This document shows, piece by piece, positions 1-49,800 of a DNA stretch of 49,800 nucleotides. The notes under the pieces are model-generated. The model saw only the letters and a program-made list of their open reading frames with translations. It was not told where the DNA came from and searched no databases. The position numbers and the translations under genes were made by a program. The DNA comes from Bacteroidota bacterium (GTDB lineage Bacteria > Bacteroidota > Bacteroidia > Cytophagales > UBA9547): positions 1 to 49,800 of the forward strand of contig RDZG01000082.1 of the NCBI GenBank assembly GCA_004293915.1, read 5' to 3'. Positions within the stretch are counted from its first letter, which is position 1, and each line of letters opens with the position of its first letter.

Positions 1-77
1 ATTCCGAACAGAGAAGTTAAGCCCAGTAACGCTGATGGTAGTGCAATAACATGTGCAAGAGTAAGTAGCTGCCAATT
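1..77 (+). rRNA. rrf: 5S ribosomal RNA, 3' part (cut by window edge)
   Basis: The first bases carry the conserved 5S segment CCGAACAGAGAAGTTAAGCC, followed by the usual variable middle and a 3' end around base 77. The 5' part lies outside the window. A clear hairpin terminator follows directly, as expected for the last gene of an rRNA operon. The exact 3' end is uncertain by a few bases. Confidence 0.9.
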
Positions 78-84
78 TTATTAT

Positions 85-126
85 AAAGCCGATGTGCATG
101 AATTGCTTATCGGCTTTTTTGTTTTT
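85..126 (+). terminator. Intrinsic terminator of the rRNA operon
   Basis: AAAGCCGAT at 85-93 pairs with ATCGGCTTT at 109-117, with a 15-base loop, and a T-rich run follows to about 126. It sits just after the 5S rRNA and before uvrA, so it most likely ends rRNA transcription. Confidence 0.85.
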
Positions 127-229
127 TAACCCTTATAATATACTTTTATAACTATATTTTTGTCCTTTTTTGAAAGGATTCAGTTATATGAGTTAAATTG
201 CAGTTTATATTTTAGTTACAAAAATTGCT

Positions 230-3079
230 ATGAAAGAGATAGATTATGAAAGTATTGATTCTGGGAAATATATTGTTATTAAAAATGCTAGAGAAAATAA
301 TTTAAAAAATTTATCAGTAGCAATTCCAAGAAATAAGCTGATAGTTGTAACTGGTGTATCTGGTTCGGGTAAGTCTTCATTAGCGTTTGATACGCTTTTT
401 GCAGAAGGGCAAAGAATGTATGTGGAAAGTTTAAATTCATATGCAAGACAGTTTTTGGGTAGGATGGAAAAGCCTGATGTTGATTATATACGTGGCGTTG
501 CGCCTGCAATTGCTATTGAGCAAAAAGTAAATACTAGAAATCCACGTTCGACAGTTGGAACAACTACCGAAATCTATGATTATTTAAAATTACTGTTTGC
601 TCGAATTGGTAAAACTTTTTCGCCAATTTCAGGAAATGAGGTTAAAAAAGATACAATAAGTGATGTTGTAAATTGGATTAATACTTATGATGAAAATCAA
701 AAATATCTGATAAGTGCACCTTATCAAATTAGAGAAGGTAAAAAAACTATTGATGAGTTAAATATTTTACTTCAAAAAGGATTTACTAGAATTATTGTAA
801 ATGAAACTGTTTTACAAATTGAAGAGTTATTAGAAAATAAATCTTTTGAGGAAAATAATCAGAAATTTTCTATATTAGTAGATAGGTCGGTAGTTAAAAA
901 AACTGACGAAGAAGCTGCTTTTCGTTTGGCAGATTCTGTTCAAACTGCATTTTTTGAAGGAGATGGAATCTGTGAAGTGCATATTTTGGAAAAGGAAAAA
1001 CGTTTATTTTCTGATAAATTTGAAGCAGATGGTATATTTTTTGAAGAACCGAGTATAAATCTTTTTGCATTTAATAATCCATACGGAGCTTGTAAAAAAT
1101 GTGAAGGTTTTGGGCATGTATTAGGTATAGATCCAGATAAAGTATTTCCAAATAAAAACTTGTCTTTATATGAAGGTGCAATAGCAACATGGAAAGGCGA
1201 AAGAATGAACGAATGGCTTACTCCATTAATCAAAAATGCCATAAAATTTAATTTCCCCATCCACCGACCAATAAATGAACTTTCAAAAAGTGAATATGAT
1301 TTATTATGGAAAGGAAATAAATTTTTTGAAGGGCTAGATTCATTTTTTAAATTTTTAGAAGCTGAAAGTTATAAGATTCAATATAGAGTGATGCTTTCTC
1401 GTTACAGAGGTCGAACAATATGTCCTGACTGCAAAGGTTCGAGATTGAGAAAAGACACACAATATGTTAAAATATTTGGAATTCATCCAGTTTCAAAGCA
1501 AAAAGAAGGGCTTTCGATTACTGACATTGTTTTAATGCCGATTAAAAATGCATATACTTTTTTTGAATCCTTGGCACTTTCTGATTATGAAAAGGAAGTA
1601 GCAAATAGATTATTAACAGAAATAAAAACGCGACTTTTTTATATGGAAGAAGTCGGTTTGGGGTATTTAACTTTAAATAGGCTCACAAACACGCTTTCAG
1701 GTGGAGAGTTTCAGCGAATAAAATTGGCTACTTCGTTGGGTAGTGCATTGGTTGGTTCGATGTATATTTTGGATGAGCCAAGTATCGGATTACATCCAAG
1801 AGATACAGACAGATTAGTAAATGTTTTGAAAAAACTAAGAGATTTGGGCAATTCTGTGATTGTAGTTGAGCATGAAGAGGAAGTGATGCGAGCTGCCGAT
1901 CAAATTATTGATATTGGTCCAGATGCTGGAGCAAATGGAGGGCATTTAATTAAACAATTTACTATTGAAGACATAGAAAATGGCAAAGCTGTTTTTGATA
2001 AATCACACACATTCAATTACTTAACAGGAAAAGATGTTTTGGCTGTGCCAAATGCTAGGCGAAAATCTAAGCATTTTATAAAAATTATTGGTGCATGTGA
2101 AAATAACCTTAAAAACATTGATGTAAAATTTCCATTAGATGTATTGACTGTGATTACAGGTGTCTCTGGGTCTGGGAAATCTACATTGGTAAAGAAAATT
2201 TTGCATCCAGCTTTGTCGAAAATGATAGATGGAAGTGGCGATGATTTTACAGGAAAATATGACAGAATAGAAGGCGATATTAAGCATATTAGACAAATTG
2301 AATTTGTTGATCAAAATCCAATTGGTAAGTCATCTCGCTCAAATCCAGTTACTTATACAAAAGCGTACGATTTTATTCGTACTATAATGGCAGATCAAAC
2401 TTTGTCGAAACAAAGAGGATATAAACCAGCAAATTTTTCGTTTAATGTTGAAGGTGGACGCTGCGAAACTTGTCAAGGCGAAGGTTTTATTACCATAGAA
2501 ATGCAATTTATGGCTGATGTTCGGATTAAATGCGAAAGTTGCCATGGAAAACGCTTTAAACAAGAATTATTAGAAGTTAAGTATAATGAAAAAGATATTT
2601 CAGATATTTTAGAAATGACTGTAGATGAAGCAATTATTTTTTATAAAGACAAACCAAAATTGCTCGAAAAAATTGCACCATTACAAGAAGTTGGACTTGG
2701 ATATATTCGATTGGGGCAATCGTCAAGCACACTTTCGGGAGGTGAGGCGCAGCGAGTAAAGCTTGCCACTTTTATTGGCGAAGGAAGAAACTCAAAAGAA
2801 GGAGGAATATTATTTATATTTGATGAGCCAACTACTGGCTTGCATTTTCATGATATTGGCAAGTTATTAAAAGCGATTCAAACCCTTGTGGATCAAGGAA
2901 ATACAGTAATTATTATTGAACATAATATGGAAATTGTAAAATCTGCTGATTGGATAATTGATATTGGTCCAGAAGGTGGAGATGAAGGTGGAAGTATTTG
3001 TTTTGAAGGAAATCCTGAAGAAATGGCAAAAATCACAAATAACCATACTGCTCGATTTTTGAAACTAAAATTAAAATAA
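230..3079 (+). CDS. uvrA: Excinuclease ABC subunit A (UvrA)
   Basis: UvrA is the DNA-damage sensing ATPase of nucleotide excision repair; it loads UvrB at lesions. The 949-residue length is normal. Two ABC ATPase halves are visible: an N-terminal Walker A (GVSGSGKSSLAFDT, about residue 42) with signature LSGGEFQRIKLA, and a second Walker A (GVSGSGKST, about residue 645) with signature LSGGEAQRVKLA. Zinc-finger cysteines are present in both halves (CKKCEGFG and CPDCKGSR in the first; CETCQGEGF with CESCHGKRF in the second). The start at 230 gives a normal N-terminus before the first ATPase. It follows the rRNA terminator and precedes an AsmA-like gene by about 50 bases. Nothing in it looks broken. 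Confidence 0.97.
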   Translation: MKEIDYESIDSGKYIVIKNARENNLKNLSVAIPRNKLIVVTGVSGSGKSSLAFDTLFAEGQRMYVESLNSYARQFLGRMEKPDVDYIRGVAPAIAIEQKVNTRNPRSTVGTTTEIYDYLKLLFARIGKTFSPISGNEVKKDTISDVVNWINTYDENQKYLISAPYQIREGKKTIDELNILLQKGFTRIIVNETVLQIEELLENKSFEENNQKFSILVDRSVVKKTDEEAAFRLADSVQTAFFEGDGICEVHILEKEKRLFSDKFEADGIFFEEPSINLFAFNNPYGACKKCEGFGHVLGIDPDKVFPNKNLSLYEGAIATWKGERMNEWLTPLIKNAIKFNFPIHRPINELSKSEYDLLWKGNKFFEGLDSFFKFLEAESYKIQYRVMLSRYRGRTICPDCKGSRLRKDTQYVKIFGIHPVSKQKEGLSITDIVLMPIKNAYTFFESLALSDYEKEVANRLLTEIKTRLFYMEEVGLGYLTLNRLTNTLSGGEFQRIKLATSLGSALVGSMYILDEPSIGLHPRDTDRLVNVLKKLRDLGNSVIVVEHEEEVMRAADQIIDIGPDAGANGGHLIKQFTIEDIENGKAVFDKSHTFNYLTGKDVLAVPNARRKSKHFIKIIGACENNLKNIDVKFPLDVLTVITGVSGSGKSTLVKKILHPALSKMIDGSGDDFTGKYDRIEGDIKHIRQIEFVDQNPIGKSSRSNPVTYTKAYDFIRTIMADQTLSKQRGYKPANFSFNVEGGRCETCQGEGFITIEMQFMADVRIKCESCHGKRFKQELLEVKYNEKDISDILEMTVDEAIIFYKDKPKLLEKIAPLQEVGLGYIRLGQSSSTLSGGEAQRVKLATFIGEGRNSKEGGILFIFDEPTTGLHFHDIGKLLKAIQTLVDQGNTVIIIEHNMEIVKSADWIIDIGPEGGDEGGSICFEGNPEEMAKITNNHTARFLKLKLK

Positions 3080-3130
3080 GCTAATTTATGTATTTTTTGA
3101 TTTTATAGCCATATTTGTTGTAAATACAGG

Positions 3131-5590
3131 ATGTTAAAATCAATTTTAAAATATATTGGATTTATTTTTTTAGGACTAATCATATTGCTCTTTTCGATAT
3201 TGGGATTAGCCTATTTTTATCGAAATAGAATTGTAGAACTGTTTGTAAATCAAGCAAATAAATATATTTCAGCAAAAATTTTAGTTGATAAAATCAATTT
3301 AGAGTTTTGGGAAACCTTTCCGTATATATCACTCGAATTTCAAAATATTAGAATAAAAGAATCAATACCAAAAAGTGATTCAAATTTTGCAGAAGCAAAA
3401 AAACTATATGTTTCACTTTCGTTGCAAGATATTATAAATCAAAAAATCCGAGTTAAACAAATTGTTTTGAAAGATGGAATGATGAATTTTAAGTTGCTTA
3501 AAAATGGACAAAACAATTTTACTTTATTAAAAACAAATACAGATTCGACTGCAAATTCTACGATAGTTTTTGATTTATCTGACATTAAATTATCAAATAT
3601 GAATCTAAAATATATGGACGAAGATTCTGATAATCAATATGATATAAAAATTATTTCATCAGAAGCAGACTTTCATTTTGTAAATAGCAATTGGGATATC
3701 AACTTAAATGCTGATGTGGTTTCGAATCAACTAAAATTTAATAAGTTGCCATTTTTTAAAAACACACCAATGAAAATCAAAAGTTCGATAAAATATATTG
3801 AAGAAAACGAAAAATATATTATTAATCCTTCTCAGATTGATGTTTCAAATGCGATATTTAATCTTACTGGATTTGTAACTTTGGACAATAAACCGTATGT
3901 AGATTTAAAATTTTCGGAAAAAAATAGTGATATTAAAACGATGCTATCGCTTATTCCAGAAAAAATTTCAAAACCATTGGAACGTTATAAAAGCAATGGC
4001 AATGTGTATTTTAATGGAATTGTAAAAGGATATTTTAATAGAGGGAATAAACCTTTGGTAGAGATGAAGTTTGGTTGCAAAAACGCACAATTTAATCATC
4101 CTGATTATGATATTTCGATAAAAAATGCTGGTTTTTTAGGTGAATACTCGAATGGAATGGGAGAAAAAAAATCAATTTCTTATTTTAGTTTAAAAAATAT
4201 TCATGCAACTTTTGAAGATAAGGATTTGGATGGGGAAATGAAATTAAATAATTTGAACGAACCAGAGCTTGATTTTAAAATCAAAACAACAAAATATTTT
4301 CCACAAGAGTCAATAGAAAGTGCCGAAGGTTTGGTTGGAATAAATTTAACTTTTTCGGGCAAAACAGATGAAATTAAAAACAAAATCTATACTTCGGTTT
4401 CGTCATCAGGCGATATAAATTTGCAGAACACAACTATTAAACTCAAAAACAAAGATTGGGTTTTTAATGAATTAAATGGCGAATTTTTATTTGATAATAC
4501 GGATATTTCAATCAAGGAATTACGATGCAATGCTGGCAAATCGGACATAAAATTTATTGGGACTTTAAAAAATATTATTCCTTTTTTTACACATAATAAT
4601 CAAAATTTAAACTTAATAGCAAGTTTAGAATCCGAAAAAATGTTTTTAGACGAATTGATTTTTAGCAAAACTGCTACTGATTCTAAATTAAAAATAGATT
4701 TTCCAGAAAATATTGCTTTAGATTTCAAAGCAAAAATCAAAAATTTTTATTATAAAAAAATATATGCACAAAATTGTCAAACGCATTTAATGTATGAAAA
4801 TAAAAAACTTATATTAGATGATGTAGCGTTTGATTTTGCAAATGGTAAAATGAAAATGAAATCAAGCCTTGTACAAAAAGTTGATAGTACGATCGATTTG
4901 CAAACTGTTTTTGATGTTCAACATGCCGAAATAGACAGTGTTTTGGCAATGAATGATAATTTTGGGCAAACTTTTATAACAAATAAGATTTTAAAAGGAG
5001 AATTGACAGCGCAATTAAAAATTAATTTTTCGATGTCGAATACTGGAATTATTAAAAAACAATCTGTAAATGCCGACATAAATATGAGTATCAAAAACGG
5101 AAAACTTTACCAATTTGAGCCATTGAAAAAGTTGTCGAAATTTGTGAACGAAGAAGCTTTAACCGAAGTGCGTTTTTCGGAACTTAAAAATGATTTTAAA
5201 ATTTACAATCAAACTGTTTTTATTCCAGAAATGACTATAAAATCTAATATCACAACAATGCAAATACGAGGAACGCATGGTTTTGACAATCAATTTGAGT
5301 ATAAATTAAAAGTTCCACTTCGGAATTATCGCAAAAAAGAAAATTTAGAGGACGAAAATGCGGTTGAAAATGATGGCAAAGGTGGATTGAATTTGTATTT
5401 GAAAATTGCAGGAAATCCTGATGATTTTAAAGTTTCTTACGATGGAAAAGCAGTGCGACAACACATAAAAGAACGTTGGCAAGAAGAGAAAAAACAGTTT
5501 TTACAACTTTTCAAAAAAGATTACGAAATTAAAAAACAAGAAAAAGAAAAAAATATTGGATTAAAAGAAGATGAGTTTTTGGATTTGTAA
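3131..5590 (+). CDS. AsmA-like family protein
   Basis: An 819-residue protein with one N-terminal membrane segment (about residues 9-30, rich in I, L, F and G) followed by a long beta-rich region facing the periplasm. The layout fits the AsmA/TamB/YhdP group: an inner-membrane anchor, an N-terminal AsmA-like domain, and a C-terminal AsmA_2-like region (around residues 590-760). Members of this group are implicated in lipid transport or homeostasis between the membranes. The last 60 residues are highly charged and Lys/Glu rich. It lies 51 bases after uvrA and 45 bases before the K+ channel gene, all on the same strand, but nothing ties these three functionally. The family call is by architecture and sequence feel; the exact role is unknown. 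Confidence 0.75.
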   Translation: MLKSILKYIGFIFLGLIILLFSILGLAYFYRNRIVELFVNQANKYISAKILVDKINLEFWETFPYISLEFQNIRIKESIPKSDSNFAEAKKLYVSLSLQDIINQKIRVKQIVLKDGMMNFKLLKNGQNNFTLLKTNTDSTANSTIVFDLSDIKLSNMNLKYMDEDSDNQYDIKIISSEADFHFVNSNWDINLNADVVSNQLKFNKLPFFKNTPMKIKSSIKYIEENEKYIINPSQIDVSNAIFNLTGFVTLDNKPYVDLKFSEKNSDIKTMLSLIPEKISKPLERYKSNGNVYFNGIVKGYFNRGNKPLVEMKFGCKNAQFNHPDYDISIKNAGFLGEYSNGMGEKKSISYFSLKNIHATFEDKDLDGEMKLNNLNEPELDFKIKTTKYFPQESIESAEGLVGINLTFSGKTDEIKNKIYTSVSSSGDINLQNTTIKLKNKDWVFNELNGEFLFDNTDISIKELRCNAGKSDIKFIGTLKNIIPFFTHNNQNLNLIASLESEKMFLDELIFSKTATDSKLKIDFPENIALDFKAKIKNFYYKKIYAQNCQTHLMYENKKLILDDVAFDFANGKMKMKSSLVQKVDSTIDLQTVFDVQHAEIDSVLAMNDNFGQTFITNKILKGELTAQLKINFSMSNTGIIKKQSVNADINMSIKNGKLYQFEPLKKLSKFVNEEALTEVRFSELKNDFKIYNQTVFIPEMTIKSNITTMQIRGTHGFDNQFEYKLKVPLRNYRKKENLEDENAVENDGKGGLNLYLKIAGNPDDFKVSYDGKAVRQHIKERWQEEKKQFLQLFKKDYEIKKQEKEKNIGLKEDEFLDL

Positions 5591-5635
5591 TTATCTTTTC
5601 ATTCATAATTAACACTCATATTACAAAATTCGATT

Positions 5636-7348
5636 ATGCAAAAATCTGATAAAATAAAATTAGCCTTAGCACCATACTTGATTTTAAAATCAACAAAAGG
5701 ATATAAAGGCAAATTTGTGGATGTTTTTATTGAAGTTTTGGTATTGCTCAATGTGGCTGCCGTAATTCTAGAGTCTTATGAAGGAATCGAAATTGCTTAT
5801 GGCTTTTATTTCGATGCATTTGAACTTTTTACAGTAAGTGTTTTTTTAATAGAATATTTATTAAGGCTTTGGTTATCAGACATTAACTTTCCAAAATCGC
5901 TACGTTGGCAGGTATATAAGAAGCATGTTTTTTCTGCAAATTCAATTATAGATTTAGTAGCAATATTGCCCTTTTTTATTCCATTTATATCTGATATAGA
6001 CTTGCGTCATTTGCGTATTTTTCGGTTAATTCGTTTGATGAGAGTATTTAAATTAACAAAATATTCGCAGTCGCTTATTTTGATTGGAAAAATTATTTCT
6101 GAAAAAAAGCAAGAATTATTAGCCACCTTTTTGCTTTTCTTTTCGGTGTTAGTTATAGCAAGTTCGCTCATGTTTTATATCGAACATGATGTACAACCAA
6201 GTGTTTTTCCGAATATTTTACAATCGTTTTGGTGGGGTATAATTACCTTAACCACAATTGGTTATGGAGATATGATTCCAATGACAGCAGCTGGAAAAGT
6301 GCTTGGAGGATTGATTGCTATGATGGGAGTATTAATAATTGCTATTCCTACTGCGATTATCTCTTCGAGTTTTGTACAAAAAATGGAAGAATCGAAAGAT
6401 AAAAAACGCATGGCAGAAATCAGAAACAGACTTCGTGAGGCGTTTTATAAAAAATATATTCCAGAAATTGCATGCAAAGTTAGAAGGGGAAGTTTGAGTT
6501 TAGAAGCAGTAAAAGTAAATTTGGAATTAGCCGAAAATGATATTTATAAAATAGCAGAAGGCAAAAACGAATTTAGATTTAGAATTTTAAAAAATGCTGT
6601 AAATGGAAATATTACAGAAAAATTATATTTAGAATACCGAGAAATAGACACCGAATATGGAACTTTTACAGAACGAAAGAGTAAGTTAAATTTAGTTTCT
6701 CCAGAAAGTTTAAACAAACAGGGTATTGGTTATTTTGTATATTGTGTATCAGAAAAGCTAAGAAGTAATTATATCTCAAATGAGTTTTATGGCGATGAAG
6801 CCGATGCCAACGAAGAAGATTTTGGAGACAAAGGTTTGGAACTCGAAAATGCATTTAATTTTAGGCATAATAAAGCCTATTTTCAAAAAATTGATGATCC
6901 CATTCCTGATGGCTTTTTACTTTGGAAAGAACATTTGCAAAAGCTAAAACAAAAAAAATCTATTTATTTGATTTTCAATACTTTTGAAGGAAATGATAGT
7001 AAGTTTATCCACTTAACTTATTTCAAAAAAATTAATCCTGTTGATAAATCAGAAGAGTATACTATTTCAAACTTAGAAAAAGTAACCAATTTCAAAAATT
7101 CATTGGAAGAAAAAGTTTTTAATAAGTATCATGTAAAATATGAAGTTACAGAAAATGGCAATTATATGTCTATAAGAGAAAATAATATTTTAACTTATAT
7201 TTCTGATGAGTTGAAATGTGAAACACTTTTAATAAACATAAATCAGGGTTTTTTGGCTAAAAAGAGGCTTTTTGGATTAGTTGGAATTATTTCTGATGCA
7301 ATAAAAGAAGAGCTAATTGGCATTGAATCAAATAAACATAATAGTTAA
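5636..7348 (+). CDS. Voltage-gated-type potassium channel with long C-terminal extension
   Basis: The first 250 residues are a six-transmembrane ion channel. S1-S3 lie around residues 28-115. A voltage-sensor-like S4 with arginines every third residue (RHLRIFRLIRLMRVFK) lies at about 124-139. The pore helix ends in the K+ selectivity filter TIGYGD at 207-212, followed by S6 (about 220-245). Such channels conduct K+ across the inner membrane. Bacterial relatives are usually 250-300 residues; this protein has 570. The extra 300 cytoplasmic residues match no RCK/KTN or cyclic-nucleotide-binding domain I can see: there is no GxGxxG dinucleotide motif. They are acidic in the middle (around residues 385-405) and otherwise mixed alpha/beta. 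No frameshift is visible, so the extension looks like a genuine part of the protein. Confidence 0.85.
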   Translation: MQKSDKIKLALAPYLILKSTKGYKGKFVDVFIEVLVLLNVAAVILESYEGIEIAYGFYFDAFELFTVSVFLIEYLLRLWLSDINFPKSLRWQVYKKHVFSANSIIDLVAILPFFIPFISDIDLRHLRIFRLIRLMRVFKLTKYSQSLILIGKIISEKKQELLATFLLFFSVLVIASSLMFYIEHDVQPSVFPNILQSFWWGIITLTTIGYGDMIPMTAAGKVLGGLIAMMGVLIIAIPTAIISSSFVQKMEESKDKKRMAEIRNRLREAFYKKYIPEIACKVRRGSLSLEAVKVNLELAENDIYKIAEGKNEFRFRILKNAVNGNITEKLYLEYREIDTEYGTFTERKSKLNLVSPESLNKQGIGYFVYCVSEKLRSNYISNEFYGDEADANEEDFGDKGLELENAFNFRHNKAYFQKIDDPIPDGFLLWKEHLQKLKQKKSIYLIFNTFEGNDSKFIHLTYFKKINPVDKSEEYTISNLEKVTNFKNSLEEKVFNKYHVKYEVTENGNYMSIRENNILTYISDELKCETLLININQGFLAKKRLFGLVGIISDAIKEELIGIESNKHNS

Positions 7349-7369
7349 AATATTATTTTTATAAAAATA

Positions 7370-7400
7370 TTGTACAATTCAAATAAAATATATAACTTTG
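7370..7400 (+). promoter_or_regulatory. Bacteroidota-type promoter of the porP-like gene
   Basis: TTG at 7370-7372 and TAACTTTG at 7393-7400 are separated by 20 bases, matching the Bacteroidota sigma-factor consensus (TTTG or TTG, 19-21 bases, TAnnTTTG). Transcription would begin near 7404, leaving about 40 bases of leader before the ATG at 7445. It also argues against a coding start at 7370. Confidence 0.7.
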
Positions 7401-7444
7401 CCTTTGAAAAGAAGACGAATAAAGTTTACTATAATTTAGGCTTG

Positions 7445-8467
7445 ATGAAAAAAATAATTCTACTTACTGCTTTAGCCATTTCTGTGGCTTATTCTCAACA
7501 ATTGCCTCAATACACGCAATATATGTTGAACCCTTATTTGATAAACCCTGCTGTGGGTGGAACAACCGATCATTTTGATATTAAAGCTGGTGGAAGGTAT
7601 CAATGGTTAGGTTTTTCTTCTAGGCTTCAAGATGCTACTTTGGATTATGGAGTAGGTCCAAGAACATTTTACTTAACTGGGCATGGGCATATTGGTAAAG
7701 ATCACCAACGTTTGAGAGGTCGTCATAAAAATCAAAATTCTTGGCATCATGGTTTGGGCTTTCAAGTAATTATGGACAGAGCAGGTCCCACAAACCATTT
7801 AATTGTTCAAGGTTCATATAGTTACGATATGAGTTTGAAGAAAAACTTAAGACTCTCGTTCGGTGCTTTTGTGGGTGGAAACCAATGGAGTATTGCAACA
7901 GAAAGAATTCAGTTAAACGATGGTTCAAGTGGGCTAGGAGTTGGTAATCAAGGCTTTAATTTTAATAGAATTTTGCCAACCATGAGTTTTGGTACTTGGT
8001 TATATCACAAATATTGGTATGCTGGTATTTCAATTATGGATTTGTTGCCATTCAAGACCGACTTATCCGCATATAATGCAGTATATACTAAAACACCATC
8101 GATTACAAATAGACTTACAAACCATTATTATTTCACAGGTGGAGCAATGTTTCATCCAAATAGGGATATAGCTATTATTCCATCTTTTTTGTTAAAAGCA
8201 GTTTTAGGTGCACCTGGTGTATCAGTTGATATAAACACAAAAGTACGTTACAAAAATATGGTTTGGGGTGGTTTATCACTTCGTACATCCGATGCTTTTG
8301 CAGTTTTGTTTGGCGTACTTATTGATAAAAAATACGAAATTGGGCTTTCATACGATTATACAATAAATTCTACTATCAGACCAGTTAGTGGTGGAACAGT
8401 AGAATTTATGTTAGGTTATAGAATCGATCCACGAGCTCACGTGATGTCGCCATCTGATTTTTGGTGA
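7445..8467 (+). CDS. PorP/SprF family type IX secretion system membrane protein
   Basis: A 340-residue outer-membrane protein of the PorP/SprF family. These proteins anchor partners to the outer membrane for type IX secretion or gliding in Bacteroidota. I chose the ATG at 7445 because it is followed by a clean signal peptide (MKKIILLTALAISVAYS) and the family's hallmark start QQLPQYTQYMLNPYLINPAVGG-like segment; an upstream extension would overlap the promoter at 7370-7400. The rest is beta-barrel like, with alternating aromatic and glycine-rich strands, and ends near an aromatic residue (SDFW), typical for outer-membrane insertion. It has its own promoter and a terminator, so it is probably a single-gene unit. 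The T9SS cargo protein at 46.8 kb is a likely user of the same secretion machinery, although many PorP paralogues per genome exist. Confidence 0.85.
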   Translation: MKKIILLTALAISVAYSQQLPQYTQYMLNPYLINPAVGGTTDHFDIKAGGRYQWLGFSSRLQDATLDYGVGPRTFYLTGHGHIGKDHQRLRGRHKNQNSWHHGLGFQVIMDRAGPTNHLIVQGSYSYDMSLKKNLRLSFGAFVGGNQWSIATERIQLNDGSSGLGVGNQGFNFNRILPTMSFGTWLYHKYWYAGISIMDLLPFKTDLSAYNAVYTKTPSITNRLTNHYYFTGGAMFHPNRDIAIIPSFLLKAVLGAPGVSVDINTKVRYKNMVWGGLSLRTSDAFAVLFGVLIDKKYEIGLSYDYTINSTIRPVSGGTVEFMLGYRIDPRAHVMSPSDFW

Positions 8468-8544
8468 GAATTTGAGTTAACTAATTATAATAAAACTGTA
8501 TTATAAAAAGTATTAATTGTATTTTTTTATAATTAATAATAAAA

Positions 8545-8587
8545 GGCAAACTTATTGTATAAAATATGCAATAAATTTGCTTTTTTT
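8545..8587 (+). terminator. Intrinsic terminator after the porP-like gene
   Basis: GCAAA at 8546-8550 and TTTGC at 8576-8580 close an imperfect stem (inner part TTATTG with CAATAA), followed directly by T7 at 8581-8587. Orientation fits the gene ending at 8467. Confidence 0.65.
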
Positions 8588-8649
8588 GTTACTGGTTTTA
8601 AAAGCTATTTTAGCTTAAATTGCAAAGAAAAAAAATATAACAATTATTA

Positions 8650-9942
8650 ATGAGTACTTTAACTAACAATATAGCCAGAGAAGAACATTCTTTTGGGTAT
8701 ATAAATGAAAACAACATTTACTTAAATGCTTTTTTGCATTTTCCTGAAAGAAAAATTGGTCAAGTAAAAAATTCAAATTCAGATACTTTTAATTATTTTG
8801 AAAAAAGGTTTGATGCTTTTTCTAAGAAAGTAGTAGAATTGATTTCGTTAATTGAGACAAATGAAAATAAAGGTTCTTTTTTGCAAAAATTGCTACACTT
8901 AAAAGATTCGTGTGGAACTTTTGATGCACTTGGTAATTTTGAGAAACTATACCACCAACTTTGCGAAGAAGAAAAATTACTACAAGATTCTATAGCTAAA
9001 AATAGAGTAAAAAATCAAGAGTTAAAACAAAGTATTTTAGAAGAAATAGATTTACTTAATGAAAGTAGCGATTGGATAAATACAGGAAGTTTAATAAAAG
9101 AATTAAAAAATAAATGGATTAGAATTGGCTCTGCCGAAAAAGATTTAGACAACCAACTTGAAAAAGATTTTTTTGATAAACTCGAATTATTTTATCAACG
9201 TAGACAAGTATTTTTTGATGAAAGAAATGCATTTAATGCAATCAAATTAACCAAATATAAAGAATTAGCAACAAAAGCTCAAATATTACAATACGAAGCC
9301 GACCCAAAAGAGGCTATGTTGAAGTTTAAAAAGCTCCAAGAACAATGGCGTGAAGTTGGAGTTGTGCCAAAAAGAGATTTAGAATCGGTAATGAAAAGTT
9401 TTAAATCTGTAGGTGAAGGTTTAAATAGAAAAATTAAAGAACAAAGATTCAGAAAGCCGCAAGTAGAACTTGGTGTAGAGGTTTCAGGCATTGATAGACT
9501 AAAAGCAATTTCTCAAATAATTATTGATATTTTGCAAAGGCTACCTCCGAGAGGCGATGACGAAATGAAAGGCTATCAACAAGAGTGGAAACGTATTGGA
9601 TATATTCGTCATCAGGATTTTAAAGAGCTCGACACTAATTTTAAACGTAATTGTGGTAAGATAAACGACCTTTATTTTATGCGAAAAATATGTGCAAAAA
9701 GACATGAAGGGTTTTATAAAATGCCAATTAAAGAACAAGCGATTATTCAAATTGGTGTTATAAAAGAATTGATAGAAAGAGATTCTGAAACGCTAGCAAA
9801 TTTTGAAAATAATTATAATATTCAGATTTCTAATTCATCAGACCCAAATGCAGATCAACTTTTTGCTGCAAAATTAAATATGCAAAAAAGAGGTTTGGAA
9901 ACAAAAAAAATTATTTTAGAAGAATTGCAAATGATTTTGTAG
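8650..9942 (+). CDS. DUF349 domain-containing protein
   Basis: A 430-residue, strongly charged, mostly helical protein with no signal peptide or membrane segment. It carries several copies of the DUF349 pattern, in which a helix with W near its start is followed by basic and acidic stretches: for example LIKELKNKWIRIGSAEKDLD (about 148-167), KKLQEQWREVGVVPKRDLE (about 226-244) and YQQEWKRIGYIRHQDFKEL (about 308-326). DUF349 proteins are common in Bacteroidota and their molecular role is not established; coiled-coil-like helices suggest a structural or binding role. It is a stand-alone gene between the porP terminator and a large hairpin at 10004. Confidence 0.85.
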   Translation: MSTLTNNIAREEHSFGYINENNIYLNAFLHFPERKIGQVKNSNSDTFNYFEKRFDAFSKKVVELISLIETNENKGSFLQKLLHLKDSCGTFDALGNFEKLYHQLCEEEKLLQDSIAKNRVKNQELKQSILEEIDLLNESSDWINTGSLIKELKNKWIRIGSAEKDLDNQLEKDFFDKLELFYQRRQVFFDERNAFNAIKLTKYKELATKAQILQYEADPKEAMLKFKKLQEQWREVGVVPKRDLESVMKSFKSVGEGLNRKIKEQRFRKPQVELGVEVSGIDRLKAISQIIIDILQRLPPRGDDEMKGYQQEWKRIGYIRHQDFKELDTNFKRNCGKINDLYFMRKICAKRHEGFYKMPIKEQAIIQIGVIKELIERDSETLANFENNYNIQISNSSDPNADQLFAAKLNMQKRGLETKKIILEELQMIL

Positions 9943-10003
9943 TTTATAACTATTTGATTGTTAGTTGATTAAAACAATTTGTAATTTTATTTTTCTAATC
10001 TAT

Positions 10004-10039
10004 TAAATCCTTTATTTTTGCGTAAAAATAAAGGATTTA
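10004..10039 (+). terminator. Perfect 16-bp inverted repeat, probable terminator
   Basis: Bases 10004-10019 and 10024-10039 are exact reverse complements (arms begin TAAATCC and end GGATTTA) with the four-base loop GCGT. It lies 60 bases after the DUF349 gene and 27 bases before the next gene. The T run inside the left arm and the A run inside the right arm make it usable in both directions. The sequence TATTTTTG at 10013-10020 inside it also matches the -7 promoter box of Bacteroidota, so the hairpin may double as the promoter region of the DUF2795 gene. No good -33 box is visible at the right distance. Confidence 0.6.
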
Positions 10040-10065
10040 CTTTATACTTAATTTAATAAAAAACT

Positions 10066-10287
10066 ATGTATTGGACATTAGAATTGGCATCGTATTTAGA
10101 AGATGCACCTTGGCCAGCAACAAAAGACGAACTTATTGATTTTGCAGTGAGAACAGGGGCTCCAATGGAGGTTGTTGAAAATTTACAAGAACTAGAAGAG
10201 GACGGACAACCGTTTGAAAATATTGAAGAAATTTGGCCAGATTACCCGACCAAAGATGATTTCTTTTTTAACGAAGACGAATATTGA
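10066..10287 (+). CDS. DUF2795 domain-containing small protein
   Basis: A 73-residue acidic protein (start MYWTLELASYLEDAPWPATK) that matches the conserved pattern of DUF2795 proteins of Bacteroidota: a helix ending LEDAPWPATKDEL, then RTGAP, then NLQELEEDGQPFENIEEIWPDYP, and a very acidic tail. No signal peptide or membrane segment is present. The family has no known function. It begins 27 bases after a large inverted repeat and is followed 18 bases later by the OsmC-like gene, so the two may be co-transcribed. Confidence 0.85.
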   Translation: MYWTLELASYLEDAPWPATKDELIDFAVRTGAPMEVVENLQELEEDGQPFENIEEIWPDYPTKDDFFFNEDEY

Positions 10288-10305
10288 TTTCAAACTTTTA
10301 GTTCG

Positions 10306-10722
10306 ATGAGAATAGATATAAAACGTATTAATGATGCTGTAAATCTGGAAGCTACAAACGATACTGGCGTAAAGCTTTTGATGGATGGTTCGGATGCAAT
10401 AGGTGGTAAAAACCTAGGCATGAGACCTATGCAGATACTGTTGGCTTCGCTTGGCGGTTGCAGCTCGATGGATGTTTTGAGTATTCTCAAAAAAATGCAA
10501 CAAGATGTTACCGAATATCAAGTTGTTTTGAATGGAAATAGGGAAGAAGGTGTTGAGCCTTCTCTTTTTAAAACTATTGATGTTAAATTTATTTTGAAAG
10601 GTAACAATTTAGACGCAAACCGTGTAGAGCGTGCCATAGAATTATCAATGACAAAATATTGTTCTGTTGCCAAAACACTTGAGCCAACTTGTTCTATTAC
10701 ATCCTCATTTGAGATTTTATAA
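10306..10722 (+). CDS. OsmC/Ohr family peroxiredoxin-like protein
   Basis: A 138-residue protein of the OsmC family, which reduces organic hydroperoxides through two cysteines. Both candidate cysteines are visible: C52 in the segment LLASLGGCSSMDVLSIL and C119 in MTKYCSVAKTL. Gly-rich spacing and overall length fit the OsmC-like subgroup rather than the Ohr subgroup, but the subgroup cannot be fixed here. It follows the DUF2795 gene by 18 bases on the same strand and converges tail to tail with the oppC-like gene, with only 8 bases between stop codons. Confidence 0.85.
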   Translation: MRIDIKRINDAVNLEATNDTGVKLLMDGSDAIGGKNLGMRPMQILLASLGGCSSMDVLSILKKMQQDVTEYQVVLNGNREEGVEPSLFKTIDVKFILKGNNLDANRVERAIELSMTKYCSVAKTLEPTCSITSSFEIL

Positions 10723-10730
10723 TCTTTATT

Positions 10731-11981
10731 TTACCATTTGGTAGCACTTTGTGGGTCGTAGGCATCTCGAAGCCCATTTCCAAAAAGATTAAAAGAAAGT
10801 ACCAAAACACTAATTGCAAGACTTGGCATTACAATCAAATGCCAACTATTGCTCAACATCGCCATAGAATGAAATCCTTCGTTTACCATCATGCCCCAAC
10901 TTGGTGTTGGTGGCTGAACCCCTAATCCTAAAAAAGACAAACCAGCTTCTGTTAAAATTGCTGAGGCAAAATTAGATGTGGCAATTACTATAATGGGGCC
11001 CATAAGATTTGGTAAAATATGCCGCAAAATGATGCGTGATGTTGGCAATCCTAACGCTTTTGCAGCTTCTACATAGGTTTTTTCTTTGATACTAAGAATT
11101 TGTCCACGTACCACACGAGCAATCTCGACCCAAGTTGTGAGTCCAACGGCAACAAAAGCTACCCAAATTCCTTTGCTTTGCAAAGCTAAACTAATGGCAA
11201 TCACCAACATAATGCCAGGAATAGACCAAACTACTGTCATTAACCACATCACAAATTTGTCGGTATATCCACCAAAAAAGCCACCAATTGCTCCAATAGA
11301 AACACCAACAAAAAGTGAAATAATGACCGAAATCAAACCAATTCCTAAGCTGATTCGAGTGCCAAATATTAGGCGACTCAATAAATCACGACCTGCTTTA
11401 TCGGTGCCAAGCAAAAAGGTTTTTTGCTCGATGTGTGCAGATATTAATTTCTCTTTTAATTCAGTTTGCGAATAGCTCATTTCTTTGCCACTATCCGAAA
11501 TAAAATAAACTTTATCGTTTTCATATTTATAATTTTGGAGTGTGTCGTAGCCAGTGTAATTTGATTTTCCTTTTTTGATATGCTCAACAATTGTTATAAT
11601 AGGTTCTTTTTCAGGTATTTGAATGCGTCCATCGGGGATATAATCTAAATTAAATCCATTTACAGTGAAAGATTTTATGGGTGTGATTACAAATTCGGAT
11701 TCTTTTCCAAATAGCATTGTTTTGAAAATATTTTGAGATGGAATTTCTATATTTCTTCGTTGTTTCAAAAAATAAGTACGAAAAATTGGTGGCTGTTTTT
11801 GTACTTGTATGGCACCATCGTTTGCTCCAGGAGTAGAATCAGGCATGATTAAATAGCCCAAAACAGCAACAATACATGCAAAAATAATCACAAATAAGCC
11901 AAAAACTGCAGGTTTGTTTGCAAAAAGCCTTTTTTTGATGTAATAAGAAGGTTTACGAACTATATTTTGCTTCTGGTCCAT
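10731..11981 (-). CDS. ABC transporter permease, OppC/DppC type
   Basis: An inner-membrane permease of a peptide/nickel-type ABC transporter. The N-terminus has the OppC_N-type segment with one membrane helix (about residues 20-45 from the ATG), followed by an unusually long periplasmic insert of about 130 residues. The binding-protein-dependent permease domain follows with five helices and a clear EAA loop (VEAAKALGLPTSRIILRHILPNL). The ATG at 11981 is preferred over an in-frame TTG at 12005 because the TTG would overlap the preceding gene's stop. The usual partners (OppA, OppB, ATPases) are not in this window; in Bacteroidota these permeases are often scattered. Confidence 0.85.
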   Translation of the reverse strand: MDQKQNIVRKPSYYIKKRLFANKPAVFGLFVIIFACIVAVLGYLIMPDSTPGANDGAIQVQKQPPIFRTYFLKQRRNIEIPSQNIFKTMLFGKESEFVITPIKSFTVNGFNLDYIPDGRIQIPEKEPIITIVEHIKKGKSNYTGYDTLQNYKYENDKVYFISDSGKEMSYSQTELKEKLISAHIEQKTFLLGTDKAGRDLLSRLIFGTRISLGIGLISVIISLFVGVSIGAIGGFFGGYTDKFVMWLMTVVWSIPGIMLVIAISLALQSKGIWVAFVAVGLTTWVEIARVVRGQILSIKEKTYVEAAKALGLPTSRIILRHILPNLMGPIIVIATSNFASAILTEAGLSFLGLGVQPPTPSWGMMVNEGFHSMAMLSNSWHLIVMPSLAISVLVLSFNLFGNGLRDAYDPQSATKW

Positions 11982-11985
11982 TTTT

Positions 11986-12237
11986 TTATTTACTATTGTG
12001 AGCAAAAAGTCCTTTTTTAGAAGCCAAAAAATATAATTTTGAAATGCTTGTATTCAAATCTATTGTTGGATTTTGAACGCCATCAGCGAGTAAAAAATAA
12101 TTTACATATTCTATTTTAATCAATTGGATGAGGTTTTGACTTAGCAAATTAGCATCTAACATGGTTTTTTTTTGCAATTCGGCATACGAAGTTACAAAAT
12201 ATAGTTCATCTAAAATGTCGAATTCTAAATCAGTCAT
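11986..12237 (-). CDS. Small conserved-looking hypothetical protein
   Basis: An 83-residue soluble protein (begins MTDLEFDILDELYFVTSYAE) with no signal peptide. I do not recognise a named domain. The pattern, an N-terminal helix-turn region followed by LSQNLIQLIKIEYVNYFLL and a C-terminal LASKKGLFAHNSK, could be a small winged-helix-like fold, but this is a guess. It lies between the broken glycosyltransferase (9 bases upstream) and the oppC-like gene (4 bases downstream), so the three probably share a transcript. Confidence 0.7.
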   Translation of the reverse strand: MTDLEFDILDELYFVTSYAELQKKTMLDANLLSQNLIQLIKIEYVNYFLLADGVQNPTIDLNTSISKLYFLASKKGLFAHNSK

Positions 12238-12246
12238 TTATTTTAA

Positions 12247-12567
12247 TTATTTTTTCCATTTATAACTCAAAAACCTGCCTCCAAGTCCAAAAAAGACTAC
12301 ATAAAAAGGGTAAATGATGAACAAAAACAAAAAAGCACTCAAATTTAATTTTTTATCTAAGAAATATAAAATTGAATGTAAAAATCTATATTCAATAATC
12401 ATTCTTATAAATTGAAAAGTACAAAAAAGAATAAATTTTATAAAATTAAAATCAAAAAACAGCGTAATAAAAAACAAAATTGAAATAAAATTTACAGCAA
12501 AAATACCTAATGCAATAGCTTGAACATGAGGTAATTGATAGTTTTCCCATTTTGAAGCCCAACGCAA
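12247..12567 (-). pseudogene. Glycosyltransferase family 2, C-terminal fragment after a frameshift
   Basis: This is the C-terminal part of the glycosyltransferase gene that starts at 13375. The frame is open upstream to at least 12651, with the readable sequence NAVGFLKSKSAIVFTETAQ and then FYNQRLRWASKWENYQL, which is the typical QRxRW region of membrane glycosyltransferases of family 2. Two or three membrane helices follow (about 18-45 and 62-95 of the fragment). The fragment has no plausible start of its own: position 12567 is an internal TTG (Leu of QRLRW). It is separated from the N-terminal part by a change of reading frame at about 12650. Confidence 0.75.
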
Positions 12568-12649
12568 ACGTTGGTTATAAAATGAGCTAATGTTTTGTGC
12601 CGTTTCTGTAAAAACAATGGCAGATTTAGATTTTAAAAAACCTACTGCA

Positions 12650-13375
12650 TTAAATTTTGTGCATCAACAATTCGTCATCACCCGAAGGTTGGTTGTTTAT
12701 GTCTTCAAAACCATTAACTTCTTCAAAAGTAGTTTTTCGATAGGCTAAATTTGCTCCGTTGCACATGGTTGGCATTCCCAATGCCCAAGTTGCGGCTCCG
12801 CTACCAACCAAAGAAGCAAATTCGATGGTATTTAGGCTTGAGAAAAAAGTTTTTTCATCTTTAAAAGCAACTAAACCAAAACCCAGTTTTATTTTGGGGT
12901 CTTCAAAAAAATGAAGCCAAGTTTTGACCCAATGTTTGGTAACAATACAGTCGGCATCGGTACATAAAATAATTTGGTTTTTTGAATTCGCAATGGCTTG
13001 GCTTATAGCTTGTTTTTTGCCCATGCCGATAGCAGGAATTAAAAAAATAGTTAGTTTTGATAGTGCAATATATTTTTCAACGATTTCTACTGATTTATCA
13101 CTAGAATGGTCGTTGATTAATATTACATCGAATAATGATTTTGAAACAGATTGATTTTCAATGCTTTGCAAAAGCTGAGTCAAGTTTTTTTCTTCGTTTT
13201 TAAATGCAACAACAATACTGATTTTATTGCTAAATGTATTTTTTTCATCAAAATAAAAAGTATTTATATGTTGCAACGAATGGTGCATTTTTGCAACAAA
13301 AACGAAATAAAAAGTATAAAATACAATAAAAATAAAAGCTAAAAACATAAAACCAAAAATCGTATTAGTTTGCAA
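12650..13375 (-). pseudogene. Glycosyltransferase family 2, N-terminal part (frameshifted)
   Basis: The 241-residue N-terminal part of a membrane-bound family 2 glycosyltransferase, which moves a sugar from a nucleotide donor to a lipid or glycan at the inner membrane. An N-terminal membrane helix (about 7-28) precedes the GT-A domain: ISIVVAFKNEEKNL, VILINDHSSD, ILCTDADC (the DxD metal site) and GDDELLMHKI (the D/E-rich acceptor/base motif). The protein then hits a stop (TAA at 12652-12650) exactly where the family continues into the QRxRW motif. That motif is in another frame (12247-12567). One extra base, or loss of a number of bases leaving one extra, explains the break. The start is a TTG at 13375 or an ATG at 13348. 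Confidence 0.8.
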
Positions 13376-13551
13376 AATAGGATTTATTTGGTGATTTAAA
13401 TTAACAAATACAATGTGTTTTGGTAATAAACATTACAATTACCCATATTTAATAGAATATATCTTGTGTTTTGATTTATTTTTTCTCTCATTTCAAAATT
13501 AGCTTTGCAATCTAGCTATCAAGTTGTTATATTTAGCCTACAATTTAGAGT

Positions 13552-16488
13552 ATGCCAGATTCGTTATTAAGAAAAAACAAAAATGAATTAGTTGACGAAG
13601 TCAAAAAACTGCGTGGTGCATTGGATAAATGCTACAACCAAATTCATATTTTGAGCAAAGGAAGAAGCGATATTTTTTCGGATAGTTTTCAAAATTTATA
13701 TTACAGCATTGCCAATTTGGCGGTTAGGAGTATGAGTTTGGAGCAGCTTTTTTATGATATTCATACTATTTTAAAAAAAGTTATAGATGTAAATAACTTT
13801 ATCATAGCACTTTATGATCCTAAATCGGAGTTTGTAAATTTTCCATATTATATAGACGAACATTTTGCAGGAGTTGTTCAATCGACCAAAAGAAAATATG
13901 CTAGTGGATTGACAGAATATAATCTTGAGCAAGGCAAACCATTGTTTTTGTATGAAGAAGAAATCTTGAAATTAGTTGAAGAAAAAAAAGTAGTTCTTAC
14001 TTCGAGGTGTCCAAAAATTTGGATGGGTGTTCCACTTCGGCTCGAAGACAAAGTGATTGGTTTGATTGGTATTAAAAGTTATAATCATCGCAATAAATAC
14101 AATACAAAGCATTTGGATATGCTCGATTTTATTTCGGGACAAATTGCCATTGCCATAGAGCGAAAACGAAACGAAGAAAAGCTGAATTTTCAGAATGCAC
14201 GTATCAAAACCATTTTTGAAAGTAGCTCGCATTTGATGTGGTCTGTTAATAAATCATTGGCACTCACCACCTTTAATCATAATTATAACGATGCGATTTT
14301 GATGTTGCACAAAACGCCACCTGTGATGAACCAGGTACCAGAGTCGCTCAACAAAATGCTATCGAAAAACGATTATTTGAATTTTGTGTTATCAAAATAT
14401 CAAGGAGCATTTGAAGGAAATTCGCAACATTTCGAAACCAGTAATACTTTGCCCAACGGCAGAGAAATTTGGTGGGAAATTTACTTAAATCCCATTTATC
14501 AAACCGATGGCACAATAGAAGAAGTTTCGGGGATAGCACATGATATTACAGAGAAAAAAATAGCTGATATTTCGTTGCAAGAAAGCGAAGAAAAATTTAG
14601 AGATATTTTTGAGTCGTTTCAAGATATTTATTACCGAACTAATTTGCAGGGACACATTCAGCTCATTAGCCCTTCTGTAAAAGAATTGATGGGATACGAA
14701 CCATACGAAGTTATTGGCAAAAGACTTACTGATTTTTATGAAGTTACCAATTCAGACCGAAATTTGGCAGACGAATTATTTACAATCGGCTATGTAAAAA
14801 ACTACGAAAGAAATATAAAATCGAAGTTTGGAACTATCATTCCGACAATTTCAAACGTAAGATTAATTTATAATCGCAAAAATCATCCCATAGCAATTGA
14901 GGGTGTGGCAAGAGATATTTCTTCGATAAAACAAACATCTGAAGAATTGCGAAATGCCAAAGAATTAGCCGAAAAATCGCTTAAAGTTAAGCAACTATTT
15001 TTGGCAAATATGAGTCACGAAATCCGAACTCCGATGAACGGAATCATTGGAATGATAGATTTGCTAAACACTTCAAAACTAAATGAAGAGCAAAAAGATT
15101 ATGTAACAACCATCAAACGTTCGTCTGAAACACTTTTAACTATTTTGAATGATATTCTCGATTTGTCGAAACTCGAAGCGGGCAAAATGCAACTTCGTCC
15201 ATCGCCAATTTCGATTGAAAATACCATTGAAAAACTTTTTGCCTTGTTTCAAAACCTTGCCAATGCAAAAAATATCATCTTAGAATACGAAATTGATGAA
15301 GATGTACCGATGTATATCAATGCCGATGAAACTCGTTTTTTGCAAGTTTTGTCTAATCTAACATCGAATGCTATAAAATTTACAGAAAAAGGCAGTATTT
15401 CGATTATTGTAAAAAAAGCAGGAAAGAAACGTATCAAATTCGTGGTAAAAGATACAGGCATTGGCATTTCCAAAGAAAATGTACGTACTTTATTCAATTC
15501 GTTTAGTCAGGTCGATGATTCGTCTTCAAAATCGTTTAGCGGTACTGGTTTGGGCTTGGCAATATCGAAAGAAATGGCAAAATTGATGGGTGGTACAATC
15601 GGTGTGAAATCAGATTTAGGTGTAGGTAGTATTTTTTGGTTTACAATTGAGGCTCAGCCGGTTGATAAAATTGGATTAGTAAAAAGTTTTAACGAAACCG
15701 AAGAAGATTATTTTAAAGGTTTTGGAAAAATAGTTCCAAAAGTGTTGTTGGTGGATGATAATCCAATAAATCAAAAAGTTGCTTCGCAAATTTTATTAAA
15801 AGCAGGATGTACAGTTGATGTGGCTCCAAATGGCATGGAAGCTATTTTAAAAGTGATAGAATATACTTATGATATTATTTTTATGGATATTCAAATGCCC
15901 GAAATGGATGGCATGACAGCAACCAAAAAAATAAAAGATTTGCGAATCAAGAAACTTGCACCTATTATTGCAATGACAGCCTATAGCATGGAAGATGATA
16001 AAGAGCGATTCTTAAATGCAGGCATGGATGATTATTTGCCAAAACCTATAAAATCGGAAACAATTGTAAAAATAATCCGAAAATGGGTGTTAAAACAAGA
16101 TGAAGATTTTGTGAATGAACAAACGCCACAAATATTTTCAGAAAATATTATTAATTTAGAAGTTGTAAATCAACTCAAAATTCACCTCGATGAATACATG
16201 ATTGCAGAGGTTTACGAAGAGTTTGAAAATGAGTCGAGAGAGTTGATAAAAGGCTGTGAATCAAAAGATTGGACAATAGTAAAAAGTAACTTACATACCT
16301 TAAAAGGCAATGCAAGTACATTGGGAATCGACCAAGTTGCAAAGGTTGCAACATTGATAGAATCTGATATAAAGAAAAAAAATACTTCTAATTATGAAAA
16401 CGATTTCTTTAATTTGAAATCTGCATTCGATAATTACCGTATGCAATACAAAAAACTTTTAAACATAAACAAAAATGTCAGCGCCTAA
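13552..16488 (+). CDS. Hybrid sensor histidine kinase/response regulator (GAF-PAS-PAS-HisKA-HATPase-REC-Hpt)
   Basis: A 978-residue cytoplasmic hybrid kinase with no membrane segment. In order: a short N-terminal coiled coil (about 1-40); a GAF domain (about 55-205); a PAS-like domain ending DITEKK (about 215-340); a second PAS domain starting EEKFRDIFESF (about 345-465); HisKA with the phosphorylated histidine H489 in MSHEIRTPMNG; HATPase_c with the N box NLTSNAIKF and G boxes DTGIGI and GTGLGLAIS (about 595-705); a receiver with phospho-acceptor D779 in FMDIQMPEMDG; and an Hpt domain with H915 in LHTLKGNA. It is therefore a complete His-Asp-His phosphorelay in one chain that senses a soluble ligand or redox signal. 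Its end overlaps the next gene, a lone receiver, by 14 bases, suggesting that receiver is the final Asp. Confidence 0.95.
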   Translation: MPDSLLRKNKNELVDEVKKLRGALDKCYNQIHILSKGRSDIFSDSFQNLYYSIANLAVRSMSLEQLFYDIHTILKKVIDVNNFIIALYDPKSEFVNFPYYIDEHFAGVVQSTKRKYASGLTEYNLEQGKPLFLYEEEILKLVEEKKVVLTSRCPKIWMGVPLRLEDKVIGLIGIKSYNHRNKYNTKHLDMLDFISGQIAIAIERKRNEEKLNFQNARIKTIFESSSHLMWSVNKSLALTTFNHNYNDAILMLHKTPPVMNQVPESLNKMLSKNDYLNFVLSKYQGAFEGNSQHFETSNTLPNGREIWWEIYLNPIYQTDGTIEEVSGIAHDITEKKIADISLQESEEKFRDIFESFQDIYYRTNLQGHIQLISPSVKELMGYEPYEVIGKRLTDFYEVTNSDRNLADELFTIGYVKNYERNIKSKFGTIIPTISNVRLIYNRKNHPIAIEGVARDISSIKQTSEELRNAKELAEKSLKVKQLFLANMSHEIRTPMNGIIGMIDLLNTSKLNEEQKDYVTTIKRSSETLLTILNDILDLSKLEAGKMQLRPSPISIENTIEKLFALFQNLANAKNIILEYEIDEDVPMYINADETRFLQVLSNLTSNAIKFTEKGSISIIVKKAGKKRIKFVVKDTGIGISKENVRTLFNSFSQVDDSSSKSFSGTGLGLAISKEMAKLMGGTIGVKSDLGVGSIFWFTIEAQPVDKIGLVKSFNETEEDYFKGFGKIVPKVLLVDDNPINQKVASQILLKAGCTVDVAPNGMEAILKVIEYTYDIIFMDIQMPEMDGMTATKKIKDLRIKKLAPIIAMTAYSMEDDKERFLNAGMDDYLPKPIKSETIVKIIRKWVLKQDEDFVNEQTPQIFSENIINLEVVNQLKIHLDEYMIAEVYEEFENESRELIKGCESKDWTIVKSNLHTLKGNASTLGIDQVAKVATLIESDIKKKNTSNYENDFFNLKSAFDNYRMQYKKLLNINKNVSA

Positions 16489-16852
16489 GAAAGTGTTAAT
16501 TGCAGAAGATAGTTCGGTTATACAAAACCTTACGAAGAAAATTCTTCAACAGCAAGATTACGAAATCAAGTCGGTAAAAAACGGGCAGGAGTTACTTAAA
16601 ATTGTCGAATCCGAAACTTTTGACGTTATACTTTTGGATATTAATATGCCAATTGTAAATGGAATCGAATGTGCAAAATCTATCCGTGCTATGGCAGACA
16701 AAACCAAAGCAGCCACTCCGCTGATTGCCATAACTGGAAATGCACTTAATTTTACGGTAGATTATTTCAAATCAGTAGGTTTTAATGAATATTTACAAAA
16801 ACCATTGAATTTTGATTTATTGCTCGATATGGTTAAAAAATATACATCCTAA
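16475..16852 (+). CDS. Single-domain response regulator
   Basis: A 125-residue CheY-like receiver with no output domain. The acidic pocket (E11, D12), the phospho-acceptor D55 in VILLDINMP, the T in LIAITGNA and the K in LQKPLN are all present. It overlaps the hybrid kinase gene by 14 bases, implying translational coupling. The likely path is kinase H489 to D779 to Hpt H915 to D55 here. With no output domain, its action must be by protein contact, or by passing phosphate on to another protein. Confidence 0.93.
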   Translation: MSAPKKVLIAEDSSVIQNLTKKILQQQDYEIKSVKNGQELLKIVESETFDVILLDINMPIVNGIECAKSIRAMADKTKAATPLIAITGNALNFTVDYFKSVGFNEYLQKPLNFDLLLDMVKKYTS

Positions 16853-16867
16853 AATTAGATTTTTGAT

Positions 16868-17140
16868 ATGATACGCTATACTACTCAATTTCTTACTCGC
16901 ATCGAAGATATATTTTCTGAAACTGATTTTATGCTTCGCTATGAAAAAGGTAATTTTAAGTCGGGATATTGCGTGTTGAAAGAACAAAGTGTAGTGATTG
17001 TAAATAAATACTATCCACTCGAAGGCAAAATAAATTGTTTGATAGAAATATTAAAATCCTTACCTCTCGATATCTCGAGATTTAACGAAAAATCAAAACA
17101 ACTTTATTATCAAATTACTCAATCCACACTTGCACTTTAG
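16868..17140 (+). CDS. Conserved-looking hypothetical protein
   Basis: A 90-residue soluble protein (begins MIRYTTQFLTRIEDIFSETD) without signal peptide or recognised domain. It lies between the receiver gene (15 bases upstream) and the metallo-hydrolase gene (6 bases downstream). The spacing and strand suggest one operon. The pattern FMLRYEKGNFKSGYCVLKEQ and VVIVNKYYPLEGKINCLIEIL is familiar from small Bacteroidota proteins next to MBL-fold hydrolases, but I cannot assign a function. Confidence 0.75.
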   Translation: MIRYTTQFLTRIEDIFSETDFMLRYEKGNFKSGYCVLKEQSVVIVNKYYPLEGKINCLIEILKSLPLDISRFNEKSKQLYYQITQSTLAL

Positions 17141-17146
17141 TAGATT

Positions 17147-17911
17147 TTGAAAATTACATTCTTAGGCACGGGTACATCACAAGGCGTTCCAATGATTGGT
17201 TGCAAATGCGAAGTATGCACTTCGATGGATTTTAGAGATCAGCGTTTGCGTAGTTCGATTCATATCCAAACCGATGATAATCAAAGTGTTGTAATAGATT
17301 CTGGTCCAGATTTTAGGCAACAAATGTTGCGACATAGAATCGAAAAACTCGATGCCATAGTTTTTACTCACGAGCATAAAGATCATGTTTCTGGCTTAGA
17401 CGATGTAAGGGCTTATAACTATTTGCAAAAAAAACCGATGGAAGTTTATGCCCACAATAGAGTGCTGCATCAACTAAAACAAGATTTTGCTTATGCATTT
17501 TCTGAAAAAAAATATCCTGGTGTGCCAGAAATTAACCTCAACGAAATCGAAAACAAACCTTTTAAAGTTTCTAAAACTACATTTACGCCAATTGAAGTAA
17601 TGCACTTTAAATTGGCTGTTTTTGGCTTTCGGATAAAAGATTTCACATATATTACCGATGCAAATTTTATTTCGGAAGAGGAAGAAAAAAAGATTTTTGG
17701 CTCAAAAATAATTGTGCTTAATGGATTGCAATACGAACCACATATTTCGCATTTTACATTTGAAGAAGCACTCGCTTTGATTCAAAAATGGAAACCAGAA
17801 AAAGCCTATTTTACACACATTAGCCACAGATTAGGCAGACATGCAGAAATAGAAAAAAAACTACCATCTTGGATTCGATTGGGTTTTGATGGATTGGTTT
17901 TAGATGTTTAG
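17147..17911 (+). CDS. MBL-fold metallo-hydrolase (PhnP-like)
   Basis: A 254-residue metallo-beta-lactamase-fold phosphodiesterase-type enzyme. The start KITFLGTGTSQGVPMIGC, cysteines C19, C21 and C24 of a structural zinc site, the metal site THEHKDH (H75, H77, D79, H80), the later histidine in ITDAN region, and the final HISHRLGRH segment match the PhnP-like/cyclic phosphodiesterase group. The real substrate is unknown. The gene begins with TTG at 17147, six bases after the preceding stop; no ATG lies close enough to keep the GTGTSQG motif, so TTG is the likely start. It is probably co-transcribed with the two or three genes upstream. Confidence 0.85.
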   Translation: MKITFLGTGTSQGVPMIGCKCEVCTSMDFRDQRLRSSIHIQTDDNQSVVIDSGPDFRQQMLRHRIEKLDAIVFTHEHKDHVSGLDDVRAYNYLQKKPMEVYAHNRVLHQLKQDFAYAFSEKKYPGVPEINLNEIENKPFKVSKTTFTPIEVMHFKLAVFGFRIKDFTYITDANFISEEEEKKIFGSKIIVLNGLQYEPHISHFTFEEALALIQKWKPEKAYFTHISHRLGRHAEIEKKLPSWIRLGFDGLVLDV

Positions 17912-17964
17912 AGTTTAAAAATGTGTTAATAGCATCATGATAAAATTTTTAAAATATAACAAAC

Positions 17965-17995
17965 TTGCAGATATGTATCTAAATAGATACCTTTG
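17965..17995 (+). promoter_or_regulatory. Promoter with palindromic operator for the toxin-antitoxin pair
   Basis: TTG at 17965-17967 and TACCTTTG at 17988-17995 are 20 bases apart and match the Bacteroidota promoter consensus. Between and touching the -7 box lies the perfect palindrome GTATCT-AAAT-AGATAC at 17975-17990. Its last three bases are the first three of the -7 box, so a protein bound there would block transcription. The XRE antitoxin encoded downstream is the obvious candidate repressor. The predicted start of transcription (about 4 bases after the -7 box) falls on the toxin ATG at 17999, so the transcript may be leaderless. Confidence 0.65.
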
Positions 17996-17998
17996 CGT

Positions 17999-18346
17999 AT
18001 GCAGAGAGAAATTATAGTCTTTGGTACACACTTCCTTGACTTCTTTAACAAACTAGACAGCAAGACTAAAGAGAAAGTATCATATGTACTTGATTTAGTT
18101 AAATTTACTTCTATTATTCCTGAAAAGTTTTTAAAGCATATTCAAGGAACTGATGGTATTTATGAAATAAGAATAAAATCAGGAAGCAACATATATCGAA
18201 TATTTTGCTGTTTTGATAAAGGAAATTTGGTTGTTTTATTTAATGGATTTCAAAAGAAAGACCAAAAGATACCTAAAAATGAAATTGAACTAGCTGATAA
18301 ATTGAAACAAGAATATTTTAAAACAAAGCCAAGAAATGGAAAATAA
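17999..18346 (+). CDS. RelE/HigB-like toxin (type II toxin-antitoxin)
   Basis: A 115-residue protein of the HigB/phage Gp49-like branch of RelE toxins, which cleave mRNA on the ribosome. Visible hallmarks are the segment LKHIQGTDGIYEIRIKSGSNIYRIFCCFDKGNLVVLFNGFQKKDQKIP, which in these families gives the beta-sheet core with R/K residues (seen here as EIRIKSG, YRIFCCFDKG and LFNGFQKKDQK), and a C-terminal Lys-rich helix. The order toxin before antitoxin is typical of HigBA. I start at ATG 17999 rather than the TTG at 17993, because the TTG lies inside the -7 promoter box. The gene overlaps the antitoxin gene by 11 bases. Confidence 0.85.
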   Translation: MQREIIVFGTHFLDFFNKLDSKTKEKVSYVLDLVKFTSIIPEKFLKHIQGTDGIYEIRIKSGSNIYRIFCCFDKGNLVVLFNGFQKKDQKIPKNEIELADKLKQEYFKTKPRNGK

Positions 18347-18629
18347 GATAACTAAGTTCGGAGATATAATAGACAAGGAATACGGCAAATTAGGTACTGC
18401 ATCCAGAGAAGAATACGAAATGCGTTCATTGGCATTTAGAGTAGGAGAAATGGTAAAGTCGGACAGAAAGCAAAACCACATGACACAAAAACAATTGGCT
18501 GAAAAATCAGGCACAAAGAGAACCTATATTTCTAGAATTGAGAACGGACGAAGTGATATTCAGTTAAATACGTTACATAAAATAATAGAAACTGGATTAG
18601 GACGAACAATGAGTTTGACAATAAAATGA
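18336..18629 (+). CDS. XRE-family antitoxin (HigA-like)
   Basis: A 97-residue DNA-binding antitoxin. The C-terminal half is a helix-turn-helix of the XRE/Cro type (MTQKQLAEKSGTKRTYISRIENG with the IENGRSDIQLNTL continuation, residues about 49-82). The N-terminal part is helical and probably wraps the toxin. It overlaps the toxin gene by 11 bases, so the two are co-translated. It would repress the pair through the palindrome at 17975-17990. Confidence 0.88.
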   Translation: MENKITKFGDIIDKEYGKLGTASREEYEMRSLAFRVGEMVKSDRKQNHMTQKQLAEKSGTKRTYISRIENGRSDIQLNTLHKIIETGLGRTMSLTIK

Positions 18630-18658
18630 ATATTCTACAAAATTGATTACCTACATTG

Positions 18659-18937
18659 ATGCAAATTTCAATTGGACAAAAATGGAGTATAAAAAACCTA
18701 AAAGATTCATATTGCATAATCAATATGATTGAAAATGATATTATACATATTTCTGTTTATACACCAAATTTTGAAATAATGCATATGCCTTTTGATAAAA
18801 ATATATTTTCGAAAAGTATAGTAAAACTTATTTCCCACAAAATTATCTTAAAGAAAAATTTAAAAGCTATTGATATTTGGAGAGTAGAAAATGGAGGGGT
18901 GTACAGTATCTCTATTTCAAAAGCGGTAAAACTTTAG
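18659..18937 (+). CDS. Hypothetical protein
   Basis: A 92-residue soluble protein (begins MQISIGQKWSIKNLKDSYCI) with a beta-rich pattern and no recognised domain. The ATG at 18659 is chosen over the TTG immediately before it. It lies 29 bases after the antitoxin gene on the same strand and may travel with it, but there is no direct sign of a role in the toxin-antitoxin system. It converges with the LolC/E-like gene; the 130 bases between them show nothing recognisable. Confidence 0.6.
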   Translation: MQISIGQKWSIKNLKDSYCIINMIENDIIHISVYTPNFEIMHMPFDKNIFSKSIVKLISHKIILKKNLKAIDIWRVENGGVYSISISKAVKL

Positions 18938-19066
18938 TAGTATTTAAAAAACATCTTTCGTTGGTTCTAAAAAAAAGTTTACAGGTAGCATTACCGATAA
19001 TCCGAACATATCAAAGTTAGTTGTCTCAAAATGCAAACAAATCCAGCTATTTGTTATGATACAACT

Positions 19067-20287
19067 TTATCTATAAGTTGAAGCAAATTTTTTGGCTTTT
19101 TGAGCTGGTAAATAACTGATAATAAAGGTTATAACCAAAATTGCTATTCCAGTAAAAATAAAATCAGAAACTCGCATTTTAACTGGATAAGCATTTATCA
19201 AAGCTGTTTCGGTTCCCATAGATATAAACTCAAATGTTTGTTGAAGATAACATATTACAAAACCAAGCAACAACCCAACAGAAGCCCCTACTATGCCCGA
19301 AATATAGCCTTCAAAAAGAAATATTTGTTGTACCAAATTTGGCGATGCTCCCATAGCAACCAAGGTTTTTATATCCGCCTTTTTTTCGATTGCCAACATT
19401 GATAAGGTAAAAAATATATTCAAACAACATACTCCAAGTATAAAACAAAAAATAATATACACAAATAATTTTTCTACTTTTATGGCTCTTATCATGCTTT
19501 GATGCAACTCGTCTCGCATCATGATTTTATATTTTGAACCCAACAAAAGAGCAAGTTTTTGTTTTGCTACTTCGGCATCAAAATCTTGCTTTATATAAAC
19601 CTCTAGTGAAGTGATTTTTTTGCCATAATCGAGCAGTTTCGATGCAAAAGAAAGTGGCACAAAAACATAGGAATCGTCATATTGTTTTTCTAAAACAAAT
19701 GCCCCAGACGGGAAAATGGTTTCGCTATTAAACGCATTTTGTGGATTTTGAACCATATTTCCATCTGCCTTTGGATACCAAAACTGTAAAATGGTATAAC
19801 TATTTTGAATTGCAAAACCCAATTTTTGTTGCACTCCAGCACCTACCACACAAAAATCTTTACCAAAATCGGTAAGTTTTGATGAGCCTTCAATAATTTT
19901 CATGTTTTGAGCAAACGAAAACGAAAAATTGTCTGAAAATGCTTTCATTTTTATTATCGTTTGCTTGTCTTGAAATTTCAAAAGCGCATTATCTTCGATA
20001 CAGCGAACAAAAACAGCATTTGGAATTTCACTTTGCATTTGATTTAGTTTAAGCGAATCAATCTCAAAAGACTTACCTTCGACTAGAGTGATTTTAATTT
20101 CAGGATCAAAAGAGCTATAAATACTTCGAATTAAATCTTCGAGTCCATTAAAAACAGAAAGTGTAATGATGAGCGCCATGGTACCAAGTGCAACGCCAAT
20201 CATCGACATCCAAGCAATAATGTTTATAAAATTGCTTTTTTTCTTTGATAAAAAATATCGCTTGGCAATAAAAAACGAAACCGACAT
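19067..20287 (-). CDS. Lipoprotein-releasing ABC permease, LolC/LolE type (FtsX-like)
   Basis: A 406-residue inner-membrane protein with the MacB/FtsX architecture: one N-terminal helix (about residues 22-48), a periplasmic domain of about 220 residues, then three C-terminal helices (about 275-300, 320-345 and 375-395). The N-terminal sequence with SVSFFIAKRYFLSKKKSNFINIIAWMSMIGVALGTMALI-like features is characteristic of LolC/LolE proteins, which with the LolD ATPase release lipoproteins from the inner membrane. ATG 20287 is preferred to the TTG one codon earlier. The ATPase gene is not nearby, which is common in Bacteroidota. Confidence 0.88.
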   Translation of the reverse strand: MSVSFFIAKRYFLSKKKSNFINIIAWMSMIGVALGTMALIITLSVFNGLEDLIRSIYSSFDPEIKITLVEGKSFEIDSLKLNQMQSEIPNAVFVRCIEDNALLKFQDKQTIIKMKAFSDNFSFSFAQNMKIIEGSSKLTDFGKDFCVVGAGVQQKLGFAIQNSYTILQFWYPKADGNMVQNPQNAFNSETIFPSGAFVLEKQYDDSYVFVPLSFASKLLDYGKKITSLEVYIKQDFDAEVAKQKLALLLGSKYKIMMRDELHQSMIRAIKVEKLFVYIIFCFILGVCCLNIFFTLSMLAIEKKADIKTLVAMGASPNLVQQIFLFEGYISGIVGASVGLLLGFVICYLQQTFEFISMGTETALINAYPVKMRVSDFIFTGIAILVITFIISYLPAQKAKKFASTYR

Positions 20288-20372
20288 CAATACAATAGTA
20301 ACAAATACTTAGCGATTTATAGGAAAGCAACAAAGATAATCAACAAATGTAAAAAAAATGAATAAACTATTC

Positions 20373-21374
20373 TTAGGAATTATAAGCCCATTTGAGGTAC
20401 ATACTGCCCCAAGTGAAACCGCCACCAAAAGCAGCTAAAACAATATTATCTCCTTTTTTGAATTGTTTTTCGTAATCCCAAAAACAAAGTGGAATCGTTC
20501 CATTGGTTGTGTTTCCATATCTTTCGATATTCATCGTTATTTTTTCTGGACCAATTCCCATGCGGTCAGCGGTAGCATCAATGATGCGTTTGTTTGCTTG
20601 ATGCGGAACTAGCCACTGAATATCTTCGCCTTTCAGATTGTTTCGCTTCATAATTTCAGCCGAAATATCTGCCATGCGAGTTACTGCAGTTTTAAAAACG
20701 GTTGCTCCTTCTTGAAAAATAAAATATTTATCGTGATTATCGGTTGTATATTCCGAAGCAGGTAAGCGACTTCCGCCTCCTTTTATGTTCAAATAAGGCA
20801 ATCCTGAACCATCTGTACGCATAGCCATATCAATAATTCCATATTCAGAGTTTTCTTCGGCTTCGAGCAAGGCACAACCCGCTCCATCTCCAAAAAGTAT
20901 ACAGGTATTTCTGTCTTTGTAATTTACTATGCTCGACATTTTGTCGCCACCTATCACGATTCCTTTTTTAAATCTTCCAGATTCGATAAAATTTGTGCCT
21001 GTTGCCAAAACATATAAAAACCCAGAACATGCAGCCATCAAATCAAAACTAAAAGCTTTTTTTGCACCAATCATATCACAAATGAGATTTGATGTAACTG
21101 GACACATAAAATCGGGGGTGATAGTTGAGCAAATAATAAAGTCTAAATCTGCTGGATTGGTATTGGTTTTTTCTATGAGTTCTTTTACTGCTTTAATTAC
21201 CATTGCGGAAGTACCAGCGCCATCACCTTTCAGTATTCTTCGTTCTTTAATACCAGTGCGAGATGTTATCCACTCGTCATTGGTTTCAATCATGGTTTCA
21301 AGCTCTTGATTTGTTAAAATATATTCGGGAACATATCCGCCAACTCCTTTTATTACTGCCCTTATGTTACTCAT
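20373..21374 (-). CDS. fabH: Beta-ketoacyl-ACP synthase III (FabH)
   Basis: FabH starts fatty-acid synthesis by condensing acetyl-CoA with malonyl-ACP. The catalytic triad is complete: C116 in AACSGFLY, H258 in PHQANKRI and N288 in ERYGNTTNGT. The 333-residue length is normal. It is the last gene of the DUF177-rpmF-plsX-fabH cluster, 55 bases after plsX, on the minus strand. The order is conserved in many bacteria and links membrane lipid supply with ribosomal protein expression. Confidence 0.97.
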   Translation of the reverse strand: MSNIRAVIKGVGGYVPEYILTNQELETMIETNDEWITSRTGIKERRILKGDGAGTSAMVIKAVKELIEKTNTNPADLDFIICSTITPDFMCPVTSNLICDMIGAKKAFSFDLMAACSGFLYVLATGTNFIESGRFKKGIVIGGDKMSSIVNYKDRNTCILFGDGAGCALLEAEENSEYGIIDMAMRTDGSGLPYLNIKGGGSRLPASEYTTDNHDKYFIFQEGATVFKTAVTRMADISAEIMKRNNLKGEDIQWLVPHQANKRIIDATADRMGIGPEKITMNIERYGNTTNGTIPLCFWDYEKQFKKGDNIVLAAFGGGFTWGSMYLKWAYNS

Positions 21375-21429
21375 TTACAGAATTTTATGATAGAGAAATG
21401 TTTTAAAGTTCAGATAAAAGTTTTAAAAA

Positions 21430-22377
21430 TTATTTTCCTAACGAATTTTTGATTTGGTTTACAAGATCTGCTTTTGCTAAATCTACCGAAAACTTAATCA
21501 TATTTTTAATGGCATAAGCTGTTGAAGCTCCATGTCCAATTACAATATTTCCATTGATACCTACAATTGGACTTCCACCAACATTTTCCCAATTGAAAAG
21601 TTCTACAAACTCATCTACAAAACCACGTTCTTTCAAAAACGGGTAAATAGATTCTCCCATTTTCAACATCACATTTCCAACATATCCATCGCAAATAATC
21701 ACATCGCATGTATCGTCAAATACATTGCGACCTTCAATATTTCCAATAAAATTTACTCTTGGATTTTCTTTTATTAATGGAAAAGCAGCTTGAGTGATAG
21801 TAGTACCTTTTCCTTCTTCGGTTCCTAAACTCATCAAGCCAACTCTTGGATTTGCAATTTTGAACAAATGTTTGGTTACAATCGAACCAATTTCGGCAAA
21901 CTGAGCCAAAACTTCGGGTTTGCATTCGGCATTTGCACCCACATCAAGGGTAATTCTATATTGATTTCCTTTTGCTTTTGGCAAAAAACCAGCAATACCT
22001 GGTCGGAGTACACCTTCAATTGTTTTTAATATAAAAACCGAACCTACCATCATCGCACCTGTGTTGCCTGCACTAGCAAACACATCTACTTTTCCTTGGG
22101 CAACCGCACCAATTCCTTTTACGATAGAAGATTCTTGTTTTGATTTTATTGCTTGTGTTGCATGCTCACCCATTTCGATAACTTCGGGAGCATGAACTAT
22201 CGGAAATAGCGAATCAGGAACACCATAACTGGCTAATCCTGACTTGATTATATCTTCTTGCCCAACTAATACTATGGCAACATCGCTACCATGCTCTTTT
22301 CGGGCTTGAATAGCACCTTCAATAGCAACTTTTGGGGCAAAATCCCCACCCATTGCATCTAACGCTACTTTTATCAT
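21430..22377 (-). CDS. plsX: Phosphate acyltransferase PlsX
   Basis: PlsX makes acyl-phosphate from acyl-ACP for phospholipid synthesis by PlsY. The 315-residue protein starts with the family hallmark VALDAMGGDFAPK. The glycine-rich segments (SAGNTGAMMVGS, IEGRNVF) and the C-terminal GHGAST(A)YAIKNMI region are present. It begins 6 bases after the rpmF stop and precedes fabH. Confidence 0.97.
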   Translation of the reverse strand: MIKVALDAMGGDFAPKVAIEGAIQARKEHGSDVAIVLVGQEDIIKSGLASYGVPDSLFPIVHAPEVIEMGEHATQAIKSKQESSIVKGIGAVAQGKVDVFASAGNTGAMMVGSVFILKTIEGVLRPGIAGFLPKAKGNQYRITLDVGANAECKPEVLAQFAEIGSIVTKHLFKIANPRVGLMSLGTEEGKGTTITQAAFPLIKENPRVNFIGNIEGRNVFDDTCDVIICDGYVGNVMLKMGESIYPFLKERGFVDEFVELFNWENVGGSPIVGINGNIVIGHGASTAYAIKNMIKFSVDLAKADLVNQIKNSLGK

Positions 22378-22382
22378 CCGAT

Positions 22383-22574
22383 TTAGACGGCTAGTGCTTT
22401 CTCAATTACAACTTTACCTTTGTAATATAATTTACCTTCGTGCCAGTGTGCTCTATGATACTCATGAGGCATACCTGTTGTAGGGCATGTGCTAAGTGTT
22501 GGCATTGCAGCTTTATCGTGCGTTCTGCGTTTATCTCTGCGGGTTCTTGAAATCTTATGCTTTGGATGTGCCAT
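22383..22574 (-). CDS. rpmF: Ribosomal protein L32
   Basis: A 63-residue basic protein with the L32 start [20 protein letters not shown] and the PTLSTCP segment. In many L32 proteins four cysteines (CPxCG and CxxC) bind zinc. Here only the first cysteine of the first pair remains (CPTTG), and the second pair is replaced by a His-rich stretch (HEYHRAHWH). It is therefore a largely zinc-free or altered-ligand form. It lies between DUF177 and plsX as expected. Confidence 0.95.
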
Positions 22575-22628
22575 TGCTATATATACTTTTTTTGTTAAAG
22601 GAATGCAAAATTAGTGGTTTTATTGGAA

Positions 22629-23180
22629 TTATAAAGAATCTTTTAGTTTTTTTAATGCTTCCCACCTCGGGTCGAGTATGTCAATATTGGCATCTGTGGC
22701 TTCTTCGACATTACTTACTGAGCTGTAAATCAGCATATTATCATCTAAATCATCGTCCTCTGGACGCCTAAAATCGGGATGTATTTTTTTTATTGGAATA
22801 GCTAAAACCACAAATTCATAGATAGGATTTAGGAAATCTAACATTGATTCGTGCGAATCTATAAGTGTGATTTCATCTGAAACCTCTTCGTAATGATCAC
22901 TAAATTTATAAAAAATCGTATTTTTTGTATTGATTTGAAAATCAAATGGTTTTAAAGTTCGATCACAAATCAATTCGACAGTGCCAACATTAGAAAATGT
23001 GGCTTTTATCATCGAATCTGATTTATCTAGAACTAATACCGATTTTATATTTCCTTTTTCTACCATTGAATCTTCGATAGATTGGAAAATTTCGTTATTC
23101 AAATTAAATTCAAATTGATTTTTTTCAAACTTAAGTCTATGAATATCAATCACAAAAGATTTTAAAACTGAAGATGACAT
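22629..23180 (-). CDS. DUF177 domain protein (YceD family)
   Basis: A 183-residue soluble acidic protein of the DUF177/YceD family, defined by its position directly upstream of rpmF and by the C-terminal acidic segment with DPRWEALKKL. The middle part contains VELICDRTLKPFDF, matching the family's CxR..-like core, although the second cysteine typical of some members is not seen. Family members are linked to 23S rRNA accumulation in some bacteria. It is the first gene of the rpmF-plsX-fabH cluster here, 54 bases before rpmF. Confidence 0.88.
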   Translation of the reverse strand: MSSSVLKSFVIDIHRLKFEKNQFEFNLNNEIFQSIEDSMVEKGNIKSVLVLDKSDSMIKATFSNVGTVELICDRTLKPFDFQINTKNTIFYKFSDHYEEVSDEITLIDSHESMLDFLNPIYEFVVLAIPIKKIHPDFRRPEDDDLDDNMLIYSSVSNVEEATDANIDILDPRWEALKKLKDSL

Positions 23181-23234
23181 GTTTTATATATATTTTTAAT
23201 ACGATACGAAAAAAATGCGTTGGGGTTTTGAGGA

Positions 23235-23570
23235 TTATGAATTCAATAAATTGTAAATTTCAATTTTTAAAATAGGCAAGTGTCTTACAATAGTACCCCA
23301 AATAATTTCATTATCAATTTTGTCATACCCATGTATTACTCTATTTCGCATACTGATTATTTGTGTTTTGTAAGATATTTTTAGTTCTGAATCAAGTTTG
23401 TCAAGTCTGTTCATTGCCTCCCCTATTATTTCAAACTCACGTTCAACTGCTCTTCTCAGCATTTTATCTTTAAGATATTCCTTAAAATCTCTTTTTTTTC
23501 CAATATAATTTTCAATTGAATCAATTGCTTCATTTATATCAAATAAATATTTTTTAATCTCATTTTTCAT
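23235..23570 (-). CDS. hepT: HepT-like HEPN ribonuclease toxin (DUF86)
   Basis: A 111-residue helical protein of the HEPN superfamily. The catalytic motif RX4HXY is complete (R-NRVI-H-G-Y in MRNRVIHGYDKID, around residues 73-80). In the known HepT/MntA pairs HepT is an RNase toxin and its neighbour, a minimal nucleotidyltransferase, neutralises it by AMPylation of the motif tyrosine. The partner gene overlaps this one by 11 bases upstream. The pair sits between DUF177 and pdhB and looks inserted between housekeeping units. Confidence 0.88.
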   Translation of the reverse strand: MKNEIKKYLFDINEAIDSIENYIGKKRDFKEYLKDKMLRRAVEREFEIIGEAMNRLDKLDSELKISYKTQIISMRNRVIHGYDKIDNEIIWGTIVRHLPILKIEIYNLLNS

Positions 23571-23865
23571 AAATCAATATTTTATTTTGGTTTATGGATT
23601 CAATAAAAAAAGGGTTATGAAGCGATTTATCAGTTAATAAATCAATTTTTCTGCCAAATAAGGCTTCAAGTTTATCTGCAAATAAAAAATATGTATCTGC
23701 ATAATCGCCAAAATCCATTGGATAAAAAGAAACTAATAAATCTATATCACTTTTCTCATCAAATTTATCTGTGCAAACTGACCCAAATGCAAATAAATTT
23801 TTTACATTATATAGGATACATAATGCATTTATTTTCTCAGAATGATTTGATATAATAGCATTCAT
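23560..23865 (-). CDS. mntA: MNT-domain nucleotidyltransferase antitoxin (MntA-like)
   Basis: A 101-residue minimal nucleotidyltransferase. The signature GSX10DXD is exact (FGSVCTDKFDEKSDIDLLV: G, S, ten residues, D-I-D, around residues 28-43). Such proteins add AMP to the HEPN toxin partner and block its RNase. The gene precedes and overlaps hepT by 11 bases, the usual order. No consensus promoter is obvious; TAAATTTTG on the minus strand near 23886 resembles a -7 box with one extra base. Confidence 0.88.
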   Translation of the reverse strand: MNAIISNHSEKINALCILYNVKNLFAFGSVCTDKFDEKSDIDLLVSFYPMDFGDYADTYFLFADKLEALFGRKIDLLTDKSLHNPFFIESINQNKILIYEK

Positions 23866-24005
23866 AATATTGTTATGTTTGCAAAATTTACTATTTTAAA
23901 ACTAAGTATACACAAACTTAATTCATAAAAATACTAATTCAATATTTTATTGTAAAATGATTTTAAAAGATGCTTGCCAGTAAACTTTATAATTTATTTT
24001 TAAAC

Positions 24006-24038
24006 AAAAAAGAACACACCAAAATAGCGTGTTCTTTT
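24006..24038 (-). terminator. Intrinsic terminator of pdhB
   Basis: AAAAGAACAC at 24008-24017 pairs with GTGTTCTTTT at 24029-24038. On the minus strand the stem is followed by a T run (complement of A at 24006-24011), so it ends transcription of pdhB, which stops at 24068. A second GTGTTCTT copy at 24046-24053 sits next to it. Confidence 0.75.
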
Positions 24039-24067
24039 ATATGGCGTGTTCTTCTTTAATTCTTATA

Positions 24068-25048
24068 CTAGCGATACATCACTTCTTTTACTGCTTTTAT
24101 ACATTTTGCTGGACTTGGCAAAATTTCGTCAATCAATGTGGGAGCATAAGGCAATGGTAAATCTTTGTTTGTAACTCTCACTACGGGTGCATCTAAATAA
24201 TCAAAGGCATAGCGTTGCAAATGGTATGTAATTTCGGTTGCAATACAGCCTAGGGGCCAAGCTTCTTCCACAACAACACAACGATTGGTCTTTTTAACTG
24301 ATTCTACCATAGCTGCATAATCTATGGGACGAATGGTTCGTAAATCAATTACTTCAACACTAATTCCTTCTTTTTCTAATTCCTCTACTGCTGGCATAAC
24401 TACATGTGGCAACATTTTTCCGAACGTTACTATGGTAACATCCGAACCAGTTTTTACAATATTTGCAACTCCAATTGGAATAGTATATTCGCCATCGGGA
24501 ACCATGCCTTTGTAGCCATACATTTGTTCTGATTCCATAAAAATAACAGGGTCGTTATCTCTTATTGAAGTTTTGAGCAAACCTTTTGCATCGGCTGGAT
24601 TCGATGGAACCACAACTTTTAAGCCTGGTGTATTGGCAAACCAATTGTCGAAAGCTTGCGAATGTTGCGAACTCAACATCCCAGCACTACCCGTTGGACC
24701 ACGAAACACAATCGGGCAAGGATATTGTCCGCCTGACATCGACATAAATTTGGCGGCACTATTAATAACTTGATCTATAGCAACTAAAGAAAAATTGAAT
24801 GTCATAAATTCAATAATTGGACGAAGTCCATTGACAGCAGCACCAACGCCAATTCCAGCAAAACCAAGTTCGGCAATTGGGGTATCGATTACACGTTTTT
24901 CGCCAAACTCTTCGAGCATTCCTTGGCTCACTTTGTAGGCTCCATTGTATTCTGCAACTTCTTCTCCCATCAAAAATATGGACGAATCTCTACGCATTTC
25001 TTCTTGCATAGCTTCACGTAGGGCTTCTCTAAATTGTAATTCTCTCAT
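24068..25048 (-). CDS. pdhB: Pyruvate dehydrogenase E1 component, beta subunit
   Basis: The 326-residue beta chain of the E1 component of pyruvate dehydrogenase, which with the alpha chain decarboxylates pyruvate using thiamine diphosphate. It begins MRELQFREALREAMQEEMRRD and contains GEEVAEYNGAYKVSQGML with the ThDP-binding glutamate, RVIDTPIAELGFAGIGVGAA, and the C-terminal RVTNKDLPLPYAPTL. A related branched-chain E1 beta is possible, but the sequence reads like PdhB. The alpha subunit is not in this window. A -7-like TATTTTTG lies on the minus strand at 25085-25078, without a well-placed -33 box. Confidence 0.93.
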   Translation of the reverse strand: MRELQFREALREAMQEEMRRDSSIFLMGEEVAEYNGAYKVSQGMLEEFGEKRVIDTPIAELGFAGIGVGAAVNGLRPIIEFMTFNFSLVAIDQVINSAAKFMSMSGGQYPCPIVFRGPTGSAGMLSSQHSQAFDNWFANTPGLKVVVPSNPADAKGLLKTSIRDNDPVIFMESEQMYGYKGMVPDGEYTIPIGVANIVKTGSDVTIVTFGKMLPHVVMPAVEELEKEGISVEVIDLRTIRPIDYAAMVESVKKTNRCVVVEEAWPLGCIATEITYHLQRYAFDYLDAPVVRVTNKDLPLPYAPTLIDEILPSPAKCIKAVKEVMYR

Positions 25049-25170
25049 CTAAGGTGTTGTTTTTGAGGTTAATGTTTCAAAAATAAGTATCTAATTTTGA
25101 AATATTGGTGCAAAAATAGCTATTAAAATTAAAATCAAAAAATAAGTGCTATAAATGATGTTAATTTTTT

Positions 25171-25306
25171 GAAATATATCTCAATTTGTGATTTTGCAAG
25201 CTCGTATTTAAAACCGTAGATTTGTGCAATGGCGTATCAGACTGAATTTGAAAAACTAAAAAAAGGGTAATTAGTTGGTACGAAACAACTGCGTTTGAAC
25301 GGAATG
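25171..25306 (+). pseudogene. Repeat copy 1: promoter plus truncated 5' remnant of the LRR-kinase gene
   Basis: Bases 25171-25306 match the upstream region and first 78 coding bases of the LRR protein kinase at 29997. From ATG 25229 to 25306 only 3 of 78 bases differ. One difference turns codon 14 from CAA to TAA, so the copy encodes 13 residues only. After 25306 the similarity stops abruptly. The promoter is intact: TTTG at 25193-25196, 20 bases, TAGATTTG at 25217-25224, ATG five bases later. It lies upstream of the Rpn-family gene and is one of four related repeats. Confidence 0.85.
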
Positions 25307-25428
25307 TGGCTTATCCAGTAGCAATCTTATATAAGAATTTCTTTACTATCCATTCGGCAAAAATATTCAAATCATTTCAAATTGTGTTAGGAAAAGACCC
25401 TCACTTTTGGCAAAATTGTACATTAGCA

Positions 25429-25458
25429 TTGAATTTGTATAAATAAATCGTAAATTTG
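25429..25458 (+). promoter_or_regulatory. Promoter of the Rpn-family gene
   Basis: TTG at 25429-25431, 19 bases, then TAAATTTG at 25451-25458, a good match to the Bacteroidota promoter. Transcription would start near 25463, 19 bases before the ATG at 25482. Confidence 0.6.
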
Positions 25459-25481
25459 TAAAGACGATTTTAATAGTAACA

Positions 25482-26354
25482 ATGAGTAAAAAATTAATAC
25501 GATTTGATTGGGCAATAAAAAGACTTTTGAGAAACAAAGCCAACTTTGTTGTACTCGAAGGATTTTTAAGCGAACTATTATTTGACAATATAAAAATTGA
25601 GAAAATTCTTGAAAGTGAAAGCAATCAAGTAACTGAAGATGATAAATTTAACAGAGTTGATATTCTAACTCAAAATTCTAAAAACGAACTCATTATCATT
25701 GAAATACAAAGTAGCTATGAAATCGACTATTTTCATAGAATGGCTTATGGTGTATCTAAAAGTATATCAGAAAACCTAAAACTTGGCCAAAATTATTCTG
25801 AAATCAAAAAAGTAATTTCTATAAACATAGTTTATTTTGACCTTGGACAAGGACAGGATTATATTTACAAAGGAAAAACAGACTTTATTGGAATACATCA
25901 AAAGGATTTGTTAGGACTTTCAGAAAAACAAAAATCAACGTTTTTAAAAGAAGAAGTTTCTAATATTTTTCCCGAATATTATTTGTTGAAAGTAAATCAA
26001 TTCAATGATAATGCAAAAGACACATTGGACGAATGGGTTTACTTCTTAAAAAACAGCGAAGTAAAAGACGAATTTAAAGCAAAAGGGCTGAAAGAAGCGG
26101 GTGAAGTTTTAGACTTAATGCGGTTACCAAAAGACGATGAGTATGGTTATAATCGTTATTTAGATAGTTTACATTTAAAAGCTAGTGAAATATTCACGTT
26201 GAAAACAGAAGCCGAATATAAAATTAGAGAAGAAGAAAAAATGCAAACTGTGAAAAATGGAATTTCAGAAGGACTTAATGACGAGCTTATTTCTAAGCTA
26301 ACAAATTTGCCATTAGAGAAAATAATAGAAATCAGAAAAGCACAAAACAAATAA
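25482..26354 (+). CDS. Rpn-family PD-(D/E)XK nuclease / putative transposase
   Basis: A 290-residue protein of the Rpn/PDDEXK_2 family. The nuclease core is visible: D60 in NRVDILTQ, then E74 and Q76 in LIIIEIQSSYE, followed by FHRMAYGVSKSI, all typical of this family. Members promote RecA-independent recombination in E. coli, and some act in phage defence. The C-terminal part contains the repeated helical pattern of Rpn proteins (EEKMQTVKNGISEGLNDELI). No terminal inverted repeats or target duplications are visible around the gene, so it does not look like a classical insertion sequence. It sits between repeat copies 1 and 2. Confidence 0.88.
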   Translation: MSKKLIRFDWAIKRLLRNKANFVVLEGFLSELLFDNIKIEKILESESNQVTEDDKFNRVDILTQNSKNELIIIEIQSSYEIDYFHRMAYGVSKSISENLKLGQNYSEIKKVISINIVYFDLGQGQDYIYKGKTDFIGIHQKDLLGLSEKQKSTFLKEEVSNIFPEYYLLKVNQFNDNAKDTLDEWVYFLKNSEVKDEFKAKGLKEAGEVLDLMRLPKDDEYGYNRYLDSLHLKASEIFTLKTEAEYKIREEEKMQTVKNGISEGLNDELISKLTNLPLEKIIEIRKAQNK

Positions 26355-26402
26355 ATAATTCCCCAATTAGTAGTTTCTACCTTTTTTTTCTGACTATTAA
26401 GC

Positions 26403-26534
26403 ATTTTGCAAGCTTGTATTTAAAACCGTAGATTTGTTCAATGGTGCATCAAACTGAATAAACAGAAACTTTATTCAGTTCAATAGGACATATTTTGTAG
26501 TTTTGGATTGAAAAGATGTACATATAAGTAAGTT
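26403..26534 (+). repeat. Repeat copy 2: promoter module with alternative tail
   Basis: The core matches the other copies: TTTG at 26405-26408, 20 bases, TAGATTTG at 26429-26436, then ATG at 26440. The mini reading frame ends after six codons (MVHQTE, stop). From the stop on, the sequence differs from the kinase gene but is closely related to that of copy 3 up to about 26534 (shared blocks ATAAACAGAAACTTTATT and ACATATAAGTAAGTT). It lies between the Rpn gene and the fic gene, and is the only consensus promoter upstream of fic that I can find. Confidence 0.8.
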
Positions 26535-26648
26535 GGCATTAATTGTAAAAGACCTTTCGAATGGCTAAGTATACATTAGGACTAATCATCATGATTCTAA
26601 CAAAGGCGGAATAAAAATTAAGAGAAAAAACTACATTCATAAAAAATA

Positions 26649-27677
26649 ATGGAAAACTTTGATGAATATTTAAGACAGGGTGAACCGAACAAAGTAGAGA
26701 AAGCAAAAGTTTGGAAAACAGCTATTGGCTTGCAACAAGTGGATGGCTTAAAACCGTCAGAATATCTCATTGAAACTGCCAAACAAAACATTGAAGGCGA
26801 TATAACTATTGATGAAGTAAAAAAACGGATTGAAAGTTACTACCAACAACACCCAACCAAATCAGACGAAGACCGAACCGAAGAAGCCGACAAGGTTTCG
26901 GCACGAATTGCTGAAATGTTGAGCGAGCAGACCTTTACATTTTCACCCGCAGAATACCTGAACATTCATCGTAGATTGTTTACAGGAATTTACAAATTCG
27001 CAGGGAAAATTCGTGATTACAATATTACAAAAAAAGAATGGGTGTTGAATGGCGAAACCGTACTTTATGCAAGTGCAGATAGTTTGAAATCAACCTTAGA
27101 ATACGACTTTGAGCAAGAAAAAAAATATAGCTATAAAGGATTAAGCGAACAAGAAATTATTGAACACATCGCTCGCTTTATTTCTAACTTGTGGCAAATT
27201 CACATTTTTGGAGAAGGCAACACACGTACAACAGCCATTTTCTTGATCAAATATTTGCGAAAATTAGGATTTAAAAACGTAAACAACGATCTGTTTGCCA
27301 ACTATTCTTGGTATTTCCGAAATGCATTGGTAAGAGCTAACTACGAAGACTTGTTAAAGGGGATTTACAGAACAGAAAAGTTTTTAATTCTTTTTCTTTC
27401 AAACTTATTGCTCAAAGGAAATTATATGCTAAAAAATCGTGAAATGCACATTCTTGCTGATACTGTAAATGACACTGTAAAACAACAAATTGACACTGCA
27501 AATGACACTGTATTTTTATTGATTAAGCAAAACAACAAAATAACTGCTAACGAAATAAGTGAAGGCTTGAAATTGAGTTTAAGCACCGTAAAACGTAAAA
27601 TTAAAGAGCTTAAAAACAACGGTAAAATAGAACGTATTGGTAGTGATAAAACAGGATATTGGAAAATTACAGAATAA
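26649..27677 (+). CDS. Fic-domain protein with C-terminal winged helix
   Basis: A 342-residue Fic protein, an enzyme family that usually transfers AMP to target proteins. The active site HIFGEGNTR is complete (H185, F187, E189, G190, N191, R193). The N-terminal 65 residues look like a built-in VbhA-type antitoxin (TAIGLQQVDGLKPSEYL and EGDITIDEVKKRIESYY); the inhibitory glutamate position seems to be an aspartate (D32), if I align it correctly. The flap region (WVLNGETVLYAS) precedes the active site. Residues about 278-342 form a winged helix-turn-helix (ITANEISEGLKLSLSTVKRKIKEL). A Thr/Asn/Asp repeat (ADTVNDTVKQQIDTANDTV) joins the two parts. It lies between repeat copies 2 and 3. Confidence 0.92.
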   Translation: MENFDEYLRQGEPNKVEKAKVWKTAIGLQQVDGLKPSEYLIETAKQNIEGDITIDEVKKRIESYYQQHPTKSDEDRTEEADKVSARIAEMLSEQTFTFSPAEYLNIHRRLFTGIYKFAGKIRDYNITKKEWVLNGETVLYASADSLKSTLEYDFEQEKKYSYKGLSEQEIIEHIARFISNLWQIHIFGEGNTRTTAIFLIKYLRKLGFKNVNNDLFANYSWYFRNALVRANYEDLLKGIYRTEKFLILFLSNLLLKGNYMLKNREMHILADTVNDTVKQQIDTANDTVFLLIKQNNKITANEISEGLKLSLSTVKRKIKELKNNGKIERIGSDKTGYWKITE

Positions 27678-27706
27678 AATGAAAACTGCACGAGAAACAA
27701 AAAGGG

Positions 27707-27953
27707 CAGCAACCAACAATGGATTAATCGTTATGCTGTACAAAGCCAAAAAAAATAGAATTGTGTAAAAGTGAGCAGCTAATATGCGAAAATAATGCAG
27801 AAATATATCTCAAATTACGATTTTGCAAGCTCGTATTTAAAACCGTAGATTTGTGCAATGGCACATCAGAATGAATAAACAGAAACTTTATTAAGACAAA
27901 TAGAACATCTTTTGTAGTTTTTGCATTGAAAAATGGACATATAAGTAAGTTAG
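27707..27953 (+). repeat. Repeat copy 3: long promoter module with alternative tail
   Basis: This copy extends further left than copies 1 and 2: from CAGCAACC at 27707, then ATGCTGTACAAAGCC at 27733 onward, it parallels copy 4 with an internal deletion of about 100 bases. The promoter is intact (TTTG 27822-27825, 20 bases, TAGATTTG 27846-27853, ATG 27858). The mini frame reads MAHQNE and stops. The tail to 27953 is of the copy 2 type. It begins 30 bases after the fic stop and ends 79 bases before darT. Confidence 0.82.
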
Positions 27954-28032
27954 GCGATATTGTCGTACAAAAAACGAGAATTCATTATGCTAATTAAAAT
28001 TAGTTTAGTATATTTATTTTTTATAAAAAAAT

Positions 28033-28689
28033 ATGAGTAAAATCAATATTGCTGTTTATCGAATGACACACATTGATAATATACCACACATTCTTGAATT
28101 TGGTATTACTCAAAAAAAATCTATAAATTCTAATCCAAATTTTGTTAAAGTAGGAGATTTAAGCTTGATTGATAATAGAGATAACAAAATTGTAACTGTT
28201 GATAATGGTGATTTCTTAAACTTAAATTCAAAAAGTATTAAATTAGGAGATTTTATACCTTTTTATTTTGGCATAAAAATGCCTATGTTATACATTATGC
28301 AAATAGGTGGTAATTTTGTTGAAAAAGCAACTAAACCAGAAGATATAATATATTTAGTTTGTTCCATTGATAAAATAAATGAAGCAGATTTAGATTTTTA
28401 CTTTAGCGATGGACACGGCACAAACAATTACACTTCTTTTTATGAAAAAAGTAAAATTGACAGACTAAATGAAATAATTGATTGGAATTCCATTAAAGCA
28501 CAATATTGGGCAGGTAATGAAAATTTAAATGTTAAACGAAAAAAGCAAGCAGAATTTTTAGTCTCAGATGACTTGAATCCTAATCTGATAATTGGCTTTG
28601 GATGTTATAATGAAATTGCGAAAAATAGATTACTAGAAATGGGAGTTGAAGAAAGTAAGATAAAAGTTATTCCCAACGGATATTTTTAA
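28033..28689 (+). CDS. darT: DarT: DNA thymidine ADP-ribosyltransferase toxin
   Basis: A 218-residue DUF4433/DarT-family toxin, which attaches ADP-ribose to thymidine in single-stranded DNA and blocks replication or phage growth. Motifs seen: the N-terminal YRMTH NAD-binding segment (R10, T12, H13), FIPFYFGIKMPMLY (about 74-87), SDGHGTNNYTSFY (about 125-137), and the catalytic glutamate E174 in KRKKQAEFLV. Length is typical. The antitoxin DarG begins 12 bases later. The only clear promoter upstream is in repeat copy 3, about 180 bases away. Confidence 0.92.
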   Translation: MSKINIAVYRMTHIDNIPHILEFGITQKKSINSNPNFVKVGDLSLIDNRDNKIVTVDNGDFLNLNSKSIKLGDFIPFYFGIKMPMLYIMQIGGNFVEKATKPEDIIYLVCSIDKINEADLDFYFSDGHGTNNYTSFYEKSKIDRLNEIIDWNSIKAQYWAGNENLNVKRKKQAEFLVSDDLNPNLIIGFGCYNEIAKNRLLEMGVEESKIKVIPNGYF

Positions 28690-28701
28690 TACATTGCGAC
28701 T

Positions 28702-29739
28702 ATGATAAAATATGTAACTGGAAACATCTTAGATAGTGAAGCTGAAGCACTTATAAATACTGTAAATACTGATGGTATTATGGGTAAAGGCATTGCTTTG
28801 CAGTTTAAAAAAGCATTTCCAACAAATTTTAAATTATATCAACAAGCTTGTAAAGATAAAATTGTTGATATCGGTAAATTGTTTACTACAAAAGATAGTA
28901 ACATTACTTCTGGTACAAAATATATTATAAATTTCCCAACTAAACAAAGTTGGAGAAAACCATCAGAATATTCATTTATAGAGAGTGGATTAGATGATTT
29001 ATTAAGAGTTTTACAAGTGAATAATATTAAAAGCATTGCAATCCCACCACTTGGTGCAGGAAATGGAGGCTTGGAATGGGTACGAGTAAAAAACATTATA
29101 GAAAGAAAATTAAGTAACTCAAATATTGATATTTTAGTTTACGAACCAAATACAATTATTAAAGAACACTTAAAAACTGAACGCATCAAACTTACAGATG
29201 CAAGAGCATTATTATTATTTGTTTTATACGATTTGGTAAAAAATGGTGAATATGTATCTGAATTTTCAAGTGAAAAAATATGCTATTTTTTACAAAGATT
29301 AGGTGCTAAAAAGTATTTTAAATTAAACTTTACACCTAATTTTTATGGTCCTTATTCTGGCAAAGTTAAGTACATACTTAACATTTTGAATGGAAGTTAC
29401 ATTGTGGGATATAGTGATATGGACAAAAAACCATTTGAACCTTTAACATTAGTTGCTAATGGTTATGAAGATGTTAAAAAACATATTGAAAATGATGAAA
29501 ATTTAATAGACTTAGCAAATAAAACTACGAAGTTTCTAAATGGTTTTTACTCTGATTTCGCGTTAGAATTGCTCTCTAGTTTAGATTTTTTATCATTAGA
29601 ACTTAATACTACCAACATAGATGAATTGACTCAAAAACTAGAGTCTTGGAGTGATAGAAAAAGAAGTTTATTTTCTAATCCAAAATACATTCATATATCT
29701 ATAAATCACCTACAAAAAATGTGCAATAACATCTCCTAA
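28702..29739 (+). CDS. darG: DarG: macrodomain antitoxin, DNA ADP-ribosyl glycohydrolase
   Basis: A 345-residue DarG. Residues about 1-155 are a macrodomain (ALINTVNTDGIMGKGIALQF, PPLGAGNGGLEW), which removes ADP-ribose from thymidine. Residues about 165-345 form the helical C-terminal region found in DarG proteins, which is thought to bind DarT or DNA. The conserved macrodomain lysine/glycine segment GIMGKGIAL is intact, so the antitoxin should be active. It follows darT by 12 bases and is followed at once by repeat copy 4. Confidence 0.92.
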   Translation: MIKYVTGNILDSEAEALINTVNTDGIMGKGIALQFKKAFPTNFKLYQQACKDKIVDIGKLFTTKDSNITSGTKYIINFPTKQSWRKPSEYSFIESGLDDLLRVLQVNNIKSIAIPPLGAGNGGLEWVRVKNIIERKLSNSNIDILVYEPNTIIKEHLKTERIKLTDARALLLFVLYDLVKNGEYVSEFSSEKICYFLQRLGAKKYFKLNFTPNFYGPYSGKVKYILNILNGSYIVGYSDMDKKPFEPLTLVANGYEDVKKHIENDENLIDLANKTTKFLNGFYSDFALELLSSLDFLSLELNTTNIDELTQKLESWSDRKRSLFSNPKYIHISINHLQKMCNNIS

Positions 29740-30074
29740 CAGCAACTACAATGGATGTGGGCAATTGGCTTAAATAAGTAGGGAAGTTGGTTTTGTATTT
29801 GGGATAATATGACAAAACCGTAGAATGGGCTTATTAGTCCCAAAGCAACTGTAGTCAGAACGTTTGTCTTAATGCTGTACAAAGCCAAAAAAAATAGAAT
29901 TGGATAAAAGAGAGTAGCTAAGTTGCGAAAATAAAGCAGAAATATATCTCAAATTATGATTTTGCAAGCTCATATTTAAAACCGTAGATTTGTGCAATGG
30001 CACATCAGACTGAATTTGAAAAACTAAAAAAAGGGCAATTAGTTGGTACGAAACAACTGCGTTTGAACGGAATG
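29740..30074 (+). repeat. Repeat copy 4: full-length module forming the promoter and start of the LRR kinase
   Basis: The longest copy. It starts with CAGCAACTACAATGGAT right at the darG stop, has a middle segment of about 100 bases missing from copy 3, then ATGCTGTACAAAGCC at 29872, the promoter (TTTG 29961-29964, 20 bases, TAGATTTG 29985-29992) and ATG 29997. The shared part continues 78 bases into the kinase gene. A spaced inverted pair ACTACA (29745-29750) / TGTAGT (29850-29855) lies in the left part. This looks like the source copy of the family, because here the module runs into a complete gene. Confidence 0.82.
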
Positions 30075-31310
30075 GAGTTGCGTGATTTCCCTTCCGAAAT
30101 TTTTGACTTGGCTGAAAGCCTAGAACTGCTCGATCTTTCGGGAAATCAATTGAGCAAGATTCCAAATGAGATTTTGGGTTTACAAAAACTAAAAATTGCT
30201 TTCTTTTCGTTTAATCAATTCGAGTATTTTCCTGAAATACTTTCGCAATTACCTCATTTGGAGATGATTGGTTTTAAGTCTAATCAAATAAAACATGTTT
30301 CGGAAGATGCTTTACCAGATCAATTGCGATGGTTGATTCTGACTCAAAACCAAATTGCGGTGCTTCCTAAATCTATAGGAACTAAACATCGACTCCAAAA
30401 GCTTATGTTGGCTGGAAACAAACTCCGCACCTTGCCCGATGAGCTTAGTGAATGCAAAAACTTGGAACTTTTACGAATTTCTGCTAATTGTTTTGAGTCT
30501 TTGCCAGATTGGATTTGGCAAATGCCTCGTCTTGCTTGGTTGGCTTATAGTGGTAATTTGTTTGCATCAAGCAATGAAGCTCAACAAGCATATAAAACCT
30601 TTGATTGGCAAGATTTTGCAATAGAACAAAAGATTGGCGAAGGTGCATCGGGTGTTATTTCTAAAGCAACTTATCTGCCTACTAAAGAATTGGTTGCTGT
30701 AAAAGTATTTAAAGGAGATATTACAAGCGATGGTTTGCCAGAAAGCGAAATGCAAGCGTGTATGAAAGCTAATACAAATCCTAATTTGATAAAAATAAAA
30801 GGCACAATCGCTCGACATCCTGAATCGAAGCTGGGTTTGGTTTTAGAACTATTGCCCGAATCGTATAAAAACCTTGGTGGTCCGCCTAATTTCGATACAT
30901 GTACACGTGATGTCTTTGATAATCATCCTAAATATGCTATAAATGATGTTTTAAACATTGTTTTACAAACTGCTGAAGTGTGTAATCATTTTCATGAAAA
31001 CGGTATTACGCATGGCGATTTGTATGCACACAATATATTGATTAATAATGACAAACACATCTACTTGAGCGACTTTGGTGCAGCTACAGTATATCATACA
31101 CATCGAAAAAAACATGAGCAAATAGAGATTAGAGCTTGGGGTTGTTTGCTTGATGATTTGCTCGAAAACTGTTTGAATACACAATCTAACAACAATCAAC
31201 TATATCAACGATTAGTTGATTTAAAAAATAAGTGTATGAATAATATTGTAAACCAAAGACCAGATTTTGAAGAAGTCATACGCATACTAAAAACGTTTAA
31301 TCAAAGTTAA
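29997..31310 (+). CDS. Leucine-rich-repeat serine/threonine protein kinase
   Basis: A 437-residue cytoplasmic protein. Residues about 20-190 are six to seven leucine-rich repeats (for example SLELLDLSGNQLSKIPNEI, LRWLILTQNQIAVLPKSI). Residues about 206-437 are a protein kinase domain: G-loop GEGASG (214-219), ATP lysine K236 in VAVKVF, catalytic loop HGDLYAHN (D341, an HGD variant of HRD), and the metal-binding DFG at 359-361. The essential residues are present, so it should be active. No membrane segment is visible. The ATG is five bases after a consensus -7 box, so the mRNA may be leaderless. The target is unknown; nearby toxin systems suggest a defence or signalling role. Confidence 0.9.
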   Translation: MAHQTEFEKLKKGQLVGTKQLRLNGMELRDFPSEIFDLAESLELLDLSGNQLSKIPNEILGLQKLKIAFFSFNQFEYFPEILSQLPHLEMIGFKSNQIKHVSEDALPDQLRWLILTQNQIAVLPKSIGTKHRLQKLMLAGNKLRTLPDELSECKNLELLRISANCFESLPDWIWQMPRLAWLAYSGNLFASSNEAQQAYKTFDWQDFAIEQKIGEGASGVISKATYLPTKELVAVKVFKGDITSDGLPESEMQACMKANTNPNLIKIKGTIARHPESKLGLVLELLPESYKNLGGPPNFDTCTRDVFDNHPKYAINDVLNIVLQTAEVCNHFHENGITHGDLYAHNILINNDKHIYLSDFGAATVYHTHRKKHEQIEIRAWGCLLDDLLENCLNTQSNNNQLYQRLVDLKNKCMNNIVNQRPDFEEVIRILKTFNQS

Positions 31311-31342
31311 ACGTATAAATATTAAACACAAATCGCATCAAC

Positions 31343-31380
31343 AAAAAAGTCTTACTATGTTTATGAAACTTAGTAAGACT
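31343..31380 (-). terminator. Intrinsic terminator, minus-strand gene 31404-31754
   Basis: Arms 31348-31362 and 31366-31380 pair with one mismatch (AGTCTTACTA with TAGTAAGACT) and a three-base loop. On the minus strand a T6 run follows (A at 31343-31348), which suits the gene ending at 31404. It can also fold for the plus-strand kinase ending at 31310. Confidence 0.75.
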
Positions 31381-31403
31381 TATATAAACGTTTTGTAAAT
31401 AAA

Positions 31404-31754
31404 TTAGGCTTTTGATTTTGATGTAGGTCTTTTGCGTTCTGATTTGCGAACGCCACCTGCTTTCTCGTATTCGTTGCTGTTTTTGCCATATCGAGCAGCT
31501 ACAGATAACAACACTTGTTCATTGATGTCTTGCAACTCTTTTTCGAGTGCAGTAAACTGATTTAGCTTCTCATCTATTTGCGAAAGCATGGTGTTGTATA
31601 AATCAAGCATTGATTTCGCCATATTTATCTTCGACATATAAAATCCAGTCGATATACCGTTTCCAAAATCGAGTGATGGGTCTATCGAATTTAATCCTAA
31701 TAAACGCATGCTTGCTTTTTCTAGTGTTGGGGAGGTTTTCTTTGTTCTTGCCAT
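31404..31754 (-). CDS. Hypothetical protein with charged C-terminus
   Basis: A 116-residue soluble protein. The ATG at 31754 (MARTKKTSPTLEKASMRLLG) is preferred to an upstream in-frame start at 31793 that would add a hydrophobic Tyr-rich stretch. The middle is a coiled-coil-like helix pair (about 40-80), followed by AARYGKNSNEYEKAGGVRKSERKRP. Similar small proteins with RYGKxSxEYExAGG followed by KSERK occur in Bacteroidota and cyanobacteria, without known function. It has its own terminator, and an array of eleven palindromes lies 110-230 bases upstream of its start. Confidence 0.75.
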   Translation of the reverse strand: MARTKKTSPTLEKASMRLLGLNSIDPSLDFGNGISTGFYMSKINMAKSMLDLYNTMLSQIDEKLNQFTALEKELQDINEQVLLSVAARYGKNSNEYEKAGGVRKSERKRPTSKSKA

Positions 31755-31862
31755 GAGTATAAAATTAATATTATAATACAAGTATATATACAATAATTAC
31801 ATTATCATAATTTTTTAAATAAATATTTTAAAAATAACATAAATATCTTCGTATTTATTTAC

Positions 31863-32095
31863 AAAACTTAAGTTGTATCAAGTAAAACTTAAGTTGTATC
31901 GAGTAAAACTTAAGTTGTATCAAGTAAAACTTAAGTTGTATCGAGTAAAACTTAAGTTGTATCAAGTAAAACTTAAGTTGTATCAAGTAAAACTTAAGTT
32001 ACATCGACTAAAACTTAAGTTGTATCAAGTAAAACTTAAGTTGTATCAAGTAAAACTTAAGTTGTATCGAGTAAAACTTAAGTTTTATCAATTAA
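31863..32095. repeat. Tandem array of eleven 21-bp units, each with the palindrome AACTTAAGTT
   Basis: The perfect 10-bp palindrome AACTTAAGTT occurs at 31865 and then every 21 bases to 32075, eleven times without exception. The linkers (mostly GTATCAAGTAA or GTATCGAGTAA) vary more than the palindromes. The spacing is two DNA helical turns, so all palindromes face the same side of the helix. It lies upstream of the minus-strand gene 31404-31754 and just beyond the end of the transglutaminase gene. Because 21 is a multiple of three, one frame stays open (repeating KLYQVKL), which I regard as a by-product. Confidence 0.9.
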
Positions 32096-32130
32096 AAAGA
32101 CCTACTAAGTTTTAAAAACTTAGTAGGTCT
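32094..32130 (-). terminator. Intrinsic terminator of the transglutaminase gene
   Basis: Perfect 15-base arms at 32098-32112 and 32116-32130 (outer part AGACCTACTAAG with CTTAGTAGGTCT) and a three-base loop. On the minus strand a short T run follows (A at 32094-32098). The transglutaminase gene stops at 32160. The stem core resembles that of the terminator at 31348. Confidence 0.75.
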
Positions 32131-32159
32131 ATCGAAAAACTTAGTAAATATAGCAAAAA

Positions 32160-35100
32160 CTATACTTTTCTCAAATCAAGTGTAAATGGAAAGTCTTCGT
32201 CTATTACTTCGTTAGGGATTTCGTTTAATACGATTCCGCTACCTTCGGGTATAAACTCGGTAAGGGTTTCAAATCCAGGTGTAATTTGCAGTGCATCAGG
32301 AGTATGACCAATCTCCCAAAAGCGATTGATTCTTCTTGATTCGGCTTCGTAGCTGTTTACAGGGAATGTGTCGTAACTGCGTCCACCGGGATGACTTACA
32401 TAATACTTGCAACCGCCTATTGATCGCTTTGTCCACGTATCAATTACATCAAAAACAAGTGGACTTTGAGCCTGAATGCTTGGATGCAAAGCAGATGGAG
32501 GATTCCAAGCTTTGTAACGCACACCAGCCACGTATTCGCCATTAACACCTGTGTTTTTAATGTGTATGCGTTTGCCATTACACATTAATATATGTCTGTT
32601 GTTTGTCATTCCGCTGATTTTCACTTGTACTTTCTCGAGCGAAGAGTCTACATATCGAGCCGTGCCAGAGCTTGTGGTTTCTTCGCCAAGTACATGCCAA
32701 GGTTCGATAGCCATGCGGACTTCGAGTTCGAGTTCGGCTATTTGCACTTTGCCATAAACAGGGAATCGAAACTCATAAAATGCTTCGAGCCACGATTCTG
32801 AGAAAGGATAACCAAACTCTTGCAAGTCTTGACATACTTCTTTCATGTCATTCATGCAATAATGAGGCAAAAGAAAGCGATCGTGCAGCTCTGTACCCCA
32901 ACGCACAAGCTTTCCTTTGTATGGTTTTTGCCAAAACATCGAAACCAATGAACGAATAAGCAACAATTGCAACATACACATTTGAAAATGAGGCGGCATA
33001 TCAAAGGCTCTAAACTCCAAAATACCTAATCTGCCTGCACTGCTATCTGGCGAATAGAGTTTATCGATACAAAACTCTGCACGATGTGTATTGCCTGTGA
33101 TGTCAGTCAATAAATGTCTTAATAATCTATCTGTTAACCAAAACGGAACTTCTTGATTGTCTTTGATTTGACTAAAAGCTATTTCGAGTTCGTATAATTT
33201 ATCATCTCTGCCCTCATCAACACGAGGAGCCTGACTTGTGGGACCTATAAAAGGACCTGCAAACAAATAAGAAAGACCAGGATGATGCTGCCAATAAGTG
33301 ATTAGGCTTCGGATAAGGTCTGGTCTGCGAAGCAAAGGACTATCAATTGGCTTTGCACCACCTATAGTTATATGATTGCCACCACCTGTGCCTGTGTGCC
33401 TGCCATCGGTCATGAATTTTTCGCAACCTAATCGAGCTTGTTTTGCTTGCTCAAAGAGTTTGCCAAAGTTATCTTTTACCTCGTTCCATGTTTGGGCTGG
33501 ATGTATGTTTACTTCTATCACACCAGGGTCTGGTGTAACCATAATATTTACTATACGGTTATCTTTTGGAGGCGTATATCCCTCAATCACAACAGGATAT
33601 TTTAACTCTTTAGCCACAGCCTCGATAGTCGAAAGTATTTGAGCATATTGCTCCAATTGTTTGAGAGGCGGCACAAAAATATGCAGCTTGCCATCACGAG
33701 GTTCGATACATAAACTCGAACGTACAACGTATGTAGGTTCGTCTATAAAGGTATATTTAACAGGATTTTTAGTATAATCGGGTAGGGGAGGCAAATCGTC
33801 AAACAAATCGGCTTCGTACTGATTTTCTTGCTTATTTGCATCCATATAATCTATTCTATCGAGCGGCAAACGCAAGCCAATGGGAGAGTTTCCGGGTATC
33901 AAAAACAAATGTTTTCTTCGCATATTCCATTTGCTACTTAGCCATCTGTTCTTTTCATAACTCCACTCAACAGGCAACACATATCCCACAGGATTTCCCA
34001 TATCTTTCTGAAGTAAATCGACTAAAAACTGACGTTCGATTGGACTTTTGAGGTCTTTTTCTAAAGGATTTACATTCGATGGAATATTTCCTTCGCTCAT
34101 CAGATAATAAAAAACATCTTCATACGCTTTCTGAACAAAAGCAGAGCTTAGGTTTAGTTTCTTTGCCAAACTATCGGCAAACTTTGCAGCTTCTGTGTTA
34201 CTATATTTATAATTTTTGTTGATGTCGGCAAGCAAAGCGGCATCGTTCCACAAAGGCACATTGTCTTTTCGCCAATATAAACCAAAAGCCCATCGAGGAA
34301 GCAACTCACCGGGATACCATTTGCCTTGTCCATAATGCAACAAACCACCTTTTGTAAAGCTTTTTTGCAAACGAATAAACAAATCGTTAGCACGCTCTCG
34401 CTTTAGCTTTCCATCGGCATCGGTGTTCCATTGTTCGCTTTCCATATCGTCAATCGAAACAAAAGTAGGCTCGCCTCCCATTGTCATACGCACATCATGT
34501 TTCTGCAAATCAGCCTCTACTTTGTTGCCCAAAGCATCCATTGCAGCCCATTGTTGTTCTGTATAAGGCTTTGTTACACGAGGATCTTCGTGAATACGTG
34601 TTACTGTATTAGAATACTCCATTGTGCTTTCACAAAAATCGAGCATACCTGTGATTGCAGCAGCACTATCATAATGCGGAGTGCATGCCAAAGGGATATG
34701 ACCCTCTGTTGCAAACAAACCAGAAGTTGCATCTAAGCCAACCCAACCAGCACCAGGGATAAAAACCTCGCACCAAGCGTGCAAATCGGTTACATCTTCG
34801 GCAACACCAGCCGGACCATCGAGTGGTTTCTCATCGGGCTTTAATTGAATCGAATAACCAGACACAAAACGACTTGCAATACCTAAATGACGAAACAAAT
34901 TGACCATCAGCCAAGTATAATCTCGACACGAACCCCATTTAGATTCGATAGTTTGCTCACACGATTGCACACCAGTATCTAAACGTACGGTATAATTTAA
35001 TGTATTATGAATCAAACTGTTAATCATCACTAAGAAATCAATCGTTTCCTTTGGCGACAAATCTATTTGCTTGACTAATTTTAATAATTCAGTACCAGCT

Positions 35101-35465
35101 TCAGCAGGTTTTAGATAAACAATCAACTCTTCCTTGAGTTGAGCATCATACTTAAAAGGAAACTTTTGAGCATACTCTTCGATAAAGAAATCAAATGGAT
35201 TGATAACCTTTAAATCAGCCACCAAATCGACCTCCACATAGAGTTCTTTTGTTTGTTCCTGAAACACAACCCGAGCTTGATAATTACCAAAAGGATCTTG
35301 CTGCCAATTGATAAAATGATTTTCGGGAAGAATCTTTAGCGAATAACTTTCGATTTTAGTGCGGCTATGTGCGGCAGGTCTTAATCGAAAAACATGAGGA
35401 GATAATGTTACAACCCTATCGAAACGATAATGAGTTTTGTGATTTAAAGCTACTTTTATTGCCAT
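32160..35465 (-). CDS. Transglutaminase-like protein with DUF2126 domain
   Basis: An 1101-residue protein. Residues about 1-90 are the bacterial transglutaminase-like N-terminal domain (RFDRVVTLSPHVFRLRPAAH). The transglutaminase core follows with the full triad C180 (WGSCRDYTW), H229 (LHAWCEVF) and D245 (GLDATSGL). Residues from about 310 on are DUF2126, with MGGEPTFVS, FAGPFIGPTSQAPRVDEGRDD, TGTGGGNHITIGG and HPGGRSYDTFP. This fusion is a known bacterial family, often found with circularly permuted ATP-grasp and alpha-E genes and suspected to act in peptide or amide bond chemistry. None of those partners is in the window. There is no signal peptide. The gene is flanked by two unrelated tandem arrays. 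Confidence 0.9.
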   Translation of the reverse strand: MAIKVALNHKTHYRFDRVVTLSPHVFRLRPAAHSRTKIESYSLKILPENHFINWQQDPFGNYQARVVFQEQTKELYVEVDLVADLKVINPFDFFIEEYAQKFPFKYDAQLKEELIVYLKPAEAGTELLKLVKQIDLSPKETIDFLVMINSLIHNTLNYTVRLDTGVQSCEQTIESKWGSCRDYTWLMVNLFRHLGIASRFVSGYSIQLKPDEKPLDGPAGVAEDVTDLHAWCEVFIPGAGWVGLDATSGLFATEGHIPLACTPHYDSAAAITGMLDFCESTMEYSNTVTRIHEDPRVTKPYTEQQWAAMDALGNKVEADLQKHDVRMTMGGEPTFVSIDDMESEQWNTDADGKLKRERANDLFIRLQKSFTKGGLLHYGQGKWYPGELLPRWAFGLYWRKDNVPLWNDAALLADINKNYKYSNTEAAKFADSLAKKLNLSSAFVQKAYEDVFYYLMSEGNIPSNVNPLEKDLKSPIERQFLVDLLQKDMGNPVGYVLPVEWSYEKNRWLSSKWNMRRKHLFLIPGNSPIGLRLPLDRIDYMDANKQENQYEADLFDDLPPLPDYTKNPVKYTFIDEPTYVVRSSLCIEPRDGKLHIFVPPLKQLEQYAQILSTIEAVAKELKYPVVIEGYTPPKDNRIVNIMVTPDPGVIEVNIHPAQTWNEVKDNFGKLFEQAKQARLGCEKFMTDGRHTGTGGGNHITIGGAKPIDSPLLRRPDLIRSLITYWQHHPGLSYLFAGPFIGPTSQAPRVDEGRDDKLYELEIAFSQIKDNQEVPFWLTDRLLRHLLTDITGNTHRAEFCIDKLYSPDSSAGRLGILEFRAFDMPPHFQMCMLQLLLIRSLVSMFWQKPYKGKLVRWGTELHDRFLLPHYCMNDMKEVCQDLQEFGYPFSESWLEAFYEFRFPVYGKVQIAELELEVRMAIEPWHVLGEETTSSGTARYVDSSLEKVQVKISGMTNNRHILMCNGKRIHIKNTGVNGEYVAGVRYKAWNPPSALHPSIQAQSPLVFDVIDTWTKRSIGGCKYYVSHPGGRSYDTFPVNSYEAESRRINRFWEIGHTPDALQITPGFETLTEFIPEGSGIVLNEIPNEVIDEDFPFTLDLRKV

Positions 35466-35580
35466 AAGGCTCGAAAATTGAGGTAGGTTTGAAAATTTTT
35501 ACATCTTTTTCAAATCTAACCGCATAATTTCGATTTATCAATACAATTTTTATTTTAATTATAAATTACTTGTCCTTACC

Positions 35581-35976
35581 TTTCTTAACTTCAAACTTTT
35601 CGAGGGTTTTCAACCGCTGGAAAAACCCTCAAAAAGTTTTTTTTACTTTTTGAGCGGTTAGAATATACTAATCCAAACCTTTCTTAACTTCAAACTTTTC
35701 GAGGGTTTTCAACCGCTGGGAAAACCCTCAAAAAGTTTTTTTTACTTTTTGAGCGGTTGGAATATACTAATCCAAACCTTTCTTAACTTCAAACTTTTCG
35801 AGGTTTTTTAACTGCTGGAAAAACCCTCAAAAAGTTTTTTTTACTTTTTGAGCGGTTAGAATATACAAGCCCAAACCTTTCTTAACTTCAAACTTTTCGA
35901 GGGTTTTCAACAGCTGGAAAAACCCTCAAAAAGTTTTTTTTACTTTTTGAGCGGTTAGAATATACTAATCCAAAAC
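35581..35976. repeat. Four tandem 99-bp repeats with alternative hairpins
   Basis: Units start at 35581, 35680, 35779 and 35878 (99 bases each), beginning TTTCTTAACTTC and ending near ATCCAAACC. In unit 1, AAACTTTT plus GAGGGTTTT (35593-35610) pair with AAAACCCTC plus AAAAGTTT (35622-35639), a stem of about 17 pairs with one mismatch. CTCAAAAAGT (35628-35637) can instead pair with ACTTTTTGAG (35645-35654), and AACCGC (35612-35617) with GCGGTT (35654-35659). The two folds exclude each other. The array fills most of the 654-base gap between the divergent transglutaminase and SDR genes; the remaining 143 bases to 36119 show nothing clear. Confidence 0.9.
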
Positions 35977-36119
35977 CTTTCAAAAAATCTAGGGTTCTTA
36001 TCTGATATAAAAACTTTTAAGAATATAAGAAATTACAAGATTTAACACTTAATTTGTTTAATAATACAAAAAAACAGATTAAATAAATCGATAAATTAAA
36101 AGCATAATCTTTTTTAAAA

Positions 36120-36827
36120 ATGAATAAACTAGCTGTAATATCTGGAGCAACCAAAGGAATCGGATTTGCCATAGCCCAAAAATTTGCTCAACAAAACTTC
36201 GATGTGGTAATTTGCAGTCGAAACCAAGCCGATATTGAAAAAGCTAAAACATATTTTGCTGAAAACCATAAAAACATTCAGTTTTTTGCCAAAACAGCCG
36301 ATTTATCTAAATCAGAAGATACATTAAAATTTATCCAATTTATACTTTCATTAAATCGAAATATAGATATTTTGGTCAATAATGCAGGTGCATACCAACC
36401 CGGACAAGTACACAACGAAGATGAAGGTGTGTTAGAAAAAATGATTGAAACAAATTTGTATTCCGCCTATCGACTCACTCGTGGGATAGTACCAAAAATG
36501 ATTGAACACAAACAAGGACATATTTTTACCATTTGCTCTACGGCAAGTATTATACCATATATAAATGGTGGTTCGTATTGTATTTCTAAACATGCATTAT
36601 TAGGATTCTCGAAAGTTTTGAGAGAAGAAATGAAAGAGCATAACATTAGAGTAACCGCTATTTTGCCTGGACCAACCAAAACCGCAAGTTGGGATGGTGT
36701 AGATTTGCCAACAGAGCGATTTATAAAATCAGAAGATATTGCCGAAGCTGTTTTTGGTGCTTATTCGCTTTCCGAATTTGCCGTTGTAGAAGAGCTTTTG
36801 ATTCGTCCTCAATTAGGCGACATATGA
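36120..36827 (+). CDS. Short-chain dehydrogenase/reductase (SDR)
   Basis: A 235-residue classical SDR oxidoreductase. The Rossmann motif GATKGIG (9-15), NNAG (87-90), a catalytic serine at about 140-143, and YCISK (Y153, K157) are present. The arginine of the CSRN segment at about 34 suggests NADP(H) preference. The substrate cannot be told. The gene starts the plus-strand pair with the sialate esterase and lies downstream of the 99-bp array. Confidence 0.9.
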   Translation: MNKLAVISGATKGIGFAIAQKFAQQNFDVVICSRNQADIEKAKTYFAENHKNIQFFAKTADLSKSEDTLKFIQFILSLNRNIDILVNNAGAYQPGQVHNEDEGVLEKMIETNLYSAYRLTRGIVPKMIEHKQGHIFTICSTASIIPYINGGSYCISKHALLGFSKVLREEMKEHNIRVTAILPGPTKTASWDGVDLPTERFIKSEDIAEAVFGAYSLSEFAVVEELLIRPQLGDI

Positions 36828-36906
36828 TTTTTTCTAAAAACATATCTATATTCATAAAAAAATACAATATTTGCATAGAAATGTACTATTTTAAAAGTAA
36901 AATAAA

Positions 36907-38883
36907 ATGAAAAAAATATCAATTTCCATCTTATTACTAAGTTCAGTATTGAGTTTTGCAAAATTTAAACTTTCGCCACTTTTTTCAGAAGACATGATTT
37001 TGCAACGTGATGTTCCCATTAATATTTGGGGTACTGCAAATCCAGGCGAAGAAATTACCATTAAATTTAAAGATAAAAAAACTTCGGCTATCACACTTGC
37101 AGATAGCACTTGGAAAATAAATATTGGCACATATCCAGCTGGTGGTCCATTCGATATGCTCATACAAAGTGTTGAAAATCAGCAATATTTCGAAAATATT
37201 TCTATTGGCGATGTGTGGCTTTGTGGCGGACAATCCAATATGGAATTTAGTTTAAAATCTTTGGGTGTTTTTGATTCAATTATTCAAAATGCTAACAACA
37301 AAAACCTAAGACTTATTAATATTAGCAGAAAATCAGCTCCAAGTCCACAAAAAGAAGCACTTGTTGATGGAAGCTGGATAACAGTTTCGCCTGAAAATAC
37401 TGGCAAATTTTCGGCTACTGCTTATTTTTTCGGTAACGAAATTTCAAATTCGCAAAAAGTACCCGTTGGATTGGTTTCAAGCAATTGGGGTGGTTCGCCA
37501 GCTGAAGTTTGGATGGACGAAAAAGCATTAAAATCTTCTCCTGAAATTGCATTGGAATACAGAAAATCTGATTCGTTGAATGCACAAGAAAAAATCAATC
37601 AAGAAACAAGAAAAAAAATGCTTCCAGAATGGGTTAAAAAAGCAGTTTTTTTAGATAGTTTATCTATTGCTTATGAAGGAAAAATCGAAAACATTCCTTA
37701 TTCGGATTGGAAACAAAGTGTTTTGCCGCTCAATTTTAATAATATAGAACTTCCTGATTTTGATGGTGTAATGTGGATTGTAAAAGAAATAGATATTCCA
37801 CAGTCTTTTATTACTGAAAATATTAAAATTAATTTAGGATTAATTGACGATGCTGATCATACATTTTTGAATGGCATCAAAATTGGCGGAAAATTCAATC
37901 CTTCAGACGATAGAATATATGAAGTTCCGAAAAGTTTGATTAAAACAGGTAAAAATATTTTAACAATTCGTATGGTTGATTATGGTTGGGGAGGAGCTAT
38001 CACATCGGGAAATAAAAAATTATGTATCGAAAATAATTTAGGCGATAAAATAAGTTTAGATGGATTGATATATTATAAAAAAGGCTATGATATTACAAAA
38101 ATAGAAGGTTATGTACATCCAAATTGGAGTTATATTGCTGGTTGGGCACCTTCAAAACTATATAATGCAATGATACATCCGCTCAAAAATCTACCTATAA
38201 AAGGTGTGATTTGGTATCAAGGCGAAGCCAATGCAGAACGTGCCTATCAATATCGAAAACTATTTCCTGATTTGATAAAAAATTGGCGAGAAGCATTTAA
38301 TCAACCTAATTTGCCTTTTTTATTTGTGCAGCTAGCCAATTTTATGGCATCGGAAAGTGTTCCTAAAAACTCAGCTTGGGCAGAGTTGCGTGAAGCTCAA
38401 ACATTTGCACTCAAACTCTCAAACACTGGGATGGCAGTTACAATTGATGTTGGTGATGCAGCAGATATTCATCCAAAAGACAAAAAAACGGTTGGCGATA
38501 GGTTGGCAGCTCAAGCAAAAAAAATAGTTTACGGAGATAATAATATTGCTTCTGGTCCAACTTTTGTATCGCAAAAAATAGAAGGAAACAAAATTAGAAT
38601 TAATTTTAAAGACACAGGAAAAGGAATTGTTTTCAAAGGCGATATGCCACATGAGTTTGCCATTGCAGGTCCCGACAAAAAATTCTATTATGCTAATGCA
38701 AAAATTGAGGGCAATTCTATATTGATTTGGAGCAAAAAAGTAACAAAACCTGTGGCAGTTCGCTATGCTTGGGCAAATAATCCTTCTCGGGCAAATATGT
38801 ATAATGAAAATGGATTTCCAATGGTACCTTTTCGTACGGACGATTGGAGGGGAATTACATCGGGAGTTATTAAAATCGATTAA
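36907..38883 (+). CDS. Sialate O-acetylesterase-like secreted protein
   Basis: A 658-residue SGNH-type esterase. A signal peptide (about residues 1-18, ending SFA) directs it out of the cytoplasm. The catalytic serine S110 lies in LCGGQSNMEF, and the C-terminal catalytic block reads DAADIHPKDK (Asp/His). The segment VIWYQGEANAERAYQYRKLFPDLI is the usual block III-like region of these esterases. A beta-sandwich insert lies around residues 275-390. Such enzymes remove O-acetyl groups from sialic acids or other glycans. Its 3' end overlaps the convergent pabB-like gene by 14 bases. Confidence 0.92.
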   Translation: MKKISISILLLSSVLSFAKFKLSPLFSEDMILQRDVPINIWGTANPGEEITIKFKDKKTSAITLADSTWKINIGTYPAGGPFDMLIQSVENQQYFENISIGDVWLCGGQSNMEFSLKSLGVFDSIIQNANNKNLRLINISRKSAPSPQKEALVDGSWITVSPENTGKFSATAYFFGNEISNSQKVPVGLVSSNWGGSPAEVWMDEKALKSSPEIALEYRKSDSLNAQEKINQETRKKMLPEWVKKAVFLDSLSIAYEGKIENIPYSDWKQSVLPLNFNNIELPDFDGVMWIVKEIDIPQSFITENIKINLGLIDDADHTFLNGIKIGGKFNPSDDRIYEVPKSLIKTGKNILTIRMVDYGWGGAITSGNKKLCIENNLGDKISLDGLIYYKKGYDITKIEGYVHPNWSYIAGWAPSKLYNAMIHPLKNLPIKGVIWYQGEANAERAYQYRKLFPDLIKNWREAFNQPNLPFLFVQLANFMASESVPKNSAWAELREAQTFALKLSNTGMAVTIDVGDAADIHPKDKKTVGDRLAAQAKKIVYGDNNIASGPTFVSQKIEGNKIRINFKDTGKGIVFKGDMPHEFAIAGPDKKFYYANAKIEGNSILIWSKKVTKPVAVRYAWANNPSRANMYNENGFPMVPFRTDDWRGITSGVIKID

Positions 38884-40177
38884 TCAACGAAGTAATTGTA
38901 GCAAGTTTGGTTTTACATTCTTCGTATTCGTTTTCTGCAATAGCATCTATTGTGATGGCACTGCCAGCTTGATACGATGCTATTTTGTTTGATTTATCAT
39001 ATAACACACTGCGAATGACCACATTAAAATCAAAATCGGTATTTGGCATGATATAACCAACCGAACCAGAAAATAAGCCACGAGCAGATTTTTCGGTTTC
39101 AGAAATCAATTTTAAGGCACTCAATTTGGGTGCCCCTGTCATGCTGCCCATCGGGAAACAGTGTTTTATCGTATCAATAAAAGAAAAACTTTTGCTTTGC
39201 ACGGATGTAATGGTCGAAATCATTTGATGTACTGTTTCAAATGTATAAACTTTGCACAATTCTTCTACAAAAACAGAGCCATCTTTTGCTGTATGCGACA
39301 AATCGTTGCGTACCAAATCTACAATCATCATGTTTTCGGCTCGTTCTTTTTCCGAATTTATTAGTTCTCGCACTAAATCAGCATCTTCAATCGCATTTTT
39401 TCCTCTTTTCGATGTTCCTTTTATAGGTTGAGAAATAAGTTTTGTGTCTATTTTTTTTAAAAACCGTTCTGGTGAGGCACATATTAAATAGTTATCCTCA
39501 AATTTTACCAACGAACTAAATGGCATTGGCGATTTTGAGGTGAGTTCAGAAAAGAAATCAATAGGAAAAAGTGCTATGTCGTTTACAACCGTTTCTTTAC
39601 AATAATTAACTTCGTACACATCGCCTCGTTGAATTTTTGTTTGAATGTATTTTATGTCTTTAATATAAATTTCTTCATTTACTTTTTCGGTTTTTTTTGC
39701 TGTATTATTTGTATAAAAATCCTTAGTATAATTTTGATTTTCAATGATTTTTATAAAATCGTGTATTTCAAATTTTTCTGAATAAAAATAAAAACCATCA
39801 GGCAAAAAAAGCAATAAAGTTTCTGGTTCAAAAAAATACAAATCAGGAAACTCAATTGTGGGTATATTAGTAGTTTCTAAATTTTCAATTTCGTTTTTCA
39901 ATTCAAAATTCAAAAAACCTAAAATAGGATTTTGTTTATTTTCACAAAAAGATTTTAATCCATCAAACGCATTTCCAACATTTTTATTTAATTCATTTTT
40001 TACGCCAAACCCAATCAAAGTTGGAAAACATTGATATATATAAGGAATTTGAAATCCATCTAAAAAAATAAACTTATCATATTGATTATCAGCAAAATAC
40101 AATACGTTTTTTTTAAAAGTATTTATATCTTTATAGCTAAAAAAAAGTGCTTTTTCGGTCCAAAAATTATTCAGCAT
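38870..40177 (-). CDS. pabB: Aminodeoxychorismate synthase component I (PabB-like)
   Basis: A 435-residue chorismate-binding enzyme. The C-terminal two thirds carries the conserved blocks: GDVYEVNYC, FSSLVKFEDNYLICASPERFL, ISQPIKGTSKRG, MIVDLVRNDLSHTA, and FPMGSMTGAPKLSALKLI. The length is short compared with typical TrpE and the N-terminus is reduced, which suits PabB (folate branch) more than TrpE, but the two cannot be separated with certainty. It overlaps the TPR gene by 11 bases upstream, so the two are probably translated from one mRNA. No glutaminase partner is near. Confidence 0.88.
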   Translation of the reverse strand: MLNNFWTEKALFFSYKDINTFKKNVLYFADNQYDKFIFLDGFQIPYIYQCFPTLIGFGVKNELNKNVGNAFDGLKSFCENKQNPILGFLNFELKNEIENLETTNIPTIEFPDLYFFEPETLLLFLPDGFYFYSEKFEIHDFIKIIENQNYTKDFYTNNTAKKTEKVNEEIYIKDIKYIQTKIQRGDVYEVNYCKETVVNDIALFPIDFFSELTSKSPMPFSSLVKFEDNYLICASPERFLKKIDTKLISQPIKGTSKRGKNAIEDADLVRELINSEKERAENMMIVDLVRNDLSHTAKDGSVFVEELCKVYTFETVHQMISTITSVQSKSFSFIDTIKHCFPMGSMTGAPKLSALKLISETEKSARGLFSGSVGYIMPNTDFDFNVVIRSVLYDKSNKIASYQAGSAITIDAIAENEYEECKTKLATITSLINRF

Positions 40178-41630
40178 TCAAAAGTTTTAAGGCAGATTTG
40201 GCTTTGTTGTCTAACGTGTTTTTGTATTCGTGGTTTTTGTACGAAAATACTTTTTTATAAAATATAGTTGCTTTGTTTCTGTCTGATTTTTTATAAATGT
40301 TTCCTAATTGCAAATAGGCATTTGGAGCAAAATAATAAGATGCATCGGCTTGCATTTGAATACACTTAAAGTAATTTTTTTCGGCAAAATTTCGATGCAA
40401 AAGTGCTTCGTTTATACGAGCGGTTCGGTAATAATATTCAACTTTATCTCTATTTGTTAAAAGTGATTGTATTTTTATTTTTTGCAATTCTTCTAAGGCT
40501 TCTTTATAATAACCTCCATCCATAAAAAGCATGGTTTTAAGTAATTCTATATGTTGAAATTCTTTTTGTTCGATGGCTTTTTGAGCTTTTTTATCGGCAT
40601 CCAAATGTGTAACTCCATTATTTTTTATATCATCCAGAATGGTTAAAAATCCGAGTGAATCTCCCTCTAATCTTTTGCACAAGGATTTTTTATAAAGTGC
40701 ATCTTTTAGATAGTTTTCACCTTTATACATAGCCATGAAATCGTCAAACGATTTTTCGGCAGATTTGAAATCGCCTTTGTATAAGAGTAGATTGGCTTTT
40801 GTATACAAAATGAGCGGAAAAATAGTTTTTTTGTCCAAATATTTTGTCAATAGTTCCAAAGCCTTTTTTGATTTTCGTTGTTTTTGCAAAAGCAAAATTT
40901 GTGCATACGTATATAAAATCCGTTGCGGAATTTTTATTTCTGAGGTTTCAAATGTCGAATCTAGTTTTTCGTTTGAAAACGTTTGTAAACCAGCTTTTAT
41001 CAAAATAGCTTCGTTTTTATTATAAAAATTTGATTTTGCAACAAACGAAATCTCTTGTAATCCGAGTTTAATATCGGCTTTTATACCTATGAGTTTAGCC
41101 ATTTTGATGTATGAATTTGGCATATAGCCAAATGCAACATGAAAAACTCCTAACATTTCTTTGTGCAATCCAAAACTAGGTTGGTTTTTATCTATAGAAA
41201 CCAACAATCGATAGGCAGAAAGCATTTTGGCAGCAGCATCCATTTTTTCGCCTTTCAAAAAATTTACCATTCCAGTTTGAAAATACAATACAGATTTCAC
41301 ATATTTCACTTCCGATGTATTTTTATAATTATTCAAAATCAACAATCTTTCTTGGCATTTTTTGAGATACTGATAAAAACTTTCTTCGGTTTGGAATAAT
41401 GCATATCTAAGTGTTTCAGTATAATTATCAATGATTAAAAAAGAAATATTTTTGGTTTTTTCATAGCCTTTTAACTCAGAAATAGAATCGGCTTGAGCTA
41501 ATTCGGCATTTTCGATTTTCAAAAAAGCTTTATTAAAATCTCCATTAATTGAAAAATAGGCAATATCAGCTGCAAAATTTATTTGAGTAAAAAACAAAAA
41601 AATCAATATTATATTTATTCTTTTTTTCAA
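40167..41630 (-). CDS. Secreted TPR-like protein
   Basis: A 487-residue helical protein with a signal peptide (about residues 1-20, ending NFA). Helix pairs of tetratricopeptide type run through most of it, for example AQILLLQKQRKSKKALELLTKYLDK, LLYKGDFKSAEKSFDDF and DGGYYKEALEELQKI. I recognise no enzymatic motif. The start codon is TTG at 41630, which is supported by the signal peptide directly after it and by a promoter just upstream (41650-41680). The 3' end overlaps pabB by 11 bases. A role as a protein-binding scaffold in the periplasm is an inference. Confidence 0.8.
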   Translation of the reverse strand: MKKRINIILIFLFFTQINFAADIAYFSINGDFNKAFLKIENAELAQADSISELKGYEKTKNISFLIIDNYTETLRYALFQTEESFYQYLKKCQERLLILNNYKNTSEVKYVKSVLYFQTGMVNFLKGEKMDAAAKMLSAYRLLVSIDKNQPSFGLHKEMLGVFHVAFGYMPNSYIKMAKLIGIKADIKLGLQEISFVAKSNFYNKNEAILIKAGLQTFSNEKLDSTFETSEIKIPQRILYTYAQILLLQKQRKSKKALELLTKYLDKKTIFPLILYTKANLLLYKGDFKSAEKSFDDFMAMYKGENYLKDALYKKSLCKRLEGDSLGFLTILDDIKNNGVTHLDADKKAQKAIEQKEFQHIELLKTMLFMDGGYYKEALEELQKIKIQSLLTNRDKVEYYYRTARINEALLHRNFAEKNYFKCIQMQADASYYFAPNAYLQLGNIYKKSDRNKATIFYKKVFSYKNHEYKNTLDNKAKSALKLLNAE

Positions 41631-41649
41631 TTGATTATGAATTGTTTTT

Positions 41650-41680
41650 CAAAGATGACATACTGAAACGAGATTTCAAA
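41650..41680 (-). promoter_or_regulatory. Promoter of the TPR-pabB unit
   Basis: On the minus strand TTTG (41680-41677), 19 bases, then CATCTTTG (41657-41650), one base off the TAnnTTTG consensus. Transcription would start about 16 bases before the TTG start at 41630. Confidence 0.5.
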
Positions 41681-41753
41681 AATGTTATTTTATTGGATTT
41701 GTTTTTTATAAAATCACGGAATACCGTTACATATCCATTCGTAAATATCTATT

Positions 41754-41761
41754 TATATTTG
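41754..41761 (+). promoter_or_regulatory. -7 promoter box before a small ORF
   Basis: TATATTTG matches TAnnTTTG exactly and lies 28 bases before the ATG at 41789. No TTG is found at the right distance upstream, so it is only half a promoter by sequence. Confidence 0.4.
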
Positions 41762-41788
41762 CACAACTATTAATCAAAGAAATCACTC

Positions 41789-41944
41789 ATGAAAAAAAAC
41801 ACAGCAAACATTTTAAAGCCCCAATTTTTGGCAAAGTATATTAAATTTACAACGCCAAAGAAAAAAATATCAAATAGCGATTTCGCACCATATTTTAATG
41901 CTATGGTTTATAAAGAATTTGCTGGCGAAGATTTTTATTGCTAA
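41789..41944 (+). CDS. Small basic hypothetical protein
   Basis: A 51-residue reading frame that starts MKKNTANILKPQFLAKYIKF and ends FAGEDFYC. It is basic in its first half and has no signal peptide or membrane helix. Support: an exact -7 promoter box 28 bases upstream, an ATG start, and codon use like its neighbours. It ends 9 bases before the end of the convergent S74 gene. I do not recognise it; it could be a real small protein or a chance frame. Confidence 0.5.
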   Translation: MKKNTANILKPQFLAKYIKFTTPKKKISNSDFAPYFNAMVYKEFAGEDFYC

Positions 41945-41952
41945 AACACAAT

Positions 41953-42432
41953 TTATTTTTTTTTCATAGCTGAATTTTTGTTTTGCATTAGCAACTTTAG
42001 TTCAGCTATATTTGTTTCTTGAAGTGCCAACTGCTTTTTTAGGTGATTTATCAACTGTTGTTGTTCTTTTACGGCTTCAATCAATAAAACCGAAATTCTT
42101 TCATATTCGATAGACTTAAAACCTTGCAAATCTGTATCTACCAAAAGCGGTTCGATTTCTTCTACCTCTTGAGCCACAAGCCCAATTTCCATTCCGTTAC
42201 GGTGGTGAAATTGCGGATAACTTTTTGTTTTCCATTCGTATTCAACGCCTCTAAGTTTCATAATAGTTGCCAAAGCGCCATGAATGCCTATAATGTTTTT
42301 TTTGAGTCTTATATCAGCAATATTTCTAGTTACGGGTTCGTGCAAACGAATGTTTACATCCGATGTTGTAGTTTGCTGGCACATCGATTTTATGGACAGA
42401 ATAATACATAAAAAGAGTATGTTTTTTTTCAT
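41953..42432 (-). CDS. Secreted S74 peptidase/intramolecular chaperone domain protein
   Basis: A 159-residue protein with a signal peptide (MKKNILFLCIILSIKSMC) and then a peptidase S74 domain, the self-cleaving chaperone found at the end of phage tail fibres. The pattern DIRLKKNIIGI, LRGVEYEW, IGLVAQEVEEIEPLLV, and SIEYERISVLLIEAVKEQQQ is characteristic; in the usual SDxRLK start the serine/aspartate is replaced by IADIRLK, so self-cleavage may be lost. A C-terminal coiled coil follows. In Bacteroidota such domains often end large surface fibres, but here the domain is almost alone. The fibre-like gene at 42815 is divergent to it and lacks its own S74 domain. Confidence 0.85.
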   Translation of the reverse strand: MKKNILFLCIILSIKSMCQQTTTSDVNIRLHEPVTRNIADIRLKKNIIGIHGALATIMKLRGVEYEWKTKSYPQFHHRNGMEIGLVAQEVEEIEPLLVDTDLQGFKSIEYERISVLLIEAVKEQQQLINHLKKQLALQETNIAELKLLMQNKNSAMKKK

Positions 42433-42745
42433 TGTACTAAGTTTTTTTCATTTAACGATAAAACAACAAATAAAATACGGAAAAGCGTTTAAATTTTTTA
42501 TAAAATTATTGAATTTCTACTGTTTCTATTTAGAAAAAATATTTTTTCGATTTATACAACACAAAAAAACACACAAATTCTCTTTATGTGGATAGATTTA
42601 TAGAACAAAGCCTTTATTTTACAAAGCTTGTTTATTATCTGTGAAAAAAAATAAATTTATACTCGATGTTAGTTATGATTTTGATTTGACAATATAATGT
42701 ATCTACTTTTTACTATAAATATTTCAAGAATATTACGTGTTTTGT
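42433..42745. other. Intergenic region, nothing recognisable
   Basis: About 310 very AT-rich bases between the divergent S74 and fibre-like genes. I see no RNA gene, stable hairpin or ORF with support. The promoter for the fibre-like gene lies directly after it. Confidence 0.5.
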
Positions 42746-42776
42746 TTTGAAGTTTGAAAATTCTATATTAAACTTG
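42746..42776 (+). promoter_or_regulatory. Promoter of the fibre-like surface gene
   Basis: TTTG at 42746-42749, 19 bases, then TAAACTTG at 42769-42776, one base off the consensus. The start of transcription would be near 42781, about 34 bases before the ATG at 42815. Confidence 0.5.
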
Positions 42777-42814
42777 CATCAGAATTTTTAAAATTAACTA
42801 AAAATAGTGTACTG

Positions 42815-45163
42815 ATGAAAGTAACTTTAAAATTTACCCCCCCCCATTTTATACTTATAAGTATATTTAGTATTTGTTTTGCAATGCAAACCAATGCTCA
42901 AACCATCCAACTTGCCACTTGGGATTTTGCAAATGCAAACACTACGCCAACCTTGGCATCGGGCATCGGTTCTGCAACCATCGCCACAAGTGGAAATATA
43001 CAAGTTTCTAGTTCTTTTACAAACTCCTTTTCGGTAACAAACTTATCGGCTACTACTTTAGCCCAAGCCAAAAATGGAAACGGTACAATTCCCGCATACT
43101 ATATTAGTGTTACGATTTCGCCAAATCCAAACTTTGCCATCGATATTAGCAGTGTAGCTATTCAAGGATTTTCGCAAAATCGCAACCGCACGTTTAATTT
43201 ATCATATATCGATGCCCAATCGAATTTGATAAATGTGCAAAACAGAACCATCGCTACACCAACCCAAGCCCAAACATTTACGGTAAGTTCGCTCACGGGT
43301 ATACAAACACCTATCGAATTGCGGTTTTATATCTTTAGCAACCCTGCCGACCTATACGAAGCAGCAGGTTTTGGCGAAGCTGCAGGATTAGATTTAGTAA
43401 TAAACGGAAAAATAACCAATACCACCACCAACCCCATTTTGCCTGGCATGTGGTCGCTGCAAGGCAATACCGTTGCTGGCACACAGTTTTTTGGAAGTGT
43501 AAACAACGAAGCCCTAAAAATATATACCAATAATACCGAAAAAGTACGTATCGATTCCGATGGCAACGTTGGCATTGGCACCACAGCACCCACCCAAAAA
43601 CTATCGGTGGCGGGCAATATCAACCTTACTGGCACAGGCACAGGTTTGATTTTTGATGATGGCACATTCGCAAATAGTTGGCAGCCAGTGTTAGCAAATT
43701 CGGCAGCAATCTCTATACTCAATACCTCACTAAGTGGATTAACCAATACAGTAAATGCAAATTTCACAACACTTCAAACTAGCATTTTAGGGATTGGACA
43801 AGCCATTGACATACAACAAACTACGAACCAAATACTGAGTTCTTCTATTGTTGGAGTTTCTGCAAACTTAGCTAATACACAAACAACCGTTGCAAACTTG
43901 CAAACGGCTTTAGCCAATTCTACAAATAGTTTAAACAATGGTATCACATTTTCGGGAGCAAAATTTGATATTTATACCCCTGTGCAAGGACAATATAATG
44001 GTTACAAACCCATCATGAGCATGAGCCAATATGGTGAAATCAATTTTAACAGTTCGCCATACCTAAACGACAATGCCATGTATTTTGGAAATACGGGCAA
44101 TTTTAACAATGGCATACGCAAAGCAAATGATTTTGGAGGCGTTGGAGGCTATTCGGGACCAGTAGTGTTTGGCGAAAACGGAGGTGCGTTGGGCAGCAGC
44201 ACCGCAAATAGCAATTGGACAACCACTGGCACAAAACTAGCCCTAAGTTGGGATGCCAACCAAACCGTGAAAATTCACAAAGCCTTGCAATTTGCAGATG
44301 GCACAGTACAAACTACGGCTGGAAGCAACTGGGAAATGACTAATAATTATCTAACCTACCCACAAAATGTAAATGTGCAAGGCACATTGAAACTAGGCAC
44401 AAATTCATTGTATTTAGGTGGTGTTTCGGGTGGAATACCTGGATCTACCAACGAAATTTACACCGACAATGGAGCGTTGGAGATACAAAACCAAACAAGT
44501 GGGTTTCAGTTAGTGAGCATAAAAGAAGGGGGACTAAAAGTTGAAGGCGATATAGAAATACTAGGCGATAATCCAAAAATAAAAATCGGAAGCTTGGTAA
44601 TGCAAGATTTTAGCAGAACCGAGATAACAACTGGCACAACCTCAAATGGCGGACAAACAATAAATTTTGGCGTTGTCAACCATTTACCTGAGTCTTTCAT
44701 TTTTGGAAATATTGTTTATATAGAAGGAGTTGATGGGGGAAGATTTAAATCAATATACTCAAGGGATATGGTTAGTTTTTCTCAGTATCCTAGTAATTCA
44801 TTAAGCTATAATCTTGGCTCATGTATTCGATTTAATGCTGATGAAGCTCAATTAGAGTTTATTACCGCACCTATAAGCATTCAAAATACAAATGGGATTA
44901 CAAAAGCAGAACTCTTAGCACATCGTTCACTGGTTATCAAAACACCCGAAGGGCTAAATCAACCTAGTTATATTGGTATCAATAAAACCACACCAACACA
45001 TGCATTGGATGTAGTAGGAAATATAAAAATTAACACTAATGGCAATGGAATTATTTTTCCTGATGGTACAAAGATAAGTTCATTGAACGAAATTAATCCA
45101 TGGGCAATCAATGGAAATTCAATTTCTTATGGTGGAAATGTAAAAAGAACAAAGTGCAGGTAA
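42815..45163 (+). CDS. Fibre-like surface protein, N-terminal part (frameshifted before its end)
   Basis: A 782-residue secreted protein. The signal peptide (about 1-29, ending TNAQ) is interrupted by a C9 tract (42837-42845) that encodes the Thr-Pro-Pro-His stretch near residues 8-11. Residues about 30-200 form a beta-rich domain. Later there are tail-fibre-like blocks: KVRIDSDGNVGIGTTAPTQKLSVAGN (about 241-266) and a second copy around INKTTPTHALDVVGNIKI, each followed by GIIFPDGT or GLIFDDGT. Coiled-coil segments lie around 300-370. The frame ends in RTKCR after an A5 tract at 45142-45146. Removing one A joins it smoothly to the C-terminal frame that runs to 45845. Base composition is richer in C than the neighbours. 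Confidence 0.85.
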   Translation: MKVTLKFTPPHFILISIFSICFAMQTNAQTIQLATWDFANANTTPTLASGIGSATIATSGNIQVSSSFTNSFSVTNLSATTLAQAKNGNGTIPAYYISVTISPNPNFAIDISSVAIQGFSQNRNRTFNLSYIDAQSNLINVQNRTIATPTQAQTFTVSSLTGIQTPIELRFYIFSNPADLYEAAGFGEAAGLDLVINGKITNTTTNPILPGMWSLQGNTVAGTQFFGSVNNEALKIYTNNTEKVRIDSDGNVGIGTTAPTQKLSVAGNINLTGTGTGLIFDDGTFANSWQPVLANSAAISILNTSLSGLTNTVNANFTTLQTSILGIGQAIDIQQTTNQILSSSIVGVSANLANTQTTVANLQTALANSTNSLNNGITFSGAKFDIYTPVQGQYNGYKPIMSMSQYGEINFNSSPYLNDNAMYFGNTGNFNNGIRKANDFGGVGGYSGPVVFGENGGALGSSTANSNWTTTGTKLALSWDANQTVKIHKALQFADGTVQTTAGSNWEMTNNYLTYPQNVNVQGTLKLGTNSLYLGGVSGGIPGSTNEIYTDNGALEIQNQTSGFQLVSIKEGGLKVEGDIEILGDNPKIKIGSLVMQDFSRTEITTGTTSNGGQTINFGVVNHLPESFIFGNIVYIEGVDGGRFKSIYSRDMVSFSQYPSNSLSYNLGSCIRFNADEAQLEFITAPISIQNTNGITKAELLAHRSLVIKTPEGLNQPSYIGINKTTPTHALDVVGNIKINTNGNGIIFPDGTKISSLNEINPWAINGNSISYGGNVKRTKCR
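42837..42845 (+). repeat. C9 homopolymer inside the signal-peptide region
   Basis: Nine consecutive C bases in an AT-rich genome, within codons 8-11 of the fibre-like gene. At nine the gene is in frame; eight or ten would cut the protein off. This is the typical form of a slipped-strand phase-variation switch. Confidence 0.7.
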
Positions 45164-45194
45164 AATTGGATATGGAACATTTGATGCTGGTGCG

Positions 45195-45845
45195 TTGTGT
45201 ATAGTTGGCGCTGGGACAACAGGTAGTAATAGAAGAATAAGATTCTTTAATGAAGGTGGGGCAAAATTTGATGGTCAGATAGAGGTAAACAGCAATGTTT
45301 GGATTAAAGACCAATATGCCTTGCAATTTGGACCTCGTGTAGGTTTGCCCGATGGTAATGCAGCAAGTATAAAACTTGGTACTAGTGGCACCGATGAATA
45401 TTTGAATATATTTGGAGGCACTGGCAATGGCAAAGCATATCCTGCACGAAAAGTACAAATCTTTACCGAAGGTGGTGGGTTAATACAAGGAAAAATGAAA
45501 ATTCAAGACCCTTGGAGTCCTATTGGTGCGGGACATGCCGATGCACTTTTGGATGTAAATGGAAATATATACAGCCGAAAAAATGTTGTAACACAGCTTA
45601 ATTGGGCTGATGACGAATTTGATGCCCAAAGCCCAAGCTTGGAGCAAGAACAAGCCACTGCCACCAAAGAAAAACACCTCATTGGCGTACCAAAAGAATG
45701 CGAACTAAACGAAACAGGATTAGACCTAGGCAAAATGCAAGAGATACAAATGCGTAAAATAGAGCAACTATACAAACACCTTTGGAAAATGAACCAACGC
45801 ATGGAACAACTTGAAAAAGAAAATGAATTGCTTAGAAATAGGTAG
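45195..45845 (+). pseudogene. Fibre-like surface protein, C-terminal part in shifted frame
   Basis: The 216-residue continuation of the gene starting at 42815. The frame is open from about 45147 (EQSAGKIGYGTFDAGAL), so the TTG at 45195 is not a true start. It contains another fibre-type block (NSNVWIKDQYALQFGPRVGLPDG), then LLDVNGNIYSRKN, and ends in a coiled coil (QEIQMRKIEQLYKHLWKM and MEQLEKENELLRNR), which would trimerise the fibre. No S74 domain is present. Whether the break is a real mutation, a switch or a sequencing error cannot be told here. Confidence 0.8.
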
Positions 45846-45932
45846 AATGGAGAATTGAGAATGGAGAATTGAGAATGGAGAATTGAGAATGGTAGGATGG
45901 AGAATGGAGAATGGAGAATGGAGAATGGTAGA
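45846..45932. repeat. GGAGAAT heptamer repeats after the fibre-like gene
   Basis: Directly after the stop codon come about six alternating GGAGAAT/TGAGAAT heptamers, a GGTAGGAT break, and four perfect GGAGAAT heptamers. The same heptamer array follows the surface gene that ends at 49719. Confidence 0.85.
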
Positions 45933-45934
45933 GC

Positions 45935-46045
45935 GTCATTGCGAGGAACGAAGCAATCTACCAATCTACCCAGCGAAGCGACTACCACTCTACCATGCCG
46001 AAGGCAACTACCAATCTACCTAGCCGAAGGCGACTAGAAACCTAC
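45935..46045. repeat. Interspersed repeat region with GTCATTGCGAGGAACGAAGC element
   Basis: Bases 45935-45960 match a dispersed element seen in many bacterial genomes (ATTGC...GCAAT inverted ends). It is followed by three imperfect units of the type CTACCAATCTACC then (A)GCCGAAGGC(G)AACT. No coding potential is visible. Confidence 0.65.
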
Positions 46046-46054
46046 CAATTTTAT

Positions 46055-46062
46055 TATCTTTG
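46055..46062 (+). promoter_or_regulatory. -7 promoter box of the lipoprotein-T9SS unit
   Basis: TATCTTTG is an exact match to TAnnTTTG and lies 17 bases before the ATG at 46080. No TTG stands at the expected distance upstream, so confidence is moderate. Confidence 0.45.
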
Positions 46063-46079
46063 TAAAAAACAAAGCCCAA

Positions 46080-46832
46080 ATGAAATACACAAAGTACATT
46101 CTGATTTTTTGTTTACTAAACTTACTAATAACAAACTGTGCAGAAGAAAAAGCGGTATGTAATAATCCTAAAAAACAAAAACTAAGTTTTGTGATTGAAG
46201 AAATATTGGGCAAAGATATGATTTATGAAACCCAAAGTACAAGACAATACACAACGTTGCAGTTTAGACTTACCAACGACTATGATAGTGTTTGGTGGCA
46301 AATAGGCAACCATGAAGAGGTATTGAAAGGTAAAAAAGTTAGATTGGGAGATTTTCCAATAAATACAACTGTAAAAGTAACGGCTTGGGGGCAAAAAACA
46401 CTACAAATGTGCGATGGTACACAAATGGTTGTAAAAGATACTACAGAAAAGTCTTTTGATGTATATGATTACCTTGCTGTACCAATGATGGGTACTTTTG
46501 TAGGTATTTGCACCCCTGATGCTAAAAAACAAGATACCCTAATTTTAGAAAAAAAATGGTGCTCAGGAATTTGTAACCCTCCGTCTTACGAATTATATTA
46601 TTCATTTAGTTTCATTCCTTCTTGTAAAACAAATTTAGATTTTGACGGAAATTTAGGGGGTGATAATGCTTACTTTTACACTATGTATTATGCTTGTAAA
46701 TCATTAGAAGGTGTATTTAATTTGAATTCAAAAACCAGTAATTTTGTATTCAAATTTACAATTCTAAATAATGATTTAACTCCAAATCATAAATACACTA
46801 ATTATACATTTACAGGTATTAAATTAAATTAA
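46080..46832 (+). CDS. Putative lipoprotein of unknown function
   Basis: A 250-residue exported protein. The N-terminus KYTKYILIFCLLNLLITNC looks like a lipoprotein signal with the modified cysteine at residue 20, although asparagine before the cysteine is unusual. The rest contains paired cysteines and a beta-sandwich-like pattern (TTLQFRLTNDYDSVWWQIG, VKVTAWGQKTLQMCDGTQM). I recognise no family. It ends 4 bases before the T9SS cargo gene, so both are probably co-expressed, perhaps as a surface partner pair. Confidence 0.75.
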   Translation: MKYTKYILIFCLLNLLITNCAEEKAVCNNPKKQKLSFVIEEILGKDMIYETQSTRQYTTLQFRLTNDYDSVWWQIGNHEEVLKGKKVRLGDFPINTTVKVTAWGQKTLQMCDGTQMVVKDTTEKSFDVYDYLAVPMMGTFVGICTPDAKKQDTLILEKKWCSGICNPPSYELYYSFSFIPSCKTNLDFDGNLGGDNAYFYTMYYACKSLEGVFNLNSKTSNFVFKFTILNNDLTPNHKYTNYTFTGIKLN

Positions 46833-46836
46833 CAAA

Positions 46837-49719
46837 ATGAAGAAAATAATTTTAATCACTCTTTGCTTTACACTAGAAATTGTGTTTGCACAATGTTACG
46901 AAACTATCAATACTAACACCACAGATTGGCGAAAGTTCCCTAATGGGACTAGCCAAAACAGTTGGAACTGGACATCAGGAACAGCCTCAGATTGGGTATC
47001 TTATATAAAAACTCGGAAAAACTCCACTACTGGCAAAGTATTACCTACTAGTGTAGGTTCGCCATTTTTTGCCCCTAATCCAGTCATTGGAACATCATGT
47101 ACAAACACTAATGTTTGTCATTTTCAGTTCGAATTAGACAAAGCAAATGTAGACTTTCATCCGGAAGACGGTTGGGAGTTGTTATACAGAAATTTTGGTG
47201 CTTGTGGAAATACTGATTTGTCGCTTTGCGAAGAATTTGCAGCTACTGATAATCCTTCTTTTGCATTGTACAATAAATACACATCAACTATTCGCTATTT
47301 TGTATGTTTAACTGATAAAGACCCTACCATAAGCAAAAAAGGAGCGATAATAACTTTAAGCATTCCAAATGCAAGTAAAAAAAGAGATATTATAGCTACA
47401 GGGAAACCAATTCGTACACATACTACTGATTTTGATAATACCTTGAGTATAGAATCGCCTACATATTACGCAAGCAATCAATTATATTGGTTATATGCAG
47501 ATTTTCCTGTTTCTTATGACCCATGTACCTGCAGAAACCCTACCGAATTTCAACAAATTACTTTTGAGACTAAACTGATAACCCAGTTTGATGTGGTGTT
47601 GAATGCCCAAACTACCTCTACAACAGAAGAGCAAGTAAAGCTCGATAGCAATGGCGATGGCATAGGAGACAATGTAAATGTAAGTGGAAATAGAAATTTA
47701 TCTTTTGGCAAAGTGGCTTCCAATGTTTTTGGAGGGGTAATAGATATATCTAAAAATATTTCAGGTTTGGGGCAATTAGCATCAACCACTTTTGAAGATG
47801 CTAATCCTATTTTTAAAAACATATTGGCAGGTAAGCTATTTGAAGATGGACCAATTACTTTTGATAATATTTCTTTTACTCAAAATAAAGCAAGTGATTT
47901 TATTAAAAATTCAAAAGGTAACAAGTACATGTGGGGTATGTCTGATGACGAAGGTTTTGTAGTTGATGTTATGAATGCAGCTAGTAATATTCCATTTATT
48001 GGTAGTGCAATGGGCTTGATAGATTCATTTACGAGTAGTGGTGGATTTTTGGGTATTATAGGCAATATCATTGGAGCAGATGAAACTACAACTCCTATTG
48101 AACCCAAGCTAAAACAAAATGAAGAAACATACAACACTAGAAGCACAATAACGACACGTACAAATATGTCAATTACAGGAACATTAAAAGCTGATGGAGT
48201 TGCAAACAGAGATAATATAAATATACCAGGATCTAGCACCAATACACTTTCTCCTTTTTACAATAACATACTGGGAGATATTGGAATATTATATGTACCA
48301 AGTTTAAAACATGCCGATTATTCTCCACTTCAAGTAGGGAATGATACATATGGTTATGGTTATTGTGGCACAGGTGATAAATTTAATTGTAAATTTTTTT
48401 ACAATTATTTTAGTCCAACCCCTTTCAACGACAAAATACGACAATTTGCACTTGATGGAGATTTGAAATATAAAGTAAACCCAAATTCTGGACTAGAAAT
48501 TTTTTCAATAGAAGGTGCATTTATTTTAGAATACAAAAGTGATGTTCCATATACCAATAAAAATCAAATTCCTTGGGGGATTAATTCATTTGTTACTGGC
48601 ACTAGTGTGAATTATATGAATTTGTCTTTTGGAAATTTATATCCTTTGACGGCTAGTTCTACTATTGAAAATTTGAGTAATAAAGGTCATTTTCGAAATT
48701 CAGAAATCTATTTAGAATATATGTCAAAAGGATATCCAACAAATGGTTTTGCAAGATTACGTACAAAATATTATCCTTTATCTTATTTACAAAAAGCATC
48801 TTTTACATTATTGCAATCACGGGCAAGTGATGCAACAAATATTGCACCAAAGGTTTATTTGAAATTATACATTAAACTAAAAAGAAAAAATTCGCCATCT
48901 AGCGATTTTATAACAAAAGTAATTTCGGTGGAAATACCAGGAGGTGTAGAATCTAGCAGAAGTATTGGGAGTAGTAGTTTATATACTGCAAATTATGTAG
49001 AAAGTTACCCGCAAAACATACCATTGCCTACAGCAGCAAATCACGTGGGTTTCAAAAGTCCAATAGGTGTTTCTACTGCTTTAATCCCATTTCTAGAAGA
49101 AGATCCAACAAAAAGCTATTATGGAGAATCTTATAATTTTGATGCAAAAGGACTTGAGGATGATTTAACAATAAATAATGCAATAGTAAACAACCAATTT
49201 AAAGAGGCTAAAAACTCAATTACAGTTACAAATTCAGAAATAACCGGAGAATCGGTTTTGCAAACCTCTCAATATAATAATAAAAATATTGGACTAACCA
49301 GTGGTATTCAAAGCTTAGCTTATTACAGTTCCAACTCGACTGAAATTGAAAATATGTGTAAAGTTGGTAGTTATAAAACTAAGGCAGGAGTTGGCTCAAG
49401 ATTAGAAGCCTACGCCTCTACCGAACCCACACCACCAGCTGCAGTGCAATATTTCAAACCCAGCCTAAAAGCCGTGCCCAACCCAACCACAGGCAGGGTA
49501 ACGTTTTATTACAAAATAGCGAGTGCAGGCGAGGTAAGCATCAAAATTGCTAATGTAATGGGTACAGAAGTAGTAAGTGTGCTGGAGCGAGTACCCAAAG
49601 AAATTGGTAATTATGAGCAAGACCTCAATCTATCTGCCTTGCCCACAGGCGTATATGTAGTTACTATCGAATGCAATGGCTACAAAAACACCGAAAGGCT
49701 TGTGGTTAGTAGCAACTAG
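46837..49719 (+). CDS. Large secreted protein with type IX secretion sorting domain
   Basis: A 960-residue exported protein. A signal peptide (about 1-18, ending VFA) starts it. The N-terminal 250 residues are beta-rich with several Cys pairs. Around 270-280 the segment DSNGDGIGDNVNVSG resembles a calcium-binding thrombospondin-3-type repeat. The last 80 residues are a type A T9SS sorting domain: VPNPTTGRVTFYY, VSIKIANVMGTEV, LNLSALPTGVYVVTIE and the basic end NTERLVVSSN. It should therefore cross the outer membrane through the type IX system and be anchored or released. The function of the middle part is unknown. It sits 4 bases after the lipoprotein gene. Confidence 0.88.
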   Translation: MKKIILITLCFTLEIVFAQCYETINTNTTDWRKFPNGTSQNSWNWTSGTASDWVSYIKTRKNSTTGKVLPTSVGSPFFAPNPVIGTSCTNTNVCHFQFELDKANVDFHPEDGWELLYRNFGACGNTDLSLCEEFAATDNPSFALYNKYTSTIRYFVCLTDKDPTISKKGAIITLSIPNASKKRDIIATGKPIRTHTTDFDNTLSIESPTYYASNQLYWLYADFPVSYDPCTCRNPTEFQQITFETKLITQFDVVLNAQTTSTTEEQVKLDSNGDGIGDNVNVSGNRNLSFGKVASNVFGGVIDISKNISGLGQLASTTFEDANPIFKNILAGKLFEDGPITFDNISFTQNKASDFIKNSKGNKYMWGMSDDEGFVVDVMNAASNIPFIGSAMGLIDSFTSSGGFLGIIGNIIGADETTTPIEPKLKQNEETYNTRSTITTRTNMSITGTLKADGVANRDNINIPGSSTNTLSPFYNNILGDIGILYVPSLKHADYSPLQVGNDTYGYGYCGTGDKFNCKFFYNYFSPTPFNDKIRQFALDGDLKYKVNPNSGLEIFSIEGAFILEYKSDVPYTNKNQIPWGINSFVTGTSVNYMNLSFGNLYPLTASSTIENLSNKGHFRNSEIYLEYMSKGYPTNGFARLRTKYYPLSYLQKASFTLLQSRASDATNIAPKVYLKLYIKLKRKNSPSSDFITKVISVEIPGGVESSRSIGSSSLYTANYVESYPQNIPLPTAANHVGFKSPIGVSTALIPFLEEDPTKSYYGESYNFDAKGLEDDLTINNAIVNNQFKEAKNSITVTNSEITGESVLQTSQYNNKNIGLTSGIQSLAYYSSNSTEIENMCKVGSYKTKAGVGSRLEAYASTEPTPPAAVQYFKPSLKAVPNPTTGRVTFYYKIASAGEVSIKIANVMGTEVVSVLERVPKEIGNYEQDLNLSALPTGVYVVTIECNGYKNTERLVVSSN

Positions 49720-49732
49720 GTTGGTAGGTTTA

Positions 49733-49798
49733 TAGAATGGAGAATGGAGAATGGAGAATGGAGAATGGAGAATGTTGCTTACGCAAGTTTAATTCTCC
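49733..49798. repeat. GGAGAAT heptamer array with inverted copy
   Basis: Five perfect GGAGAAT heptamers at 49739-49773, followed by TTGC-TTAC-GCAA and then ATTCTCC at 49792-49798, the reverse complement of the heptamer. Together they form a palindromic element at the window edge, right after the T9SS gene. Confidence 0.8.
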
Positions 49799-49800
49799 GT

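Follow-up and report, generated by a model that had tools for sequence, protein, structure and literature searches.

A poly-C tract in the leader of a fibre-like protein from Bacteroidota is a candidate phase-variation switch

What does a run of nine C do among the first codons of a gene for a secreted fibre-like protein? Such a run lies in the window, by which we mean the whole stretch of 49,800 nucleotides that was analysed; the features of the locus are collected in the table. The first-pass annotation had proposed that a change of one base in this run would abolish the protein, and that the run is a candidate switch of a surface fibre. Re-read from the sequence, the run is exactly nine C and does lie in the first codons. 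The gene opens with ATG AAA GTA ACT TTA AAA TTT ACC CCC CCC CAT TTT ATA CTT ATA AGT; the tract is a simple repeat whose unit is not a multiple of three, placed in the 5' coding region. With nine C, or a length differing from it by three, the start codon would be in frame with both the signal peptide and the mature protein. With eight C the frame runs into TAA at 42858-42860 after 14 residues, and with ten C into TAG at 42868-42870 after 18, so that a gain or loss of one base does end the protein, as had been claimed, and nothing would be exported.

Table 1. Features of the tract locus, in positions of the window.
Feature	Position	Strand	Remarks
C9 tract, candidate slippage switch	42837-42845	+	codons 8-11; starts 22 nt after ATG
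ORF, secreted fibre-like repeat protein, 782 codons	42815..45163	+	in frame with ATG 42815 at the assembled C9; paralogues and orthologues found
Signal-peptide-coding leader MKVTLKFTPPHFILISIFSICFAMQTNAQ	42815..42901	+	by eye; hydropathy peak 2.74
Conserved stretch ATTTTATACTTATAAGTATATTTAG 3' of the tract	42846..42870	+	holds the stops of both shifted frames
Frame-loss point	45133..45163	+	44 nt of paralogue C96 missing between 45142 and 45143; ORF ends at 45163
Remaining C-terminal part, 216 codons, in another frame	45195..45845	+	coiled-coil-like end by eye; alignment to C96

No other C or G run of the window is as long as the tract: the next C run has four bases and the longest G run five. 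From the base composition of the window, runs of nine or more C or G are expected 0.0044 times per window and 0.55 times per genome; the genome contains two. The rarity originally ascribed to the run thus stands within the window, whereas genome-wide a C9 is only mildly surprising. Could the run be a coding feature only, specifying Thr-Pro-Pro-His without any switching? The tract is placed in the n-region of the signal peptide (by eye), where prolines need not do harm, and it is in frame. However, ACC and CCC are minority codons in the ORFs of the window (138 of 675 Thr codons and 52 of 425 Pro codons, respectively), and at this CCC usage a need of the protein does not explain the C run.

The window is contig C99 of a 3.85-Mb draft genome in 156 contigs. 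This genome has eight C or G runs of at least 8 nt, versus 3.3 expected. Four of the eight, read in context, are leader tracts of secreted-protein genes, with C on the coding strand in every case. Besides the in-frame window tract, they are a C8 on contig C93 before a member of the same protein family (16 nt after the nearest upstream ATG), a C9 on C143 before a small protein with a type IX sorting domain (16 nt after ATG), and a C8 on C21 before another fibre-like protein (16 nt after ATG), all three out of frame. Both C9 runs of the genome are therefore leader tracts, 16 or 22 nt after the ATG. The four non-leader runs are close in number to the chance expectation, and three of them are internal to long frames whose coding strand carries the G. 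The fourth, L005 (G000:C72:65056), is a C8 located 31 nt after a possible GTG start and in frame; its ORF is glycosyltransferase-like (Pfam match below cut-off) and may be another switch. For four of eight runs to fall within the opening 30 nt of genes, on the right strand, the binomial probability is 8e-7; counting C99 and C93 once (three of seven runs) raises it to 4e-5, in both cases for a 30-nt zone chosen post hoc. At a threshold of 7 nt the genome has 14 runs, fewer than the 20 expected, so that only long runs at gene starts are in excess.

The length of the tract varies while its flanks are conserved, both between paralogues and between congeners. The C93 copy has C8 versus C9 in the window and is 92.7% identical to it over 823 nt downstream, with one gap; it carries a second indel beyond the tract, after which only 40 codons are open. 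In the C21 gene, an internal ATG pair 3' of the tract could serve as a start, bypassing the tract. On C96, (AC)7, another slip-prone repeat, is found at the corresponding place before ACTTATAAG. The congener G001 has two leader tracts, both out of frame: a C7 before the orthologous protein (L042/L074) and a C10 before L103, which has a different mature part. Both continue into CATTTTCTACTTATAAGTATATTTA, one mismatch from the window, and the conserved stretch 3' of the tract is almost letter for letter common to the window, C93 and these two tracts. In L043, another paralogue in G001, the mature N-terminus is nearly unchanged but follows a different signal peptide, and there is no C or G run of 7. 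As L043 and C96 are without a C tract despite their related mature parts, it is the leader, not the mature protein, that goes with the tract. Six leader tracts were found in the genus, ranging from C7 to C10. The motif WTTAC6 occurs at nine places in three genomes of the genus, five of which are known leader tracts and four plain C6 away from gene starts; the sixth leader tract, that of L103, is missed by the motif because its preceding base differs.

G007 belongs to another genus of the same family. Its loci L086-L089, L109 and L118 encode a recurrent signal peptide, MKKQFLKTAFSTLIFSALWGGVNAQ and variants, with a poly-G run close to its end; the runs measure 7, 8, 9, 11, at least 9 and at least 12 nt. 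In two cases the contig stops within the G run. The frame is off in the copies with G7 and G8, and the one with G11 already has a stop earlier on. For family f20, we read 38 of the 40 tracts of nine or more C or G, leaving out two at G374:C53, in six genomes picked because they matched the order-level pattern, a non-random sample. Ten f20 tracts sit in lipoprotein leaders (lipobox by eye) and begin 15-22 nt after an ATG; one of the ten is in frame. The second copy in G237 has C9 versus C10 in G288. The flanks of this pair are identical over 121 of 121 nt upstream, the length for which similarity was reported, and 94.9% identical without gaps over 312 nt downstream, where the alignment ends; the sole length difference in the aligned stretch is the tract. 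In another genome, the C11 at G004:C210 (L117) lies at a contig end next to a sequence resembling a Nextera adapter, and is likely contamination; the tracts G004:C255 and G004:C339 of that genome were left out of the reading.

The mature parts of some f20 lipoproteins are of interest in themselves. L217, L221 and L245 share a similar FFEKEPDW-like N-terminal part behind their C-tract leaders and differ in their C-terminal parts, with SprT-like C-terminal matches, below cut-off, in L221 and L245. L231 is without the FFEKEPDW-like motif and matches DUF6973 (E 9e-20). All four resemble polymorphic, phase-variable toxins that probably act between bacteria.

At the class level, 26 of 30 loci were parsed. 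Nine of the 26 (including the window, as L261) show a long frame with a hydrophobic leader, either as assembled or after a change of one base; by eye, one class-level locus, L250, is similar to repeat proteins of the SprB type. Eight new class-level genes and 16 others make up a set of 24 leader-tract genes. Only four tracts are in frame (the window, L217, L257 and L273), and the other 20 are out of frame by one. Eight of these need a shift of +1 and 11 a shift of -1, while L227 depends on the choice of start codon. Downstream of the tract, frames of 184 or more codons, up to 839, stay open in 15 of the 20, some of them truncated where the retrieved sequence ends. The remaining five are short (40 codons in L083, 90 and 90 in L240, 116 in L227 and 123 in L252), suggesting that part of the leader-tract genes may be decaying. 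The in-frame share is below one third both in the set of 16 (two in frame) and in the set of 24, with P of 0.06 each for these non-independent samples. Neutral phase drift alone predicts such a low share poorly; perhaps the OFF state is favoured.

These counts bear on what the tracts are for. If the run only encoded part of the n-region, 20 of 24 genes with the same feature would not be out of frame, nor would lengths differ between near-identical copies, and we regard a purely coding role as improbable. A second possibility is that the lengths reflect errors in the consensus, or a real drift without consequence in genes that are decaying. Homopolymers are error-prone, the genome is a draft in many contigs, and in several copies there are additional frame breaks or the frames are short; yet errors would not place the tracts of exported proteins at 15-22 nt from the ATG, most out-of-frame copies remain open over the long frames described above, and in the G237/G288 pair nothing but the tract differs in length within the alignment. 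This explanation is unlikely, if somewhat less so than the coding one. Alternatively, programmed translational or transcriptional slippage could yield some protein at any length, which would account for copies that are mostly out of frame and still open downstream. A programmed shift keeps one direction, though, and here the direction is mixed; moreover, polymerase slippage is less documented on C runs than on A or T runs. We judge programmed slippage to be about as improbable as a coding role. In sum, a coding run is expected in frame nearly everywhere, a programmed shift is one-directional, and dead genes collect stops, whereas a reversible change of length fits all three facts.

We therefore return to a switch. 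Tracts kept at the same position, with differing lengths, conserved flanks and mostly out-of-frame yet open genes, support phase variation as the first-pass annotation had suggested it, and the C9 tract is a candidate for such a switch. From these comparisons we consider it likely that the tract acts as a translational phase-variation switch, that is, a contingency locus. The homopolymer would gain or lose C during replication by slipped-strand mispairing, this slippage would be frequent and reversible in living cells, and selection would act on the surface exposure of the protein. With one assembly per species, switching is what we infer from the comparison. We count against it the frame losses in the window copy and in C96, the second indel in C93, the five short out-of-frame copies, the possible bypass of the tract in C21, the low in-frame share and the raw pattern counts taken up below. 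Nine C is also short for a fast switch.

The breadth of the phenomenon has to be judged from tracts read in context, to which our evidence is limited. We had considered raw counts of an ATG followed by a C tract as proof of wide spread and rejected them, as they barely exceed their reversed controls, which were counted by hand from tables. At the order level, ATGAA followed by 3-27 nt and C8 was found in 149 of 390 genomes and the reversed pattern in about 139 of 390. At the class level, ATGA followed by 11-18 nt and C9 was found in 41 of 295 genomes and its reverse in 33 of 295. Being so close to their controls, the raw counts say little on generality. The conserved post-tract stretch may itself match the reversed pattern in G000 and G001.

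Expression might instead be switched by inversion of promoter DNA, with the tract incidental. Invertible elements are a well-known route to phase variation in Bacteroides, as described in the excerpted text of a review (PMC11868660). However, no inverted-repeat pair tightly flanks the promoter region at 42433-42814. Between 41900 and 43000, the only inverted repeats with arms of at least 12 nt pair 41950-41969 with 42639-42658, and none of these pairs flanks the promoter tightly; they are A/T-rich, and their low end reaches into the neighbouring gene. An inversion switch at this locus is extremely unlikely. That divergent neighbour, at 41953-42432, carries a Peptidase_S74 (endosialidase chaperone) domain, which is typical of fibre C-termini.

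What would the slippage switch turn on and off? Profile searches gave no Pfam or NCBIfam match for the window protein, and PHROGs one weak match (E 0.0019) to a family of unknown function. The AlphaFold model, built from a six-row alignment, has a mean pLDDT of 36 and is unusable. The clues to a surface location are the leader, seen by eye and in the hydropathy, and a sibling tract gene, L084, with a T9SS sorting domain; the window protein itself is without a known domain. Of the secreted fibre proposed in the first pass, secretion accords with the leader and a surface fibre is plausible, although neither the profile searches nor the structure prediction lends the fibre support. The 44-nt gap relative to C96 shifts the last part of the gene out of frame, so that a protein made in the ON phase would miss its C-terminal part. 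The window leader would then be in the ON phase while its product is truncated, unless the gap is an assembly fault. The paralogue C96 is frame-shifted as well, at another place.

The window contains further repeats. Arrays of the heptamer AGAATGG stand at 45844-45928 (12 copies) and 49734-49774 (5.9 copies), directly after two secreted-protein ORFs. A 99-bp tandem repeat, present four times with copies 94% alike, lies at 35578-35981 before a gene that is short-chain-dehydrogenase-like by eye, and a 21-bp tandem repeat fills 31863-32097 with 11 copies.

The tracts outside the genus suggest that the leader may be spread across Bacteroidia. A bolder reading, which we offer tentatively and hold to be possible but rather doubtful, is that Bacteroidia use a portable phase-variable leader, with an n-region C tract about 15-22 nt after the ATG, on unrelated exported proteins. 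It would be carried by fibres, T9SS cargo, SprB-like repeat proteins and lipoproteins with toxin-like C-terminal domains, and sometimes be swapped between paralogues, so that a single slippage mechanism would reshuffle a large part of the exported surface and the genes would usually be OFF. If this is true, a homopolymer switch in the signal peptides of environmental Cytophagales and their relatives would be a second, easily recognised route to phase variation in Bacteroidota, and some apparent pseudogenes in annotated genomes would be ON/OFF genes. It would also provide a search rule for any genome or read set: an ATG, about 5-7 codons, C7 or more, and a signal peptide.

How does this compare with known systems? 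The slippage mechanism is already known from Neisseria opa and Helicobacter pylori sabA; the lineage and the re-used leader appear to be new. Among the matches listed for homopolymer or slippage phase variation in Bacteroidota, which comprise titles and the starts of abstracts, with subscription journals mostly outside, there is no report of a poly-C leader, which leaves its absence from the literature unproven. In the excerpted text of a 2025 review, Bacteroides is named mainly for phase variation by inversion (PMC11868660). Those invertible elements belong to the same class of switch and act on the same kind of target, the surface, but they work through a recombinase and inverted repeats, of which no flanking pair is present here. 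Orsi et al. report that A and T tracts are enriched at the 5' ends of genes and that C and G runs are mostly under-represented, although 11 of the 99 genomes have an excess of poly(C) of 7-8 (PMC2831843). The same article describes a 5' poly(A) near the start codon of Listeria inlA, where a frameshift leaves a very short peptide (PMC2831843). The window gene is alike in having a homopolymer near the start codon and a very short peptide upon frameshift, and differs in that the homopolymer is C.

The adhesin gene sabA of H. pylori has CT repeats in its 5' coding region, and in-frame and out-of-frame alleles are reported to coexist (PMC2715451). A slippage repeat in the 5' coding region is common to both systems, but sabA has a dinucleotide repeat plus a promoter T tract, and the present gene a C tract. 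In Neisseria opa, with about 11 copies per genome, CTCTT repeats lie in the leader-coding sequence, their number restores or breaks the frame, and switching is reported at about 1e-3 per cell per generation (PMC3745409). Here, too, a repeat is found in the leader-peptide-coding sequence of several gene copies. In contrast to opa, the repeat is a C homopolymer rather than a CTCTT pentamer, the phylum is different, and similar leaders precede unrelated mature proteins, whereas the opa copies are one protein family. By analogy, the proposed switch of the window gene works like opa without being opa.
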